The translations under genes and the position numbers were made by a program. Below, in pieces: positions 1-64,000 of a stretch of DNA of 64,000 nucleotides (its first letter is position 1; every line of letters begins with the position of its first letter). Source of the DNA: Microbacterium binotii (GTDB lineage: Bacteria; Actinomycetota; Actinomycetes; Actinomycetales; Microbacteriaceae); assembly GCF_021398715.1 (NCBI RefSeq), contig NZ_CP090347.1:2914001-2978000 (forward strand), written 5' to 3'. A model generated the notes under the pieces. It had not been told where the DNA came from and made no database searches. It was given only the letters and a program-made list of their open reading frames with translations.

Positions 1-824
1 GCATCGGCCGCGACGGCGGAGACGGGGAGGATGCCGCCACCCAGCGCCTTGCCCAGCACGTACATGTCGGGCACGACGCCCTCGCGCTCGCACGCGAACG
101 TGTAGCCGGTGCGCCCGAGGCCCGATTGGATCTCATCGGCGATGAACAGCACCTCGTGGCGGGTGCAGATCTCACGCACCGCGGCGAGGTATCCCGAGGG
201 AGGCACGATGACGCCTGCCTCGCCCTGGATCGGCTCGATCAGCACGGCCGCGGTGCTGTCGGTGATGGCCGCTTCGAGGGCGTCCGCGTCACCGAACGGT
301 GCCGCGACGAACCCGGGTGTGAACGGGCCGAAATCGCCGCGCGCCTCAGGGTCGTCGCTGAAGCCGACGATGGTCGTCGTCCGGCCGTGGAAGTTGCCGC
401 CCGCGACGACGATCTCGGCCGCACCGGCAGGAACCCCCTTCACCCGGTACGCCCACGCGCGGGCGACCTTGATCGCGGTCTCGACCGCCTCGGCGCCCGT
501 GTTCATCGGCAGGACGAGGTCCTTGCCGCACAGCTCGGCGAGCGCAGCCGCGAAGACGCCGAGCTGGTCGTTGTGGTACGCCCGGCTCGTCAGGGTGAGG
601 CGCGTGAGCTGCTCCTGCGCGACCGCCACGATCGCCGGATGCAGGTGGCCGAAGTTGAGGGCGGAGTACGCCGACAGCAGGTCGAGGTAGCGCTTGCCCT
701 CGACGTCGGTGACCCACGATCCCTCACCGCGGGAGATGACGACCGGCAGCGGGTGGTAGTTGTGGGCGAGGTGCGCGTCCTCGGCCGTGATGATGTCGCT
801 CGTGGTGGTGTCGAGCACAGACAT
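1..824 (-). CDS. rocD: Ornithine aminotransferase, C-terminus outside the window
   Basis: PLP-dependent class III aminotransferase converting ornithine and 2-oxoglutarate to glutamate semialdehyde and glutamate. The start is the ATG at 824, with GGAG upstream; about 274 codons are inside and the 3' end is missing. Visible family features include a YSALNFGH segment near residue 50, an [11 protein letters not shown] stretch, the NFHGRTTT segment, the [13 protein letters not shown] region carrying the PLP-binding Asp, and LGKALGGG with the Schiff-base lysine. It follows ddaH on the same strand with 20 bp between them, so the two are probably co-transcribed for arginine/ornithine breakdown, with putA nearby taking the semialdehyde further. 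The RocD assignment over other ornithine/acetylornithine aminotransferases is by resemblance. Confidence 0.88.
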
Positions 825-844
825 GTCGGTCTCCTTCATCGACG

Positions 845-1699
845 TCATCGACGCAGCTCCAGCGTGCAGCACTTGATGCCGCCGCCGCCGAGCAGCAGCT
901 CGGACAGATCGATCAGCACGGGGTTGTACCCGCGCTCGCGCAGCTGCGCCTCGAACCCTTTCGCGCGGGGCGAGATGAACACGTTGTAGCCGTCGCTGGC
1001 GGAGTTCAGCCCGAAGACGTCGCCGTCCGCATCCGAGACGCGGATGGCGTCGGGGTAACGCTCGGCGAGGATCTCCTGGCTCGCCTCGTCGAACGCGCCC
1101 GGAAGATACGCGATGTTCGCCTTCTCGACGCCGCCGGGGCCCTCGACCGGGTCCAGCACGGCGATCGCGGTGTCGAGGTGGTAGAACCGCGGATCCACGA
1201 GCGTGAGCGAGACGACCTCACGGCCGAAGACCTCTCCGACCTCGCGGTGGCTGTCACCGGTCGAGCGGAAGCCGGTGCCGGCGAGGATCGTGTTCCCCAC
1301 GAGAAGGAAGTCCCCCTCGCCCTCGTTGACCTCCTCGGGTCGGGCGACGCGGAACCCGTTCGCGGCGAACCAGTCCATGAACGGCTCCGCCTCCTCCGCG
1401 CGCTCGGCGAAGCGGAACTTCGGGCCGTAGGCGACACCGTCGATGACGAAGCCGCCGTTGGCCGTATAGACCATGTCGGGAAGCCCGGGCACGCCGTCGA
1501 TGAGGCGCACCTCGTGGCCGAGCGCGACGTAGGCGTCGTACAGCGTCTGCCACTGCGCGACGGCCTTGGCCGTGTCGGTCGGGTCGGCGGGCCGCATCCA
1601 CGGATTGATGGAGTAGCTGACCGTGAAGTGCTCGGGACGGCACATCAGGTAGCTGCGGCGCTGGGCGATACGGGATGAGGGCACGGATGCGGTGGACAT
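845..1699 (-). CDS. ddaH: Dimethylarginine dimethylaminohydrolase-like amidinotransferase-fold hydrolase
   Basis: A 284-residue enzyme of the guanidino-modifying (pentein) superfamily; members hydrolyse methylated arginine, arginine or related guanidines to citrulline. It opens after the RBS GAAGGAGCT. Family signatures are the early CRPEHF segment, NEGEGDFLL in the middle, FYHLDTAI with the catalytic His, and a C-terminal [10 protein letters not shown] placing the nucleophilic Cys at about 277. It precedes rocD by 20 bp, a pairing that suggests guanidino nitrogen is channelled to ornithine/glutamate metabolism. The true substrate cannot be read from sequence; an arginine deiminase/dihydrolase role remains possible. 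Confidence 0.82.
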
Positions 1700-1875
1700 T
1701 CAGCTCCTTCGACATACGGCGGACGCTGTCCTGGGGCCCGGCGGAGCTGTCAGAGAGCCGGCGACACGGGCACGCCGGATGACATTCTCGCACGATGAGG
1801 CCGATCACGACCGGAAGCCCGCACCCGATGCGGCCGTGCCAGGCTGGAGCGCACACCCCTGTCGAAGGAGACCCT

Positions 1876-2763
1876 ATGAAGCAGCGCACACTCGGACCGT
1901 TCTCCGTCTCGGCCATCGGCCTCGGAGCCATGCCCCTCTCGATGAACAACGACAACGAGCTCCCCGATCGGCAGAGCGCGATCGGGACCGTGCACGCCGC
2001 GCTGGATGCGGGCGTGACGTTCATCGACACGGCCGACATCTACGCCCCGAGCTGGGATGCGATGGGGCACAACGAGCAGCTCGTCGCCGAAGCCCTCGCC
2101 TCGTGGGGCGGCGACCGCTCGTCGATCGTGGTGACGACGAAGGGCGGCATCACGCGCACCGAGGAGAAGGACTTCGGCCGCGACGGCTCCCTGCCGTACC
2201 TGCGCGGCGCCGTGGAGTCGTCGCTGCGGCGCCTGGGCACCGACGTCATCGACCTGTATCAGTACCACCGCCCCGACCGCTGGATCGTCTACGGCGAGAT
2301 CATGCAGAACCTCAAGACCCTGCACGACGAGGGCAAGGTGCGCGCGCTCGGCATCTCGAACGCGAGCATCGAGGAGATCCAGATCGCCCAGGAGGTCCTC
2401 GGCGACGCGCTCGTGAGCGTGCAGAACGAGTTCTCGCCGCGCCATCCCGGCAGCTACAAGGAGCTGACCTACTGCGCGGATGCAGGACTCGCGTTCCTCC
2501 CTTGGAGCCCGCTCGGCGGCACCGGCGGCGGCGGACGCTCAGTCGGCGAGCGCTTCCGCGTGTTCTCCGAGGTCGGCGAGGCGCACGGCGTCAGCCCGCA
2601 GCAGGTAGTGCTCGCCTGGGAGCTCGCCCTCGCCGACACCGTGATCCCGATCCCGGGCGCACGGCGTGCCGCATCCATCACCGACAGCGCGAAGGCGGCC
2701 GATCTGGAGCTGTCCGCGGACGAGATCGAGCGACTGTCCTACTCGGTGGGCATCGACGCCTGA
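1876..2763 (+). CDS. Aldo/keto reductase
   Basis: A 295-residue NADPH-dependent aldo/keto reductase with a TIM-barrel fold, probably reducing small aldehydes or ketones in the cytoplasm. The ATG at 1876 is preceded by GAAGGAG at good spacing, so longer upstream readings are not used. Seen in sequence: LGPFSVSAIGLGAM at the N-terminus, FIDTADIY (catalytic Asp and Tyr), TTKGG with the catalytic Lys, LYQYHRPD where the His is expected, and a C-terminal VIPIPGARR cofactor loop. It is divergent from ddaH and is followed by a strong hairpin. Physiological substrate unknown. Confidence 0.9.
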   Translation: MKQRTLGPFSVSAIGLGAMPLSMNNDNELPDRQSAIGTVHAALDAGVTFIDTADIYAPSWDAMGHNEQLVAEALASWGGDRSSIVVTTKGGITRTEEKDFGRDGSLPYLRGAVESSLRRLGTDVIDLYQYHRPDRWIVYGEIMQNLKTLHDEGKVRALGISNASIEEIQIAQEVLGDALVSVQNEFSPRHPGSYKELTYCADAGLAFLPWSPLGGTGGGGRSVGERFRVFSEVGEAHGVSPQQVVLAWELALADTVIPIPGARRAASITDSAKAADLELSADEIERLSYSVGIDA

Positions 2764-2776
2764 CGCGCGAGAGGAC

Positions 2777-2816
2777 GAAGGGATGCGGCGGGCGATCGTT
2801 CCGGCCGCATCCCTTC
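2777..2816 (+). terminator. Hairpin downstream of the aldo/keto reductase
   Basis: A perfect 13-bp inverted repeat (2777-2789 with 2804-2816) with a 14-nt loop begins 13 bp after the stop codon. There is no clear U-tract, as is common for actinobacterial terminators. The arms contain the octamer GGATGCGG and its complement, the most repeated word in this window. Function inferred from position. Confidence 0.6.
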
Positions 2817-2923
2817 CTCGTCGATAGGCCCGTGGCGTCCGGTGGTCACAGAGCGGGTCTATGATCAGACGTCCGATAGTTGCGGATAGTCAACCTTTTC
2901 CGCCTCATCCCACCGGAGGCTCC

Positions 2924-4837
2924 ATGTCCGAGACTGCGCGCACCGACCAGCCAGTGATGACGCACCGCGCCATCCTGCTGGTGATCTTCGGCCTCATGGC
3001 CGGCATGTTCCTCTCCGCCCTCGACCAGACCATCGTGGGCACGGCGATCCGCACGATCGGCGACGACCTGCACGGGCTGAGCCTGCAGGCCTGGGTCACC
3101 ACGGCGTACCTGATCGTCTCGACGATCGCCACGCCCATCTACGGCAAGCTCTCCGACATCTTCGGCCGCCGACCCCTCTTCCTCTTCGCCATCATCGTGT
3201 TCATCCTCGGCTCCGTGCTCGCGAGCTTCTCGACCGACATGGTGCAGCTCGCCGCGTTCCGCGCGGTGCAGGGCCTCGGCGCCGGCGGTCTCATGTCGAT
3301 GCCACTGGCGATCATGGGCGACATCCTCGCGCCGCGCGAGCGCGCCAAGTACCAGGGCTACTTCCTCGCCGTCTTCGGCATCTCGAGCGTCATCGGCCCC
3401 CTGGTCGGCGGACTCTTCTCCGGCGCGGACCAGATCCTGTGGATCGCGGGATGGCGCTGGGTGTTCCTCATCAATGTGCCGATCGGCATCATCGCCCTGT
3501 TCATCGTCGTGCGCTTCCTGCACATCCCGCACCACCCGCGCGAGTCGGTGCGCATCGACTGGTGGGGCGCGGCGCTCGTCGTGGTCGCCCTCGTCCCGCT
3601 CCTGCTGGTGGCCGAACAGGGCCGCGAGTGGGGCTGGGACTCCCCCATCGCCATCGCCTGCTACGTCGTGGGTGCGCTAGGCGCTGTCGCGTTCGTGTTC
3701 GTCGAACGCGCGATGAAGACGGATGCGCTGATCCCGCTGACGCTCTTCCACTCGTCGACGTTCTCGATGGCGACCGTCATCGGCGTGCTCGTGGGCTTCG
3801 GCATGTTCGGTGCGATGCTGACGCTGCCGCTGTATCTGCAGCTCGTGCTGGGCGCCACGCCCACCGAGAGCGGCTTCCAGATGCTGCCGATGATCCTCGG
3901 TCTCATGATCGCCTCGATCGCGAGCGGTCAGATCATCGCGCGCACCGGCCGGTACCGCATGTTCCCGATCCTCGGCACGCTGTTCCTCTCGGGTGGATAC
4001 GTGCTGCTGACCTTCCTCCGCGTCGACAGCTCGTACTGGTTCCTCGCCGGCGCCATGCTGCTGCTCGGTCTCGGTCTCGGTCAGCTCATGCAGACGCTGA
4101 CGATCGCCAGCCAGAACTCCGTCGGTCTGCGCGACATGGGTGTGGCCACGAGCGCGTCGACCTTCTTCCGTCAGATCGGTGGAACCCTCGGCACCGCCGT
4201 GCTCCTCTCGCTCCTGTTCACACTGGTGCCCGCGAACATCCAGAACTCTTTCGCCGATGAGACGACCGTCACGAACGCGCTCGAGGCGGCGCTCGATCCC
4301 GCGGTCACCCAGGCTCCCGAGAACGCGGCGATCATGAAGACGATCTACGACCCGATCGTGGCGAACCTGCAGCAGGCGGCGAGCGCCGCATCCGTCGACC
4401 TTTCGAACGATGCCGCCCGCGAGGCGTTCGTCGCTCAGGCCGTGCCGCAGGTGCAGGAGGCTCTCGCCTCGAAGAGCGACGACCAGAGCTTCGACGGGTC
4501 GGTCATGAACGACACGTCGTTCCTCAACGGCGCAGACCCCCGCCTGACCGCTCCGATCCTCGTCGGCTTCAACGATTCCGCGACGGTCGTCTATCGAGTG
4601 GCGCTGGGTGTCGTGCTGCTCGCGTTCGTGCTGACGCTGTTCTTCCGCACGCCTCCGCTGCGGGCCAAGTCCGCGCTGCAGGAGGCGGCGGATGAGGCGG
4701 CCGCCGCATCCGAAGCCGACGATCCGGCCGTGCTCGCGCAGGCCGCGGCGGCGGATGCGGGTGCGCTGGTCGCGCCCGACACCGGCCCCGTGCCCACCGC
4801 GGACCGACCACTCACGAGGCGAGACCTCCGCGACTGA
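2924..4837 (+). CDS. MFS multidrug exporter, DHA2/EmrB type (14 TM)
   Basis: A 637-residue major facilitator of the drug:H+ antiporter-2 family, a plasma membrane exporter with about 14 helices. The start ATG at 2924 follows CCGGAGG, and an in-frame extension upstream lacks an RBS. The first helix contains the DHA2 motif LDQTIVGTA, followed by the loop GKLSDIFGRRP. A large non-membrane insert of about 110 residues (roughly 460-570) precedes the last helix, and the C-terminal 50 residues are Ala/Asp/Glu-rich and cytoplasmic. A TATGAT box lies at 2860-2865 as a possible -10. No regulator is adjacent, so the exported compound is unknown. Confidence 0.9.
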   Translation: MSETARTDQPVMTHRAILLVIFGLMAGMFLSALDQTIVGTAIRTIGDDLHGLSLQAWVTTAYLIVSTIATPIYGKLSDIFGRRPLFLFAIIVFILGSVLASFSTDMVQLAAFRAVQGLGAGGLMSMPLAIMGDILAPRERAKYQGYFLAVFGISSVIGPLVGGLFSGADQILWIAGWRWVFLINVPIGIIALFIVVRFLHIPHHPRESVRIDWWGAALVVVALVPLLLVAEQGREWGWDSPIAIACYVVGALGAVAFVFVERAMKTDALIPLTLFHSSTFSMATVIGVLVGFGMFGAMLTLPLYLQLVLGATPTESGFQMLPMILGLMIASIASGQIIARTGRYRMFPILGTLFLSGGYVLLTFLRVDSSYWFLAGAMLLLGLGLGQLMQTLTIASQNSVGLRDMGVATSASTFFRQIGGTLGTAVLLSLLFTLVPANIQNSFADETTVTNALEAALDPAVTQAPENAAIMKTIYDPIVANLQQAASAASVDLSNDAAREAFVAQAVPQVQEALASKSDDQSFDGSVMNDTSFLNGADPRLTAPILVGFNDSATVVYRVALGVVLLAFVLTLFFRTPPLRAKSALQEAADEAAAASEADDPAVLAQAAAADAGALVAPDTGPVPTADRPLTRRDLRD

Positions 4838-4872
4838 GCTCCGTCACCGCGCATGTCCCACGCGCCGCACCG

Positions 4873-4926
4873 CATGTCCCACGTGCTGCAGGAATCGGGT
4901 CTGATTTCTGCAGCAAGTGGGACATG
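4873..4926. repeat. Palindromic element D between convergent genes
   Basis: Arms 4873-4896 and 4903-4926 are inverted repeats matching at 22 of 24 positions around a 6-nt loop; the arm starts CATGTCCCAC. A further direct half-copy of CATGTCCCAC lies at 4852-4861. It sits between the 3' ends of the MFS gene and putA, so it could act as a bidirectional terminator or be a REP-like element. Confidence 0.7.
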
Positions 4927-4977
4927 GATTCGGGAACCGCCCGGCGCGATGACAGGGCGACCGGCCCGGGCCACGCT

Positions 4978-7900
4978 CTAGATGACCTCTTCGCTCCACG
5001 CGTCGGGGTTGCCGAAGCGGTGCGCGGTGATCGCGATGGCCTGTTCGTGCAGGAACGGCAGCAGCTCGAGGCGGCCGGCCGTGGTGACCGGGTTCGCGTA
5101 GACGGCGAGATCCGGGTCTCCGGCGATCGCCTCGGCCAGCGTTCGGTGCAGGACGTCGGTCTCGGAAGCGGGCCCCACGAGCCGCGCTCGCGCGACGCGC
5201 GGCTTCACGCTGACACCGGCCGCATCCGCCTCGGCGCGGGTGAGCCGCTCGATCCACTGCGCGTCGGTCTCGACGTGCACCGTGAGACCCGCCTCGCCCA
5301 GGGCGCGGCGGACGGCGGGCGGAAGCCCCGTCGCCGTGCTCAGGGATGCGGCCGAACCTGCGCGCAGGGCGGCGAGCGCGACGCGCAGCACCTCCTGCAC
5401 CTCCGCGCTCGCGGTCGCCCGCACGGCGACGTCGACCGACCGGTACCGGAACAGGTTCCGCTCGACACCGAGCCCCGTCACATCCTTGATGCGGCCGAAC
5501 TCACGGTCCCACTCCACCGCGTCCGACAGCGCTGCCCGGCGCAGCCATTCGAAGCGTTCGTAGTCCAGTGACGGCTGGGCGGCTTCGATGATCGCGGTGA
5601 TGCGCGAGTCGAGCCCGCGCAGATGCAGCGTGGTCGAGCCACCGACCGCGGTGGGTCGCCAACTCCCGAGGCCGATCAGGTAGTTCGGGCCGCCGGCCTT
5701 CGTGCCCGCCCCGACCGATGAGCGCTTCCATCCGCCGAAGGGCTGGCGCTGCACGATCGCCCCCGTGATGCCGCGGTTCACGTAGAGGTTTCCCGCCTCC
5801 ACGCGGTCGAGCCACAGCGCGAGGTCGTCGGGGTGCTGGGTGTGAAGACCCGCGGTCAGCCCGTAGGCGACCGCGTTCTGCAGCTCGATCGCCTCGGCCA
5901 GCGACGATGCGTGCATGACGCCCAGCACCGGACCGAAGAACTCCTCGAGGTGGAAGCGCGACCCCGGCGCGACGCCGGTGCGGATGCCGGGACGCCACAG
6001 CCGTCCCGCCAGTTCGGGTGCACCGTCGATCTGCTCGGGCTCCACGAGCCACTTCTCGCCGTCGTCGAGCGTCGTCAGCGCCCACGCCAGTTTGCCCTGC
6101 GGCGGCTCGATCACCGGCCCCACCTCCGCGGCGGCGTCGGCGGGCGATGCCACCACGAGCGAGCGCGTGGCATCGACGAGCTGGCGCGCGAAGCGGGCCG
6201 AGCGCCCCACAGAGCCGACGAGGATCGCGAGGGATGCGGCGGAGCACTTCTGTCCGGCGTGGCCGAACGCGCTCCGGACGAGGTCGGATGCGGCCAGATC
6301 GAGATCGGCCGACGGCATGATGATGATGGCGTTCTTGCCGCTCGTCTCCGCCAGCAGCGGCAGGTCCGGTCGCCAGGAGCGGAAGAGCTGCGCAGTCTCC
6401 CACGACCCGGTGAGGATCACCCGATCCACCGCGGGATGGGAGATGAGCTGCTCCCCCAGCTCCCCTTCGTCGATGTCGACGAGAGCGAGCAGGTCGCGGG
6501 GCACGCCCGCATCCCACAGCGCCTCGGCGACGACGGCCGCCGAGCGGCGCGCCTGCGGGGCAGGCTTGAACACCACGCCGGAGCCGGCCGCGAGGGCCGC
6601 GAGCACGCCTCCCGCGGGGATCGCGAGCGGGAAGTTCCACGGCGGAGCGACGACCGTCAGCCGCGCCGGGACGAAGACGGCACCGGCGACCCGGTCCAGC
6701 TCGCGCGCGGTGGCGGCGTAGTAGTTGGCGAAGTCCACTGCCTCGCTCACCTCGACGTCCGCCTCGGCGAGCACCTTGCCGGTCTCGGATGCGGCGACCT
6801 CGATGAGCAGGTCGCGCCGCGCCTCGAGGGATCGCGCGGCCGCCTGCAGCACCACGGCCCGGTCGGCCGCTGGCAGCGAGCCCCAGCCGGCGGCCGCGTC
6901 GCGCACGCGCGCGATCGTGCGCTCGAGAGTGTCGGTGTCGCCGACGCGGGCTCCGCCGATGGTGGCGTCGCCGGCGGTCGAGGTCTCGATCCTCTCGATG
7001 ATGCGCTGCGCCCACTCGCGGTTGGCGGGGAGAGCCGGGTCGGTGTCGGCGGCGGGGCGGAAGCCGGGCGCCCCGTGCACGCCGGCGTTCGATTCGCGCG
7101 GCGAGAAGACGGCCGTCTCGACGAACTCCGCGCCGCCGAACAGGACGGAGTGCGCGTCGGGCTCGGTGCGGTCGGCGGCGATGCCGAGCACGGCCTGGGT
7201 GAGACCTGCGATCTCCTGCGTGGGGGCGGGGTCTCTCAGGATGGCGGGCTCGGCCGCATCCGCTGCGCTCTGCAGACGGTTCTGCCCGCGCCGGGGTCCG
7301 ATGCGCAGCCCCGCCTCCGTCGACCGCTGGATCGATGCGAGGAAGCGGTCGCGCTCGCGTTCGAACAGCTCGGGGTCGGTGTCGAGATCGAACGCGGCGG
7401 AGAGGAAGTTCTCGTTGGACGCGTTCTCCTCGAGCCGGCGCACGAGGTAGCTGATCGCCACGTCGAACTCGTCGGGACGCACGACCGGCACGTACAGCAG
7501 AACGGAGCCCACCTCGCGAGAGACCGCGGCGACCTGACCCGCGGCCATACCCAGGAGCATCTCGAACTCGATGCGCTCGCGCACACCGCGCTCGCCGGCG
7601 AGCAACCACGCGTAGGCGACGTCGAAGAGGTTGTGACCGGCGACACCCACGCGCACGGCGGCGGCGTGGTCGGCATCCAGTGCCCAGTCGAGGCAGCGCA
7701 GATAGTTCGCGTCGGTGTCGAGCTTCGTGTCGTACGGGGCCTGCGGCCAAACGTGCATGATCGCGTCGACGCGCTCCATCGCGAGGTTCGCGCCCTTCAC
7801 CAGGCGCACCTTGATGCCGGCGCCGCCGCCCGCGACGCGCTGCCGGGCCCAGGCGGTCAGCTCCTGCAGAGCCGGGAGCGCATCGGGCAGGTACGCCTGG

Positions 7901-8676
7901 AGCACGATGCCCGCCTCGAGCTGCGAGAGCCGCTCGTCCTCGAGGATGCGGGTGAACACCGCGATCGTGAGGTCGAGGTCGCGGTACTCCTCCATGTCGA
8001 GGTTGATGAAGGTGCCGTCGGCGGCAGCGCTCAGATACAGCGGCAGCAGGCGCTCGACGACACGCTCGACGACCTCGTCGAACGCCCAGAGCGAGATGTG
8101 CCCCGCGATGGCCGAGACCTTGACCGAGACGTAGTCGACGTCGGGGCGGCGGATGAGCTCGTGGATGCCGTCGAGTCGGCGCCGCGCCTCGTTCTCGCCC
8201 AGCACGGCCTCGCCCAGCAGGTTGAGATTCAGCTTGGCGCCGCCCGCGCGCAGCTTGGTGATCGCCGCCCCCAGCTTCTCGGGGCGGGCGTCGACGATGA
8301 GGTGGCCGACCATGTCGCGCAGCGCACGGCGGGCGATCGGTACGACGGGCGTGGGCACCGCCGGGGCGACGGCCCCTCCGACCCGCACGGCGGAGCGCAG
8401 GTACCAGGGCAGGAAGTCGGGCACGAGCGGGGCGATGCGGCTGAGGTTCGCCGCCGCCGCCGACAGGCTCTCGGGGCGCATGACACCGTCGACGAACCCG
8501 ATCGTGAACGGCAGCCCGTTGGGGTCGCGCAGCACTCCCGCGAGGCGCTCCGCCGCGGGGTCCGCGTGGGCGTCGGCGGCTTCGGCGACCCAACGGCGCG
8601 CGAGGGTGACCGCGTCGTCGGCGAGGGATGCGGGACGCGGCGCTCGTGGCGCCCCCGCCTCGGTGCTGGAGGACAT
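4978..8676 (-). CDS. putA: Bifunctional proline dehydrogenase / L-glutamate gamma-semialdehyde dehydrogenase
   Basis: A 1232-residue fused enzyme that oxidises proline to glutamate in two steps (FAD, then NAD). The N-terminal half (about residues 90-460) is the proline dehydrogenase barrel, with NLDMEEYRDLDL and IKVRLVKGANLA segments. The aldehyde dehydrogenase domain (about 560-1030) shows PWNFPLAIP, the general-base Glu in AETSGKNA and the nucleophilic Cys in GHAGQKCSAAS. No N-terminal ribbon-helix-helix domain is present, so it is not the self-regulating PutA type. About 180 C-terminal residues form an additional domain. The ATG lies 6 nt from a TAGGCT box, suggesting a leaderless mRNA. 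Together with rocD it points to amino-acid use as carbon and nitrogen source. Confidence 0.93.
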   Translation of the reverse strand: MSSSTEAGAPRAPRPASLADDAVTLARRWVAEAADAHADPAAERLAGVLRDPNGLPFTIGFVDGVMRPESLSAAAANLSRIAPLVPDFLPWYLRSAVRVGGAVAPAVPTPVVPIARRALRDMVGHLIVDARPEKLGAAITKLRAGGAKLNLNLLGEAVLGENEARRRLDGIHELIRRPDVDYVSVKVSAIAGHISLWAFDEVVERVVERLLPLYLSAAADGTFINLDMEEYRDLDLTIAVFTRILEDERLSQLEAGIVLQAYLPDALPALQELTAWARQRVAGGGAGIKVRLVKGANLAMERVDAIMHVWPQAPYDTKLDTDANYLRCLDWALDADHAAAVRVGVAGHNLFDVAYAWLLAGERGVRERIEFEMLLGMAAGQVAAVSREVGSVLLYVPVVRPDEFDVAISYLVRRLEENASNENFLSAAFDLDTDPELFERERDRFLASIQRSTEAGLRIGPRRGQNRLQSAADAAEPAILRDPAPTQEIAGLTQAVLGIAADRTEPDAHSVLFGGAEFVETAVFSPRESNAGVHGAPGFRPAADTDPALPANREWAQRIIERIETSTAGDATIGGARVGDTDTLERTIARVRDAAAGWGSLPAADRAVVLQAAARSLEARRDLLIEVAASETGKVLAEADVEVSEAVDFANYYAATARELDRVAGAVFVPARLTVVAPPWNFPLAIPAGGVLAALAAGSGVVFKPAPQARRSAAVVAEALWDAGVPRDLLALVDIDEGELGEQLISHPAVDRVILTGSWETAQLFRSWRPDLPLLAETSGKNAIIIMPSADLDLAASDLVRSAFGHAGQKCSAASLAILVGSVGRSARFARQLVDATRSLVVASPADAAAEVGPVIEPPQGKLAWALTTLDDGEKWLVEPEQIDGAPELAGRLWRPGIRTGVAPGSRFHLEEFFGPVLGVMHASSLAEAIELQNAVAYGLTAGLHTQHPDDLALWLDRVEAGNLYVNRGITGAIVQRQPFGGWKRSSVGAGTKAGGPNYLIGLGSWRPTAVGGSTTLHLRGLDSRITAIIEAAQPSLDYERFEWLRRAALSDAVEWDREFGRIKDVTGLGVERNLFRYRSVDVAVRATASAEVQEVLRVALAALRAGSAASLSTATGLPPAVRRALGEAGLTVHVETDAQWIERLTRAEADAAGVSVKPRVARARLVGPASETDVLHRTLAEAIAGDPDLAVYANPVTTAGRLELLPFLHEQAIAITAHRFGNPDAWSEEVI

Positions 8677-8682
8677 GCGCTC

Positions 8683-8688
8683 AGCCTA
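8683..8688 (-). promoter_or_regulatory. -10 box of putA, leaderless arrangement
   Basis: TAGGCT on the minus strand ends exactly 6 nt before the putA ATG at 8676, which puts the predicted transcription start at the start codon. No Shine-Dalgarno sequence is present. Confidence 0.5.
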
Positions 8689-8742
8689 CGTCGGGGCCCG
8701 GCGGCGCCACCGGCGTGACACGAGCCCGCGGACGGCGCCGGA

Positions 8743-9306
8743 TCAGCGCCAGATGCTGGGGGCGGGGCGACGCGTCGACGGTAGCGCCACATCTTCGGCC
8801 CAGCGGAGCATCCACTCCTCGGGAGCCGGCACGGTGGCGGGATCCTGGCCCAGCGCCTCGAACAGCTCTGTGAGGCCCACCGTGCCGCCGGAGCGACGCA
8901 CGAAACGACCGCGGGCGATGAGCTGCGCGTAGATCTCACCGTCGACGACGGCGCGGTGTTCGAGGTAGACGGCGCGGTCGTCGGCGGCGATGACGCGCGA
9001 CTCCACGTCGAAGCGCTGCCACAGATGCAGCGACTTGCGGTAGCTGATGGTCGCGTTGGCGACGACCGGATACCAGCCGCGCTCGCGCATGAGGTCCCAG
9101 AGCCCGGTGCGCATCAGCAGGTCGAAGCGACCGAGGTCGAACAGCGACAGGTACCGTCCGTTGTTCATGTGCCCCACGACGTCGAGGTCGGTGGGAAGTG
9201 TCGTCAGTCGGATGCGCCCGACGCCGAGCGAGTCCATCGCGCCTTCGCGACGGTAACGGCGGCGGGAGGAGGCGAGCAGAAGCAGGGTGCGCCAGATCAC
9301 GTTCAC
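8743..9306 (-). CDS. Hotdog-fold acyl-CoA thioesterase-like protein (THEM6-like)
   Basis: A 187-residue protein with a single hotdog domain that resembles 4-hydroxybenzoyl-CoA thioesterase and THEM6-type proteins. The signature is DVVGHMNNGRYLSLFDLGR at residues about 38-56, with the Asp usually involved in catalysis. The GTG at 9306 is chosen because a TACGAT box (9315-9320, minus strand) ends 8 nt upstream and no RBS is seen; a longer reading to 9405 is possible. It is upstream of putA on the same strand with 66 bp between. Substrate unknown. Confidence 0.75.
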   Translation of the reverse strand: MNVIWRTLLLLASSRRRYRREGAMDSLGVGRIRLTTLPTDLDVVGHMNNGRYLSLFDLGRFDLLMRTGLWDLMRERGWYPVVANATISYRKSLHLWQRFDVESRVIAADDRAVYLEHRAVVDGEIYAQLIARGRFVRRSGGTVGLTELFEALGQDPATVPAPEEWMLRWAEDVALPSTRRPAPSIWR

Positions 9307-9446
9307 GACGACAGATCGTAGGAGAGCGCAGGATGATGCGGCAGTCGATTGTACGAATCCGACAGCGGCGGCGGCCGCATCCGGGTCGTCGCTGGTGGCC
9401 CGCAATGACCCGGCGGAGTCGATTTCCGCCGTTCGTGCCGCCCGCG

Positions 9447-9452
9447 TAGAGT
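9447..9452 (+). promoter_or_regulatory. -10 box of the GNAT gene, leaderless arrangement
   Basis: TAGAGT is followed by exactly 6 nt and then the ATG at 9459, with no Shine-Dalgarno sequence. Confidence 0.5.
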
Positions 9453-9458
9453 CTGGCC

Positions 9459-9965
9459 ATGGAAGCCGACCTCACCACCGATGTGATCGTCCGCCCGGTA
9501 CGCGACGTGGACGCCGAAGCCCTCGGTCGCGTGCACGCCACGTGCTGGCACGAGACCTACGACCACCTGATCAGCAAGGCCGCACTGGAGCGCGTCTCGC
9601 CCCGCAGGCTCGCCGAGCTCTGGACCCACTGGGCCGAGCAGGGCCCCGACTACCGCATGTCCGCGGCACTCGTGGAAGGCGAGATCGTGGGCTTCGTCGG
9701 CTCCGGCCCCGCGCGCGACGAGGACGCCCCGCGCGAGCGCGAGCTGTACTTCATCTACCTGCTGGATGCGTGGCACGGCACCGGCATCGGCCAGAAGCTC
9801 TTCGACGCCGCCGTCGAGCCCGGCGAGCAGCTCTACCTCTGGGTCGCCGACGACAACCCGCGAGCCCACCGCTTCTACACGCGCAACGGCTTCGCCCTCG
9901 ACGGCGCGACGCACACCGAGCCGTTCCTCGGCGAGACGCTGACCGAGGTGCGCTTCACCCGCTGA
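9459..9965 (+). CDS. GNAT family N-acetyltransferase
   Basis: A 168-residue single-domain acetyl-CoA-dependent acetyltransferase. The core shows IVGFVGSGPARDE (strand 4), the acetyl-CoA-binding loop around DAWHGTGIGQKLFDAA (the Q/RxxGxG/A-like motif at about residues 105-112), and a C-terminal NPRAHRFYTRNGF signature typical of the family. It stands alone between divergent and convergent neighbours and ends just before palindrome A. The acceptor, whether a small amine, antibiotic or protein N-terminus, cannot be predicted. Confidence 0.88.
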   Translation: MEADLTTDVIVRPVRDVDAEALGRVHATCWHETYDHLISKAALERVSPRRLAELWTHWAEQGPDYRMSAALVEGEIVGFVGSGPARDEDAPRERELYFIYLLDAWHGTGIGQKLFDAAVEPGEQLYLWVADDNPRAHRFYTRNGFALDGATHTEPFLGETLTEVRFTR

Positions 9966-9996
9966 CCCGGGCCTCACATCCGGTACTCCGCTTTTT

Positions 9997-10067
9997 CGCG
10001 AGACTGCATCCTCGTCACGAGATCACGGGTATTTCCCGTGATCTCGTGTGGGAAATGCAGTCTCGCG
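9997..10067. repeat. Palindromic element A, copy 1 (71 nt)
   Basis: A two-part stem. The outer arms 9997-10009 and 10055-10067 are perfect 13-mers starting CGCGAGACTGCAT. The inner arms 10016-10029 and 10035-10048 are perfect 14-mers around a 5-nt loop. A second copy of identical length is at 30291-30361. It lies between the ends of convergent genes and is preceded by a short T-run at 9992-9996. Confidence 0.8.
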
Positions 10068-10091
10068 GCCGTTTGAGCGGCGGATGCGGGA

Positions 10092-11915
10092 TCAGCGGGC
10101 GCTGACCGTGCCGAAGAGCCGCGCGATGGGCGCGAGCACGAGGGGACGCGCGGCGATCCACCCGCCGGCCATCACGAGCACGGATGCGGCGAAGATCCAG
10201 AACCCGGCCCAGTTGTCCGCGTAGGCGGTGGGATCCGTCGACCCCTGCGCGGCGTACATGTGGTTGAGGTTGCGCAGCGCACCGGTCGCGAAGACGAGGG
10301 CGACGTGCACGATGATGAACGCGACGAAGTAGAGCATCACGGGGAAGTGCACCTTGCGCGCCCACTCGATCGGGTAAGCGCGGTTGAGGGTCTCCGCCTT
10401 GCGCGGCCACAGTCCACTCATCCGCACCCCCGTGAGGATCGCGAGCGGAGCGGCGACGAACACCGTGGTGAAGTAAGCGAGCTGCTGGAGGCTGTTGTAG
10501 TTCACCCAGCCGTTCTCGGTCGGCCAGTCCAACGACGCGTACTGCAGCATCGCGGACAGCGCGTTGGGCAGCACCTCCCAGCTGGTCGGCACGATCCGCA
10601 TCCACTGCCCCGTCACGAACAGGAGCACGAGGAACACGAGGCCGTTCACGAGCCACAGAAGATCGAGCGACTGGTGGAACCAGATCGTCAGGCTGGTCTT
10701 GCGCTTGCTGTTCCACCGCGGCGTCCAGAACGCCGTCGGCCGCTTCTCGCGCCGCACCTGCAGACCCGACCGGATGATCAGCAGCATGAAGAACGCGTTG
10801 AGGAAGTGCTGCCAGCCGAGCCAGGCGGGAAGGCCCACGGGGGCGCTCTCGGGCAGGTGGTACTCGCCCGGGTAGGTCGCGAGGAAGTCGCGCAGCGGGT
10901 CGAGCGAGACGAGCCACCGCGTCGCGAACACGATCATCGCGAGCGCGAACAACGCCCCCGCGCCGGCCACGATGCCCGCGCCCACCCACTGCAGCGCGGT
11001 GAACGGGCCGTAGCGGCGCGGCTCGGGCCGCGGCGCGGGAGGCTCGAGCGCGGCACGTCCGGGAAAGACGGTCGGCGTGAACGGCAGCGGCTCCCGCATC
11101 CGTTCGACGTCCGTGGTCGCTTGCGCGAGGGACTCCGGATGCGGCTCCTCGCCGGGGTTCGGCGCGGATCGCGTCTCTTGAACATCCGGGACAGGCGCCC
11201 CGCCAGCGGGTGCGGCGGGCGTAGTGCGCGTGGTGGCCGAGCCGGGGTCCGCGGCCGATCCGGCGGTCACGTCGGAGTCAGTGTCGGGTGCGGAATGCGT
11301 CGCAGCGCCGATGTCCGGAGCGGTCGCCACGGTGGCGGCCGGCCGCATCCGTCCCGCCGGGGGCCACGGCTCCCCGCCCGCCACGCGCGGCAGCCCCCGC
11401 CGTACGGGCTTCGAGCCTTGCTCGCCTGTCACAGATCGCGCGCTGTCCGCGCGATCTGTGACAGGCGAGCCGGGGTGGGAGTGGCCCTGGAGGGTGGGAG
11501 CCGAACCACTGGCGGCACTCGGCACCGCGGCCACGCGTGCAGCATCCACGGCGGAGCCCGCACCGTCGGGTCCAGGGAGCCGAACGACGGGAGACGCAGG
11601 ATCGACCGTCTGCGCCGGAGGCCAGGGTTCTCCCCCCGCCACCCGCGGCAGCCCCCTTCGCACCGAGCGCCGGCCATGTTCGCCTGTCACAGATCGCGGG
11701 GGTACCCCGCGATCTGTGACAGGCGAACCGAGGGATAGCGACCCCGCGTCCGCCGCCACAGGGGTGACCTCCACCTGACGGGAGGCCTCTGCACCAGGGG
11801 CAGCCGCGGAAGCCACGGCGGGCTCCACGGCGGCGGCGAAGGATGCGGGAGGCCACGGCTCCCCGCCGGCAACGCGTGGGAGGCCCCGGCGCACGCGAGG
11901 CGGGCGATCAGCCAC
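10092..11915 (-). CDS. Cytochrome b/b6 (b561-like) membrane protein with a long repetitive disordered N-terminus
   Basis: A 607-residue protein. Residues 1 to about 300 are Pro/Ala/Gly-rich and carry three copies of [16 protein letters not shown] at about residues 9, 85 and 171. The C-terminal half is a membrane domain with about five helices and four well-placed histidines (WQHF, FHQSL, KVHFP, IVHVAL) suited to two b-type haems, as in formate dehydrogenase gamma/Ni-Fe hydrogenase cytochromes. The GTG start lies two bases after the etfA stop, so it is translationally coupled. Inference: it may connect ETF to the quinone pool. Two 51-nt palindromes (11420-11470, 11678-11728) are read in frame inside the N-terminus, each placed about 5 codons before a repeat copy. 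Confidence 0.82.
11420..11470. repeat. Palindromic element B, copy 1, inside the cytochrome b gene
   Basis: Perfect 23-bp arms 11420-11442 and 11448-11470 around a 5-nt loop, core CGCCTGTCACAGATCG. It is translated in frame on the minus strand as a SPVTDR...RSVTGE peptide in the disordered region. Relatives are at 11678-11728 and 34475-34526. Confidence 0.88.
11678..11728. repeat. Palindromic element B, copy 2, inside the cytochrome b gene
   Basis: Perfect 24-bp arms 11678-11701 and 11705-11728 with a 3-nt loop. The outer 17 bases of each arm match copy 1 almost exactly while the loop-proximal part differs. It is translated in frame as SPVTDR...RSVTGE. Confidence 0.88.
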
Positions 11916-11917
11916 GC

Positions 11918-12883
11918 TCAGCCCCGCTTCGCCGCGAGGGCGTCGATGAGCTGCGGCACCACCTGGAACACGTCGCCGACGACGCCGAAGTCCGCGATCT
12001 GGAAGATCGGCGCATCGGCGTCTTTGTTGACGGCCACGATGGTCTTCGCGGTCTGCATGCCGGCCTTGTGCTGGATGGCGCCCGAGATCCCGAGCGCGAC
12101 GTAGAGCTGCGGTGACACCGAGACACCGGTCTGTCCGACCTGATGCTCGTAGGGGATGTAGCCCGCATCCACCGCTGCGCGCGATGCGCCGACGGCGGCG
12201 CCGAGCGCGTCGGCGAGCTGCTCGACGAGGGCGAACTTCTCGGCCGAGCCGAGTCCGCGTCCGCCCGACACCACCCGTGCGGCTCCCCGCAGCTCGGGAC
12301 GCGAGGATGCCTTCTCCACCACCTCGGTGGACAGGACGGATGCGGCGGGCACACCCGACGGGGTCACCGACAGCTCCGTCACGACCGGCTCGACGGACGC
12401 GGCTCGGTCCTCGACCGCACCCTGACGCACGGTCGCCACGAGCGGCCCGAAGGTCGCCGCCGCGTCGACGGAGTACGCGCCGCCGTAGACGGAGTGGTGA
12501 GCGATCACGCCCTCGTCGTCGCGATCGAGCCCCACGATGTCGACCGCGAGGGCCGCGCCGAGACGCGCGGCCAGCCGCCCCGCGACGTCGCGCCCGTCGA
12601 TCGAGTGCGAGACGAGCACCGCCTCGGGCGCCACCTGCCCCACCGCCGCGGCGAGCGCGTCGACCTCGGCCACACCCAGTCCCTCACCCCCGGGGGCGAC
12701 GAGCACGCGAGGCGCACCCCACTCCCCGGCCGTTGCGGCGAGCGCCGCGTCGCCCACGACGAGGGCGACGGGCGTTCCCACGCGGGATGCGGCCCCGAGG
12801 AGTGCGGCGCCGGATGCGGCGAGTCCCCCCGCCGCGGAGGTCTCCAGCAGCACCAGGATCGCGTCGTCGGCGAAGTCGGTCAT
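11918..12883 (-). CDS. etfA: Electron transfer flavoprotein subunit alpha
   Basis: A 321-residue FAD-binding subunit of ETF, which collects electrons from acyl-CoA dehydrogenases. The ATG at 12883 is preferred because AGAGG lies 8 nt upstream; a GTG at 12892 is possible but too close to the etfB stop. The C-terminal FAD domain is classic: [32 protein letters not shown] and a closing [15 protein letters not shown]. It is in operon with etfB upstream (12 bp gap) and the cytochrome b gene downstream. No acyl-CoA dehydrogenase or ETF-quinone oxidoreductase is visible in the window. Confidence 0.95.
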
Positions 12884-12895
12884 CGTCGTCACCTC

Positions 12896-13672
12896 TCAGA
12901 CCAGGCGGTTCTGGATCAGGAACTCGGCGAGGCGGTTGCCGCCGTCGCCCTCGTCGACGATCACCTGGCCGGCCGCGCGCGCGGGCCGGGGGGCGATCGC
13001 GATCATGATCGAGCGCGCGACATCGGGGTCGTCCGCGTCGATGCCGAGGTCGGCGAGCGACAGCGTCTCGATGGGCTTCTTCTTCGCCGCCATCACGCCC
13101 TTGAAACCGGCCATCCGCACCTCGGGCATCGCTTCGGTGATCGAGATGACGGCGGGCAGTTCGGCACGGATGCGGCGCACGGCACCGTCTCCGGGACGGT
13201 CGCCCTCGACGGCGTCCTCGGCGAGCTCGACGCGCGCGAGGCCCGTGGCGGAGGCCACGCCCAGCCGCTCGGCGATCATGGCGGGGATCACGCCGCCCAC
13301 ACCGTCGGTGGACTGGTTGCCCGCGATGACGAGGTCGAAACCGGTCCGCGCGATGGAGGCGGCGAGCACCTGGGCGGTGAGTCCGAGGTCGGCGCCGCGG
13401 AGCGCTTCGTCGACGATCTGCACGGCGGAGCCCGCGCCGAGCGCGAGCGCCTTGCGCAGCGTGGGCGTCGCCTCGTCTGCGGCCATCATCATCGCCACGA
13501 CCTCGGTGCCCGCGTGCGCGTCGGCGAAGGAGAGCGCGGCCTCGAGGGCGCGCTCCCCGATCTCGTCGATGACGCGATCGCTGGCGGCGCGGTCGGCCAG
13601 TCCGGTCTCCAGATCCAGGATGCGGTCACCGTAGGTGTCGGGGACTTCTTTGACCAGCACGATGATTCTCAT
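12896..13672 (-). CDS. etfB: Electron transfer flavoprotein subunit beta
   Basis: A 258-residue AMP-binding subunit of ETF. The start ATG at 13672 follows GAAGGAG, and the protein begins MRIIVLVKEVPDT as expected. Other family features are the early LETGLADRAASDRVIDE segment, DLVIAGNQSTDG for nucleotide binding, and LPAVISITEAMPEVRMAGFKG, which includes the recognition-loop region. It lies 45 bp downstream of an enoyl-CoA hydratase gene, and a TAGACT sequence in that gap may be a promoter giving etfBA some independent expression. Confidence 0.95.
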   Translation of the reverse strand: MRIIVLVKEVPDTYGDRILDLETGLADRAASDRVIDEIGERALEAALSFADAHAGTEVVAMMMAADEATPTLRKALALGAGSAVQIVDEALRGADLGLTAQVLAASIARTGFDLVIAGNQSTDGVGGVIPAMIAERLGVASATGLARVELAEDAVEGDRPGDGAVRRIRAELPAVISITEAMPEVRMAGFKGVMAAKKKPIETLSLADLGIDADDPDVARSIMIAIAPRPARAAGQVIVDEGDGGNRLAEFLIQNRLV

Positions 13673-13717
13673 GGGGCGGTGCTCCTTCGACAGGACGAGT
13701 CTAGACGACACTCGGTG

Positions 13718-14494
13718 TCAGCGATGGCGGAACTCAGGCGCACGCTTCTCGCGGAAGGCGGCCATCCCCTCCTTCTGGTCTTCGAGGGCGAAGAGCGTCG
13801 CGAAGCTCTGCTTCTCGAACCGCAGCCCCTCCGCCAGCGTCGTCTCCTGCGCCGCACGCAGCGCCTCCTTCGCGGCATAGACGACCGGCAGCGATTTGGC
13901 GGCGATGGCCTCGGCGACCTCCATCGCCGCATCCCGGAGCTCGGCCGCGGGGACGACGCGGGAGACGAGTCCCGCGCGCTCGGCCTCCTCGGCCCCCATG
14001 CGACGCCCGGTCAGCACCAGCTCCGCGGCCTTGTACGCGCCTACCGCACGCGTGAGCCGCTGGGTTCCGCCGAGACCCGGGATGACGCCCAGCGCGATCT
14101 CGGGCTGACCGAACTGCGCGGTGTCGGCAGCCAGGATGATGTCGCAGATCATGGCGAGCTCGCATCCGCCGCCGAGGGCGAAGCCGGCGACCGCGGCGAT
14201 GAGCGGCGTCCGGGCCCGTGTCACCGCTTCGAGGGCCGCGAACGGGTTGTCCACGAGCATGTCGCGCGCGGACTTGTCGGCCATCTGCTTGATGTCGGCA
14301 CCCGCGGCGAACGCGCGCTCGCTCCCGGTGAGCACGATCGCCCCGACGCCCTCGTCGGCGTCGAAACCGGCGACGGCGGCGGCGAGCTCACCCACCAGGG
14401 TCGAGTTGAGGGCGTTGAGGGCGTCGGGACGATTCAGGGTGATCCACCCGACGCGGCCGTGCTGCTCGACGAGGATCGTCTCGTAGGTGCTCAT
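13718..14494 (-). CDS. Enoyl-CoA hydratase (crotonase family)
   Basis: A 258-residue crotonase that probably hydrates trans-2-enoyl-CoA in beta-oxidation. It starts MSTYETILVEQHGRVGWITL. The oxyanion-hole region reads AFAAGADIKQM near residue 65. The catalytic region GFALGGGCELAMICD and the PEIALGVIPGLGGTQRL stretch carry the two expected glutamates. The ATG at 14494 is preceded by CACGAT plus 6 nt rather than an RBS, so it may have its own leaderless start. It lies between a thiolase gene and etfB in a lipid-degradation run. Confidence 0.92.
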   Translation of the reverse strand: MSTYETILVEQHGRVGWITLNRPDALNALNSTLVGELAAAVAGFDADEGVGAIVLTGSERAFAAGADIKQMADKSARDMLVDNPFAALEAVTRARTPLIAAVAGFALGGGCELAMICDIILAADTAQFGQPEIALGVIPGLGGTQRLTRAVGAYKAAELVLTGRRMGAEEAERAGLVSRVVPAAELRDAAMEVAEAIAAKSLPVVYAAKEALRAAQETTLAEGLRFEKQSFATLFALEDQKEGMAAFREKRAPEFRHR

Positions 14495-14553
14495 CTGCCC
14501 ATCGTGGCATGAGCGCACCTGCGGGGGCAGGGTCGCTCCCCGGGGAATTCCCC

Positions 14554-15732
14554 TCAGACCCGTTCGACGATGAGGGCGTTCGCCATGCCGCCGCCCTCGC
14601 ACATCACCTGCAGCCCCCGGCGCCCGCCGGTGTGCTCCAGGTACGCGACGAGCGTGCCGAGCAGCCGGGTGCCGGACGAGCCGACCGCGTGCCCGAGAGC
14701 GATCGCGCCGCCCCAGGGGTTCAGACGCGCGGGATCGGCGCCGAGCTCGCCCAGCCACGCGAGCGGCACCGAGGCGAACGCCTCGTTCACCTCGTACGCG
14801 TCGATGTCGTCGATCGTGAGCCCCGCGCGATCCAGGATGCGGCGCGTCGCCGGGATCGGCGCGGTGAGCATCATGAGCGGGTCGTCGCCGACGACGGCGA
14901 ACGAACGCAGGACGGCGCGCGGGCGCAGCCCGAGCTCCGCGGCGCGTTCGGCGCTCATGAGCAGCACGGCGGAGGCGCCGTCGGTCAGCGGCGACGACGA
15001 TCCGGCGGTGACGCGCCACTCGAGCTCGGAGAAGCGCGCCGCCGCGGCGTCGGTGCGGAACGCCGGCGGCAGAGCCGCCAGCGCGTCCACGGTCGTCTGC
15101 GCGCGGATCGTCTCATCGGTCTCGACGAGACCGGTCGGCGCCTCGACGGGCACGAGCTGCGAGACGAAGAACCCCGCCGCAGCCGCCGCGGCGGCACGGC
15201 GGTGGGACTCGGCCGCATAGGCGTCCAGCGCTTGGCGCGACAGGCCCCACTTCGCAGCGATGCGTTCGGCGGCGATGCCCTGCGAGACGAGGCCCTCGGG
15301 ATAGCGCTCGCGGAGCAGCGGCGAGACGGGGGACCCGGATGCGGCCGCCGAGCCGAGGGGCACGCGGCTCATCGACTCGACACCGCCGGCGATCACGATG
15401 TCGGCAGCCCCGGCCATGATCGCGTGCGCCGCCGAGTGGACGGCCTGCTGACCCGAGCCGCACTGGCGGTCGAAGGTCGCGGCGGGCACCGTCTCGGCGA
15501 AGCCCGCCGCGAGCACGGCTTGGCGCGCGATGTTCGTGGACTGCTCGCCGACCTGGCTGACGCAGCCCAGCAGCACGTCGTCGACGAGGGCGTCCTCGAG
15601 GCCGTTGCGCTCGACGAGGGCGCGCAGCACGCCGGCGGCGAGGTCCACGGGATGCACCCCGCTCAACGCACCCCCGGGTTTCCCTCGACCCGAGGGCGTG
15701 CGTACCGCGTCGACCAGCACCGCCTCGCGCAC
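14554..15732 (-). CDS. Acetyl-CoA acyltransferase (thiolase)
   Basis: A 392-residue degradative-type thiolase that cleaves 3-ketoacyl-CoA or condenses acetyl-CoA. The GTG at 15732 lies 4 nt after the prpC stop, with AAGGG upstream. All catalytic landmarks are present: the nucleophilic Cys in FDRQCGSGQQAV, the NEAFAS loop, the His in GGAIALGHAVGSSGTR, and the second Cys in QVMCEGGGMAN. The placement after methylcitrate-cycle genes suggests joint control of odd-chain fatty acid use: thiolysis releases propionyl-CoA that the prp enzymes consume. Confidence 0.93.
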   Translation of the reverse strand: MREAVLVDAVRTPSGRGKPGGALSGVHPVDLAAGVLRALVERNGLEDALVDDVLLGCVSQVGEQSTNIARQAVLAAGFAETVPAATFDRQCGSGQQAVHSAAHAIMAGAADIVIAGGVESMSRVPLGSAAASGSPVSPLLRERYPEGLVSQGIAAERIAAKWGLSRQALDAYAAESHRRAAAAAAAGFFVSQLVPVEAPTGLVETDETIRAQTTVDALAALPPAFRTDAAAARFSELEWRVTAGSSSPLTDGASAVLLMSAERAAELGLRPRAVLRSFAVVGDDPLMMLTAPIPATRRILDRAGLTIDDIDAYEVNEAFASVPLAWLGELGADPARLNPWGGAIALGHAVGSSGTRLLGTLVAYLEHTGGRRGLQVMCEGGGMANALIVERV

Positions 15733-15736
15733 GGAC

Positions 15737-16927
15737 TCAGCCCTTCTCTTCGGGCCGCTCGCTGACATGCTCTGCCGCGTCGTCGGGGACGTAGCCCGCG
15801 ACGTGCCGTTCCTCGTGGCCGGTGTAGACCGAGAGCGGACGGATGAGGGCGTTGCGGCTGTACTGCTCCATGATGTGCGCCGTCCACCCGACCACACGCG
15901 CGGCGACGAACAGCGGGGTGAAGGTCGCCGTGTCGAACCCGATGAGGTTGTAGGCGGGCCCCGACGGGTAGTCGAGGTTGGGGTAGATGCCTTTGCGCGC
16001 CACGAACTCGCTCTCGAGCGCGTCGTAGAGCCGTGCCACATCCGGGCGGTCGTAGTGGGCGACCAGATCGTCGAGCGCCGCCTTCATGGTGGGCACACGG
16101 GAGTCGCCGCGCTTGTAGACGCGGTGACCGAAGCCCATGATCTTGCGCTTGTTCGCGAGTGCCTCGTCGAGCCAGGCGGTGACGTTCTCCGCCTCGCCGA
16201 TCTCGTCGAAGATGTGCAGCACCGCCTCGTTCGCGCCGCCGTGCAGCGGACCCTTCAGCGCACCGACCGCGCCGACGACGGCGGAGTGCAGATCGCTGAG
16301 GGTGGAGGCGATGACCCGTCCGGTGAAGGTGGAGGCGTTGAACGAGTGCTCGGCGTACAGGATCATCGACCGGTTGAAGGCGTCGACGACGACCGCATCC
16401 GCCTCTTCACCGAAGGTCATCCAGAGGAAGTTCGCCGCGTAGTCCAGGTCGTCGCGCGGCGGGATCGGAAGCTGTCCGCGGCGGCGGCGCTGGCCGTAGG
16501 CGACGATCGCCGGCAGCGCGGCGAACAGCCGGAGGCTCCGCGCAAGGTTCTCCTCCGGAGTCCCCACGGCATCCAGGACCGACCCGACACCGGCGAGATC
16601 GGCGGCACCGAGCACGCTCAGCGCGGTGCGCACCTCATCCATGGGATGCGCGTCGAGCGGCACGAGCTCGATCGCCGACTGCACGGCCGCCGTCAGCGGC
16701 CGGTGCTCCCGCTCGATGCGGCGGAGCTCGGCGAGCTGTTCGTCGCTCGGCAGCTCGCCGTGCCACAGCAGGTACGCCACCGCCTCGACCGGCTGCGTGG
16801 CAGCGAGCTCCTGCACGGGGTAGCCGCGGTACAGCAGCGAGTTGGTCTCGGGGTTGACCTTGGAGATGGCGGTCTCGTCGGCGACGACCCCCGCCAGTCC
16901 CTTCCGGATCTGGTCCTGCTCGGTCAT
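15737..16927 (-). CDS. prpC: 2-methylcitrate synthase / citrate synthase
   Basis: A 396-residue citrate synthase-fold enzyme. In a prp operon it condenses propionyl-CoA and oxaloacetate to 2-methylcitrate. The ATG at 16927 follows GAAGGAG at 5 nt. Motifs are YLLWHGELP, the catalytic His in KGPLHGGANEA, and the second His in MGFGHRVYKRGDSR. The length is typical of the short methylcitrate-synthase branch. The operon position after prpB supports the methyl-specific role, though citrate synthase activity is also usual in this family. Confidence 0.93.
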   Translation of the reverse strand: MTEQDQIRKGLAGVVADETAISKVNPETNSLLYRGYPVQELAATQPVEAVAYLLWHGELPSDEQLAELRRIEREHRPLTAAVQSAIELVPLDAHPMDEVRTALSVLGAADLAGVGSVLDAVGTPEENLARSLRLFAALPAIVAYGQRRRRGQLPIPPRDDLDYAANFLWMTFGEEADAVVVDAFNRSMILYAEHSFNASTFTGRVIASTLSDLHSAVVGAVGALKGPLHGGANEAVLHIFDEIGEAENVTAWLDEALANKRKIMGFGHRVYKRGDSRVPTMKAALDDLVAHYDRPDVARLYDALESEFVARKGIYPNLDYPSGPAYNLIGFDTATFTPLFVAARVVGWTAHIMEQYSRNALIRPLSVYTGHEERHVAGYVPDDAAEHVSERPEEKG

Positions 16928-16953
16928 GTCACTCCTTCGTGCTGGGCCGCGCG

Positions 16954-17850
16954 TCACGGACGCGTGTAGGTGAAGATGCTGTCGTCGAAGCTGTTGTACT
17001 GCTCGTAGTCGATCAGGTCGTAGAGCTCGGCGCGATGCTGCATCTCGCCGACCTTGTCGCGCAGATGTCCCTTGTCGACGAGCTCGTCGAGCGCGCGCTC
17101 GGCGGCGCCCATCGCGATGCGCAGCAACGAGACCGGCCAGATGACGATGTTCACGCCCACGTCGCGCAGCTGATCGACCGAGAAGAGCTCGCTCTTGCCG
17201 AACTCGGTCATGTTGGCGAGGATCGGCACGTCGACGGCCTTGCGCATCGCCTCGAACTCGTCGAGGGTCGCCAGCGCCTCCGGGAAGATCGCGTCCGCTC
17301 CCGCATCCACGAGCGCCTTGGCGCGGTCGATCGCCGCGTCCAACCCCTCGATCGCGCGGATGTCGGTGCGCGCCATCACGAGGAAGTCGGGATCGCGGCG
17401 CGCGTCGACGGCGGCGCGGATGCGGCGAAGCGCCGTTCCTTCGTCCACGACGGCCTTGCCGTCGAGGTGCCCGCAGCGCTTCGGGTTGATCTGGTCCTCG
17501 ATGTGGGCGCCCGCGACGCCGGCGTCCTCGAGCATCTGGATGGTGCGTGCGACGTTCATGGGTTCACCGAAGCCGGTGTCGGCGTCGATGAGCGCCGGGA
17601 GTTCGGTCGTCCGGGCGATCTGGGCCCCGCGCCCGGCGACCTCGGTCAGGGTCGTCAGGCCGATGTCGGGAAGCCCGAGATCGGCCGAGAGCACCGCACC
17701 CGAGATGTAGACGCCCTCGAATCCCTTGCGTTCGATCAGGCGCGCGGACAGCGGATTGAAGGCACCGGGCAGCCGCATCAACTCACCCGAGGCGAGCCCC
17801 GCGCGGAACGCGCGGCGCTTGTCGGATGCGGACGCCGTCGACCCGAGCAT
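16954..17850 (-). CDS. prpB: 2-methylisocitrate lyase
   Basis: A 298-residue isocitrate lyase-superfamily TIM barrel that splits 2-methylisocitrate into pyruvate and succinate. The family signature KRCGHLDGK (Cys in the mobile loop) is at about residue 128, and Mg-binding acids lie in DADTGFG and HIEDQINPK. The ATG overlaps the prpD stop (TGATG), giving translational coupling. The next gene is prpC after 26 bp. Confidence 0.95.
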   Translation of the reverse strand: MLGSTASASDKRRAFRAGLASGELMRLPGAFNPLSARLIERKGFEGVYISGAVLSADLGLPDIGLTTLTEVAGRGAQIARTTELPALIDADTGFGEPMNVARTIQMLEDAGVAGAHIEDQINPKRCGHLDGKAVVDEGTALRRIRAAVDARRDPDFLVMARTDIRAIEGLDAAIDRAKALVDAGADAIFPEALATLDEFEAMRKAVDVPILANMTEFGKSELFSVDQLRDVGVNIVIWPVSLLRIAMGAAERALDELVDKGHLRDKVGEMQHRAELYDLIDYEQYNSFDDSIFTYTRP

Positions 17851-19373
17851 CAGAACAGCCCCTTCGGCGCCGGCTGCGAGAGCAGCAGCCCCGGTTTGGC
17901 GACGATCGAGAGCTGACGCACCTCGTCGGCGGTCAGCTCAGGCAGGCGCTGCACGAGTCCGAGGAACCGCTCGATCTCGGTCTCCTCCAGCACGGGCTCC
18001 GCCAGCAGCCGGAACTTGCGGACGTAGTCCTCGCGGACGAAGGGCCGGGCCCCGAGCGGATGCGCGTCGGCGACGGCGATCTCCTCCTCGATGACCGACC
18101 CGTCGGTGAGGGTGATCACGACGCGCCCCCCGAATGCCTTCTCGGCGGGGTCCTCGGAGTGGTAGCGGCGGGTCCACTCGGCGTCCTCCGCCGTGGCGAC
18201 CTTGTGCCACAGCTCGACGGTGTCCGCGCGCGCCGCACGCTCGGGCGCGTAGGAGTCGACGTGATGCCAGGCGCCGTCCTGGAGCGCGACCGCGAAGATG
18301 TACGGGATCGAGTGGTCCAACGTCTCGCGGGATGCGGTCGGGTCGTACTTCTGCGGGTCGTTCGCCCCGGAGCCGATCACGTAGTGCGTGTGGTGGCTGG
18401 TGTGCAGCACGATCGAGTCGACGTTCGCGGGATCACGGAGCTCGGGCCGTTCGGTGCCGAGCTTGCGGGCCAGGTCGATCCACGCCTGGGCCTGATACTC
18501 GGCGGAGTGCTCCTTGGTGTACGAGTCCAGGATCGCCCGCTTGGGCTCGCCCGCGGAGGGAAGCGGCACGTCGTAGGAGGCGTCCTTGCCGTCGAGCAGC
18601 CAGGCGACGACGCCGTCCTCACCCTCGTAGATGGGCGAGGGCGAGGTCTCACCGCGCATCGCGCGGTCGACGGCCTCGACCGCCATCTTGCCGGCGAACG
18701 CGGGGGCGTGCGCCTTCCAGGTGGAGATCTCGCCCTTGCGGGACTGACGAGTCGCGGTGGTCGTGTGCAACGCCTGCCCGACGGCCTGGTAGATCGTCTC
18801 GGCGTCCAAGCCCAGCAGGGTGCCGATCCCGGCCGCGGCCGAGGGGCCGAGGTGCGCGACGTGGTCGATCTTGTGCTTGTGCAGGCTGATCGCCCGCACG
18901 AGGTCGATCTGGATCTCGTAGCCGGTCGCGATGCCCCGCACGAGCGCCTGCCCGTCGGCGCCGACGTGCTGCGCCACGGCGAGGATCGGCGGGATGTTGT
19001 CGCCCGGGTGCGAGTAGTCCGCCGCGAGGAAGGTGTCGTGGTAGTCGAGCTCGCGCACGGCGACGCCGTTGGCCCACGCCGCCCACTCGGGCGAGGTGCG
19101 GCGCTCGAGCGCGCATCCGAAGACCGTCGCGCCGGCGCCGCCGACCGAGACCGCGTGATCGAGCGCCTGCTGACGCGCGGCGACGACGGGACGGCGGGTG
19201 AGGGATGCGGCGGCGACCGCCGCGTTGTCGATGAGCCGGTTGACGATCATGTCGACGACGTCCGCGTCGACCGCCACGGGGTCGGTGGCGACCTCGGCGA
19301 TGTGCCAGGCCAGCTGGCCTTCGCGGGTGAGCTTCTCTTCGCTCGTGTGGACACGGAGGTGGTGCGTGATCAT
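17850..19373 (-). CDS. prpD: 2-methylcitrate dehydratase
   Basis: A 507-residue MmgE/PrpD-family dehydratase that removes water from 2-methylcitrate to give 2-methylaconitate. The N-terminal helical domain carries the [16 protein letters not shown] and [11 protein letters not shown] segments conserved in the family; the C-terminal domain contains the YKRDP-type equivalent around the [12 protein letters not shown] region. The start ATG overlaps the GntR stop (ATGA), so regulator and enzyme are one transcription unit. No aconitase-type AcnD/PrpF pair is present, which fits the iron-sulphur-independent PrpD route. Confidence 0.94.
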
Positions 19374-20050
19374 GCTGCTCCCGGGGTGGATCGTGCGACG
19401 CGGGGGACGTCGGATGCGTCGGCGAGCGACGCGAGGATGGCGGTCAGGGCGTGGTGCAGGTGCACGTGGGTGGCGTGGGCGGCGAGCTCCGCGTCGCCGT
19501 CGGCGATCGCGCGCGCGATGAGGCGGTGCTCGGCGGCGGAGGCGGCGAGACGTGCGGGGTTGTCGCGCGCGAGGCGGCGCACACGGACCAGGTGGGTGCG
19601 CACGGTTCGCAGAGCGGCGATCAGATACTCGTTGCCGACGGCCGCATCCAGCGCTTGATCGAACTGCGCGATCGTCGCGTAGTAGGCGTCGGCATCCGCC
19701 TGCGGATCCTCGGCCGCCCAGCGCTCGGCGAGCGCGGCGAACGGCTCACCCGGAGCCCCGTCCGACACGCGTTCCGCCGCGATGCGAGCGGCGGACTCCT
19801 CGAGCGCCCGGCGCACGGCGAAGAGGGCGCGGATGTCGTCGGCGTCGATGTCGGTCACGACGGTGACCCGCGGCGAGGCCTGAGCGACGAGGCCGTCGGC
19901 GGCGAGGCGCCCGATGGCCTCTCGCAGCGGCGTGCGGCTCACGCCGAGCCGGCGCGCCTGCTCCACCTCGGCGAGCACCGTTCCCGGCGCCAGCTCACCG
20001 GACTGGATCTGCTCGAGAAGGGTGCGGTACGCACGGTCGCTCGCCCGCAT
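19370..20050 (-). CDS. GntR-family (FadR/FCD type) regulator, probable propionate regulator
   Basis: A 226-residue transcription factor. The N-terminal winged helix-turn-helix has the family signature [20 protein letters not shown], followed by an all-helical FCD ligand-binding domain (about residues 75-215) with acids and histidines suited to bind a metal and an organic acid. The ATG at 20050 follows GAGGAGG. Its stop overlaps the prpD start, and two GTATAC/GTATGCAT-like sites lie upstream, which suggests autoregulation of the whole prp operon. The effector (methylcitrate or propionyl-CoA-derived) is inferred from context only. Confidence 0.88.
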
Positions 20051-20087
20051 CCCGCCTCCTCTGCCGTCATCCGATGAACTCGCACAG

Positions 20088-20149
20088 TGTATGCATAAAC
20101 CACCGCACGACGCCACTCAGTGACACTTTGAGCACTTTGGGTATACACA
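20088..20149 (-). promoter_or_regulatory. Putative operator pair upstream of the prp operon
   Basis: TGTATGCATA (20088-20097) and GTATACACA (20141-20149) lie about 50 bp apart just upstream of the GntR gene. FCD-type GntR regulators commonly bind GTATAC-containing palindromes. On the minus strand TACACT overlaps the first site and could be the -10 box. Binding is inferred. Confidence 0.4.
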
Positions 20150-20164
20150 ATGCGTCGGGATCGT

Positions 20165-20629
20165 TCAGTCATCCAGGTGCGGCGCGAGGGCGTCGAGCAC
20201 AGGGCGCTGCGCCGCCACCAGAAGGTCGCGCGCGTCGTCGATCCGCACCCATTCGGCACGATCCACCTCGGGGAACGACTCCATGCGCCCCGAATGAGGC
20301 GGCCACTCGAGCGAGAACTCGCCGAACCGCATCCCGACCAGGGCGAAACCGTCGGCGTCGAGCGCGAAAACCCGGAGGCGCTTGCCCGACGCGTAGCGGA
20401 ACTCGCCGAGCTCCACACGTTCCCCGGCGGGCGGGGTCAGTCCCAGTTCCTCCTGGAACTCCCGCTCCGCGGCGGCGAGGGGGTCTTCGGATGCGGGGTC
20501 GTACTCCCCCTTGGGGATCGACCACGCCCCTGCCTGCTTGCGCTGCCAGAAGGGTCCGCCCATGTGCGCGATCAGGACCTCGGCGGTATCGGGCCGGAAG
20601 AGGAGGAGCCCCGCGCTGTACGCGGTCAT
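20165..20629 (-). CDS. NUDIX hydrolase
   Basis: A 154-residue single-domain NUDIX pyrophosphatase. The box spans GEYDPASEDPLAAAEREF plus QEELGL, and the Glu residues that bind the metal (REFQEE) are intact. The spacing between the first Gly and the next Glu is one residue longer than the consensus, as in some members of this family. The N-terminal AGLLLFRP strand and a WSIPKG lead-in are typical. It is a monocistronic cytoplasmic enzyme cleaving a nucleoside diphosphate derivative; substrate unknown. Confidence 0.9.
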   Translation of the reverse strand: MTAYSAGLLLFRPDTAEVLIAHMGGPFWQRKQAGAWSIPKGEYDPASEDPLAAAEREFQEELGLTPPAGERVELGEFRYASGKRLRVFALDADGFALVGMRFGEFSLEWPPHSGRMESFPEVDRAEWVRIDDARDLLVAAQRPVLDALAPHLDD

Positions 20630-20703
20630 CGCCGCATCCCGTCGCTTCTTCGCCGCACCCGTCCACGCTAGCCGGGTCTGAGACGGTGAGGGTCGCCCGG
20701 GCC

Positions 20704-22662
20704 CTATCGTCGTCGCTCGAAGGCGGCGCGAAGGCTCCGCAGCAGCAGGAGCAGCCCACCGAGGCCGACCACCGCACCGAGGAAGGGGAACAGCGGTACC
20801 TGCGCGGTGAGGTGCGGCCCCGCGTCCGAGACACCCAGCAGGACGGCGGAGATCACGAGGGCGATGCCGACGAGCGTGGTCGTGAAGCGCGAGAAAAGCT
20901 GCTCCACGAACCCGCGACCGGTCGCGTCGTCGAAGCTGCGCAGGCGCACGGAGAACGTGCCGTCCTCGAGCTGCTGACTGAGAGTGGAGAGCGTCCGCGG
21001 CAGTCGCCGCAGCTGCTCGCCCACGATCGCCGCCTGCGTCTGCGCCGTGAGCGCGAACCCCTTCGGCGACGTCAGCGCGCGCGTGAAGGCGGGCGCCTGC
21101 GACAGCGCGCGGCCGACCATGTCGTAGTCGTGGCGCAGGCGCCGCAGCGAGCCCTCGAGCGAGGCCAACGTGCGAAAGACCAGCAGGAGCGAAGGGGGAA
21201 GGGCGAGGCGATGATGGCGCATGACGTCCACGAGGGCCGCGAAGACGTTCTGGTCGACGCCCGCGTTGTGCATGCGGGTGAGGATGACGCCGATGTCGTG
21301 CTGCAGCGCGACCTGATCGAAGGTGTCGGTGTCGGGCGGGGTCACGAGCATGAGCACGATGTCCGTCGCGGCGACGTCGTCCTCATTGGCGATCGCCACG
21401 AGAAGCGGCAGCAACAGCCGACGCATGCTCTTCTCGAGCACGCCTACCGAGCCGAAGTCGATGAGGGTCACGGTACCGTCGGCCGCGAGCATGAGGTTGC
21501 CCGGATGCAGATCGGCGTGGAACACGCCCCGCACGGCGATCTGCTCGAACACCGCGTCGACGACGGCGTCGGCGATCCTGGTCGCCGTATCCGGGTCGAG
21601 CGTCGACGCGTCGACGTGGCCGAACGGGATGCCCTCGGCGCGCTCCTGCACGAGCATCTGCGCGGTCGTGTACTGCGCGAAGACCTTCGGCACGGCGAGC
21701 GGCGTGAGCTTCGAGCGAGCCGCCGCGCCTCGCAGCATCTCGGTGTTGGCCGCCTCGATGCGGTAGTCCAGTTCTTCCCGCAGCGATCTGGCGAACTCCG
21801 CGGCCAGCGCCGTCACGCCGTAGTCTCGCGCCCACGTGGTGTGGCGCTCCGCATCCGCGGCCAATCGTTCGACGATGTCGAGGTCGGTCGCAACCTGCGC
21901 GCGTGCGCTCGGTCGCTGGATCTTGATCACGACCTCCTCGCCGTCCTGAAGCGTGGCCGCGTGCACCTGCGCGACGGATGCGGCCGCCAGCGGCGTCTCG
22001 TCGACGCGGGCGAAGACCTCCTGGAGGGGGCGACCGAGCTGGGCCTCGATCGCGTGACGCGCTTCGCTCCAGGGGATCGGCACGGTCTCCATCTGCAGCG
22101 TCGACAGAGCGTTCGTGAACTCCGGCGGCAACACGTCGTCGCGCGCGGAGAGCACCTGGCCGATCTTGATGAAGGTGACGCCGGCGTCGTTCAGCGCGGC
22201 GACGATCGCGGCGGGCAGCTCTTCGCGATCGGGCCGATGCCGGCCGCGGTAGACGCCGAGCCCGTGCCGTGAGGCGATGGAGATGATCTCGGCGTAGCGG
22301 CGGGCGCGATCACGGCGTCGGAACAGCTCGCGCACGACGACGACCGGATTGCGCATCGGTCTGGTCGGCCAGAGGAACTCCAGGGCGACGATCGCGATCA
22401 CGTCGACCGCGAAGAGCCACCCGATCGTGAGCAGCAGAAACAGCGCGCCGATCGCGTCGTCGACGGCGAGGACGTCGCCGTCGACGACTCCGGCCTGCTG
22501 CAGCGCCCACAGCGCGAGAGGCGATCCCGCCACCACGACGAGCGCTCCGGTCACGAACGGACGGATCCACCCGATCGGCATCCCCAGGAGCCGGCGCGCG
22601 ACCCACGCCGCGACGCCCGCGAACACGAGGACGAACAGAATCACCCACACGATCTGCGGCAT
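20704..22662 (-). CDS. ABC1/UbiB-like atypical protein kinase (AarF family)
   Basis: A 652-residue membrane-associated UbiB-family protein, linked in other bacteria to isoprenoid quinone biosynthesis or lipid homeostasis. The ATG is preceded by GGGGAGGG. There are two or three N-terminal helices (residues 1-85), then the kinase-like domain with the KxGQ motif in KIGQVLSARDD, the lysine strand EVVIKIQRP, the catalytic-loop segment HADLHPGNLML and the metal-binding LIDFGSVG. Two C-terminal transmembrane helices end the protein. No ubi/men genes adjoin it, so the client pathway is uncertain. Confidence 0.9.
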   Translation of the reverse strand: MPQIVWVILFVLVFAGVAAWVARRLLGMPIGWIRPFVTGALVVVAGSPLALWALQQAGVVDGDVLAVDDAIGALFLLLTIGWLFAVDVIAIVALEFLWPTRPMRNPVVVVRELFRRRDRARRYAEIISIASRHGLGVYRGRHRPDREELPAAIVAALNDAGVTFIKIGQVLSARDDVLPPEFTNALSTLQMETVPIPWSEARHAIEAQLGRPLQEVFARVDETPLAAASVAQVHAATLQDGEEVVIKIQRPSARAQVATDLDIVERLAADAERHTTWARDYGVTALAAEFARSLREELDYRIEAANTEMLRGAAARSKLTPLAVPKVFAQYTTAQMLVQERAEGIPFGHVDASTLDPDTATRIADAVVDAVFEQIAVRGVFHADLHPGNLMLAADGTVTLIDFGSVGVLEKSMRRLLLPLLVAIANEDDVAATDIVLMLVTPPDTDTFDQVALQHDIGVILTRMHNAGVDQNVFAALVDVMRHHRLALPPSLLLVFRTLASLEGSLRRLRHDYDMVGRALSQAPAFTRALTSPKGFALTAQTQAAIVGEQLRRLPRTLSTLSQQLEDGTFSVRLRSFDDATGRGFVEQLFSRFTTTLVGIALVISAVLLGVSDAGPHLTAQVPLFPFLGAVVGLGGLLLLLRSLRAAFERRR

Positions 22663-22727
22663 CGCACCCTCCCCTGTGCGACGACGCTACCGCGTCGGGG
22701 ACCAGACCGGGGGTGATCCGCGGCGGA

Positions 22728-23981
22728 TCAGTCGACCGGGGTCGCCGCGGCGACCGCCTGGTCCTCCTCGGTCGCGACGAGCTGCCCGCACGCCCCGTCG
22801 ATCTCCTTGCCGCGGGTGTCGCGGAGCGTCGTCGGGATGCCGGCATCGTTCAGACGCCGCACGAACTCGTTCTGCACGGGGCGCTCGGACGAGGTCCACA
22901 CCGAGCCGGGCGTCGGGTTCAGCGGGATCGGGTTCACGTGGACCCAGCCGCGACCGCGCGCGTTGAGCTTCTCGGCCAGCAGATCCGCGCGCCAGGCGTG
23001 GTCGTTCATGTCCTTGATCAGCGCGTACTCGATCGACACGCGCCGACCCGTCTTCTCGAAGTAGCCGCGCGCGGCGTCGAGCACCTCGTCGACCTTCCAG
23101 CGGGAGTTCACGGGGATGAGCTCGTCGCGCAGCTGGTCGTCGGGCGCGTGCAGCGACAGGGCGAAGGTCACCGGGATGTCCTCGTCCGCGAGCTTGCGGA
23201 TGGCGGGAGCGAGCCCCACGGTGGAGACCGTGATGCCGCGTGCGCTCATGCCCAGACCGTGCTTCTTGTCGGTCATCACACGCACCGCGTGCATGACGCG
23301 GGCGTAGTTCGCCAACGGCTCCCCCATGCCCATGAACACGATGTTGGTGACGCGCTCGTCCGGGTGCTCGGCGGGTCCGAGGCCGCCCTCGCGGATCAGC
23401 CGGTTGGCGCGGACGATCTGCTCGACGATCTCCGCGGCGCTCATGTTGCGGGTCAGGCCCGCTTGGCCCGTCGCGCAGAAGGGGCAGTTCATGCCGCATC
23501 CGGCCTGCGACGAGACGCAGAGCGTGATGCGACCGGGATAGCGCATCAGCACGGACTCGACGAGGGCGCCGTCGTGCAGCTTCCAGAGGAACTTGATCGT
23601 GTCGCCGCGGTCGGTCTCGAGCCGGCGCACCTCGGTCAGAAGCGGCGGCAGGAGGCCCGCCACGAGCTCCTCGCGACCGGATGCGGGAAGGTCCGTCATG
23701 AGCGCGTGGTCGCTCGTGTAATGCGTGAAGTAGTGCTTCTCGAGCTGCGCCGCACGGAACTTCGGGAACCCGAGTTCGACGAGCTTCTCGGCGCGCTGCT
23801 CGTGCGTGAGGTCGGCCAGGTGCACGGGCGGCTTGCCGCGCTTGGGGCTGGCGAACTGCAGGAGCGGCCGGCCGCTCTCGTCCTTCTGCTGCGACCAGCC
23901 TTCGGTGCGGGGGCGCACCTGGCGCACGGCGGATGCGGCGTCGCGGGCCGCGGCCTGGCGGATGGGGGGCTGGTCGGTCAT
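22728..23981 (-). CDS. rlmN: 23S rRNA (adenine-2503-C2)-methyltransferase, radical SAM
   Basis: A 417-residue enzyme that methylates A2503 of 23S rRNA and A37 of some tRNAs. The radical SAM motif CGMNCPFC (CxxxCxxC) is intact, followed by GMGEPLANY for SAM binding. The C-terminal CGQL contains the resolving Cys. The ATG at 23981 is 7 nt from a TAGCCT box, suggesting a leaderless message; an upstream in-frame extension is unsupported. Divergent from the bglG-type antiterminator. Confidence 0.95.
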
Positions 23982-23988
23982 GCATTCC

Positions 23989-23994
23989 AGGCTA
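23989..23994 (-). promoter_or_regulatory. -10 box of rlmN, leaderless arrangement
   Basis: TAGCCT on the minus strand ends 7 nt before the ATG at 23981, with no Shine-Dalgarno sequence. Confidence 0.45.
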
Positions 23995-24042
23995 CCGGTG
24001 CACGGCTGCCAGGGCCCTGGGCGGGACAGCCCCGACGAACCG

Positions 24043-24116
24043 CGCCGAACGAGCACCCATTGAGCGAGCGAGTATCCGATCGGGTGCTCACTCGACGAAC
24101 GGATGCTCGCTCGGCG
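24043..24116. repeat. Palindromic element C, copy 1 (74 nt)
   Basis: An outer inverted repeat (24043-24057 with 24102-24116) encloses an inner imperfect one around CGAGCGAGTATCCG. The mismatches are mostly transitions. A second copy of the same 74-nt length lies at 46795-46868, and the last 32 bases of the two copies differ at only two positions. This copy is in a divergent promoter region. Confidence 0.72.
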
Positions 24117-24156
24117 AACGGCCCTGGGCGGGGGCGCCGGGCATCGGTCGCCCCGT

Positions 24157-24162
24157 TAGGAT
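24157..24162 (+). promoter_or_regulatory. -10 box of the antiterminator gene, leaderless arrangement
   Basis: TAGGAT is followed by 6 nt and the ATG at 24169; no Shine-Dalgarno sequence is seen. Confidence 0.5.
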
Positions 24163-24168
24163 GCACGC

Positions 24169-25098
24169 ATGCCCTCACCCGAAGGGCGCGACGGCGCGCG
24201 CGAGAACCACGTCGTCGCGCACAAGGTCCTCAACAACAACGTCGTCATCTCCATCGACGAGCACGGCCGCGAGCGCGTGCTCATGGGGCGCGGCCTGGGC
24301 TTCCAGCTGAAGCCCGAGGACCGGCTGGACCCGGCGAAGGTCGAGAAGACGTTCGTCCTCGACTCCGGCGCCGAGGGCGAGCGGGAGCGGCAGCTGCTCA
24401 CGGATGTGCCGTACCCGGTCATCGAGGCGGTCACCGGCGCGGTCGACCTCGCCGAACGCGAACTCGGACACCACCTCGGTCGGCGCCTCGTCATCCCGGT
24501 GATCGACCACATCCAGTACGTGCTCGAGCGCCTCGACCAGGGCGTGCGCATCCCCGCGACCCATATGCCCGAGCTGCGGGTGCTGCATCCGCACGAGTTC
24601 CGCGCCGCCGAGCACATGGCCACCCACATCGGCACCGCGCTCGAGCGCGAGCTTCCGCCCGAGGAAGCCGTCTTCCTGACGATGCACCTGCTCAACGCCA
24701 CCCGTGACGAGCCGAACGGGACGGCAGCGCTGCTGTTCCGGCGGGTACAGCACGTGGCGACGACGGTCGAGACGGGGCTCGGGGTGACCCTGGACGTCGA
24801 GAGTCCTGACTACGCGCGCTTCATCCTCCACGTGCAGTTCCTGCTGCAGCGGCTGGTCTCCAAGACCATGCTGCGATCGAGCGACACGTCGTTCTTCGAG
24901 TTCGCCAAGCACAGTTATCCGCGCTCCTACGCGATCGCCGAGCAGGTGAAGGCCTATGTGCGCGCGGCGACAGGCTCCGACCTCACCGACGAAGAGCTGC
25001 TGTACCTCATCGTGCATGTCGAGCGACTGGCCTCGCAGGTCGGGGCCAAGACCGACCCGGGCGACGGTGGCGGCGGCATCGAAGAGGTGCTACGGTAA
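24169..25098 (+). CDS. BglG/LicT-family transcription antiterminator (CAT-PRD1-PRD2)
   Basis: A 309-residue RNA-binding regulator. Its N-terminal co-antiterminator domain (about 15-70) has the VLNNNVVI strand and the MGRGLGFQ loop. PRD1 (about 80-185) and PRD2 (about 190-295) follow, carrying histidines in GHHLGRR, VIDHIQY, HLLNATRD, FAKHSYPRSY and IVHVERL that PTS proteins phosphorylate in this family. A RAT site and terminator lie 34-110 nt after its stop, directly upstream of the PTS gene. The expected behaviour is that, with substrate, unphosphorylated EIIB lets the protein bind RAT and the terminator does not form. Confidence 0.94.
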   Translation: MPSPEGRDGARENHVVAHKVLNNNVVISIDEHGRERVLMGRGLGFQLKPEDRLDPAKVEKTFVLDSGAEGERERQLLTDVPYPVIEAVTGAVDLAERELGHHLGRRLVIPVIDHIQYVLERLDQGVRIPATHMPELRVLHPHEFRAAEHMATHIGTALERELPPEEAVFLTMHLLNATRDEPNGTAALLFRRVQHVATTVETGLGVTLDVESPDYARFILHVQFLLQRLVSKTMLRSSDTSFFEFAKHSYPRSYAIAEQVKAYVRAATGSDLTDEELLYLIVHVERLASQVGAKTDPGDGGGGIEEVLR

Positions 25099-25102
25099 CT
25101 CG

Positions 25103-25124
25103 CGCAGGGCGGAGATGCCCTGCG
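25103..25124 (+). promoter_or_regulatory. Short hairpin between the antiterminator gene and RAT
   Basis: Perfect 8-bp arms CGCAGGGC (25103-25110) and GCCCTGCG (25117-25124) with a 6-nt loop. There is no U-tract, so it may be a stabiliser or pausing site rather than a terminator. Confidence 0.45.
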
Positions 25125-25131
25125 ACGCGAC

Positions 25132-25160
25132 GGATTGTTACTGCGGCAGCAGGCAAAACC
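25132..25160 (+). promoter_or_regulatory. Ribonucleic antiterminator (RAT) site
   Basis: Begins GGATTGTTACTGC and ends AGGCAAAACC, very close to the LicT/SacY-class RAT as known from Bacillus and E. coli bgl. It overlaps the left arm of the terminator at 25155, so the two structures are mutually exclusive. This ties the antiterminator upstream to the PTS genes downstream. Confidence 0.92.
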
Positions 25161-25207
25161 TGAACTCACATCGTCTTGATCGACGGTGAACGAGTTCAGG
25201 TTTTTTT
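25155..25207 (+). terminator. RAT-controlled intrinsic terminator upstream of the PTS gene
   Basis: A 13-bp stem (AAAACCTGAACTC, 25155-25167, with 25192-25204) is extended by an inner near-perfect 7-bp stem and followed by a run of seven T (25201-25207). It is a rare U-tract intrinsic terminator in this window and is the target of antitermination. Confidence 0.92.
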
Positions 25208-25284
25208 GTTGCCCGGAAACGGCCCGACCCGGCGCGTCACCCACGCGAGTGCCGCGCTGATGCGGCGGAAAGAGGGAGTCCGAG

Positions 25285-28630
<3,346 letters not shown>

Positions 28631-28640
28631 CGCCGCCCGC

Positions 28641-28688
28641 CGCGTGTGCCCACGATCGTCCCTCGCGGACGTGTCGTGGGCACACGCG
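28641..28688 (+). terminator. Palindromic element E after the glucosidase gene
   Basis: Perfect 15-bp outer arms (28641-28655 with 28674-28688, core GTGTGCCCACGA) and a 5-bp inner stem (28657-28661 with 28667-28671), starting 10 nt after the stop. It is probably the operon terminator, without a U-tract. Confidence 0.65.
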
Positions 28689-28753
28689 TGTGCCGTCCTG
28701 CCCGACCCCACCCCGACGCACCTCTCAGGCGGCACCGGGGAGAATGGATCATC

Positions 28754-29590
28754 GTGACCCCTCCCCGCATCGCATTCCTCGACGTCGACGGCACGATCCT
28801 CGATCACGGCACCACGATCGCGCCCTCCACGGTGACCGCGATCCGCACCGCCCGCGAGCGCGGCGCCCTCGTCTACCTCAGCACCGGACGCTCGGCCGGC
28901 GACATCCACCCCGCGGTGCGTGAGATCGGCTTCGACGGCGCGATCACCAACGGCGGCGCATATGCGATCGCGGGCGGCGAGGAGATCGTCGCCGATCCGA
29001 TGCCGGCGGATGCGGTCGACCGCCTCGAGCGGTTCTTCCGCTCCCACGACATCCACTACTTCCTCCAGACCGAGGAGGCCGTGTACGCATCCGCCGAGGT
29101 GCAGGCCGCCGTCGCCGCGATGCTCTCCTCGTTGCGCCCCCGGCCCGCCGGCGCCGGGCCGCAGACGGCACCGCAGGGCGCACCGCGCTTCCGGGATCTG
29201 GCCACGATCGATCGCACCCGCGTCGCCAAGGCGGTCTTCCTCAGCGACTCGACGGATGCGGTCTCTCGCGCACAGTCCGAACTGGGCGACCGCTTCCACG
29301 TCGTGCCGGGCAGCATCCCGCTTCCGGGTGGAACCAACGGCGAGATCGGCATGCAGGGCGTCACGAAGGGGTCGGCGATCACCGCGGTGCTCGACCACCT
29401 CGGCATCGACGCCGCCGACGCGATCGGCATCGGCGACAGCTGGAACGACGTCGAGATGTTCCAGGTGTGCGGCACGGGCATCGCGATGGGCAACGCCGCG
29501 CAGGAGCTGAAGGACCTCGCCGACGAGGTCACGACCGCGGTACTCGACGACGGCATCCGCAACGCCTTCGCTCGCCACGGCCTCATCTGA
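28754..29590 (+). CDS. HAD-superfamily hydrolase, Cof/IIB type
   Basis: A 278-residue phosphatase of the Cof-like HAD subfamily. Motif I FLDVDGTILD holds the nucleophile Asp at about residue 10; motif II YLSTGRS; motif III lysine around TKGSAI; motif IV IGIGDSWNDVEMF with the Mg-binding Asp. The cap domain spans about residues 85-190. The GTG at 28754 is the only sensible start. It is downstream of the beta-glucoside operon on the same strand but separated by a hairpin, so a role in dephosphorylating a sugar phosphate is possible but unproven. Confidence 0.9.
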   Translation: MTPPRIAFLDVDGTILDHGTTIAPSTVTAIRTARERGALVYLSTGRSAGDIHPAVREIGFDGAITNGGAYAIAGGEEIVADPMPADAVDRLERFFRSHDIHYFLQTEEAVYASAEVQAAVAAMLSSLRPRPAGAGPQTAPQGAPRFRDLATIDRTRVAKAVFLSDSTDAVSRAQSELGDRFHVVPGSIPLPGGTNGEIGMQGVTKGSAITAVLDHLGIDAADAIGIGDSWNDVEMFQVCGTGIAMGNAAQELKDLADEVTTAVLDDGIRNAFARHGLI

Positions 29591-29732
29591 CCCCGGGGGC
29601 TCCCTCTCCCCTTTGTCCGAGTTGCGTCGCCGTTGCGCAGATGCAGCTGTCATTGACTGGCGCGGTTGCGCAGAAGTGTGGCGGCACGTGGATGCCGCAG
29701 ACGGATGTGGCGGGTCTTGCGAGGATGGGAGC

Positions 29733-30266
29733 ATGCGACACGGACGGGTGCACATCCTCGGAGCGAGCGGCAGCGGCACCACGACGCTCGGCGCCGCCCT
29801 CGCCTCAGCGTGGAGCGTGCCGCACGCGGATGCCGACGACTACTTCTGGCTACCGACCGACCCGCCTTTCACCGCGAAGCGCGCGGATGCCGATCGGGTG
29901 GCGCTCATGCGGACGGTCTTCGTGCCCCGTCCGGCATGGGTGCTCTCCGGCTCGATGATGGGCTGGGGTGACAGCATCGCCGCGGAGTGCGACGCCGTCG
30001 TCTTCGTCACGCTCGATCCGGTCGAACGGATGCGGCGGCTCCAGGCACGGGAGCGACTCCGGAGGCAGGGAGGCCCGCTCGACGACGCGGCATGGGACGC
30101 GTTCCGGGACTGGGCGCAGAGCTACGACGATCCGGAGTTCGACGGGCGGAGCCGGACCACCCACGAAGCGTGGCTCGCCACGCTCGGCAAACCGGTCCTC
30201 CGGCTCGACGGCGTGCACCCGACGGCGGACCTGCTCGAGACCGTCCTCCGTTGGGAACCGGCGTAG
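29733..30266 (+). CDS. P-loop NTPase, adenylate kinase-like
   Basis: A 177-residue small P-loop protein. Walker A is GASGSGTTTL at residues 10-19, which is unusual in having Thr where Lys is expected after GSG. A DADDYFW segment follows (the substrate-binding acid in shikimate/adenylate-type kinases), then a strand ending FVTLDP and a LID-like Arg-rich stretch RMRRLQARERLRR. GAGGAT plus 6 nt precedes the ATG, so it may be leaderless. Because the P-loop lysine is replaced (GSGTTT instead of GSGKTT), phosphotransfer activity is uncertain. Confidence 0.75.
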   Translation: MRHGRVHILGASGSGTTTLGAALASAWSVPHADADDYFWLPTDPPFTAKRADADRVALMRTVFVPRPAWVLSGSMMGWGDSIAAECDAVVFVTLDPVERMRRLQARERLRRQGGPLDDAAWDAFRDWAQSYDDPEFDGRSRTTHEAWLATLGKPVLRLDGVHPTADLLETVLRWEPA

Positions 30267-30290
30267 CCCGCATCCACGGAGCCTCCCGAC

Positions 30291-30361
30291 CGCGAGACTG
30301 CATCTTCCCCACGAGATCATGGGTAAATCCCGTGATCTCGTGCACGAGATGCAGTCTCGCG
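30291..30361. repeat. Palindromic element A, copy 2 (71 nt)
   Basis: Outer 13-bp arms 30291-30303 and 30349-30361 are identical in sequence to those of copy 1. The inner arms 30310-30323 and 30329-30342 pair over 14 bp with one T-G mismatch around a 5-nt loop. It again lies between the 3' ends of convergent genes. Confidence 0.82.
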
Positions 30362-30390
30362 GCTGGAGGCGCGGCCCCGAGCCGCCGTCG

Positions 30391-31875
30391 CTACGTGCGC
30401 GCGGCGGCGGGAGGCGGGCCGGATGCGGGCGGCGCCGGCGCAGTGACGATCGCCGCGCGCTCGTGCCAGGTCTTCGCGGTCACCCGGTCGAGGGAGACCT
30501 GCCGGCGCAGGGCGTCGGCCTTCTCGTAGATGGACGGATCGCCGAAGCTCGTCAGCACCTTCACGAGCACCGGCAGCAGCTCGATCATGAAGAACAGCGC
30601 CGCGATCAGCCAGTGGGCCCAGGCCAAGGTCGGCTCGCGCTCGGACAGCCGTTCGAGCGCGCTGATCTGGCTGAGAAGCCCGACCGCCTGCGCGTTGCCC
30701 CCGGCGATGGATGCGGCGCGATCGTTGTAGGCGGCGAGCGCGGCGTCGTACTGCGCCTGCGCAGCCGGCAGCTGGTCCTCGGCCTGCTTCTTGTTCTGGT
30801 CGGCGGATGCGGCGGCCGCATCCGTCCCGGCCGCGTTGGCGGAGGTGAGGGCGGCCTGGGCCTGGCTGAGCTGCGTCGCGAGGGCGTCGTACGCGGACTG
30901 CGCCTGGGTGAGCTGCGCCTGGGCGGCGTCCGAGCTCGTGCCCGATCCCTGCACGCCGGTGCAGCCGGGGACGGTGCCCGCTCCCTCGCCGGTCAGCTCG
31001 CACTGGTACAGCGCGCGGGCCTGATCGATCACGCCCTGCTGCGCGGCGAGCTGCTGGGTGAGCTGGTCCACGTTCGCCTGCGCGGCGACCGACTCTGCCG
31101 AGGTCGAGGAGGTTCCCGCGACGATACCGGTCGCCGCCTGATTCTGCAGGGCGGCGAGCGAGGCGGATGCGGCATCCAGGGCCTGCTTCTCGGGCCCGTT
31201 CGTGACGGCATCCTGATCGGACTGCGCTTGCACCACGTTGGTCGAGTTGACCTCTCGCGCGATGTCGTTGTGGAAGACCTGCAGCACGAGCGGCTCGGCG
31301 ACGACGATGCCGATGAGCGCCGCCATGATGACGCGGGGGAAGGCGAGACCGAGCAGCCGCCACACGTTGCGGGTGGAGCGCATCGTCGAGGTCAGGAAGC
31401 GGTCGAGGTTGAAGATGATGAGCGCCCAGATGATCGCGAGCGGCACGGCGGCCCAGACGGCGATCTGCACCCCGGTGACGAGCGCGAAGCCCATCGAGAG
31501 GGCGGAGACGAGTGCGGTGCCGACCAGCACGAAGAACATCTGCACGAAGCGCGGCGTCTCGCTCGGAACATCGTCGAGCACCTCGCCCTCGGCACCGCCG
31601 AGCACGGCGAGGGTGCGCGAGAGGGGCTGGCGGGGGCGGCGGCGCGGGCTGCGGCGTTCGCGGACCACGGGAGGCGCCGGGTCGGGCACGGATGCCTCGG
31701 GATGCGGCTCCTGCTCGGGCTCGTCGATCGGGTCGATCACCTCGGTCGGACCGGTCGCGACGTCGCCGGAGGGGCGGACGTCGCTCAGGTACAGCGCCTC
31801 TTCCTCAGGCTGCGACTCGAGGTCGATGCGGCCGTCGGAGCCGAAGCGGCCGGGTCGATGCGCGGAGAATGACAC
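30391..31875 (-). CDS. DUF4407 membrane protein with coiled-coil
   Basis: A 494-residue protein of unknown function. The N-terminal 95 residues are acidic/proline-rich then arginine-rich and probably cytoplasmic. Membrane helices lie at about 110-180 and 195-215, and a long Ala/Gln-rich coiled coil (about 230-400), including a CTGVQG/CELTGE Cys pair, precedes a last helix near 430-455. The layout fits DUF4407. The GTG at 31875 lies 6 nt from a TACCCT box, so it is probably leaderless. It has no operon partner. Confidence 0.72.
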   Translation of the reverse strand: MSFSAHRPGRFGSDGRIDLESQPEEEALYLSDVRPSGDVATGPTEVIDPIDEPEQEPHPEASVPDPAPPVVRERRSPRRRPRQPLSRTLAVLGGAEGEVLDDVPSETPRFVQMFFVLVGTALVSALSMGFALVTGVQIAVWAAVPLAIIWALIIFNLDRFLTSTMRSTRNVWRLLGLAFPRVIMAALIGIVVAEPLVLQVFHNDIAREVNSTNVVQAQSDQDAVTNGPEKQALDAASASLAALQNQAATGIVAGTSSTSAESVAAQANVDQLTQQLAAQQGVIDQARALYQCELTGEGAGTVPGCTGVQGSGTSSDAAQAQLTQAQSAYDALATQLSQAQAALTSANAAGTDAAAASADQNKKQAEDQLPAAQAQYDAALAAYNDRAASIAGGNAQAVGLLSQISALERLSEREPTLAWAHWLIAALFFMIELLPVLVKVLTSFGDPSIYEKADALRRQVSLDRVTAKTWHERAAIVTAPAPPASGPPPAAART

Positions 31876-31881
31876 TGCGCA

Positions 31882-31887
31882 AGGGTA
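31882..31887 (-). promoter_or_regulatory. -10 box of the DUF4407 gene, leaderless arrangement
   Basis: TACCCT on the minus strand ends 6 nt before the GTG at 31875. Confidence 0.45.
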
Positions 31888-31939
31888 GGAGGCCCTGCCT
31901 GTGTGCCAGGTGCGAACGTCCTCGGACGCCCCCGTGCGC

Positions 31940-32782
31940 TCAGTCGAGGAAGATGTCGGGGAACATCGCCGAGTCGGGTGTGCCGGGCACGGCGGCGTAT
32001 CCGGAGAGGTCGGTGACGCCGGCCTCGGCGAGCACGTCTTCGACGATGAGCGTCTGGCCGGTGTACTCGCGCGCGGGGCGCGTGATCACCTCGTACGCCG
32101 CGTCCGCGTAGATCTCCGGGGTTCGGCTGACGGCCATCATCCGCTCGCCGCCCAGGGAGAACTGCACGGCGGCGGTCGCGATCGTCGTCCGCGGCCACAG
32201 CGAGTTGGCGGCGATCCCCGCGTCCGCGAACTCGGCTGCCATGCCGAGGGTCGCCATCGTCATCCCGTACTTCGCGAGCGTGTACCCCGTGTGGGCGCCC
32301 AGCCACCTCGGCGACAGGTTCAGCGGCGGCGACAGCGACAGGATGTGCGGGTTCGCCGCATCCTTCAGCATCGGCACCGCGGCACGGGAGAGCAGGAAGG
32401 TGCCCCGCACGTTGACGTCCTGCATGAGGTCGTACTTCTTCGTCGCGAGCTCGAGAGACCCCGACAGGTCGATGACCGAGGCGTTGTTGACGACGATGTC
32501 GATGCCGCCGAACTCGCCGTGGGCGGTCAGCACGGCCTGCGTGATGTCGTCCTCGTTGCGGACGTCGCCCACCAGCGGCAACGCGCGCCCGCCCGCCTCC
32601 TCGATCGCCGCCGCCGCAGTGTGCACCGTGCCCTCGAGCTTCGGATGCGGGGTGTCCGTCTTGGCCAGCAGGGCGATGTTCGCGCCGTCGCGCGCCGCGC
32701 GCAGCGCGATCGCGAGGCCGATGCCGCGACTGCCGCCGGACATGAGGATGGTCTTGCCGGCGAGCGGCTTCTGCTCGGTCAT
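31940..32782 (-). CDS. SDR-family oxidoreductase (HSDL2-like)
   Basis: A 280-residue short-chain dehydrogenase/reductase. The cofactor motif is SGGSRGIGLAIA near residue 15, NNAS lies in the fourth strand, and the catalytic Tyr/Lys are in YTLAKYG. It has the 20-30 extra residues typical of the HSDL2/peroxisomal-like branch (LLAKTDTPHPKLEGTVHTA). AAGGAG precedes the ATG at 32782. It follows an enoyl-CoA hydratase gene by 32 bp, so it is probably the third gene of an acyl-CoA operon. Substrate unknown. Confidence 0.88.
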   Translation of the reverse strand: MTEQKPLAGKTILMSGGSRGIGLAIALRAARDGANIALLAKTDTPHPKLEGTVHTAAAAIEEAGGRALPLVGDVRNEDDITQAVLTAHGEFGGIDIVVNNASVIDLSGSLELATKKYDLMQDVNVRGTFLLSRAAVPMLKDAANPHILSLSPPLNLSPRWLGAHTGYTLAKYGMTMATLGMAAEFADAGIAANSLWPRTTIATAAVQFSLGGERMMAVSRTPEIYADAAYEVITRPAREYTGQTLIVEDVLAEAGVTDLSGYAAVPGTPDSAMFPDIFLD

Positions 32783-32814
32783 GGGATCTCCTTGGTACGT
32801 CGGGAGCGTCGGGT

Positions 32815-33585
32815 TCACCCGCGGCGGGCGGATGCGGCGGCGAAGGCCTGGATGCGGGCCTTCGCGTCAGGGGTGTCGAAGGCGGCGCCGATCGTGCGCG
32901 CCTCGTCGTCGAGGTTCTCGGCGAACGAGCGGTCGGCCCCCGAGCGGACGAGCCGCTTCGCCTGCCCGAACGCACCCGTCGCGCCCTCGAGCCAGAACCG
33001 CGCGATCTCGAGAGCGCGGGATGCGGGGTCAGCGGCCACCTCGGCGACGAGTCCCCATTCGAGCGCCTCGGGCGCCGCCAGCGTGCGGTCCTGCAGCAGC
33101 AGCTGGAGCGCCCGGCGCGGGCCGATGGCGGCGGCCAGGAGGGTCGAGACGCCGAGGTCCGGCGTGAGGCCGATGTTGGCGTAGCGGCTGACGAACTTGG
33201 CTCCCTCGGCGGCGACGATGTAGTCCGCCGTGAGCATGAGACCCAGCCCTCCGCCGGCGACCGCTCCCTGGACGGCGGCGACGACGGGCACGCGGGACTC
33301 GACGAATGCGCGGATGCCTTCGTGGATCACGTGCGCGGCGGCCGTGACATCGCTGCCGTCGGCGCCGGAGGTCGCCATGGAGATCACGTCGCCGCCGGCG
33401 CAGAAGGCGGGACCCGCCGCATCCAGCAGCACGGCGCCGACCGCGGGGTCCGAGGTGACCTGCCGGGCCGCCTCCCGCCAGCGCTCGCCCATCGCGAAGT
33501 CCATCGCGTTCAGTCGATCGGGACGATTCAGCGTCACGCGGGCGAGGCCGTCGGCGACCTCGACCAGGATCGAGTCGGCGCTCAT
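32815..33585 (-). CDS. Enoyl-CoA hydratase/isomerase (PaaG-like crotonase)
   Basis: A 256-residue crotonase. The oxyanion hole region reads FCAGGDVISM and the core AGGGLGLMLTADYIVA. The segment NIGLTPDLGVSTLL has Asp in place of the usual second Glu, as in PaaG-type isomerases, so isomerase or another crotonase activity is more likely than simple hydration. Its ATG overlaps the stop of the upstream SDR gene (ATGA), showing translational coupling. Confidence 0.88.
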   Translation of the reverse strand: MSADSILVEVADGLARVTLNRPDRLNAMDFAMGERWREAARQVTSDPAVGAVLLDAAGPAFCAGGDVISMATSGADGSDVTAAAHVIHEGIRAFVESRVPVVAAVQGAVAGGGLGLMLTADYIVAAEGAKFVSRYANIGLTPDLGVSTLLAAAIGPRRALQLLLQDRTLAAPEALEWGLVAEVAADPASRALEIARFWLEGATGAFGQAKRLVRSGADRSFAENLDDEARTIGAAFDTPDAKARIQAFAAASARRG

Positions 33586-34343
33586 CGCGGAGCCATCCGA
33601 ATCGCGCCGTCGAGACGGATCGTCTCGCCGTTGAGGTACCCGTTGCGCACGATCTCGGCCACGAGGCCGGCGTATTCGTCCGGGCGCCCGAGGCGGGCCG
33701 GGTACGGCACCTGCTGGCCGAGCGAGTCCTGCGCCGGCTGCGGCAGACCCGCGAGCATCGGCGTCTCCATGATGCCCGGCGCGATCGTGACGACGCGGAT
33801 CGCGTGGCGCGCGAGCTCGCGGGCGATCGGGAGGGTCATCGCATGCACCCCGCCCTTGGACGCGGAGTAGGCGGGCTGCCCGATCTGGCCGTCGAACGCG
33901 GCGACCGACGCCGTGTTGACGATGACGCCCCGGTCGCCGCCCGCCGTCGGTTCGGTGCGGGCGATGGCGGCAGACGACTGGGCGATGACGTTGTAGGTGC
34001 CGACGAGGTTCACGCGCACGAGCTTCTCGAAGTCGGCGAGCGGCGTCGGGGCGCCCTCACGATCCAGCACCTTGGCCGGCGGGGCGATGCCCGCGCAGTT
34101 GACGACCACGCGCAACGGCGCGGCGGCGGATGCGGCAGCGACCGCATCCGCGATCTGCTCGGGACTCGTGACGTCGGCCGCGGCGAACGTGCCGCCCAGC
34201 TCGGCCGCGCGTTCCGCGCCCGCCGAGGACGGCAGATCGACGAGGACGACGTGCGCCCCGTCGGCGGCGAGCCGCTGCGCCGTGGCCCAGCCGAGTCCGC
34301 TCGCGCCGCCCGTGACCAGCGCGGATGCACCCGCGACATCCAT
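33582..34343 (-). CDS. SDR-family 3-hydroxyacyl-CoA dehydrogenase-like protein (HSD17B10-type)
   Basis: A 253-residue SDR. The NAD motif VTGGASGLG, the acid ending the second strand (VLVDLP), the NCAG segment, the catalytic Ser in [10 protein letters not shown], and YSASKGG are all present. The pattern [23 protein letters not shown] and a C-terminal [12 protein letters not shown] closely resemble type II 3-hydroxyacyl-CoA dehydrogenases. GAAGGAG lies 5 nt before the ATG. It is the first gene of a three-gene operon with a crotonase and another SDR; the sequence of functions suggests oxidation of a branched or cyclic acyl-CoA. Confidence 0.9.
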
Positions 34344-34375
34344 ACGTTCTCCTTCGTACGTCGGTATCGGGTTCC

Positions 34376-34405
34376 ACCCTACGCGGCACCGGGTCCCAGC
34401 GTCAC
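34376..34405 (-). promoter_or_regulatory. Promoter of the SDR-crotonase-SDR operon
   Basis: On the minus strand GTGACG (34405-34400) and TAGGGT (34381-34376) are separated by 18 nt, resembling a sigma-70-type promoter, with a leader of about 25-30 nt before the RBS. Confidence 0.45.
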
Positions 34406-34418
34406 ACTCTCCCTCGCG

Positions 34419-34475
34419 ACCTGCCCCCACCTGCCCCCACCTGCCCCCTGCCCCCCCTGCTCCCCTGTCCCTGCT
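34419..34475. repeat. C-rich microrepeat with G-quadruplex potential on the minus strand
   Basis: The plus strand has three near-copies of ACCTGCCCCC followed by runs of C. The minus strand therefore carries at least five runs of three or more G with short spacers. Together with the stem-loops and tandem repeat to its right it fills the 332-bp gap 34344-34675, in which no gene was found. Confidence 0.65.
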
Positions 34476-34526
34476 GCTCGCCTGTCACAGATCGACGCAC
34501 TGCGCTCGATCTGTGACAGGCGAGCA
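34475..34526. repeat. Palindromic element B, copy 3
   Basis: Perfect 21-bp arms 34475-34495 and 34506-34526 with a 10-nt loop. They share the core CGCCTGTCACAGATCG with the two copies inside the cytochrome b gene. Confidence 0.88.
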
Positions 34527-34541
34527 CGGGGGCTTCTTGTT

Positions 34542-34585
34542 CCCCTGTCTGAAATCGACGCCTACGGCTCGATTTCAGACAGGGG
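34542..34585. repeat. Palindromic element B-like variant
   Basis: Perfect 17-bp arms 34542-34558 and 34569-34585 with core CCCTGTCTGAAATCGA. It is related in layout to element B (CCTGTC...ATCGA) but differs in the middle. It lies 15 bp from B copy 3, downstream of the thiamine-transport operon, so a terminator role is possible. Confidence 0.75.
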
Positions 34586-34586
34586 G

Positions 34587-34666
34587 ACAGCGGGCGGTGC
34601 TCAGGGGAACAGCGGGCGGTGCTCAGGGGAACAGCGGGCGGTGCGCCAAGACCAGCGGGCGGCGCC
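34587..34666. repeat. 22-bp tandem repeat
   Basis: Two exact units (34587-34608, 34609-34630) beginning ACAGCGGGCGGTGC, then a partial third unit from 34631 and a degenerate fourth near 34651. It ends 10 bp before the 3' end of the ykoC-like gene. Confidence 0.85.
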
Positions 34667-34675
34667 CCGGACGCG

Positions 34676-35461
34676 TCAGAGGGCGAAGACGAGGGTCCAG
34701 GTGCCGGCGAGCACCGCGGCGATCACGGATGCGGCGGCGATCGCCGCCGCGAGGGCGAGCAGCACGACATCGCGCCAGCCGAGCCGCGACGGCCGGGCCC
34801 AGGTGCGCGGGGCGTCGGATCCGAAGCCGCGGGCCTCCATCGCGGTCGCGAGCTTCGTGCCGCGACGGATCGACAGCACGAACAGGGCGAACGCCTGACC
34901 GAGGAACCGACGGATGCGGCCGCGGTCGGCCACCCCGCGTGCGCGGCGCGCCAGGGCGAGCTCACGCCAGTCGTCGACCAGCAGTCCCACCATGCGCAGG
35001 CCCGCGAGCGCACCGAGCACGAAGCGGGCGGGCAGGCGCAGCAGCTGGGCGAGACCGTCGGCGAGGTCTGTCGGGTCGGTCGTGATGAACAGGACGACGG
35101 ACGGCAGTGCGATCGCCAGCACACGCAGCACGATGGCGGCGGCGAGCGAGAGCGACCCCTCGCTGACGCGCACGAGCCCCCACTCGAAGAAGACCGCGCC
35201 GGAGGGCCGGCCGTACAGCACCGTCGCCGCGCCGCCGATGAGGGCTGCGACTCCGATCGGCCACACGCGCAGCCACAGCTCGCGTGCCCGCAGCCGCGAG
35301 AACGCCAGCAGCACGAGAGTGGCCGCGAGCGTCACGGCCGCCGAGACCGGGTCGATCGAGAGCAGGAGCGTGACCGAGACCACGAGGGTCGCGATGAGCT
35401 TGGTGACCGGGTTGATCCGTCCCAGAGGGCTCGCCGAGGCGTCGATCGCGAACAGGCTCAT
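34676..35461 (-). CDS. ECF transporter T component, YkoC-like (thiamine/HMP uptake)
   Basis: A 261-residue energy-coupling transmembrane protein with about five or six helices. The family coupling motifs appear as ARRARGVA and a C-terminal AMEARGFGS, the Ala-Arg-Gly pairs that dock onto the ATPase. The ATG overlaps the ATPase stop (ATGA). It is the third gene of a TPP-riboswitch operon with an S component and a double ATPase, so its cargo is probably thiamine or its hydroxymethylpyrimidine precursor. Confidence 0.88.
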   Translation of the reverse strand: MSLFAIDASASPLGRINPVTKLIATLVVSVTLLLSIDPVSAAVTLAATLVLLAFSRLRARELWLRVWPIGVAALIGGAATVLYGRPSGAVFFEWGLVRVSEGSLSLAAAIVLRVLAIALPSVVLFITTDPTDLADGLAQLLRLPARFVLGALAGLRMVGLLVDDWRELALARRARGVADRGRIRRFLGQAFALFVLSIRRGTKLATAMEARGFGSDAPRTWARPSRLGWRDVVLLALAAAIAAASVIAAVLAGTWTLVFAL

Positions 35462-36921
35462 GAGGCCCGACCCAGCCGCAGCTCGTCGTCGGCGAGCGCC
35501 GCGACGAGGGCGGGATCGTGCGAGACGAAGCCGATCGCGGTGCCGTCGGCACGAAGCTCGTCGATCAGATCCGCGAGCTCCCGCCAGGTGCGCGCGTCCT
35601 GCCCGTAGGTCGGCTCGTCGAGCAGGATGACCCGCGGCGCGGTCGCAAGGACCGCGGCGACGGTCAACCGGCGCTTCTCTCCACCCGAGAGCGTGAAGGG
35701 GTTCACCTCGGCGAGGCGCCCCAGACGCAGGCGCTCGAGCAGCGGATCGACGCGCGCGGCCACCTCCGCCTCCGAGAGCCCCAGCGCACGAGGACCGACG
35801 GCGAGCTCATCGCGCACGCGAGCGGTGAGCAACTGGTGCTCCGGCTCCTGGAAGACGGTGCCGATGCGCGTGAGCAGCTGGGCTGCGCGCCACCGGGACG
35901 GATCGGATCCGACGCCGGCGGCCAACGCATCCGCCGCCCGCACCTCGCCTCCGATCGGCGGCAGCAGCCCGGCGAGGGTGAGCGCGAGCGTCGACTTGCC
36001 GGCACCGTTGGCTCCCGTGATCGCGAGCGCCCGCCCCGCGTTCAGCCGCACGTCGATCCCGGATGCGGCGGCGAGCGCCTCGCCGCGGCCGATCCGACGG
36101 CGCCCGACCGCGAGACCGGCGCCGACCACGAGCGGCGATGCCTCCACAGTGCGCGGGCGCCGCGTGATCCGCACGGGGACTCCCGGCACCCACACGCCCG
36201 CCTGCGTCAGGGCATCGGCCGCGGCGGCGAAGACGTCGGCGGGAGAGCCGTCCGCCAGCACCCCGCCGTCGGGCGCGAGCACGACGACGCGCTCGACGAG
36301 CTCCGCCCACAGGTCGACGCGGTGCTCGACGACGACGAGAGTCGCCCCGGTACGGGCCGCGACGGCGGCGACCGCATCCCGCACCTGACGAGCGCCGTCG
36401 GGATCGAGGTTGGCCGTCGGCTCGTCGAGCAACAGGAGCTTCGGGCGCATGGCCAGCGTACCGGCCAGCGCAAGCCGCTGCTTCTGCCCGCCCGACAGCG
36501 CGGACGTGGGGTGGTCGAGCGGCACGGGCAGCCCCACGGCATCCAGCGCTTCACCGACTCGCGGCCAGATCTCGTCGGCCGGCACGCCGAGGTTCTCGCA
36601 TCCGAACGCGACATCGTCGCCGACCCGGGCGAGGATCACCTGGGCGTCGGGATCCTGCAGCACCATGCCCGCGACCCCGCGGACGGATGCGGGGTGCGCA
36701 CCGTCGACGCTCAGCTCCCCCGTCGCCTCGCCGTCCTCGTCGCCGCCCAGCACACCGGCGAAGGCGCGCAGCAGCGTCGACTTGCCCGCGCCGCTCGCGC
36801 CCAGCAGCAGCACCCGCTCGCCGGGCTCGATCGTGAGATCGATGTCGGCGACGGCCCAGCGTCTGCGGCCCGCGTGCCGCCACCCCCACCCGCGGGCGAC
36901 GACCCGCGCGCCGGGAGTCAC
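35458..36921 (-). CDS. ECF transporter double ATP-binding protein, YkoD-like
   Basis: A 487-residue protein with two fused ABC ATPase domains. Domain 1 has Walker A GASGAGKST, signature LSGGQKQR and Walker B LLLLDEPTANLD. Domain 2 has GANGAGKST, LSGGEKRR and VILLDEPTYGQD. The GTG start at 36921 overlaps the stop of the S component gene (GTGA), which corrects a longer open reading upstream. It powers the transporter with the adjacent T and S components. Confidence 0.92.
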   Translation of the reverse strand: MTPGARVVARGWGWRHAGRRRWAVADIDLTIEPGERVLLLGASGAGKSTLLRAFAGVLGGDEDGEATGELSVDGAHPASVRGVAGMVLQDPDAQVILARVGDDVAFGCENLGVPADEIWPRVGEALDAVGLPVPLDHPTSALSGGQKQRLALAGTLAMRPKLLLLDEPTANLDPDGARQVRDAVAAVAARTGATLVVVEHRVDLWAELVERVVVLAPDGGVLADGSPADVFAAAADALTQAGVWVPGVPVRITRRPRTVEASPLVVGAGLAVGRRRIGRGEALAAASGIDVRLNAGRALAITGANGAGKSTLALTLAGLLPPIGGEVRAADALAAGVGSDPSRWRAAQLLTRIGTVFQEPEHQLLTARVRDELAVGPRALGLSEAEVAARVDPLLERLRLGRLAEVNPFTLSGGEKRRLTVAAVLATAPRVILLDEPTYGQDARTWRELADLIDELRADGTAIGFVSHDPALVAALADDELRLGRAS

Positions 36922-37556
36922 GCCGCGTCGGCGGCTTCGACGATGCGCGCCTGCCGTCCGGAGGCGAACCGGTCGAGCGCTCCCGTGGCGGCGAGCGCGC
37001 GGGCGATGAGCCACGAGACGAGCCCCGCGATGAGGATGCCCGAGACGATCGCCGAGACGAAGTAGATCGCGCGGGGGCCCGCGTCGTACGCGGCGATGGA
37101 GGAGAAGTTGGTGTCGAGCAGCGCCACGGCCAGTCCCGCGAGCGCACCCGAGACGAGAGCGACCCAGAGACGGTAGTTCGCGTAGGCGAACAGCGCGAAG
37201 CCGAGTTCGGCTCCCACCCCCTGCACCACTCCCCAGATGAAGGTGGTGAAGCCCCACTGCGTGCCGAGTGCCATCGAGACGACCGCGGCGACGACCTCGC
37301 CGTACAGCGCGGCGCCCGGCTTGCGGATGATGAGCCCCGTGAGGACACCCGCGAACAGCCATCCTCCGGCGAGCAGACCCTCGAGCCCCGGCAAGAACGC
37401 GAGCGCCGTGCTCAGCGGCGTCCAGGCCTGACCCCAGACCCAGAAGATGACGCCGGCCGCGACGCCGATCACGCTGGCGACGACGATGTCGACGACCCGC
37501 CACCGCCACCGGGAGGTGAGGGAAGGACGAGCGGATGTGGACGTGGACGTGTGCAT
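36918..37556 (-). CDS. ECF transporter S component, YkoE-like
   Basis: A 212-residue substrate-binding membrane subunit with about five helices. The first helix begins VVDIVVASVIGVAAGVIFW. An EGLLAGGW segment follows and the charged residues resemble the YkoE family. The ATG at 37556 is just after the TPP riboswitch, whose 3' end contains the RBS (GAAGGAG). It is the first gene of ykoEDC; the riboswitch is the main reason for assigning thiamine-related cargo. Confidence 0.88.
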   Translation of the reverse strand: MHTSTSTSARPSLTSRWRWRVVDIVVASVIGVAAGVIFWVWGQAWTPLSTALAFLPGLEGLLAGGWLFAGVLTGLIIRKPGAALYGEVVAAVVSMALGTQWGFTTFIWGVVQGVGAELGFALFAYANYRLWVALVSGALAGLAVALLDTNFSSIAAYDAGPRAIYFVSAIVSGILIAGLVSWLIARALAATGALDRFASGRQARIVEAADAA

Positions 37557-37562
37557 TGATGC

Positions 37563-37657
37563 TCCTTCCTGCGCCGGCATGATCCGGATCAGGTTCGACG
37601 GTCGAAGCGTGGATCCGCTTCCTCTCAGCCCGGCTCACCGGACTCCCGTGGTTGACG
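37563..37657 (-). promoter_or_regulatory. TPP riboswitch (THI element)
   Basis: Read on the minus strand, the conserved cores are CCGGTGAGCCGGGCTGAGAGG at the 5' side and CTGATCCGGATCATGCC at the 3' side, separated by a variable P3 stem, followed by GCAGGAAGGAG at the ribosome site. Overlap with the RBS suggests translational control: thiamine pyrophosphate would hide the RBS of the ykoE-like gene. Confidence 0.95.
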
Positions 37658-37662
37658 TGCCG

Positions 37663-37668
37663 AGTATA
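37663..37668 (-). promoter_or_regulatory. -10 box of the thiamine transport operon
   Basis: TATACT on the minus strand ends about 6-8 nt before the 5' end of the riboswitch. The -35 region is not convincing. Confidence 0.55.
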
Positions 37669-37684
37669 GACCCGCTGCTCGCGC

Positions 37685-37690
37685 TACCGT
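37685..37690 (+). promoter_or_regulatory. -10 box of the carboxypeptidase gene, leaderless arrangement
   Basis: TACCGT followed by 6 nt and the GTG at 37697. It is divergent from the thiamine operon promoter, 17 bp away. Confidence 0.45.
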
Positions 37691-37696
37691 AGGCGG

Positions 37697-39295
37697 GTGA
37701 CCGTGACTGGCCCGACCCCGCCCACTCGGCGTTCGCTGCGCCGCGGCGGAGACGCCGAGCCGTCCGTCGACGAGGCTCCTCTGCCGCCCCACGACCTCGA
37801 GATCGAGGTGCCGCGCGCGCCTGTCGACGCCGCATCCACTCCCGCGATGATCGCCGCCGCGAGCTTCAACGACACGCCGGAGGACGCCGCCACGGGGCAC
37901 TCCTTCTCCCCGCCCCAGGATGCGGCGGCATCCGTGCCGGTCGTCGTGCCTCCCGTGACCACGGCGCTGAACTGGGTGGACGAGACCGCGGTCGCACGGG
38001 CGTCGGGGACGACTCCACAACTCGAAGCCGCGGGTGCAGCATCGTTCACCCCCGTCGCCGCGGACCTGCTCGCCCGCGCCCCCCGCCGGACGCCGTGGCG
38101 TCCCGGGGTCCTGGTGCCGATCGCGCTGATCGTCGCGGTCATCGCGGCGTATTGCGGCACCACACTGCTGTGGCCGCTGTACGCCGTCGCCCCGACCGTG
38201 CAGGCGTCGGCCGTCGAGGCCACTCCGTCGGCCGCGGCCGTCGGCGCGTGGCCGGGTGCCGGCAGCGCCGCCGTCGTCGTCGACGGCGTTGGTTCTTCGA
38301 TCGCCTCCAGCCCCGATGCCCGCTCGATCGCCAGCATCACAAAAGTCGTGACCGCGATGGTCGTGCTCGACCAGATGCCTCTCGCGGCAGGCGAACAGGG
38401 CCGGGAGTTCGCGTTCAGCGCGGCCGACGAACGCGAATACTGGTCGTACCGCCGCAACGGCGAGTCGGCGCTCGACGTTCCGGTGGGCGGCACGCTGACG
38501 GAGTACCAGATGCTGCAGGGCATGCTCATGGGATCCGCGAACAACTACGCCGACCGCCTCGCCGACACCATCTGGCCCAACAACGCGGTCTACGCGCGGG
38601 CGGCCAACGACTGGCTCGCAGCGCACGGACTGACCGGCATCACGATCGCCGGCCCCGCCGGCATCGAGGCCGAGAACGCGGCCACCCCAGCAGCTCTGCT
38701 GGAGGTCGCCAAGCGCGCGCTCGCCGACCCCGTCATCGCCGAGATCGTGCGCACCCCCTCCGTCGAGCTTCCCGGGGCGGGTCTCGTCGAGAACACGAAC
38801 AACCTGCTCGCGGATCCCGGTGTCGTCGGCCTCAAGACCGGCACGCTCGACTCCTACAATCTGCTCGCCGCGAAGGACGTCACGGTCGGCGACACCACGG
38901 TCCGCATCTACGCCGCGACGCTCGGCCAGCCCGACGTCGAGACGCGGGATGCGGCGACGCGCGCCCTCTTCGCCCAGGTCGAGCAGGAGCTGCAACTCAA
39001 GCCCTCGGTCGCGGCCGGCACGACCGTCGGACGGGTGGAGACGAGGTGGGGCGCGCCCGTTCCGATCGTGACCGCGGCCGACGCCGATGTGGTGCTGTGG
39101 AACGGCTCTGCCGCGTCGCTGGCGACCTCGTTCGATCTCGGCGACGCGCGCGAGCAGGGCGACGTGGTCGGTTCGCTCGTCGCGACCGGCCCGAAGAACG
39201 CGTCGACGGTGGACGTCGTGCTCGACGGCGAACTGGACGGCCCGAGCCCCTGGTGGCGGCTGACGCACCCGCTCGAGCTGTTCGGCCTGGTCTGA
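37697..39295 (+). CDS. D-alanyl-D-alanine carboxypeptidase-like protein, membrane anchored
   Basis: A 532-residue S11-type penicillin-binding protein. The cytoplasmic N-terminus is long and acidic (about 1-135), a single helix lies at about 138-160, and the extracellular peptidase domain follows. Active-site motifs are SITK (SxxK), SANN (SxN) and KTGTLD (KTG). It trims or remodels peptidoglycan pentapeptides. The N-terminal extension of more than 100 residues is longer than in most DacA/DacB proteins and could be a cytoplasmic interaction tail. Confidence 0.9.
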   Translation: MTVTGPTPPTRRSLRRGGDAEPSVDEAPLPPHDLEIEVPRAPVDAASTPAMIAAASFNDTPEDAATGHSFSPPQDAAASVPVVVPPVTTALNWVDETAVARASGTTPQLEAAGAASFTPVAADLLARAPRRTPWRPGVLVPIALIVAVIAAYCGTTLLWPLYAVAPTVQASAVEATPSAAAVGAWPGAGSAAVVVDGVGSSIASSPDARSIASITKVVTAMVVLDQMPLAAGEQGREFAFSAADEREYWSYRRNGESALDVPVGGTLTEYQMLQGMLMGSANNYADRLADTIWPNNAVYARAANDWLAAHGLTGITIAGPAGIEAENAATPAALLEVAKRALADPVIAEIVRTPSVELPGAGLVENTNNLLADPGVVGLKTGTLDSYNLLAAKDVTVGDTTVRIYAATLGQPDVETRDAATRALFAQVEQELQLKPSVAAGTTVGRVETRWGAPVPIVTAADADVVLWNGSAASLATSFDLGDAREQGDVVGSLVATGPKNASTVDVVLDGELDGPSPWWRLTHPLELFGLV

Positions 39296-39314
39296 GCCGC
39301 GCGGGAGCCCGCTC

Positions 39315-39692
39315 TCAGACGCGGAAGTCGGGGGATCCGAGCACGCGCTCGACGGTGATCTCGAGCGCGACGCGATCGGGGTTCGGACGGGGCTCGCGGT
39401 AGCGGCGGGTGTAGAGCTCGACGGCGCGGGCGACAGCATCCGCATCCTCGATGACGCGCGCGGGACCCTCGAAGCTGAGCCAGCGGCGACCGTCGACGGT
39501 GTTGACGCTGGCGCGTCCGGTGCGCTCGACGTTGAGGAACTTCTGCGTGCCGCGGGAGCCGATCACCCGCACGATGCCGTCCTCGTACGTGATGCCGACC
39601 GGCACCGAGTGGATGCGGCCCTGCCGGTCCAGCGTCGACAGGGTTGCCAGGTGGTACTCGGCGAGGAACGCGCGCGCGGCATCGGTGATCAC
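39315..39692 (-). CDS. PPOX-class (split-barrel) oxidoreductase, possibly F420-dependent
   Basis: A 125-residue split beta-barrel protein resembling Rv1155-type F420-binding reductases: LATLSTLDRQGRIHSVPVG at the N-terminus, a Gly-Thr-Gln-Lys cofactor segment (SRGTQKFLN) and a W in RRWLSFEGPARV. The GTG at 39692 follows GAGGCG. Actinobacterial members bind F420 or FMN; a complete-looking F420 reductase system at 47432-52906 makes F420 plausible. Confidence 0.8.
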   Translation of the reverse strand: MITDAARAFLAEYHLATLSTLDRQGRIHSVPVGITYEDGIVRVIGSRGTQKFLNVERTGRASVNTVDGRRWLSFEGPARVIEDADAVARAVELYTRRYREPRPNPDRVALEITVERVLGSPDFRV

Positions 39693-39726
39693 CGCCTCAG
39701 CCTGCCAGAGCCGGATAGGCGTCGGC

Positions 39727-41034
39727 TCAGAACCGCCAGATGAGCGGCACGTACAGCACGGCCGCCGCGAGGAACAGCAGGGCGAGCGGGAGCCCGAGAC
39801 GCCAGTAGTCGCCGAACCGGTACCCGCCGGGGGACAGCACCATCAGGTTGGCCGGCGTCGCGACGGGTGTCAGGAAGGACGCCGCTCCGGCGACGGTCAA
39901 CGCCATGAGGAAGGTGAGGGGACTGACCCCGAGGTTCACCGCGATCGCGGTGGCGACGGGCGCGACGATCAGCACCGTCGCGACGTTCGAGATGAACTGA
40001 CCGAGCACGACGGTGACCACGCAGACCGCGAGCAGCGCGAGGTGCGGATCCGCCGAGCCGACGACGCGGAGAACCCCGTCGGCCACGACCTCCGCGGCGC
40101 CGGTCTGCAAGAACGCGGCCGAGAGCGGGATCATGCCGGCGATGAGCACCAGCGTCGTCCACGAGATGTCCTGATACAGGGCGGGAAGCGTCACGACGCG
40201 GGTGAGCACGAGGGCACCGGCCGCCACGAGGCCCGCCACCGCGGGCGGCGTGAGTCCCGTCGCCAGGAGCACGACCATGATGGCGGTGATGACGAGCGTG
40301 CGTCGGGCTCCCCGCCGCATCCCGGTCGGCACCGTCCGCACGGCGCCGGTGCGGACGGCCTCGGGTACCAGCGACAACGTCTCCGCCTCGCGCGGCCCGG
40401 ATGCGGCATGCGCGGCGGCATCGGGCCGGGAGGGCAGCAGACGGTCTCCGAACAGGATGATGATGGTGAGGGCGGCTCCCAGCAGCGGCAGCCCGACGAG
40501 CGCGAACTCCGCGAAGCCGAACCCTCGGCCGGTCTCGGCCTCGGCGAGCTCTGAGACGACGACGTTCACCGGCGTCCCGGTGAGGGTGAGCAGCGACGCA
40601 GCCGATGCGAGGAAGGCCAGCGGGATCATCACTTTCGACGCGGGAATGCGGGCGCGTCGGGCGATCACTGCGGCGACGGGCACGAGGGCGGCGACGGCGC
40701 CGTTGATGCTGAGGAAGGCGGTCAGCACGGCCACGAGTGCACCGAGTGCGCCGAGGACCGGGCCTCGACGATGGCCGGCGCGAGCGACGATCAGGCCCCC
40801 GAGCCAGCGGGTGATGCCGCTGCGCTCGAGCGCGCTGGCCACGACGAACAGGCTGGCGATGAACAGCACCGTGGGATCGCCGAACCCGGCGAGCGCTTCG
40901 GGAAGGGTAAGCACGCCGGTCGCCCACAGGGCGAGGGCGACGCCGATCGCCACGACCTCGAGGGGTATGCGGCCCGAGAGGAACGCGAGCACCGCCAACC
41001 CCAGGATGAGGAACGTCGCGGTGACCGGATCCAT
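39727..41034 (-). CDS. SLC13/ArsB-CitM-like anion permease
   Basis: A 435-residue inner membrane protein with about 11-12 helices. The SNT-type motif in the first half is LTGTPVNVVVSEL and its counterpart in the second half is VATPANLMVLSPGGY, marking the two inverted cation/anion-binding hairpins of DASS transporters. It probably moves dicarboxylates, sulphate or a similar anion with Na+. The ATG lies 6 nt from TAGCGT; GGAGG is too close to act as an RBS, so it may be leaderless. Confidence 0.88.
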   Translation of the reverse strand: MDPVTATFLILGLAVLAFLSGRIPLEVVAIGVALALWATGVLTLPEALAGFGDPTVLFIASLFVVASALERSGITRWLGGLIVARAGHRRGPVLGALGALVAVLTAFLSINGAVAALVPVAAVIARRARIPASKVMIPLAFLASAASLLTLTGTPVNVVVSELAEAETGRGFGFAEFALVGLPLLGAALTIIILFGDRLLPSRPDAAAHAASGPREAETLSLVPEAVRTGAVRTVPTGMRRGARRTLVITAIMVVLLATGLTPPAVAGLVAAGALVLTRVVTLPALYQDISWTTLVLIAGMIPLSAAFLQTGAAEVVADGVLRVVGSADPHLALLAVCVVTVVLGQFISNVATVLIVAPVATAIAVNLGVSPLTFLMALTVAGAASFLTPVATPANLMVLSPGGYRFGDYWRLGLPLALLFLAAAVLYVPLIWRF

Positions 41035-41040
41035 GCCTCC

Positions 41041-41046
41041 ACGCTA
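41041..41046 (-). promoter_or_regulatory. -10 box of the SLC13 permease gene, leaderless arrangement
   Basis: TAGCGT on the minus strand ends 6 nt before the ATG at 41034. Confidence 0.45.
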
Positions 41047-41086
41047 GCGGCGGGTGGCTCGCCGCATCCGGCCCGCGACCGTGCGA

Positions 41087-42013
41087 TCAGACGAAGCGCA
41101 CCGTGGCGTCCAGGCGCGTACGCACGTCGAACACCTCGTTGCCCCCGATGTCGCGCGCGCCCGTCACGCCGCGCCGCAGCACGGTGGCCAGCGCCGAGCG
41201 CCCGGCGACCACGACGGGCGTGCCGCGCACGGTGCCGAGCTCGGTGATCTGCTGGGCGAGGTCGTTGTCGGGCAGCACGACGATCGCGCCGCTGAAGCGC
41301 ACCCGCGCCGCGCGGGCGACGACCCGCATCCGCGAGAGCAGATCGCTGACGGGGGCGCCGACGACGGCGGGGCCGATGATCTCGCCGCGACGGAAACCGA
41401 CCGGGCCGCCGAAGTCCTCGGAGAGCACCCCGTAGAGGCCGCTCGGCCCGAGCACGATGTGGTCGAGCTTGTCGTCGAGGTCTCCGCTGCGACCGGATGC
41501 GGCGACGTCGTGCCAGACGCTGTAGCCCATGCCGAGGTCGGCGACGATGCGGGCGGTCGCCTCCTCGGCGAGCGCGTCGGCCAGGAGGCGCCGGATCTCG
41601 CGCGGCGCCGAGCGCACCAGTTGCGCGTCGTAGGGATCGGGCACCTCGGCACCGCGCCCCACCCACTCGCGGATGAGCGTGAGATACCGTTCGCGCCGCC
41701 ATCCCCCGGGCTGGCCGGCGGATCGTGCGCGCGGACGCGTGTCCTGCCGTGCGCGCGGCGGCGTCCATGCACCCTCCGCCTCGGGCGCAGCGCTCACCGC
41801 ACCCCGGCCGCGGTCGTAGGCCGCTCGCGCCTCGGGCGTGCCCACGAGCTCCCACGCCCGCTGCACCTCGACGAAGCGCACCGCGTCGCCGCCGGTGTCG
41901 GGATGCGTCTCACGCAGGCGCACCCGGAACGCACGCCGCAGGGTCTCGTCGTCGGCATCGGCTGCGACCTGGAGGATGTCGTACGCGGATGCGGAGAGGG
42001 GACTGTCGAACAC
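41087..42013 (-). CDS. J-domain protein with a C-terminal NERD-like region
   Basis: A 308-residue protein. Residues 8-70 are a DnaJ J domain with the essential HPD in RETHPDTGG. A Pro/Arg-rich linker (about 75-110) follows. The C-terminal part (about 150-300) has a DDKLDHIVLGPSGLYGVLSEDFGG pattern (shortened here as DHIVLGPSGLYGV), like nuclease-related NERD domains, but the expected catalytic Glu/Lys-containing motif is degenerate. It starts GTG after GAGGCG. It could be a co-chaperone that recruits Hsp70 to a nucleic-acid target; unproven. Confidence 0.65.
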   Translation of the reverse strand: MFDSPLSASAYDILQVAADADDETLRRAFRVRLRETHPDTGGDAVRFVEVQRAWELVGTPEARAAYDRGRGAVSAAPEAEGAWTPPRARQDTRPRARSAGQPGGWRRERYLTLIREWVGRGAEVPDPYDAQLVRSAPREIRRLLADALAEEATARIVADLGMGYSVWHDVAASGRSGDLDDKLDHIVLGPSGLYGVLSEDFGGPVGFRRGEIIGPAVVGAPVSDLLSRMRVVARAARVRFSGAIVVLPDNDLAQQITELGTVRGTPVVVAGRSALATVLRRGVTGARDIGGNEVFDVRTRLDATVRFV

Positions 42014-42084
42014 GCCGCCTCGCTTTCACCTGCCGCACGGCAGCGTCCAGGCTACCGGCCCGTGCCTGTTCGGGCGCCGTGAGC

Positions 42085-42603
42085 TCAGCGTCGTTCGTTT
42101 CGTCGCGCGTAGGCGGCGGCCTTGCGACTGGACAGGGCGAGGAGCACCAGGATGTCGAGGCCGAGGTTCAACAGGGTGCTGCTGATGCGGATGTCCTGGC
42201 CCTGCACCCACCAGGTCGAGAAGGCGAAGCTGATCGACAGCACCGAGAACAAGAGCACGGTGACCCGCGAACGGTTGCCGCCGCGCAGGACGAAGATCGC
42301 CATGACGGCGTCGAACAGCAGCACGGCGCCGCCCACGAGCCAGACGAACCCCAGCCCGAGCGCCCGTTCCTCCTCGCTGAGGGGGACTCCGTCGATAACG
42401 ACCGATGCGTCGTGCACGATGTGACGCCACTCGAACGTGATCGACAGCAGCCAGATCACTCCCGCCAGCACGCGCAGCAGGACGAGGAGTCCGCCGGCGA
42501 CGGTCGCCGCGGGCCGCGGCATGTTGGGGTCGTGGTCAAGCGGACGCGCGAGGCGCGCCGGCGACTCGAATGCCGTGCGCTTGCGGGGGACCTTCTCGCT
42601 CAC
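42085..42603 (-). CDS. Small polytopic membrane protein of unknown function
   Basis: A 172-residue protein with four predicted helices (about 32-52, 80-102, 106-128, 135-155) and charged ends. The GTG start overlaps the stop of the LssY-domain gene (GTGA). It is the last gene in a three-gene run with a crotonase and the LssY protein. No recognised family. Confidence 0.7.
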   Translation of the reverse strand: MSEKVPRKRTAFESPARLARPLDHDPNMPRPAATVAGGLLVLLRVLAGVIWLLSITFEWRHIVHDASVVIDGVPLSEEERALGLGFVWLVGGAVLLFDAVMAIFVLRGGNRSRVTVLLFSVLSISFAFSTWWVQGQDIRISSTLLNLGLDILVLLALSSRKAAAYARRNERR

Positions 42604-43424
42604 GCCGTCACCCCCCGCACGTCCACGATCGGCAGATCGCCGTCGGTGCGGATGCTGTCGCCGCCGCCGTTGCGGGCGTGATAGCCGGTGGAGAAGTCCG
42701 CGATCACGTCGACGCGCACCCGGGGCTCCGCCGCGGTCACGGTCTGCACGATGTGGTCGCGCTCGATGTCCGTGTCGGCGTCGATCCGGTGGGTCACCTG
42801 GAGGGTGAACAGCGACAGCCCGACGGCGGTGTCGAAGGTGCCGGCGGCCAGCCATTCGACCCGGCGTCCGCCCGGCAGCAGCCAGTCGTCGGGGCAGCGC
42901 CAGAAGCGCACGTGGTGGCGCTGCGCGGGGTTGCCGTCCACTTCCTGCTGGTAGGCGAAGTCCTGCTGCCTGGAGAACAGGAACAGCGGGCTGACGGGGG
43001 CCTCGTCGTAGCTGCGCCTGGTGAGGGTCGATGTGATGATGCGCCACGAGGAGGCGAGGGTCACGGGGTCGGCCTTCGTCCAGCCCGCTCGGCGCAGCAC
43101 CTCCTCGATCTGCTCGGCACTGCCCATGAACGCGAGGTTGACGGGGTCGCCGAGTAGTCCGTCGCTCGTGCGTGTGCGACCGATGAAGTAGTCGGGCACG
43201 TAGATCATCGTCAGGATGCGGTGCAGCCGGGGCAGCACGAGGTACGCCAGCAGGACCCAGAACGCGATCGCGAGCGGGATGCCCCACCATCCGACGCGGA
43301 AGGTCTCGGTGAAGCTCAGGTAGGCAAGCCAGATCGAGGCGAGGCCGGCGAAGACGAAGAAGAAGCCGTCGAGCGCGACGCCGATCGAGTAGGTCCGGCG
43401 CTTCCTCTTCTCCCCCGCGGCCAC
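42600..43424 (-). CDS. LssY C-terminal domain protein, membrane anchored
   Basis: A 274-residue protein. Two helices (about 15-35 and 45-68) are followed by a soluble LssY_C-like domain containing YIGRTRTSDGLLGDPVNLAF (here YFIGRTRTSDG) and SPLFLFSRQQDFAYQQEVDG. The family is named from Legionella LssY; function is unknown, with a suggested link to lipid phosphate metabolism. The GTG is one codon beyond the crotonase stop, giving translational coupling. Confidence 0.75.
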   Translation of the reverse strand: MAAGEKRKRRTYSIGVALDGFFFVFAGLASIWLAYLSFTETFRVGWWGIPLAIAFWVLLAYLVLPRLHRILTMIYVPDYFIGRTRTSDGLLGDPVNLAFMGSAEQIEEVLRRAGWTKADPVTLASSWRIITSTLTRRSYDEAPVSPLFLFSRQQDFAYQQEVDGNPAQRHHVRFWRCPDDWLLPGGRRVEWLAAGTFDTAVGLSLFTLQVTHRIDADTDIERDHIVQTVTAAEPRVRVDVIADFSTGYHARNGGGDSIRTDGDLPIVDVRGVTA

Positions 43425-43426
43425 GA

Positions 43427-44485
43427 TCAGCCCCAGAGCGCCCGTGGGGGCCGGAAGGCGAAGGCCTGATCGACGATCCCGGGGTCGAGATCGTCGAGTG
43501 CGGCGGGATGCCAGCGCGGGGACCGGTCCTTGTCCACGAGCTGCGCGCGGATGCCCTCGACGAGGTCGTGCTGGGTGAGGGCGAACCACATCACGAGCCC
43601 GTACTCCTGCTCCAGCACCTCGCGCAGCGACCGCCTGCGCCGCGCGCGACGCACGGCCTCGAGCGTCACGGTCAGCGCGGTGGGCGAGAGCGCGGCGATC
43701 AGTTCGGCGGCGGCGACCGCATCCGGCTCGGGATGCGCGCGCAGCCGCGCGAGGATCTCGCTGACCGAATCGGCGGAGAACGCGTCGTCGATCCACGCTC
43801 TCGCCGTCTCGAGGCGCGAGATGTCGGGCGTCTCGTCGAACAGGAGCACGAGCTCCGCCGGCCCCTGCGGATCCGCGCGGGTCTCGAGGGCGTCGCGGAA
43901 GGCGTCGATGCGGTCCGAGGGAACGAGGTGGTCGGCGAAGCCGGCGTAGATCGCGTCGGCCGCATCCATCGTGCCGCCCGTCAGCGCGAGGTACTCGCCG
44001 ATGCGCCCGGGCGCATGCGCGAGCAGCCACGTGCCACCGACATCCGGCGTGAAGCCGATGCGGGTCTCGGGCATCGCCAGCTGCGAGCGCTCGGTGACCA
44101 CGCGGTGCCCGGCGTGCGAGGCGAGCCCCACGCCGCCGCCCATGGTGATCCCGTCGGCGATCGTCACGACCGGCTTCGGATACTCGGCGAGGCGGGCGTT
44201 CAGCGCGTACTCCGCGAGGAAGAAGTCGGCGGTGCGCTCCGCGTCGGAGCTCATCGCCTGCTCACGCAGGAGACGTACGTCGCCGCCCGCGCAGAAGCCG
44301 CGATCGCCCGCACCGTCGAGCAGCACGACCTCGACATCGGCGTCGTGCTCCCACGCATCCAGGGCCCCGGCGAGCCGTCGCACCATATCGATGTCGACGG
44401 CGTTGAGCGCGCGCGGACGGTTGAGCGTCAGCCGCCCCACCCCCTGATCCGACCGCACCAGCACCGTCGCATCCGTACCGCTCAT
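43427..44485 (-). CDS. 3-hydroxyisobutyryl-CoA hydrolase-like crotonase
   Basis: A 352-residue long-form crotonase that probably hydrolyses 3-hydroxyisobutyryl-CoA or a similar thioester in valine breakdown. Signatures are FCAGGDVRLL, MGGGVGLASHAGHRVV and MPETRIGFTPDVGGTW, with the catalytic Glu, and a C-terminal extension of about 100 residues typical of HIBCH proteins. The ATG lies 7 nt from TAACGT, so it is probably leaderless. Confidence 0.88.
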   Translation of the reverse strand: MSGTDATVLVRSDQGVGRLTLNRPRALNAVDIDMVRRLAGALDAWEHDADVEVVLLDGAGDRGFCAGGDVRLLREQAMSSDAERTADFFLAEYALNARLAEYPKPVVTIADGITMGGGVGLASHAGHRVVTERSQLAMPETRIGFTPDVGGTWLLAHAPGRIGEYLALTGGTMDAADAIYAGFADHLVPSDRIDAFRDALETRADPQGPAELVLLFDETPDISRLETARAWIDDAFSADSVSEILARLRAHPEPDAVAAAELIAALSPTALTVTLEAVRRARRRRSLREVLEQEYGLVMWFALTQHDLVEGIRAQLVDKDRSPRWHPAALDDLDPGIVDQAFAFRPPRALWG

Positions 44486-44492
44486 GCCCGCC

Positions 44493-44498
44493 ACGTTA
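44493..44498 (-). promoter_or_regulatory. -10 box of the 3-hydroxyisobutyryl-CoA hydrolase gene, leaderless arrangement
   Basis: TAACGT on the minus strand ends 7 nt before the ATG at 44485. Confidence 0.45.
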
Positions 44499-44600
44499 GC
44501 GCCGCCGGAGCACCCGCACGGGATCGGCGAGAGTCGATCCCCGATTTTCCGCGGATTTCCGCCAGAATGGAGAAACGTTCTGACCTTGACGGAGGTTCCC

Positions 44601-45938
44601 ATGCCCGACGGCCAGATCCTGGAGTTCTCCGAGGTCACCAAGAGATTCGGCACGATCGATGCCGTCTCCCGATTGAGCGCGCGTATCGAGCCCGGCCTCG
44701 TGACCGGGTTCCTCGGCCCGAACGGCGCCGGTAAGACGACCTCCCTACGCATGCTGCTGGGGCTCGTCCGGCCCACCTCGGGCACGACGACGATCGGCGG
44801 ATCGCACTACAGCGAACTGCGCGATCCGCTGCGCACCGTCGGCGCCGCCCTCGAGGCGTCGAGCTTCCACCCCGGTCGCAGCGGCGCCAACCACCTGAAG
44901 GTCTACGCGCAGGCGGCGGGGCTGCCGACCGGCCGTATCGACGAGACGCTCGCCCTCGTCGGTCTCTCGGACGCCGCCGGACGCAAGGTCGGCGGGTACT
45001 CCCTCGGGATGCGGCAGCGACTGGGCCTGGCCACCGCGCTCCTCGGCGACCCGGGCGTCCTCGTGCTCGACGAGCCCTCCAACGGCCTCGACCCCGAGGG
45101 CATCAAGTGGATGCGGATGCTGCTGCGCGCCTTCGCCGACGAAGGCCGCACGGTGCTCGTCTCCTCGCACCTGCTCATGGAGATCCAGCAGACCGCGGAT
45201 CGCCTGCTCATCCTCGCCCGCGGACGACTCGTGTTCGACGGCGGCATCGAAGACCTCGCCGACCCCGACGAGTACGCGACGGTCGTCGATGCCCCCGATC
45301 GCGCCGCCCTTGAGGCCGCGCTCACCGCGGCGGGACACTCGTTCGAGGTGCTGCGTTCGGGACTCACGGTTCGCGGAGCGGAGCCCGTCGAGGTGGGCGC
45401 GCTCGCCGCCGCATCCGGCATCGCCCTGTCGGGCCTGCAGCGCCGCGGTCCCGAGCTCGAGGAGATCTTCCTTGCGCTGGTCGACGGCACGCGCGTGCAC
45501 CCACCGGTGGGCGAGGCCGCGGCCATCCCCGCGGTCGACGAGGACGCCCCGCTCGCACCGGAGAACGATCCCGCCCCGGAGACGTCGGAGATCACCGAGG
45601 CGCCCGACGTGGAGGTGCCGCTGGACGCTCCGGTTCCCGAGGGCGCCGCCGAGGCCGCTCGGGAGGATGCTGCGGCCGCCTCCGAGACTGCCCCCGCCGA
45701 TCACACTGCCCCGGTCGAGGAGACCGCGGCGCCGGACGAGCAGCAGGCGGCTGCCGCCGATGATCTCGCGCCCGCCGCTGAGAGCGGAGAGGTTCCCGCG
45801 TCCGACTCCGAGCCGGCGGAAGGCGAGACCTCCGACGCAGATCCCGCACCGACCGAGGCCATCCAGATCACCGAGCCGATGGATGAGGCCGAGCCGCATC
45901 CCGAAGCCGACGACCGCGAGGAAGGGGGCCGGGCATGA
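44601..45938 (+). CDS. ABC exporter ATP-binding protein with a long acidic tail
   Basis: A 445-residue protein. Residues 1-300 form a normal ABC ATPase: Walker A GPNGAGKTTS, signature SLGMRQRLGLA, Walker B VLVLDEPSNGLDPEG and switch His in LVSSHLL. The remaining 145 or so residues form a low-complexity Ala/Glu/Asp/Pro tail, predicted disordered. GGAGG precedes the ATG at 44601. It pairs with the permease that follows with an ATGA overlap. Confidence 0.92.
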   Translation: MPDGQILEFSEVTKRFGTIDAVSRLSARIEPGLVTGFLGPNGAGKTTSLRMLLGLVRPTSGTTTIGGSHYSELRDPLRTVGAALEASSFHPGRSGANHLKVYAQAAGLPTGRIDETLALVGLSDAAGRKVGGYSLGMRQRLGLATALLGDPGVLVLDEPSNGLDPEGIKWMRMLLRAFADEGRTVLVSSHLLMEIQQTADRLLILARGRLVFDGGIEDLADPDEYATVVDAPDRAALEAALTAAGHSFEVLRSGLTVRGAEPVEVGALAAASGIALSGLQRRGPELEEIFLALVDGTRVHPPVGEAAAIPAVDEDAPLAPENDPAPETSEITEAPDVEVPLDAPVPEGAAEAAREDAAAASETAPADHTAPVEETAAPDEQQAAAADDLAPAAESGEVPASDSEPAEGETSDADPAPTEAIQITEPMDEAEPHPEADDREEGGRA

Positions 45939-46765
45939 GCCTTGTGAACGTCACCCGCTCCGAGCTGACCAAGCAGTTCACCACCTCGATCTGGTGGATC
46001 CTCGGCATCGTCCTCGCCGGTTACGTCGGGTTCACCGCGGCCGGCCTGTCCGTGGTGTTCGCGCTGGCCGCGAGCGGTGCCCTGCCCTCGAGCGGCGGCG
46101 GCCTCACGGCGACCGGCGTACCGGGCGACGTCAGCGCCCTGATCTACAGCCTCGCCGCATCCGTCGGCTACGTGTTCCCGCTGCTGATCGGCACGCTGCT
46201 GGTCACCGGTGAGTTCCGCCACAACACGCTCACCCCGACGTTCCTCACGACTCCGAAGCGCGGGCGGGTGCTCACGGCGAAGGTCCTGGCTGGGGCCGTC
46301 ATGGGCCTGGTCTACGCCGCGCTGGCGCTGATCGTCACGGTCGGCCCCGCCGCCGGCGTCCTCGCCGGGTTCGGGCAGCGCACGGGCCTCGACTCCTCGG
46401 ACACGTGGGCGATGCTGGGACGCATCGTGATCGCCTTCGTGCTGTGGGTCGTGGTCGGCATCGGCGTGGGTCTCGTGGTGCGCAACCAGGTCGCGGCGGT
46501 CGTCATCGTGCTCGCCTTCACGCAGTTCATCGAGCCCCTGCTGCGCTTCGGCGGCGCCTTCGTCTCCGGTCTGAGCGACGCGGCCCGGTTCCTGCCGGGA
46601 GCCGCAAGCGACACCCTCGTCGGCGCAAGCCTGTTCTCGGCCAGCGCGGGAGGGGATGCGGGCGCGCCGCTCGAGTGGTGGGTCGGCGGCCTCGTGCTGC
46701 TCGCGTACGGCCTGCTGCTCACGGTGCTCGGATACTTCGCCAGCTGGCGCCGCGACGTCGGCTGA
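45935..46765 (+). CDS. ABC transporter permease (ABC-2 type)
   Basis: A 276-residue integral membrane protein with about six helices and a GEFRHNTLTPTFL segment typical of ABC-2 type permeases that export small peptides, antibiotics or membrane components. The start overlaps the ATPase stop. No further subunit is visible. Substrate unknown. Confidence 0.9.
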   Translation: MSLVNVTRSELTKQFTTSIWWILGIVLAGYVGFTAAGLSVVFALAASGALPSSGGGLTATGVPGDVSALIYSLAASVGYVFPLLIGTLLVTGEFRHNTLTPTFLTTPKRGRVLTAKVLAGAVMGLVYAALALIVTVGPAAGVLAGFGQRTGLDSSDTWAMLGRIVIAFVLWVVVGIGVGLVVRNQVAAVVIVLAFTQFIEPLLRFGGAFVSGLSDAARFLPGAASDTLVGASLFSASAGGDAGAPLEWWVGGLVLLAYGLLLTVLGYFASWRRDVG

Positions 46766-46794
46766 CCCACCTCCGGCGGGGGCCCGCGCTTCCT

Positions 46795-46868
46795 CGCCGA
46801 GCGAGCATCCGATCATCGAGCGAGTACCTCATTGAATGCTCATTCGGCGAACGGATGCTCGCTCGGCG
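46795..46868. repeat. Palindromic element C, copy 2 (74 nt)
   Basis: Perfect 17-bp outer arms 46795-46811 and 46852-46868, an imperfect inner stem, and the same length as copy 1 at 24043-24116. Located between convergent genes. Confidence 0.82.
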
Positions 46869-46924
46869 GATGCGGGGGCCCGCCCCCGCGATGTCGGCTG
46901 ACTCCCGGCTCCGCGGGACCCTGC

Positions 46925-47317
46925 TCAGCTGGAGGCGAGCTCGACGACGTCGGTCGGGTCGTCGCCCGCGTCGACGCGCAGCGCCCTCACGAGGGCCTCG
47001 CCGTGTCGGGTGCCGAGCACAAGGCGCTGGAACTCGGTGTCGCCCTCGAGGTCGATGACCACGCCGGGGCGGTTCTTGCGGATGACGGCGAAGTCCTTGC
47101 CGCCGGCGTAACGCCACGTTCCGATGGCGAGCGTCGCGGGGATGAATGTGCCGGGTGAGCGGACGCCGCGCAGCCACGTCCAGGGGTCGTCGGTCAGCTG
47201 CACCCGCGAGATCGCGGCACGATCGAGCGTCACATTCCGCTTGCGGAATGCCAGCGCCTTCTCGGCGCCCGACAGCACGATCTCGAGGTGTCCCGAGTCG
47301 AGCATGAGCGTCACCAT
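46925..47317 (-). CDS. Small protein of unknown function, possibly PH-like fold
   Basis: A 130-residue soluble protein with alternating short strands and one C-terminal helix; GTWRYAGGKDFAVIRKNRPGVVI and ISRVQLTDD give a PH-domain-like impression, which is tentative. The ATG at 47317 is 6 nt from CAGACT; the gene is divergent from fbiC with 115 bp between. No recognised family. Confidence 0.65.
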   Translation of the reverse strand: MVTLMLDSGHLEIVLSGAEKALAFRKRNVTLDRAAISRVQLTDDPWTWLRGVRSPGTFIPATLAIGTWRYAGGKDFAVIRKNRPGVVIDLEGDTEFQRLVLGTRHGEALVRALRVDAGDDPTDVVELASS

Positions 47318-47431
47318 GGTCCAAGTCTGCCAGCGACGCCTCGGCCGTGGCATCGAATTTGCTCACAGACGGACAACGATCCGCCAGCTTCGTGCGACCC
47401 CGACCGCGCACGGCGGTGGAAGACTGGACCG

Positions 47432-49798
47432 GTGCCCACGCCTCGTACCGACCCCCGGTCAGATGTGGGGCCCGAGACGGCTCCCGTGCTCGTCGCCCAC
47501 GTGATCGACCGCGCCCGAGCGGGCGCACGGCTGAGCGTGAACGAGGTTCTCGCCCTCGTCACCGCCGACGGCACCGACCGCGATCTCCTGTTCGCCGCCG
47601 CATCCGCGCTGCGCGACGAGGGTCTCGCTCTCGCCGGGCGCCCCGGCGTCATCACCTACTCGCGCAAGGTCTTCGTGCCCCTGACGACGCTCTGCCGCGA
47701 CCGGTGCCACTACTGCATCTTCGTCGACACCCCGGGCCAGCTGCTGAAGAAGAACAAACCCGCCTACATGTCGCCCGAGCAGGTGCTGCAGGTGGTGCGC
47801 CAGGGGGCGGCGCTCGGATGCAAGGAGGTGCTGCTGACCCTCGGCGACCGCCCGGAGGAACGCTGGCCCGAGGCGCGCGCCTGGCTCGACGAGCACGGGT
47901 ACGCATCCACGCTCGACTACGTCGCGGCGATCGCCCGCCTCGTGACGGCCGAGACCGGCCTGCTCGCGCATCTGAACCCTGGCGTCATGCACGCGCACGA
48001 GCTCGAGACCCTCCGCCCGGTCGCACCCTCGATGGGGATGATGCTCGAGACGACCTCTCGCGCCCTGTTCGAGACGCCGGGCCAGCCGCACTTCGGGTCC
48101 CCCGACAAGGATCCCGCGCTCCGGCTGCAGGTGATCGAGGATGCGGGGGCTGCCCGCATCCCGTTCACCACCGGCATCCTGGTGGGCATCGGCGAGACCC
48201 CGCTCGACCGGGCGGAATCGCTCATCGCGCTGCGCGACGCCGAGGAGCGGCACGGCCACATCCAGGAAGTGATCGTGCAGAACTTCCGTGCGAAGCCGCG
48301 CACCGCGATGCAGGACGCCCCGGATGCGGACCTGCTCGAGTATGCGACGGTCGTCGCGGCGGCGCGGATCGTGATGGGAGCGCGGATGCGGATCCAGGTG
48401 CCGCCGAACCTGTCGGATCCGACCGAGTTCGCTCTGCTCGTCGGTGCAGGGATCGACGACTGGGGCGGGGTGTCGCCGCTGACCGCGGACCATGTGAACC
48501 CCGAGCGTCCGTGGCCGCACGTCGACGATCTGGCGGCGGCGACCGCATCCCTCGGCTACGAGTTGCGCGAGCGCCTCACCGCTCACCCCGAGTACCTCGC
48601 CGACCCCGACACATGGCTCGACCCCGCGATGCACGCCCCGGTCGCTGCCCTCTCCGACCCCGCGACCCACCTCGCCCGCACCGCCTCTCACGTTCAGAGG
48701 AACACCAACCCGAGCGCACGCGCGAGCACCGTGCGGGGGCTGGCGGAGCGGGCAGCGGCCGATCCGCTCGCGCTCGACGACGCCGAGTGGCTGCGCCTGC
48801 TCGAGGCGACGGGCACCGCCCTGGACGACCTCGCGCACATCGCCGACGACGTACGCCGCTACACGGTCGGCGAGGCGATCACGATCGCCGTCAATCGCAA
48901 TCTCACCTCGACCGGTTTCCGCGCGGCGGGCGCGCAGACACCCGACCAGTTCGATCTCGCGGATGCGGCGGCGATCGCCGCGGACGCGTGGGACCTCGGT
49001 GCGACGGAGCTGTGCATCCAGGGCTTGATCGCTCCGCAAGAGGCGCCGGAGGCGTACCTCGACATCGTGCGGGCCGCGCGCGCCGCCGCGCCCGACATCC
49101 ACCTGCACGCCTACCGTCCGCAGGACGTGCAGGACCTCGCCACCCGGAACGGCCTCACGCTCGACGAGGCGTTCGCCGCGATGCGGGATGCGGGCGTCGA
49201 CACCGTTCCGGGCACCGGAGTGAAGGTGCTCTCGGAGCGCATCCGCGGCCTCATCGCTCCCGGCGATCTCGAGATCGACCGCTGGATCGAGACGATCACG
49301 GCCGCCCACCGCGCCGGGTTCCGCTCGACGAGCGTGCTCTTCTACGGTCACGTCGAGACCGCGGCGGAGCGCATCGCGCACCTCGGCACCCTGCGCCGCA
49401 TCCAGTCCGAGACGCGGGGGTTCACGGAGTTCGTCCCGATCCCCCTCCCCGGCCCCGCGGGTGGCATCGGCCTGGTCGAGGGACGCTCGGCGCTCGACGA
49501 GCACCGCGCGATGGCGGCGGTGTCGCGCCTGTTCTTCTCGGGCAGCATCCCCCACATCCAGATCCCGTGGACCCGGCACGGACTCGAGACGAGCGCCGTG
49601 CTGCTGCAGGCGGGCGGCGACGACCTCGGCGGCACGCTGCTCGACGGTCGCGTGCGCCCCGAGGCCGGCATCGAGTCGGGCAACGAGCTTCCCCTCCCGG
49701 ATGCGGCGCGGATCGCCCGTCGGCTCTTCCGCCCGCTACGCCAGCGCACCACGGTCTACGGCGAACCGTCGGACGAGCGCAAGGCGGCGGTGCGATGA
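47432..49798 (+). CDS. fbiC: FO synthase FbiC (CofG-CofH fusion) with a degenerate CofH half
   Basis: A 788-residue two-domain radical SAM protein that makes the F420 precursor FO from diaminouracil and tyrosine. The CofG half (about 60-400) is normal, with CRDRCHYC at Cys88/92/95. The CofH half starts with the usual NRN motif at about 488, but the region that should hold a second CxxxCxxC motif is replaced by a Cys-free stretch about ten residues shorter. Conserved CofH segments resume at GATELCIQG, HLHAYRP, DTVPGTG and FTEFVPIPL. The GTG at 47432 is 6 nt from AAGACT. See findings. Confidence 0.9.
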   Translation: MPTPRTDPRSDVGPETAPVLVAHVIDRARAGARLSVNEVLALVTADGTDRDLLFAAASALRDEGLALAGRPGVITYSRKVFVPLTTLCRDRCHYCIFVDTPGQLLKKNKPAYMSPEQVLQVVRQGAALGCKEVLLTLGDRPEERWPEARAWLDEHGYASTLDYVAAIARLVTAETGLLAHLNPGVMHAHELETLRPVAPSMGMMLETTSRALFETPGQPHFGSPDKDPALRLQVIEDAGAARIPFTTGILVGIGETPLDRAESLIALRDAEERHGHIQEVIVQNFRAKPRTAMQDAPDADLLEYATVVAAARIVMGARMRIQVPPNLSDPTEFALLVGAGIDDWGGVSPLTADHVNPERPWPHVDDLAAATASLGYELRERLTAHPEYLADPDTWLDPAMHAPVAALSDPATHLARTASHVQRNTNPSARASTVRGLAERAAADPLALDDAEWLRLLEATGTALDDLAHIADDVRRYTVGEAITIAVNRNLTSTGFRAAGAQTPDQFDLADAAAIAADAWDLGATELCIQGLIAPQEAPEAYLDIVRAARAAAPDIHLHAYRPQDVQDLATRNGLTLDEAFAAMRDAGVDTVPGTGVKVLSERIRGLIAPGDLEIDRWIETITAAHRAGFRSTSVLFYGHVETAAERIAHLGTLRRIQSETRGFTEFVPIPLPGPAGGIGLVEGRSALDEHRAMAAVSRLFFSGSIPHIQIPWTRHGLETSAVLLQAGGDDLGGTLLDGRVRPEAGIESGNELPLPDAARIARRLFRPLRQRTTVYGEPSDERKAAVR

Positions 49799-51279
49799 CC
49801 CGCGAGGTCGATGTCGCGATCGTCGGCGCGGGGTTCGGCGGACTCGCGATGGCGTCGGCCCTGCGTCGGGCGGGACGGGAATCGTTCGCCGTGCTCGATC
49901 GGGGCAGCTCGGTCGGCGGCACCTGGCGCGACAACACGTACCCGGGCGTCGCGTGCGACGTGCCCTCTCACCTCTACGGGCTCGCGAACCACCCGTGGCC
50001 GGACTGGTCGGGGCTCTTCGCCCGCGGCGACGAGATCCACCGCTACCTGCAGCACATCGCGGAAGCCGAGCAGCTCGGCGAGCGCCTGCAGCTGGACACG
50101 CCGCTGCAGTCGGCGGCGTGGGACGGCGAGCGCTGGCTCGTCGAGACCGGACGCGGCGAGGATGTGCGCGCCCGTCGTCTCGTACTCGCCTGCGGGCGGC
50201 TGACGGAACCGTCGATCCCCGACATCCCGGGACTCGAGACCTTCGAGGGCCCCTTGTTCCATTCCGCGCGCTGGGACCACACCGCGCCTCTCGCCGGCCG
50301 CCGCATCGCCGTGGTCGGCACGGGCGCGTCCGCCGTGCAGCTCGTGCCGGCGCTCGTCGCACAGGGCGCCGAGGTCGTGCTGTTCCAGCGCACACCGGCC
50401 TGGATCGTGCCGCGCGGCGACGTGGACTACACCGCCGCCGACCGGCGCCGGTTCGCCCAGCATCCGGACGAGCTGGCGCGGTTGCGCGACGAGCTGTACC
50501 GGGAGGGCGAGGAACGCTTCGCCTCCCGCTCCGGTGATGAGGATGCGGCGCGCGCCGCCCGCACGGTCGCGCTCGCCCACCTGGAAGCACAGGTGGCGGA
50601 CCCGGCGCTCCGCCGCGCGCTGACCCCGGACTACGCGTTCGGCTGCAAGCGCGTGCTGCTCTCGGACGAGTTCTACCCGGCCGTCGCCTCGGATGCGGTC
50701 GCGTTCGAGCCGTCGGCGCTCGCGCGCGTGGACGGCGGCGAGCTCGTTGCCGCATCCGGCGCCCGCTACCGAGCCGACATGCTCGTGCTCGCGACCGGGT
50801 TCGCCGCATCCGAGCAGCCCTATGCGGAGCTCGTGACGGGCGAGCAGGGCGAGACACTCGCGGAGCACTGGAGTGAGGGGATGACCTCCTACGCCTCTAC
50901 CGTGGTCGCGGGCTTCCCCAACCTGTTCGTGCTCAACGGCCCCAACGCGTCGCTCGGACACAACTCGTCGCTGCTGATGCTGGAAGCTCAGGCGGAGTAC
51001 GTGGCCCGCTGCCTCGACCGTGCCGGCGACGGCATCCTGCGTCTGCGTCCGGATGCGGAGTCGGCGTACACCGCCCGCATCGATGCGGCGGCCGCATCCC
51101 GCCCCTGGCTCACCGGGGGCTGCGACAACTGGTACGTCGACGCCCGGTCGGGAAGGCTCACCCTGCTGTGGCCCGACACCGTCGACGCCTTCCGCGCCAT
51201 GCTGGGTTCCACCGATGGGTCGGAGTTCCTGCCGGCCCCACTGCACCGCGACGCGTCGCGGGCGAGAGGAGAGTCATGA
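49795..51279 (+). CDS. Flavin-containing Baeyer-Villiger-type monooxygenase
   Basis: A 494-residue FAD/NADPH monooxygenase. GAGFGGLAM is the N-terminal FAD motif, GTGASAVQ the NADPH motif, and the sequence FEGPLFHSARW is the BVMO fingerprint (FxGxxxHxxxW). It may oxygenate ketones or heteroatoms. Its ATG overlaps the fbiC stop (ATGA), and its stop overlaps the fgd start, so all are in one operon. Such an enzyme is not part of known F420 pathways. Confidence 0.9.
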   Translation: MTREVDVAIVGAGFGGLAMASALRRAGRESFAVLDRGSSVGGTWRDNTYPGVACDVPSHLYGLANHPWPDWSGLFARGDEIHRYLQHIAEAEQLGERLQLDTPLQSAAWDGERWLVETGRGEDVRARRLVLACGRLTEPSIPDIPGLETFEGPLFHSARWDHTAPLAGRRIAVVGTGASAVQLVPALVAQGAEVVLFQRTPAWIVPRGDVDYTAADRRRFAQHPDELARLRDELYREGEERFASRSGDEDAARAARTVALAHLEAQVADPALRRALTPDYAFGCKRVLLSDEFYPAVASDAVAFEPSALARVDGGELVAASGARYRADMLVLATGFAASEQPYAELVTGEQGETLAEHWSEGMTSYASTVVAGFPNLFVLNGPNASLGHNSSLLMLEAQAEYVARCLDRAGDGILRLRPDAESAYTARIDAAAASRPWLTGGCDNWYVDARSGRLTLLWPDTVDAFRAMLGSTDGSEFLPAPLHRDASRARGES

Positions 51280-52286
51280 CCGTTCCCCTGCGTCTGGGCT
51301 ACAAGGCCTCGGCCGAGCAGTTCTCCCCCGATCGACTCGCCGACTTCGCCGTGCTGGCGGAGGAGGTCGGTTTCGACTCGGTCTTCATCTCCGACCACTT
51401 CCAGCCCTGGATGCACGAGGGCGGTCACGCCCCGGCGGCGCTGCCCTGGCTCGGGGCCGTGGGATCGCGCACCTCGCGGGTATTGCTGGGCACGAGTGTG
51501 CTGACGCCGACCTTCCGCTATCACCCCGCCGTCGTGGCGCAGGCGTTCGCAACGCTCGGGGTGATGTTCCCTGGCCGGGTGATCCTCGGCGTGGGCACCG
51601 GTGAGGCGCTCAACGAGGTGACCCTCGGACTCGACTGGCCCGAGCCGCCCGAGCGGTTCCAGCGCCTCAAGGAGGCCATCACCCTCATCGAAAAACTGTG
51701 GGCGGGCGAGCGCGTCACCTATGAGGGCAACTTCTGGAGTGTGAGCGACGCGACGGTCTACGACCGCCCGACGACGCCCGTGCCGATCTACATCGGCGCC
51801 GCGGGCCCCGCGGCCACACGTCTGGCGGGGCGCATCGCCGACGGCTTCATCACGACGAGCGGCAAGGATCCGAAGCTCTACACCGACACACTGCTCCCGG
51901 CCCTCGCCGAGGGGATCGAGAAAGCGGGACGCTCGAGCGACGACGTCGACACCCTGATCGAGGTCAAGGTCTCCTACGCCGCCGACCGCGAGACGGCGCT
52001 GGAGAAGACGCGCTTCTGGGCACCGCTCGCGCTCAGCGCCGAGCAGAAGATGGGCATCCACGACCCGATCGAGATGCAGCGTCGCGCGGCCGAGCTGCCG
52101 ATCGAGCGCGCCGCATCCCGTTTCATCGTCTCGACCGATCCCGACGAGCACGTCGAGCAGATCGCCCGCTACGTCGACCTCGGTTTCCGGCACCTGGTGT
52201 TCCACGACCCGGGTGAGGACCAGGAGCAGTTCCTGCGCACCTACGGCGAGGAGATCCTTCCGCGTCTGCGCGCCCGCTTCGCGTGA
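51276..52286 (+). CDS. fgd: F420-dependent glucose-6-phosphate dehydrogenase
   Basis: A 336-residue luciferase-like (LLM) TIM barrel, very close to the Mycobacterium FGD pattern: LGYKASAEQF, SDHFQPW with Asp40/His41, TSVLTPTFRYHP and GVGTGEALNE with the catalytic Glu. It reduces F420 with glucose-6-phosphate. The overlap with the preceding gene (ATGA) shows coupled translation. This is the supplier of reduced F420 for other F420-dependent enzymes. Confidence 0.94.
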   Translation: MTVPLRLGYKASAEQFSPDRLADFAVLAEEVGFDSVFISDHFQPWMHEGGHAPAALPWLGAVGSRTSRVLLGTSVLTPTFRYHPAVVAQAFATLGVMFPGRVILGVGTGEALNEVTLGLDWPEPPERFQRLKEAITLIEKLWAGERVTYEGNFWSVSDATVYDRPTTPVPIYIGAAGPAATRLAGRIADGFITTSGKDPKLYTDTLLPALAEGIEKAGRSSDDVDTLIEVKVSYAADRETALEKTRFWAPLALSAEQKMGIHDPIEMQRRAAELPIERAASRFIVSTDPDEHVEQIARYVDLGFRHLVFHDPGEDQEQFLRTYGEEILPRLRARFA

Positions 52287-52906
52287 ACCTCGACTGGACG
52301 ATCGTCGTCCCGCTGAAGGCGGCGGCATCCGGCAAGTCGAGACTGGGCGCGAGTGCCGCACTGGTTCGCGCGATCGGCCTCGACACCGTCGCGGCCGCCG
52401 CCGCGGTCGCGCGCGTCGTCGTCGTGACCGCGGATCGCGAGACGGCAGCGGCGGTGGCGGCGATCGGCGGCGTGACGGTGGTCGCCGAGGAAGTGCCGCG
52501 TGGCCTGAACGCGGCGATCGCGCTCGGGATGCCGGCATCGCACGCGCCTCGTGCGGCGCTGCTCGGCGACCTGCCGGCGCTCCGCTCCGATGACCTGCGC
52601 GGAGCACTGGATGCGGCCGCATCCGTCGACCGCGCCGTCGTCGCGGATGCCGAGGGAACCGGCTCGACCCTCGTCACCGCGCGTGCCGGGGTGACATGGC
52701 GGAGCGCCTTCGGAGTGGACTCGCTGGCCCGCCATCTGGCGCTCGGCTGCGTGCGCCTCGACGTGCCGGAGGAGTCGACGCTGCGTCGCGACGTCGACAC
52801 GGCGGCGCAGCTCGCGGCGGCATCCGCGTTGGGTCTCGGACCCCACTCCGTTCGGTTCTCCACAGGCGACCCGGTTTCGCAGGGAGGCCCTCGCCGAGAG
52901 GCGTAA
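52283..52906 (+). CDS. fbiD: 2-phospho-L-lactate/PEP guanylyltransferase (F420 biosynthesis)
   Basis: A 207-residue GT-A-like nucleotidyltransferase (CofC/FbiD family), which activates PEP or phospholactate with GTP for F420 side-chain assembly. It begins WTIVVPLKAAASGKSRLG, with GDLPALRSDDL and the acid pair near AVVADAEGTGST. The GTG overlaps the fgd stop. fbiA and fbiB are not seen in the window. Confidence 0.9.
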   Translation: MNLDWTIVVPLKAAASGKSRLGASAALVRAIGLDTVAAAAAVARVVVVTADRETAAAVAAIGGVTVVAEEVPRGLNAAIALGMPASHAPRAALLGDLPALRSDDLRGALDAAASVDRAVVADAEGTGSTLVTARAGVTWRSAFGVDSLARHLALGCVRLDVPEESTLRRDVDTAAQLAAASALGLGPHSVRFSTGDPVSQGGPRREA

Positions 52907-52909
52907 CGT
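52904..52909 (+). promoter_or_regulatory. -10 box of the type VII cassette, leaderless arrangement
   Basis: TAACGT, overlapping the fbiD stop codon TAA, is followed by 7 nt and the GTG at 52917. Confidence 0.42.
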
Positions 52910-52916
52910 GCCAAAG

Positions 52917-53321
52917 GTGAGCGACGATTTCATGCGGGATGCGGACGCGTCGATCGCCCGCGTCGAGCAGCAGATCGCGGCTGCCCAGGAGCAGGCGAAG
53001 CGCGGTCAGCAGTTCCAGCGCGAGGTCGCAGAGGTGCGCGCCACGGCCAGCTCACCCCGGCGTGAACTGCGCGTGACGGTCGACGCGTCAGGCCGGCTGC
53101 TCGATGCGGACCTGTCGGATGCGGCCATGGAACTGTCCCCGCAGGCGCTGTCCCGCTTGCTCGTCGATACCGCGCGCGCCGCACAGCGCCAGGCGGGTGA
53201 GCAGGCGGTGCGCATCGCCGCGGAGTTGTTCGGCGAGCAGGCCGGCGCCACCGAGCGGCTGCGCGCCGAGATCGCAGACGCCCTGCCGCAGGGCGGCGGG
53301 ACGAATGTGCGGTGGTCGTGA
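52917..53321 (+). CDS. YbaB/EbfC-like protein of a type VII cassette
   Basis: A 134-residue protein. An N-terminal coiled coil (about 5-45) is followed by a YbaB/EbfC-like fold with ELRVTVDASGRLLDADLSD. Such proteins often stand beside EspC-like proteins and T7SS toxins in actinobacteria. The GTG at 52917 is preferred over 52908 because of the TAACGT box. It ends with the next gene overlapping (TGATG). Confidence 0.75.
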   Translation: MSDDFMRDADASIARVEQQIAAAQEQAKRGQQFQREVAEVRATASSPRRELRVTVDASGRLLDADLSDAAMELSPQALSRLLVDTARAAQRQAGEQAVRIAAELFGEQAGATERLRAEIADALPQGGGTNVRWS

Positions 53322-53638
53322 TGGCCGACCACATCGCTCTCGACGGCGATCTCATCGCCGCACAGGCGTCGCGGGTCGAGCTCGTCGCGTCCGACGTCTC
53401 GGTCGCGCGGGATGCGGCCGGGTCCACGAACATGAGCGGCGGCGCCTTCGGCGTGCTGTGCGCGTTCCTCGTTCCGCCTGCCCAGCTGGCGGCCGCGATG
53501 GCGCAGCAGGCGATCGGCTCCGCCGAGCAGATGCTGCGCCGGTCGGCGACGGAGCTACGCGGCGTCGGCAGCGACATGGCCTCGTTCGAGGATGACGTCG
53601 TACAGGGCATCAACACGCTCGGTCAGGGACTCGGTTGA
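53321..53638 (+). CDS. EspC-like type VII secretion target protein
   Basis: A 105-residue helical protein. It is small, Ala-rich and without Trp-x-Gly, but its length and order (two helices with a mid loop GGAFGVLCAFL) fit EspC/DUF2580-type secretion partners. It probably forms a pre-toxin complex with the next protein's N-terminus. The ATG overlaps the YbaB stop, and its own stop overlaps the next start (TTGA). Confidence 0.7.
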   Translation: MADHIALDGDLIAAQASRVELVASDVSVARDAAGSTNMSGGAFGVLCAFLVPPAQLAAAMAQQAIGSAEQMLRRSATELRGVGSDMASFEDDVVQGINTLGQGLG

Positions 53639-54951
53639 GCACCGCGAACGTGCTGGTGGCGGCGCCCATCGACACGGCGACACCGTTCAGCGGCGCGGGG
53701 CTGCTCGACTCGGGCAGTCAGCTCGTCGCCGCAGTGGACTCCGGATCCTGGGTCGAGGGCGGCCTCGCGGGCGTCGGCGTCGCGATCGATGTGGCCGCCA
53801 CGGCGATCGACCCGCTGGGGTCACTGATCGGGGCGGGTCTCGGCTGGATCATCGACCACCTCGAACCGTTGAAGGGCTGGCTCAACGACTTCGCCGGCAA
53901 CGCGGGCGAGGTCGCCGCCTTCGCGCAGACGTGGTCGAACATCCAGACCCAGCTGGAGACCTCGGCACAGGAGCTCGCCCATGTCGTGGGCCAGGTCGAC
54001 GAGATGGCGGGTGAGGCGATGGAGGCCTACCGCCGATTCCAGCAGGATGTCGCGCAGCATCTGTCGGGGGCCGCATCCTGGGCCGGGGCGATGTCGACGG
54101 GTCTGCAGATGGCGTCGACGATCGTGCAGGTCGTGCACGATCTGGTGCGCGATGTGCTGTCGCAGCTCGCCGGCGCGATCATCTCGTGGGTGGCCGAGCT
54201 GGTGGTGACGGTGGGCCTGGCCACGCCCGTCGTGATCGGTCAGGTGACGACGCGCGTCAGCCAGCTCGCGACCACCGTCGGCGAGACGGTCACGAAGGTG
54301 CTGCGCTCGTGCAAGAACCTCGGCAAGCTGCTCGACGACCTGAAGGGTCTGCTGCAGCGCGCGGGCGACCTGTTCAGCAGCGTGCTGAAGGGCGGCGGCT
54401 CGGGGCCGTCGGTGCGCGCACCGGACGGCCCCACCATCCGTGCCCGCGTCGGCGATCCGCTCTCCCCCGCCGACCTCAAAAGCATGATCGATGAGGGGTA
54501 TCACACGTCGATCTTCAGCGACAAGGTCGTGCAGCACTACGACCACTCGGCGGCGACGCTCGGCCGGTCGGGCTCGGATGTGTGGGCGATGCCCACAGAG
54601 GATGCGGCCAAGATCCACACGCCCGCGCAGGCGGCGCGCGAAACCGGCATGGCGCCCATGGCGCAGGACGCCTACCTCAACGGCGGGGACATCTACGCCG
54701 TGCACTTCCCGGTCGACCCCGGCGAGCTGCGCCGCCCGACGGTGGCGGATTCGGGCGGGTGGGAGCACTTCTACCCCGACCCCACCAACACGAGCACCAC
54801 CTACGGCCACACCGCTGTCAACACGGGCACGGGGGCGTACCTGGTGAACTCCACGCGTGAGACGCTCATCGCCGGCGGCGACGCGATGCGCAGCAACGCG
54901 GTGCTGACGAAGCTGGAGAATGGAGCGTGGGTGCTCGTGAGACGGTATTGA
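53635..54951 (+). CDS. Large type VII effector with a toxin-like C-terminal domain
   Basis: A 438-residue modular protein. Residues 1-260 are helical, Ala/Val-rich and have no signal peptide, as in T7SS-exported pre-toxins. A Gly/Ser/Pro linker (about 255-280) leads to a separate C-terminal domain (about 283-438) with HYDHSAATLGR, YAVHFPVD and STTYGHTAVN patterns, faintly reminiscent of ADP-ribosyltransferase-like polymorphic toxins (tentative). The TTG start overlaps the previous stop. Two small genes follow, as expected for immunity genes. Confidence 0.75.
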   Translation: MSTANVLVAAPIDTATPFSGAGLLDSGSQLVAAVDSGSWVEGGLAGVGVAIDVAATAIDPLGSLIGAGLGWIIDHLEPLKGWLNDFAGNAGEVAAFAQTWSNIQTQLETSAQELAHVVGQVDEMAGEAMEAYRRFQQDVAQHLSGAASWAGAMSTGLQMASTIVQVVHDLVRDVLSQLAGAIISWVAELVVTVGLATPVVIGQVTTRVSQLATTVGETVTKVLRSCKNLGKLLDDLKGLLQRAGDLFSSVLKGGGSGPSVRAPDGPTIRARVGDPLSPADLKSMIDEGYHTSIFSDKVVQHYDHSAATLGRSGSDVWAMPTEDAAKIHTPAQAARETGMAPMAQDAYLNGGDIYAVHFPVDPGELRRPTVADSGGWEHFYPDPTNTSTTYGHTAVNTGTGAYLVNSTRETLIAGGDAMRSNAVLTKLENGAWVLVRRY

Positions 54952-55160
54952 GCACTGAGACGGAGCTCGGGTGCCCGGTGTGCCGCGAGGGCGCGTACAG
55001 CGGCGGGCAGCCGCGGTTCGTGACGTCGACCTCGCCGGTGGACCTGCTCTATCGTTGCGAGGTGTGCCGCACGTGGTGGTTCGACAACAGCCGAGGGCTG
55101 CGTCCGATGACAGACGAGGAGGCGCGCGAGCGCTTCCCGAACGAGGTGGGCAATGACTGA
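54948..55160 (+). CDS. Small zinc-ribbon-like protein, candidate immunity or accessory protein
   Basis: A 70-residue protein with two CxxC knuckles (CPVC, CEVC) about 32 residues apart, suitable for one zinc ion, and a WWFDN core. The TTG at 54948 is taken as start because it overlaps the toxin stop (TTGA) and shares TTGAGCAC with the previous gene's start. A GTG at 54927 is an alternative. Function unknown. Confidence 0.65.
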   Translation: MSTETELGCPVCREGAYSGGQPRFVTSTSPVDLLYRCEVCRTWWFDNSRGLRPMTDEEARERFPNEVGND

Positions 55161-55548
55161 ACCGACCGTCGTCGATCTGGCGATCCTGCAGGCGCGCGAA
55201 CAGCGTCTGACGATGCAGACCGTGCTGTGGACGTTCGCCGCATCCACCGTCTACGTGCCCAGCGGCGGCGACCCCGGCGAGGATTTCCGGGGCTTCCAGC
55301 CGGTGTACTACCCCGGCGCCTCCGAGCGCGTGCTGGCCGTGTTCACCGACCCCGACCTCGCGAGCGAGCTCGACGCTCTCGCGCCGTGGATGGTGACGTT
55401 CACCGGTGCCGACCTCATCCGTCGCATGCCGGTGGGCGAAGGACTCGTCGTGAACGCGGGCTCGAGCGTCGGCTTCGAGCTTCCTGCCGCGGGCCTCGCC
55501 GCCTTCCGCCAGGAGCTGGAGACGGCACGGAGCCTCACCGGGCATTAG
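55153..55548 (+). CDS. SseB-like protein, candidate immunity protein
   Basis: A 131-residue soluble protein with a SseB-N-like alpha/beta domain: FAASTVYVPSGG, VLAVFTDPDLASEL and LVVNAGSSVGFELP. It starts within the previous gene (8-bp overlap, ATGACTGA). SseB-like proteins are often immunity or accessory factors near polymorphic toxins in actinobacteria; this role is inferred from position. Confidence 0.7.
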   Translation: MTEPTVVDLAILQAREQRLTMQTVLWTFAASTVYVPSGGDPGEDFRGFQPVYYPGASERVLAVFTDPDLASELDALAPWMVTFTGADLIRRMPVGEGLVVNAGSSVGFELPAAGLAAFRQELETARSLTGH

Positions 55549-55559
55549 CGCGGAACGAC

Positions 55560-55593
55560 ATCGGGGAGCGAACGCGCGCGTTCACTCCCCGAT
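55560..55593. terminator. Bidirectional terminator-like palindrome F
   Basis: Arms 55560-55568 and 55585-55593 (ATCGGGGAG/CTCCCCGAT) enclose a single mismatch and a 7-bp inner stem with no free loop. It separates convergent genes. Confidence 0.65.
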
Positions 55594-55631
55594 ACCTCAA
55601 TCGACCCGCGTCTCACGGGTTCGCGCCATCG

Positions 55632-55922
55632 TCAGCGCTGGAACAGTTTCGCCGCGTTGCGGTCGGTCGTGACGTAGTCCTCGGCGATCGACTCGGTCGC
55701 CGAAGCGATGCTCGCGAGCACGGACTTCATGTGCTCGAACTCCATCGACCACGCGCGCTGTGCATTGTCGTAGGCCACGCGGGCCGCGCCGTCCCAGTTG
55801 CCGCGCAGGCGGTTCGCTTCTTGCTCGAGTGCTCGCAGAGCGCCCTCGATCCGCTGTGACTCGCGCCGTAGTTCGGCGGCGGATGCGGTCAGTGCCGAAG
55901 GAGTGATGCTCAGATCGCCCAT
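55632..55922 (-). CDS. WXG100-family type VII protein, pair 2 member
   Basis: A 96-residue ESAT-6-like helical hairpin. The WxG turn is NWDGAAR and the C-terminal secretion signal YVTTD fits YxxxD/E. It is paralogous to the protein at 59381 (shared DYVxTDRxAA ending). It is downstream of the partner at 55924 with one base between, so they probably form an Esx heterodimer. Confidence 0.92.
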   Translation of the reverse strand: MGDLSITPSALTASAAELRRESQRIEGALRALEQEANRLRGNWDGAARVAYDNAQRAWSMEFEHMKSVLASIASATESIAEDYVTTDRNAAKLFQR

Positions 55923-55923
55923 C

Positions 55924-56241
55924 TCACATGCCTCCCATCATCGCGCCTAGGCCACCGATCGTGGACTGGTGCTGCTCCTCAATGGCCTCTTGCGAACGCA
56001 CCGTGGACCGCAGTGCCTCCTCGAGGTGCACCAAGGTCTGATTGATCTTCTGCGCGCCCGCCGTCCACGTCTGCATCATCTGCGCGTAGGACTGAGCCGC
56101 CTCGCCCTGCCAGATCGACCGGATCTGGTCGAGCTCCGCGGCGACGCGACGGGTGCTGTCGGCGATGTCGAGATGAGTCGCGGAGACCGCCTCGGCACCG
56201 CGCAGCAGCGCTCCCTCTTCTGCGGAGATCTTCTCGCTCAT
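55924..56241 (-). CDS. WXG100-family type VII protein, pair 2 partner
   Basis: A 105-residue WXG100-like protein with IWQGEAAQSYAQMM as the turn, and no YxxxD/E tail. It is clearly paralogous to 59706 (shared ISAEEGALxRG start and a closing HQxTIxGLxxMMG motif). It is translated next to 55632 and downstream of a Gly-rich protein gene. Confidence 0.92.
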   Translation of the reverse strand: MSEKISAEEGALLRGAEAVSATHLDIADSTRRVAAELDQIRSIWQGEAAQSYAQMMQTWTAGAQKINQTLVHLEEALRSTVRSQEAIEEQHQSTIGGLGAMMGGM

Positions 56242-56244
56242 GTG

Positions 56245-57612
56245 TCAGTCCCTTCCCCCTGCGCCCGCGCCCTCGGAGCGAGGGCCGAACTCTGCATCGT
56301 CTTCGATCGACGGCGCGATCGGGCCGCCGAGGCCGCGACCCTTCTTGTCGCTGCGTCCGCCTCCACCGGCACCCGCACCGGCACCGCCGCCACCCATCAT
56401 GCCGGTGGCACCGCGCGAGCCACCGGCTTCGCCGGCGGCGCCAGCCGCACCGCCGGCACCCACGCCCCCCTTGCCCAGGAGGCCGCCACCGGCACCTCCA
56501 CCGGCGTTCGCCGTGAGGCCGCCGCCGAGACCACCGGCGCCACCACGCCCGGCGATACCGGCACCGCCGCCACCGACGCCGCCGATGCCACCCAGGCGCC
56601 CGAGTCCTCCAGCCGCCGCGGCCTTACCCAGGCCGCCGAGAGCCGCAGCTCCTCCGGCGCCGGCCATGAAGCCACTGGACAGACCGCCTGACCCCGAACC
56701 GCCCGAGCCGACTCCGCCGAGACCGCCGGGTCCGCCCGAGCCGCCGGGCAGCAGAGGCGTATGACCACCGGGGTATGTGCCGATGCCGTCGGTCGGACCA
56801 TCGGGGTGGACGATGACTCCGGGACCTGGCAAGGGCAGGGGCAGTGCGTTGTAGATGGGCGGTCGACCCGTGCCACCACTCCCGTTGTCGTCGCCCCCCG
56901 GCGGAGGATCAGGAATGAAGCGCGGGGGCTCGCCGACGGGACCGGGAACGACGACCCCGCCGCCGCCGTTGCCGACGCCCGAGGGGACGTTGTAGTCGGG
57001 GTAACGCTCGAAGCTGGAGCCGTTGTCGCCCCCGCCCGGATCCCAGTTGGAATCCCGCAGATGGTCCGGGATGTTGGGAATCGCCCCGTACACGTTCGCC
57101 ATCGGCGGCGGCGGCGGGAACGCCCGGATGTCGGAATCGATCTCCGAGCTGACCTGCTCCACGCCCCTGCGCGCCTGCTCCTCCCGCTGCGAGCCCATGT
57201 ACCAGTTGGCCGCTGCGATGGCGCCCTCTCCGGCGATCACGGAGAACCCTCCGAAGAAGAACTTGGCGCCGTCGGCCGCGTTGCGGATCGCACTCTGCTG
57301 ATCGCTGCTCAGTCCCCCCGGGCCGAGCTGCGCCAGGAGGTTGCGAGCGGACTCGCGGCGGTCGTTGGCCGACTGGATGGCCCGCGGGAGCGAGGTCTTG
57401 ACGTAATCGATCAGATCGCCGATGTCGGACTTCGCCGCATCCATCTGCGCGGTGACCTCGCGTTCCGCGCTTCCTTTGATACCCGGATCGCTGGCGACGC
57501 GGTTCATGAGCGTCGTCAGCGCAGTGAGCGCCTCACCGACGCGGTCCAGGTTCGGAATCCGCCATTCAGACCCCTGCGCGAGGTTGGTGAGACGGGTCTC
57601 CCATTCACTCAT
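56245..57612 (-). CDS. Glycine-rich type VII-associated protein (PE_PGRS-like layout)
   Basis: A 455-residue protein. The helical N-terminal domain (about 1-170) has a central hydrophobic stretch, then a proline-rich region (170-270) and a Gly-Gly-X repetitive C-terminal half ending with a charged tail. The layout recalls mycobacterial PE_PGRS/PPE proteins, but the N-terminal sequence is different. Its ATG overlaps the upstream mycosin stop (ATGA), so it is part of the T7SS operon. Function unknown. Confidence 0.82.
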   Translation of the reverse strand: MSEWETRLTNLAQGSEWRIPNLDRVGEALTALTTLMNRVASDPGIKGSAEREVTAQMDAAKSDIGDLIDYVKTSLPRAIQSANDRRESARNLLAQLGPGGLSSDQQSAIRNAADGAKFFFGGFSVIAGEGAIAAANWYMGSQREEQARRGVEQVSSEIDSDIRAFPPPPPMANVYGAIPNIPDHLRDSNWDPGGGDNGSSFERYPDYNVPSGVGNGGGGVVVPGPVGEPPRFIPDPPPGGDDNGSGGTGRPPIYNALPLPLPGPGVIVHPDGPTDGIGTYPGGHTPLLPGGSGGPGGLGGVGSGGSGSGGLSSGFMAGAGGAAALGGLGKAAAAGGLGRLGGIGGVGGGGAGIAGRGGAGGLGGGLTANAGGGAGGGLLGKGGVGAGGAAGAAGEAGGSRGATGMMGGGGAGAGAGGGGRSDKKGRGLGGPIAPSIEDDAEFGPRSEGAGAGGRD

Positions 57613-58889
57613 GGCTGCCCCTTTCGCTGGGAGCTGTTGCTTCTACGGACGAGTACCACGGTCACGACGACCGCGGCGATGATGAGGATGAGGACACCGA
57701 CTCCGACCCCGAGGATCACGGGGAGGATGGATGCGCCCGAGCCCTCCGGGGCGTCGGGAGCGTCAGGCCCCGTCGGTGCCGGCGACTCCAACGCCGACGC
57801 GGCCGCCTCGACGTCGGCGGGACTCGGCACCTGCGTTCCCTTGCCGAGGACCGGATTCACATCGTCGTACTGCGTCGGGTCCTTGCTGAGCACGTGCTGC
57901 AACGACGCCGCCCCGAAACCGAAACCGCCGGTCGCGCTGTACTCCAGCGGATGATCGTCCTTACCGGTGTTGTGCACCAGCGACTGCATGAGCTGGTTTC
58001 CGGTCGCGGACGGGTACTTCTGTTTCGCGGCGGCGAGGATCCCTGCGACCTGGGGCGTGGCCAGCGACGTTCCTGTGGCGCGGCCCGACACGTTCCACGA
58101 ACCTGAACCGTCACCGATGACGGCGATGTCGACGCCGGGAGCGACGACCGTGGTGTCGAGGATCGCGTTCGGCACGCCTAGGCCTCCGATGGCCAGATTG
58201 CCATCGATGTCGACGCCGCTGACCGCGATCACCGCGTTCAATCCGGCAGGGTAGATGCCTTCTTTGATGCCGTTGTTCGGGTTGCCCGCGACGATCGGCA
58301 CCTTCATGGCGGCGGCCTTCGCGACGGTGAGGTGGTCGTTCGCTCCCGGCATCCCGATGACGATGGCCGTCATGATGATGTCGGCCCCGTCGTCGAGAGC
58401 GCGCTGGATCATCCACATCACGGGTGTCAGACCGGCGGCGTCGACCTCCGGTGTGGGCGTGCACTCGGCGAGCGCTCCAACACCGTAGAACGTCACCGAC
58501 GCGTCGGGCACGATGCCCTTCGTCCCCGCCACCCCCGTGCCGTTCCCGACGAGCATCGCCGTCACGGTCGAGCCGTGCTCCGACATGGCGTTCGCCTCGG
58601 TCGTGGACGGTTCGGCGCCCTCGCAAGCGGCTCCCGGAGCGACGGTCAGATCGGCGCCCGCGAAGTCAGGGAGCTCCGGGTTGATCTGACTGTCGACCAC
58701 CGCGATCTTGACGCCCTCGCCCGTCCAGCCCTCGGCATGGACTCCGGCCACGTCATAGACGTCGTACCACCACTGTCCGTCAGCGGCTGCCGCAGGTGTC
58801 GCGGGCACGACGACCGCGAGCGCTGCGATCGCAGCCACCCAGCCGGCCGTTCGTCGCCGTGAGCGACCGGACGACCGGTGACCGCTCAC
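57609..58889 (-). CDS. Mycosin-like subtilisin (S8) protease, first copy
   Basis: A 426-residue membrane-anchored serine protease of the type VII secretion system. It has an N-terminal signal peptide (about 15-37), the triad Asp in VVDSQI, His in SEHGSTV and Ser in GTSLATPQVAG, an oxyanion Asn in VAGNPNN, and a C-terminal helix (about 390-415) with a short basic tail. Asp is followed by SQ rather than the usual SG. The GTG at 58889 overlaps the upstream stop (GTGA). Confidence 0.9.
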   Translation of the reverse strand: MSGHRSSGRSRRRTAGWVAAIAALAVVVPATPAAAADGQWWYDVYDVAGVHAEGWTGEGVKIAVVDSQINPELPDFAGADLTVAPGAACEGAEPSTTEANAMSEHGSTVTAMLVGNGTGVAGTKGIVPDASVTFYGVGALAECTPTPEVDAAGLTPVMWMIQRALDDGADIIMTAIVIGMPGANDHLTVAKAAAMKVPIVAGNPNNGIKEGIYPAGLNAVIAVSGVDIDGNLAIGGLGVPNAILDTTVVAPGVDIAVIGDGSGSWNVSGRATGTSLATPQVAGILAAAKQKYPSATGNQLMQSLVHNTGKDDHPLEYSATGGFGFGAASLQHVLSKDPTQYDDVNPVLGKGTQVPSPADVEAAASALESPAPTGPDAPDAPEGSGASILPVILGVGVGVLILIIAAVVVTVVLVRRSNSSQRKGQP

Positions 58890-59296
58890 CACGCCTTCGC
58901 CGCGCCCGACCCGGTGCCCGTCGCGGGCGGCTGGGGGGACGAACTCGAGGTCGTACCGGAGGTCGGGTTCGCCTCGGCAGCCGCTTCGATGAAGGCAGCG
59001 GCTTGGCGAGCTTCGAGCGAGGTGTCACCGTCGGTGGTCAACAGAGCATCCGCCGCCTTCTGGAGGGACTCCGCGTTCTGCTCGATGTACATGCGGACCA
59101 CTTCGGTCTTCGCAGCCACCGCACCCGCGACGTACTTCAGAGCGTTGACGTACCTGGCCTGTGCAGCCTCCTCGGCGGCGCCTTCCACCGTCTTGATGTC
59201 GCCTTCGGGCGGCAAGATGGCGGCCTGCTCTTGCAGACGCTGGACGTTCTGCGCAAGAAGATCGAGGCTGAGCGCGATTTGACTGACGATGCTCAT
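58886..59296 (-). CDS. Small helical type VII-associated protein
   Basis: A 136-residue protein: three helices (about 1-105) followed by a Ser/Thr/Pro-rich tail and a terminal Trp. It has no WxG motif. RBS-like GGGGGAA lies upstream. It sits between a WXG100 gene and the mycosin gene, so it is probably a secreted or chaperone component of the system. Not assigned to a known family. Confidence 0.75.
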   Translation of the reverse strand: MSIVSQIALSLDLLAQNVQRLQEQAAILPPEGDIKTVEGAAEEAAQARYVNALKYVAGAVAAKTEVVRMYIEQNAESLQKAADALLTTDGDTSLEARQAAAFIEAAAEANPTSGTTSSSSPQPPATGTGSGAAKAW

Positions 59297-59380
59297 GGTG
59301 TTCCCCCGGTAAGTCTGTGTGTGAAAGTCGGATGCGGGCCGGCACGGTTCGTCACCGGCCGACCCGCAGCACGAGGCGTG

Positions 59381-59671
59381 TCAGAGCGCGAAGCGCCCAG
59401 CGGCCGAACGGTCGGTCGAGACGTATCCCTGCGAGATCTCTTCGGTCTTCGCCGCGATCTGCTCGAGGAGCGTGTTGAGGGCGATCAGCGACTGGTTCCA
59501 CTTGCGCTGAGCGTCGTCGTAGGCGTTCTGCGCCTCACCGTTCCAGGAAGCGCGGAGCTTGCCGACCTCGGACTCGAGGGTCTCGAGCTGAGACTTGATC
59601 CCGTTGGCACCGCCGCGGATCTGCTGCGAGAGCGCGATGACCTGCTCGGGACGGACGGACATGGACTGCAT
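59381..59671 (-). CDS. WXG100-family type VII protein, pair 1 member
   Basis: A 96-residue ESAT-6-like protein with the turn SWNGEAQNAY and the YVSTD secretion signal. GGAAA precedes the ATG. Partner of the protein at 59706, paralogous to 55632. Confidence 0.94.
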   Translation of the reverse strand: MQSMSVRPEQVIALSQQIRGGANGIKSQLETLESEVGKLRASWNGEAQNAYDDAQRKWNQSLIALNTLLEQIAAKTEEISQGYVSTDRSAAGRFAL

Positions 59672-59705
59672 GGAGGTTTCCTTTCCGAAAGCCTGCGCCG
59701 AAGCG

Positions 59706-60020
59706 TCAGGCGCCCATCATCGAGTTGAGACCGGAGATCGTCTGCTGGTGCGACTCCTCCGAGGCGGCCTGGTCGCGCTCCGTGCCCGACAGGGCCTCCT
59801 CGAGCGTCACCAGCACCTCGTTGAGCTTGGTGGTCTCCTGGTTCCACCGCGCCATGAGCTGCGTGTAAGCGCCGGCTGCGGCGCCCGTCCAGAATCCGGA
59901 GACCTGCTCGATCTCGGAACGGACCTTCTTGACCTGCTGGTCGACACCGGCCTTGGCCGTGTTGACTGCCTGGGCGCCGCGCTTGAGAGCACCCTCTTCA
60001 GCGGAGATCACATCTGCCAC
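59706..60020 (-). CDS. WXG100-family type VII protein, pair 1 partner
   Basis: A 104-residue WXG100-like protein with FWTGAAAGAY as turn. The GTG at 60020 follows GGGGGAA, and an in-frame extension upstream is not used. It is the first gene of the leftward T7SS operon, with a promoter at 60107-60136. Confidence 0.92.
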   Translation of the reverse strand: MADVISAEEGALKRGAQAVNTAKAGVDQQVKKVRSEIEQVSGFWTGAAAGAYTQLMARWNQETTKLNEVLVTLEEALSGTERDQAASEESHQQTISGLNSMMGA

Positions 60021-60106
60021 GACTTCCCCCTCATCCCTCATCATCGGCGTTCCCGCCAGCCGGCCGCTCTTCGCGAGGTGAAGGGCGTAGGAAACCGACC
60101 GATCTA

Positions 60107-60136
60107 AAGCTAGGGAGGTTTTCGAGGGGTGGGCAA
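60107..60136 (-). promoter_or_regulatory. Promoter of the leftward type VII operon
   Basis: On the minus strand TTGCCC (60136-60131) and TAGCTT (60112-60107) are 18 nt apart. The untranslated leader is about 80 nt. Confidence 0.55.
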
Positions 60137-60151
60137 GCTCTCCACAGGGCA

Positions 60152-60180
60152 TTGCCATGAGACTTCTCTCACGTTATAAC
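60152..60180 (+). promoter_or_regulatory. Promoter of the eccD operon
   Basis: TTGCCA (60152-60157), 17-nt spacer, TATAAC (60175-60180): the best sigma-70-like promoter in the window. A second box TAGAAT lies at 60230-60235, about 56 bases before the eccD start. Confidence 0.6.
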
Positions 60181-60291
60181 CCACCCGACCTGCATCGTCC
60201 AGCAGCCATGCCCAGCGTGCGCAGGACCATAGAATGGCGGCGCGCGAGGACAGCGCATCTTGTCGCCCGAGCCGGAGGGGGAGCCCGCACC

Positions 60292-61632
60292 GTGGCCCAG
60301 ACGATCAGCGCGCCGCGCGCGCTACTTCGGATCTCCGTGCAGAGCGAAGGGCGCCGGCTCGACATCGGCGTGCCCGCCCACGTGCCGCTCATCGAATTCA
60401 TGCCCGGCTTCGCCCGGAGTCTCGGTGTGCTCGATCCGACCATGACCTACGCGGGCTACGCGCTGCAGAAGGCCGACGGCACGGTGTTGGATGCGGCGCA
60501 GGGCGCAGCGTCGCAGGGAGTGTCCGACGGCGACGTCCTCACGCTCGCCCGTGGCGGGCTCATCGCACAGCCGCGGGTCTACGACGACATCGTCGAAGCG
60601 GTCATCGACGCCACCGGACAGCAGAACCGTCCGTGGACCGCGCGGGACAACGCCCGTACCGCTCTGGCTGTCAGCCTCACCCTCCTCGGTCTCTGTGCTC
60701 TCCTCCTGCTGGCGGCCGGCCCCTCGCTGGGCCTCGGGGCGCTCATCGCGGGCGGCGGCGCCGTCATCCTCGCGACCGTCGCCGCCGTCGTCGCCCGGCT
60801 CGGGCAGCTCGAGGCAGGCCAGGGGCTGGGCATTGCCGCATCCGTCTTCGCCGCCCTCTCGGGATACCTCGCCGTCCCCGCATCGCTGGATCTGTGGGGC
60901 TGGCCGCTCGCCGCCGCGGGGCTCGGAATGCTCGTTGTGGGAGGGGCCGCACTCGCGCTCATGCCCGACCGCGCCGAGGTTCAGCTCGTGCCCGTGGCGC
61001 TGGGCGGAGTGGTCGGGATCACCGCAGCGATCACCGCGCTCCTGCCCGAGGGCACGGTCGCACCCTACGCACTGATGATCGGAATCGTCGGCACGCTCTC
61101 CGGCACTCTGCCGTGGCTCGTCCTCAGCTCGACGCGTCTGCGCGTCATCTCACCGCAGAGCGATGCGGACATGTTCGCCGACCCGCAGCCGATCGACGCC
61201 GCCGACGTGCGGGCGCGCACGGCGCGCGGACAGCGCACCCTCGTCGCCCTCCGCGTCGCGCTCGGCATCGCCGTGCTCGCCGCCACACCGCTCGTCGCCT
61301 CCGACGGCGTCGTGGGCGCGATCCTCTGCACGCTCGCGTTCCTCGGCATGATGTTCCCGTCCCGCCAGACCTACGCCCGCTCGGGCGTGCTCGCCATCAT
61401 GGCCGTCGGCACCGCCGGCCTTGCCGTCTCCGGTCTGACCATCTCACTGACCCAGCCCGACCTGCGCGCCGCGCTGCTGATCGCGCTGGGGGCGGCCGCC
61501 GCGATCGTGGTGACCGTCACGCTGCTCTCACCGAAGGCCCGCACGCGCCTCGCACGACTGTCCGACACGGTCGAGCTCGTGCTGCTCGCGCTGCTGCTGC
61601 CCTTGGGCGTCATCGCGGCGGGGCTGGCCTGA
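60292..61632 (+). CDS. eccD: Type VII secretion membrane protein EccD
   Basis: A 446-residue core component of the inner membrane T7SS channel. The N-terminus (about 10-95) is a ubiquitin-like YukD domain and about eleven transmembrane helices follow. The GTG at 60292 follows GGAGGGGGA. It is the first gene of the rightward operon, with eccB and a mycosin behind. Confidence 0.93.
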   Translation: MAQTISAPRALLRISVQSEGRRLDIGVPAHVPLIEFMPGFARSLGVLDPTMTYAGYALQKADGTVLDAAQGAASQGVSDGDVLTLARGGLIAQPRVYDDIVEAVIDATGQQNRPWTARDNARTALAVSLTLLGLCALLLLAAGPSLGLGALIAGGGAVILATVAAVVARLGQLEAGQGLGIAASVFAALSGYLAVPASLDLWGWPLAAAGLGMLVVGGAALALMPDRAEVQLVPVALGGVVGITAAITALLPEGTVAPYALMIGIVGTLSGTLPWLVLSSTRLRVISPQSDADMFADPQPIDAADVRARTARGQRTLVALRVALGIAVLAATPLVASDGVVGAILCTLAFLGMMFPSRQTYARSGVLAIMAVGTAGLAVSGLTISLTQPDLRAALLIALGAAAAIVVTVTLLSPKARTRLARLSDTVELVLLALLLPLGVIAAGLA

Positions 61633-61635
61633 TCC

Positions 61636-62991
61636 ATGGCGACCAAGAACGACCTCATCGAGGCGCAGACATTCTCGCGCCGTCGACTGCTCACCGCCTT
61701 CGTCAGTGGCGCGCCCGGCGGCAAGGAGCTCGAGCCCACCGCTCCGCTGCGCGCCGTCATCGCCGCCATCGCTCTGACGGTCGGCGTGATCCTGGTCGGC
61801 GTCTTCTGGGGCCTCATCCGTCCCGGCCTGCCGAACGGGTGGGACAACGGCAAGCTCATCATCGTCAAAGACACCGGGTCCCGCTTCATCACGCAGGACG
61901 GGGTGCTGTACCCCGTCATCAATACGGCCAGCGCCCGCCTTCTGCTGCCCTCCAGCGACTTCCAGGTGATCGACACCGATCAGCAGAACCTCGAGGGCGT
62001 CCGCCTCGGCCCGACGCTCGGTATCGTCGGTGCACCCGACGAGATCCCGACTCCGGGCGGCCTCACGAACACGGGATGGGGCGCGTGCGTCACCGACGAC
62101 GCGGCCCTCGATGTGCGCATCGGGGGCACGACGCCGCAGGAGGCGACCGGGCGCGCGGTCGTCGTGGATGCCGACGGCGCTCGCTATGTGATCGCTGACG
62201 GGCTGCGCTTCGCGGTCTCCACGAACGACAGTGACGCCGTGCTTCGCGCGGCGGGCATCGGAACGCTCAACCCCGTGAAGGTTCCCGTCGATTGGCTGAA
62301 CCTGTTCACGCCCGGCGCGGACCTCGCACCGCTGCGCGTGTCCAACGCGGGCGCCGCTGTCCAAGGCTCCTCGCTGCGCGTCGGACAGGTGCTGCACGTC
62401 ACGGGTGAGCCCGATGACAAGCGCTCCCTCGTGCAGTCGGACGGCACGCTCGCCGAGCTCACCCCCCTCGCATGGCAGCTGTACCAGCTGGGCGGCCAGA
62501 ACTCGGAGGTACGTGAGGTCACCCAGTCCGAGACGGGCGGTCTTCCCTCCGCCGCCAAGCGCGCCGGTGGCGCGGACTGGCCCACCGAGAGCTTCACCGC
62601 CATCGACACGGACGACCGCCCCTGCGCCGCACTCATCGGTGACAACGCGCAGACCCGCACGGTGCTCGCCGCGCAGCCGCGCAGCGAGACCGCCACCGCC
62701 CAGGTGCGTGTGACCGCCGGCGCCGGCGCCCTGGTCCGCTCGGGCGGGCGCGGCGACCAGAACACTGCGCTCGTGACCCTGGTCGACGCGACCGGGACCT
62801 CCTATGCACTGCCCGGCGCGACGGAGGAGACCATCGCCCGTCTCGGGTTCACCCCCGGCGATATCGGCAGTGCCGCAGACGTCTGGATCGATCTGCTGCG
62901 CACCGGCCCGGCGCTGACGGAGCAGGCCGCGGGCATGTCACCCGACGGCTCGACGCCCATTCCGACTCCGAGCGCGACGGCGGGAGGCTGA
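61636..62991 (+). CDS. eccB: Type VII secretion protein EccB
   Basis: A 451-residue protein with one transmembrane helix at about 45-65 and a large extracytoplasmic domain with the typical repeated beta-rich fold, including GGLTNTGWGACVTDD and RPCAALIGD with the Cys residues of its disulphide. The N-terminus starts with the EccB hallmark EAQTFSRRRLLTAFVSG. It lies 3 bp after eccD and 4 bp before the mycosin gene. Confidence 0.94.
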   Translation: MATKNDLIEAQTFSRRRLLTAFVSGAPGGKELEPTAPLRAVIAAIALTVGVILVGVFWGLIRPGLPNGWDNGKLIIVKDTGSRFITQDGVLYPVINTASARLLLPSSDFQVIDTDQQNLEGVRLGPTLGIVGAPDEIPTPGGLTNTGWGACVTDDAALDVRIGGTTPQEATGRAVVVDADGARYVIADGLRFAVSTNDSDAVLRAAGIGTLNPVKVPVDWLNLFTPGADLAPLRVSNAGAAVQGSSLRVGQVLHVTGEPDDKRSLVQSDGTLAELTPLAWQLYQLGGQNSEVREVTQSETGGLPSAAKRAGGADWPTESFTAIDTDDRPCAALIGDNAQTRTVLAAQPRSETATAQVRVTAGAGALVRSGGRGDQNTALVTLVDATGTSYALPGATEETIARLGFTPGDIGSAADVWIDLLRTGPALTEQAAGMSPDGSTPIPTPSATAGG

Positions 62992-62995
62992 GCGC

Positions 62996-64000
62996 GTGCG
63001 CCCGGCAGAAGGAACCGCTCCGCATCCGATTCGCCGCATCGCCGCAGCGGTCTCAGCGGCGGCGCTCGTCGGAGTGCTGTGGGGTGCATCGCCACCGACC
63101 GCACCCACGGCCGCAGCGGCATCGCAGAACGGCTGCAACGCCGCGACCCGCATCGCCCAGGCGCCGCCGGCACTGTCCATGATGCAGAGCGATCTCGCAT
63201 GGCAGATCACTCGCGGGGAAGGTGTGACGGTCGCCATCGTCGACTCCGGCGTGCTCGCGATCAATCCGCACTTGGTCGACGCGTTCGCCGGCGGGATCAA
63301 CCTCGTGGGCGACGGCGAAGCGGCCGACGGCTCGACCGACAGCTTCGGCCACGGAACAGCGATCGCCGGACAGATCGCGGCACGCAAACTCGACGCGTCC
63401 GGCATTCAGGGGCTCGCCCCCGACGTGAAGATCCTCTCGGTGCGCGTGTTCGCAGGCAACGACAAGCAGCAGATCGATGCCGGCTTCGGACCTCAGGTCG
63501 GCAAGCTCGCCGCCGGCATCCGGTGGGCGGCCGACGCCGGCGCGCAGATCATCAACGTGTCGATGAGCACGACGGACAACGTGCCGGAGATCGCGGATGC
63601 GGTGGCCTATGCCACCTCACGCGGCAGCCTCATCGTCGGTAGTGCCGGCAACCGCAACGGGGCCCTGTCGCTCGTCGAGAGTGAAGCCGATGTGCCCCGG
63701 TTTCCGGCGGGCAACCCCGGCGTGCTCGGTACCGCCGCCACAGACCTGTCCGGCGTCGTCACCGACGACAGCATCCATGGCTCGCACGTCTCGGTGTCGG
63801 CACTCGGACAGGAGATCATCACGACGTCGGCATTCGGCGGCGACTGCATGTACGCGCAGGACGCGCCCGCCACCAGCTACTCCGCCGGGTACGTGTCGGC
63901 CGCCGCCGCTCTCGTCGCGGCCGCTCATCCCGACGAGACCCCGGCGCAGTGGGCGTACCGTCTGATGGCGACCGCGGTCCGGGCCGATCCGGATGCGCGC
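62996..64000 (+). CDS. mycP: Mycosin-like subtilisin protease, second copy, truncated by the window end
   Basis: 335 codons are inside the window; the C-terminus lies beyond. A signal peptide spans about 13-45. The triad is Asp in VDSGVLAI, His in FGHGTA, and Ser in ATSYSAGYVS (the residue before TS is Ala rather than Gly), with Asn in GSAGNRN. GTG start 4 bp after the eccB stop. It is the usual mycosin of an EccB-EccD operon; EccC would be expected next. Confidence 0.9.
   Translation, partial: MRPAEGTAPHPIRRIAAAVSAAALVGVLWGASPPTAPTAAAASQNGCNAATRIAQAPPALSMMQSDLAWQITRGEGVTVAIVDSGVLAINPHLVDAFAGGINLVGDGEAADGSTDSFGHGTAIAGQIAARKLDASGIQGLAPDVKILSVRVFAGNDKQQIDAGFGPQVGKLAAGIRWAADAGAQIINVSMSTTDNVPEIADAVAYATSRGSLIVGSAGNRNGALSLVESEADVPRFPAGNPGVLGTAATDLSGVVTDDSIHGSHVSVSALGQEIITTSAFGGDCMYAQDAPATSYSAGYVSAAAALVAAAHPDETPAQWAYRLMATAVRADPDAR

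Follow-up and report, generated by a model that had tools for sequence, protein, structure and literature searches.

According to a 2021 review, all studied producers of F420 form FO by one universal mechanism that depends on two radical-SAM domains (PMC8498797). As outlined there, CofH takes a hydrogen from the amine of tyrosine, and addition of the p-hydroxybenzyl radical to the uracil is followed by oxidation of the product; the two domains of FbiC appear to be independent of each other, the intermediate diffusing (PMC8498797).

We analyzed a 64,000-nucleotide stretch of the Microbacterium binotii genome (the whole stretch is referred to below as the window) that contains an unusual fbiC gene, here designated fbiC*. 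Its product shares with the known FO synthase FbiC (CofG-CofH) the fusion of the two halves, an intact CofG half, the fold, and the company of other F420 genes. It differs in that the CofH half, here CofH*, has neither the cluster cysteines nor the conserved Glu598, is missing the second Gly of QGG, scores below family cut-offs, and is paired with a predicted Baeyer-Villiger monooxygenase (BVMO). The nearest solved relative of CofH* by both sequence and fold is the aminofutalosine synthase MqnE (PDB 6xi9 and 6xig), a radical-SAM enzyme, whereas CofH* has no cluster loop. The BVMO shares its fold, a GxGxxG motif, the BVMO fingerprint, and a conserved KR with steroid, cyclohexanone, and phenylacetone monooxygenases, being 22 to 30% identical to its 50 best fold matches. 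We know of no role of these three enzymes in cofactor synthesis. In our search, which covered open-access literature, we recognized no description of a CofH*-BVMO variant.

A CofH half that has lost the radical-SAM cluster

The features of the locus are listed in Table 1. The genes are tightly packed: the start codon of the BVMO gene overlaps the stop of fbiC*, the FGD gene overlaps the stop of the BVMO gene, and the FbiD-like gene overlaps the stop of FGD. The M. binotii genome is a single contig of 3.29 Mb and also encodes CofD and CofE.

Table 1. Features of the fbiC* locus, in positions of the window.
Feature	Position	Strand	Basis
fbiC*, CofG-CofH fusion (FbiC), 788 aa	47432..49798	+	ORF, NCBIfam matches, P0001 cluster length (788 aa)
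CofG half, ~residues 1-410; cluster-less CofH* half, ~residues 429-788	within 47432..49798	+	
Intact radical-SAM motif of the CofG half, C88-RDR-C92-HY-C95	47693..47716	+	TIGR03550, 460 bits
CofH* half as aligned and AlphaFold-modelled	48716..49795	+	
N488-R489-N490 and cysteine-free loop in place of the CX3CX2C loop	48893..49009	+	
N488-R489-N490	48893-48901	+	
R562 of CofH*	49115..49117	+	column comparison
K598 of CofH*	49223..49225	+	column comparison
Type I Baeyer-Villiger monooxygenase (BVMO), 494 aa, proposed CofH* partner	49795..51279	+	adjacency, family, fold
F420-dependent glucose-6-phosphate dehydrogenase (FGD)	51276..52286	+	TIGR03554, 468 bits (cut-off 420)
FbiD/CofC-like guanylyltransferase	52283..52906	+	TIGR03552, 103.4 bits (cut-off 105, just missed); PF01983 above cut-off

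A sequence-only reading of the window had claimed that the CofH half lacks the CX3CX2C motif while the CofG half, FGD, and FbiD look intact. The absence of the motif was confirmed: the CofG half, which matches TIGR03550 well above its cut-off of 213.35 bits, holds the sole CX3CX2C of the protein (C88-C92-C95). FGD and FbiD-like genes are present. The remaining cysteines are C130 and C528. The latter, the only cysteine of the CofH half, lies within GATELCIQG at a position common to canonical sequences; with only C528 left there, a cluster moved elsewhere in the half was rejected. The segment after NRN had been judged about ten residues shorter than expected, in agreement with the 35 residues that separate NRN from GATE in the window, 11 fewer than the 46 of a canonical row. 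The same reading was mistaken in stating that no forward frame holds a Cys codon in this segment, since the third forward frame holds two. Because that frame nevertheless contains no CX3CX2C, its conclusion that a simple frameshift does not explain the loss still stands. Assembly error, which it had named as a possible refutation, is unlikely, since the 12 closest homologues (P0002 to P0013, 89 to 94% identical) and the wider family also carry the cysteine-free loop. Frameshift and assembly error were thus both rejected as causes, on the frame reading and the homologues. A search of the complete genome for a separate cofH, which had been proposed as a check, revealed none: besides the CofH half itself, TIGR03551 matches only the CofG half of this FbiC.

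The changes extend beyond the loop. Against TIGR03551, the CofH half reaches 308.8 bits (cut-off 374.1); the full-length protein reaches 920 bits against NF006687 (cut-off 1018). The second Gly of the canonical QGG (G532) is gone, and the canonical Glu598 is replaced by Lys; we take both QGG and Glu598 to have a role in SAM binding in canonical CofH. When 111 CofH* rows were compared with 66 canonical rows, 45 of the 179 canonical-conserved columns were lost in CofH* (17 in the loop and 28 elsewhere), while 68 were kept at ≥90%. Named genomes and those carrying our own G handles may overlap among the rows of this and the other column comparisons, of the 180-row CofH and 172-row CofG trees, and of the distance set described below. 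The replacement loop varies in length and sequence. At other positions CofH* has settled on residues of its own: position 562 is Arg in all 111 CofH* rows and Ser in all 66 canonical rows, position 598 is Arg or Lys in 103 of 111 compared to Glu in 66/66, and D642, E739, and R743 are replaced by Glu, Gly, and Pro in 110, 107, and 104 of the 111 rows, respectively. Judged by this pattern of substitutions, the CofH* half remains constrained and has acquired fixed residues not seen in canonical CofH. An AlphaFold model of the half (mean pLDDT of 92.4) has the CofH/MqnE barrel fold, the best PDB match being MqnE (6xig; TM score of 0.81).

Distribution of CofH* and its linkage to a BVMO

CofH* is, by its sequence distribution, a conserved family rather than a lone decaying gene, and the isolated loss suggested by the window gene gives way to a family found across many genera. 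Among the best 120 of 954 homologues of the CofH half, the named ones all come from Microbacterium; the NRN loop was visible in 119 (P0081 has no NRN motif), and none of the 119 contains CX3CX2C. We also searched 398 Microbacteriaceae genomes with TIGR03551. Some match was found in 102, of which 7 were weak and left uncounted. The remaining 95 comprise 67 genomes with CofH*, 26 with canonical CofH, 1 with a decayed canonical-type gene, and 1 with an unreadable fragment; both forms were found together in none of the 95. The loop was read in all 67 CofH* cases, with CX3CX2C in none, and the motif is present in all 26 canonical ones (25 above the cut-off and one contig-end fragment). CofD accompanies CofH* in 66 of 67 genomes and canonical CofH in 26 of 26. 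The G177 locus (L126), in which only the last ~80 CofH residues are seen, beside a BVMO and with the loop outside the fragment, was not counted. The decayed gene (G198, locus L081) appears by eye to be a frame-broken canonical-type FbiC on a short contig with no adjacent BVMO, reflecting either decay or poor assembly.

Of the 67 Microbacteriaceae loci with the loop read, 66 have a BVMO gene no more than 1 kb downstream of CofH* on the same strand. In the remaining genome, G116, the locus is truncated by the end of its contig, and the BVMO stands at the start of another contig. The BVMO also follows CofH* in 80/80 loci from named GTDB genomes (75 titled Microbacterium; loop pattern read in 68 of the 80), including L156 and L180, whose contigs end inside it. 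Beside canonical CofH no BVMO was found in any of 26 loci, some of them on short contigs. Where CofH* is a separate gene, it keeps its BVMO neighbor whichever way CofG lies: convergent in 7 rows, divergent in 7, and downstream in 1. Across 102 loci, pairwise distances were correlated most strongly between CofH* and BVMO (r = 0.77, partial 0.58), followed by CofG and CofH* (0.70, partial 0.41) and CofG and BVMO (0.65, partial 0.25). In the set assembled for distances, which retained the duplicates L221, L222, and L236, a BVMO is present in 111 of 114 rows (108 of 111 without the duplicates); the three rows without it are contig ends, two of which begin a BVMO.

By sequence and fold, the partner, a flavin monooxygenase, is a type I BVMO. 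The N-terminal GxGxxG is present in 106/106 rows, [AG]GTWxxNxYPxxxCD in 105, and [FSY]xGxxxH[ST]xxW in 104, the latter two being patterns that we take as type I BVMO fingerprints. GC[KR]R is found in all 106 rows and aligns to the KR of cyclohexanone monooxygenase; its Arg is presumably the active-site Arg equivalent to R337 of phenylacetone monooxygenase. By motifs, active-site Arg, and fold, the window protein is a member of the type I BVMOs, with the corresponding predicted activity.

Two observations count against a joint replacement of CofH by the two proteins. A BVMO search was carried out in 52 genomes (26 canonical, 21 without FbiC, the decayed G198, and G116, G155, G177, and G261). 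Matches above 700 bits occurred only in G116, G155, G177, and G261, but related BVMOs scoring 568 to 581 bits (G039, G262, and G170) and 500 bits (G205), compared to 717 to 806 bits for CofH* partners, are present in canonical genomes, which indicates that the BVMO family has other uses. In addition, 28 CofH* loci have a gap of >300 bases between fbiC* and BVMO that is occupied by another gene (for example, L042:9019-9996, L050:6931-7956, and L121:2656-3390), and this gene matches Pfam alpha/beta hydrolases in five of six tested cases, a piece that a two-protein replacement of CofH does not need. In L122, which is also in the gap list, the intervening gene is CofH itself. An alpha/beta hydrolase as an essential third part was rejected, and the hydrolase was treated as accessory; none lies beside the window gene.

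Two side observations concern these proteins. The BVMOs of G170, G262, and G039 (L289, L290, and L291) are 43% identical to that of the window and lie away from fbiC; they are possibly paralogues or relicts. The hydrolases of L039, L044, and L048 seem by eye to have no nucleophile serine.

Counting Microbacteriaceae, CofH* occurs in at least six families. The CofH*-BVMO pair was found in five further families: f8 (5 loci), f9 (3), f15 (11), f45 (3), and f22 (1). In all 23 CofH* loci found outside Microbacteriaceae, the BVMO follows CofH*. These figures refer to picked regions, with ~17 order-wide matches and most of 168 class-wide matches, among which a CofH* lacking a BVMO may occur, lying outside the loop reading. 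Of 20 regions picked outside Microbacteriaceae, 19 have a BVMO; the 20th (L257) is a canonical-looking contig-end fragment. The class search, with six regions picked, yielded four CofH* loci, all four with a BVMO. Families f8, f15, and f22 encode CofH* separately, with the BVMO after it and CofG on the opposite strand or downstream; in two f15 loci, CofG is absent from the fetched piece. The sequence of the f22 CofH* protein is the same as that of a protein named Gordonia sp. Of the best 120 of its 1122 relatives, 119 could be read (88 by the loop pattern and 31 of the remaining 32 by eye; P0189 lacks the place), and none has the CX3CX2C motif; names among the listed relatives include Gordonia, Williamsia, Nocardia, and Rhodococcus. 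Canonical CofH is present in two further genomes that share the genus code of the f22 genome (L265 and L275).

Exchange of CofH forms, conservation of CofG, and predicted makers and takers of FO

In a CofH tree built from 68 rows without the loop columns (L286 left out), a single branch with an SH-aLRT support of 100 splits CofH* from canonical CofH; the same branch is present in a 180-row FastTree tree with a support of 0.625. Duplicates (L221, L222, and L236), fragments (L081 and L257), and short rows were left out before the counts. On the CofG tree (172 rows), the CofH*/canonical label changes at least four times, showing that CofH and CofG did not always travel together. From these trees, CofH* and canonical CofH have been exchanged for one another several times.

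CofG itself is nearly unchanged. Only 1 of 166 conserved columns is lost in CofH*-linked CofG (105 CofH*-linked and 66 canonical rows compared), and CX3CX2C is kept in 104 of the 105 CofH*-linked rows; CofG thus probably still receives the same intermediate. The clearest case of such an exchange is G155, which combines a stand-alone CofG near CofD, with no CofH after it, and a CofH*-BVMO pair on another contig (L077 and L127). This CofG shares 75 to 79% identity with canonical CofGs from the same genus code and 62% with that of the window, and its six nearest rows on the CofG tree are all canonical; by identity, it is equally near (77 to 78%) to the CofH*-linked CofGs of L036, L049, and L119.

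Not all relatives appear to make FO. Among 175 CofD-positive Microbacteriaceae genomes, 82 have no FbiC at all. CofG was above the cut-off in none of 36 such FbiC-less, CofD-positive genomes (one match of 27 bits). Of 31 FbiC-less genomes tested, 26 matched TIGR03868, a proposed F420-0 importer component, above its cut-off, often only a few kilobases from CofD; none of 10 CofH* and none of 10 canonical genomes did. Judged by gene content, the FbiC-less genomes look like auxotrophs for FO or F420-0, and their retention of CofD suggests import of FO rather than of F420-0. The absence of the importer above the cut-off makes the 10 CofH* genomes look like makers; importer-like matches below it were seen in two CofH* genomes (204 bits in G164 and 123 bits in G026). 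Uptake of FO by CofH* genomes is unsupported in the 10 tested with TIGR03868.

Proposed role of CofH* and the BVMO

The loss of the loop, the loss of residues outside it, the constraint on CofH*, its pairing with the BVMO, the exclusivity, and the unchanged CofG are all observed in the sequences. We propose that CofH* and the adjacent BVMO together take the place of radical-SAM CofH in FO synthesis, a reading to which we assign a probability of about 0.7, and we infer that they yield the intermediate that CofH would make. The sequence-only reading had offered three options: that another protein performs the CofH step, that the CofH half has a new role, or that F420 synthesis is failing. The first two hold jointly in our proposal, given a CofH* that is constrained, has new fixed residues, and is linked to a BVMO that the earlier reading had not connected with it. 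The third does not fit with a widespread CofH*, an intact CofG, and the presence of CofD, CofE, FbiD-like, and FGD genes, nor with the 10 CofH* genomes without an over-cut-off importer, compared to its frequency in FbiC-less relatives.

The chemistry of the replacement is proposed by analogy. Any substitute for CofH would have to supply a p-hydroxybenzyl unit at the oxidation level of a quinone methide; by formula sums, quinone methide plus the uracil equals the CofH product in both composition and oxidation level. An oxygen-dependent, non-radical route to the C-C bond, in which the BVMO forms an ester and CofH*, with neither cluster nor SAM, alkylates C5 of the uracil, is possible but tentative. 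Along this route, the BVMO, using NADPH and O2, would act on a carbonyl compound derived from tyrosine, with 4-hydroxyphenylpyruvate and 4-hydroxyphenylacetaldehyde as candidates, and insert oxygen beside its benzyl carbon. The resulting 4-hydroxybenzyl ester could lose its carboxylate to yield p-quinone methide, while the CofH* barrel may bind 5-amino-6-ribitylaminouracil and guide the attack of C5 on the quinone methide; R562 and the Lys or Arg that replaces Glu598 could hold the leaving carboxylate. The product would be 5-amino-5-(4-hydroxybenzyl)-6-ribitylimino-dihydrouracil, the compound of CofH's radical route, and the ordinary CofG half would then close the ring. Phenylacetone monooxygenase converts phenylacetone to benzyl acetate with migration of the benzyl group, and YUCCA-type flavin monooxygenases, which belong to class B, act on an aromatic pyruvate, providing a precedent for a substrate similar to 4-hydroxyphenylpyruvate. 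However, YUCCA-type enzymes decarboxylate their substrate, whereas the proposed step needs benzyl migration, and oxidation of alpha-keto acids often leads to decarboxylation rather than to benzyl migration, which counts against the proposed chemistry.

The cluster retained by nearly all CofH*-linked CofGs would also be expected if CofG performed both radical steps by using one cluster twice, with CofH* serving as a scaffold and the BVMO being unrelated. We consider this unlikely: a takeover of the CofH step has left almost no fixed changes in CofG, the new fixed residues are found in CofH*, the BVMO link is steady, and G155 pairs a canonical-nearest CofG with CofH*-BVMO. New conserved residues and a new oxygenase could instead mean that the CofH*-BVMO pair starts from a different aromatic donor and makes another deazaflavin or a modified FO. 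That, too, is improbable, given that CofG, which would be bound to accept the product, is unchanged, that CofD, CofE, FbiD-like, and FGD genes are present, and that the two CofH forms interchange between related genomes. The loss of the cluster site from a retained barrel agrees with CofH* being a structural partner only, with the BVMO alone making a 4-hydroxybenzyl donor reactive enough to alkylate the uracil spontaneously; with CofH* under constraint and stand-alone CofH* genes staying beside the BVMO, this has an even smaller chance. As for a dead CofH half in cells that take FO from their neighbors, FbiC-less genomes with a likely importer indicate that uptake probably does occur in Microbacteriaceae. 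For CofH*, decay is very improbable and was rejected on constraint and distribution: 68 of the 179 canonical-conserved columns are retained at ≥90%, R562 is invariant, frames are open across six families, and no importer passed the cut-off in the 10 CofH* genomes tested, the two weaker matches aside.

If CofH* and the BVMO do replace CofH, the two-radical-SAM route to FO is not universal, its first step being replaced by another in a large part of Microbacteriaceae and in at least some Gordonia and relatives. CofH* would then be a radical-SAM enzyme turned non-radical that has kept its place in the pathway, and the combination of CofG, CofH*, and BVMO could permit FO to be produced with a single oxygen-sensitive domain rather than two. 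The variant is hidden by current annotation, in which most named proteins are called "FO synthase," "CofG," or "CofGH."

Two sets of records deserve separate mention. L139 and L159, both from records of Microbacterium ureisolvens strain HU12, are two different fbiC*-BVMO loci. L145, from a record titled Planococcus sp. APC 4015, is a Microbacterium-like fbiC*-BVMO-FGD locus under a Firmicute name, which is probably due to contamination or a wrong name.
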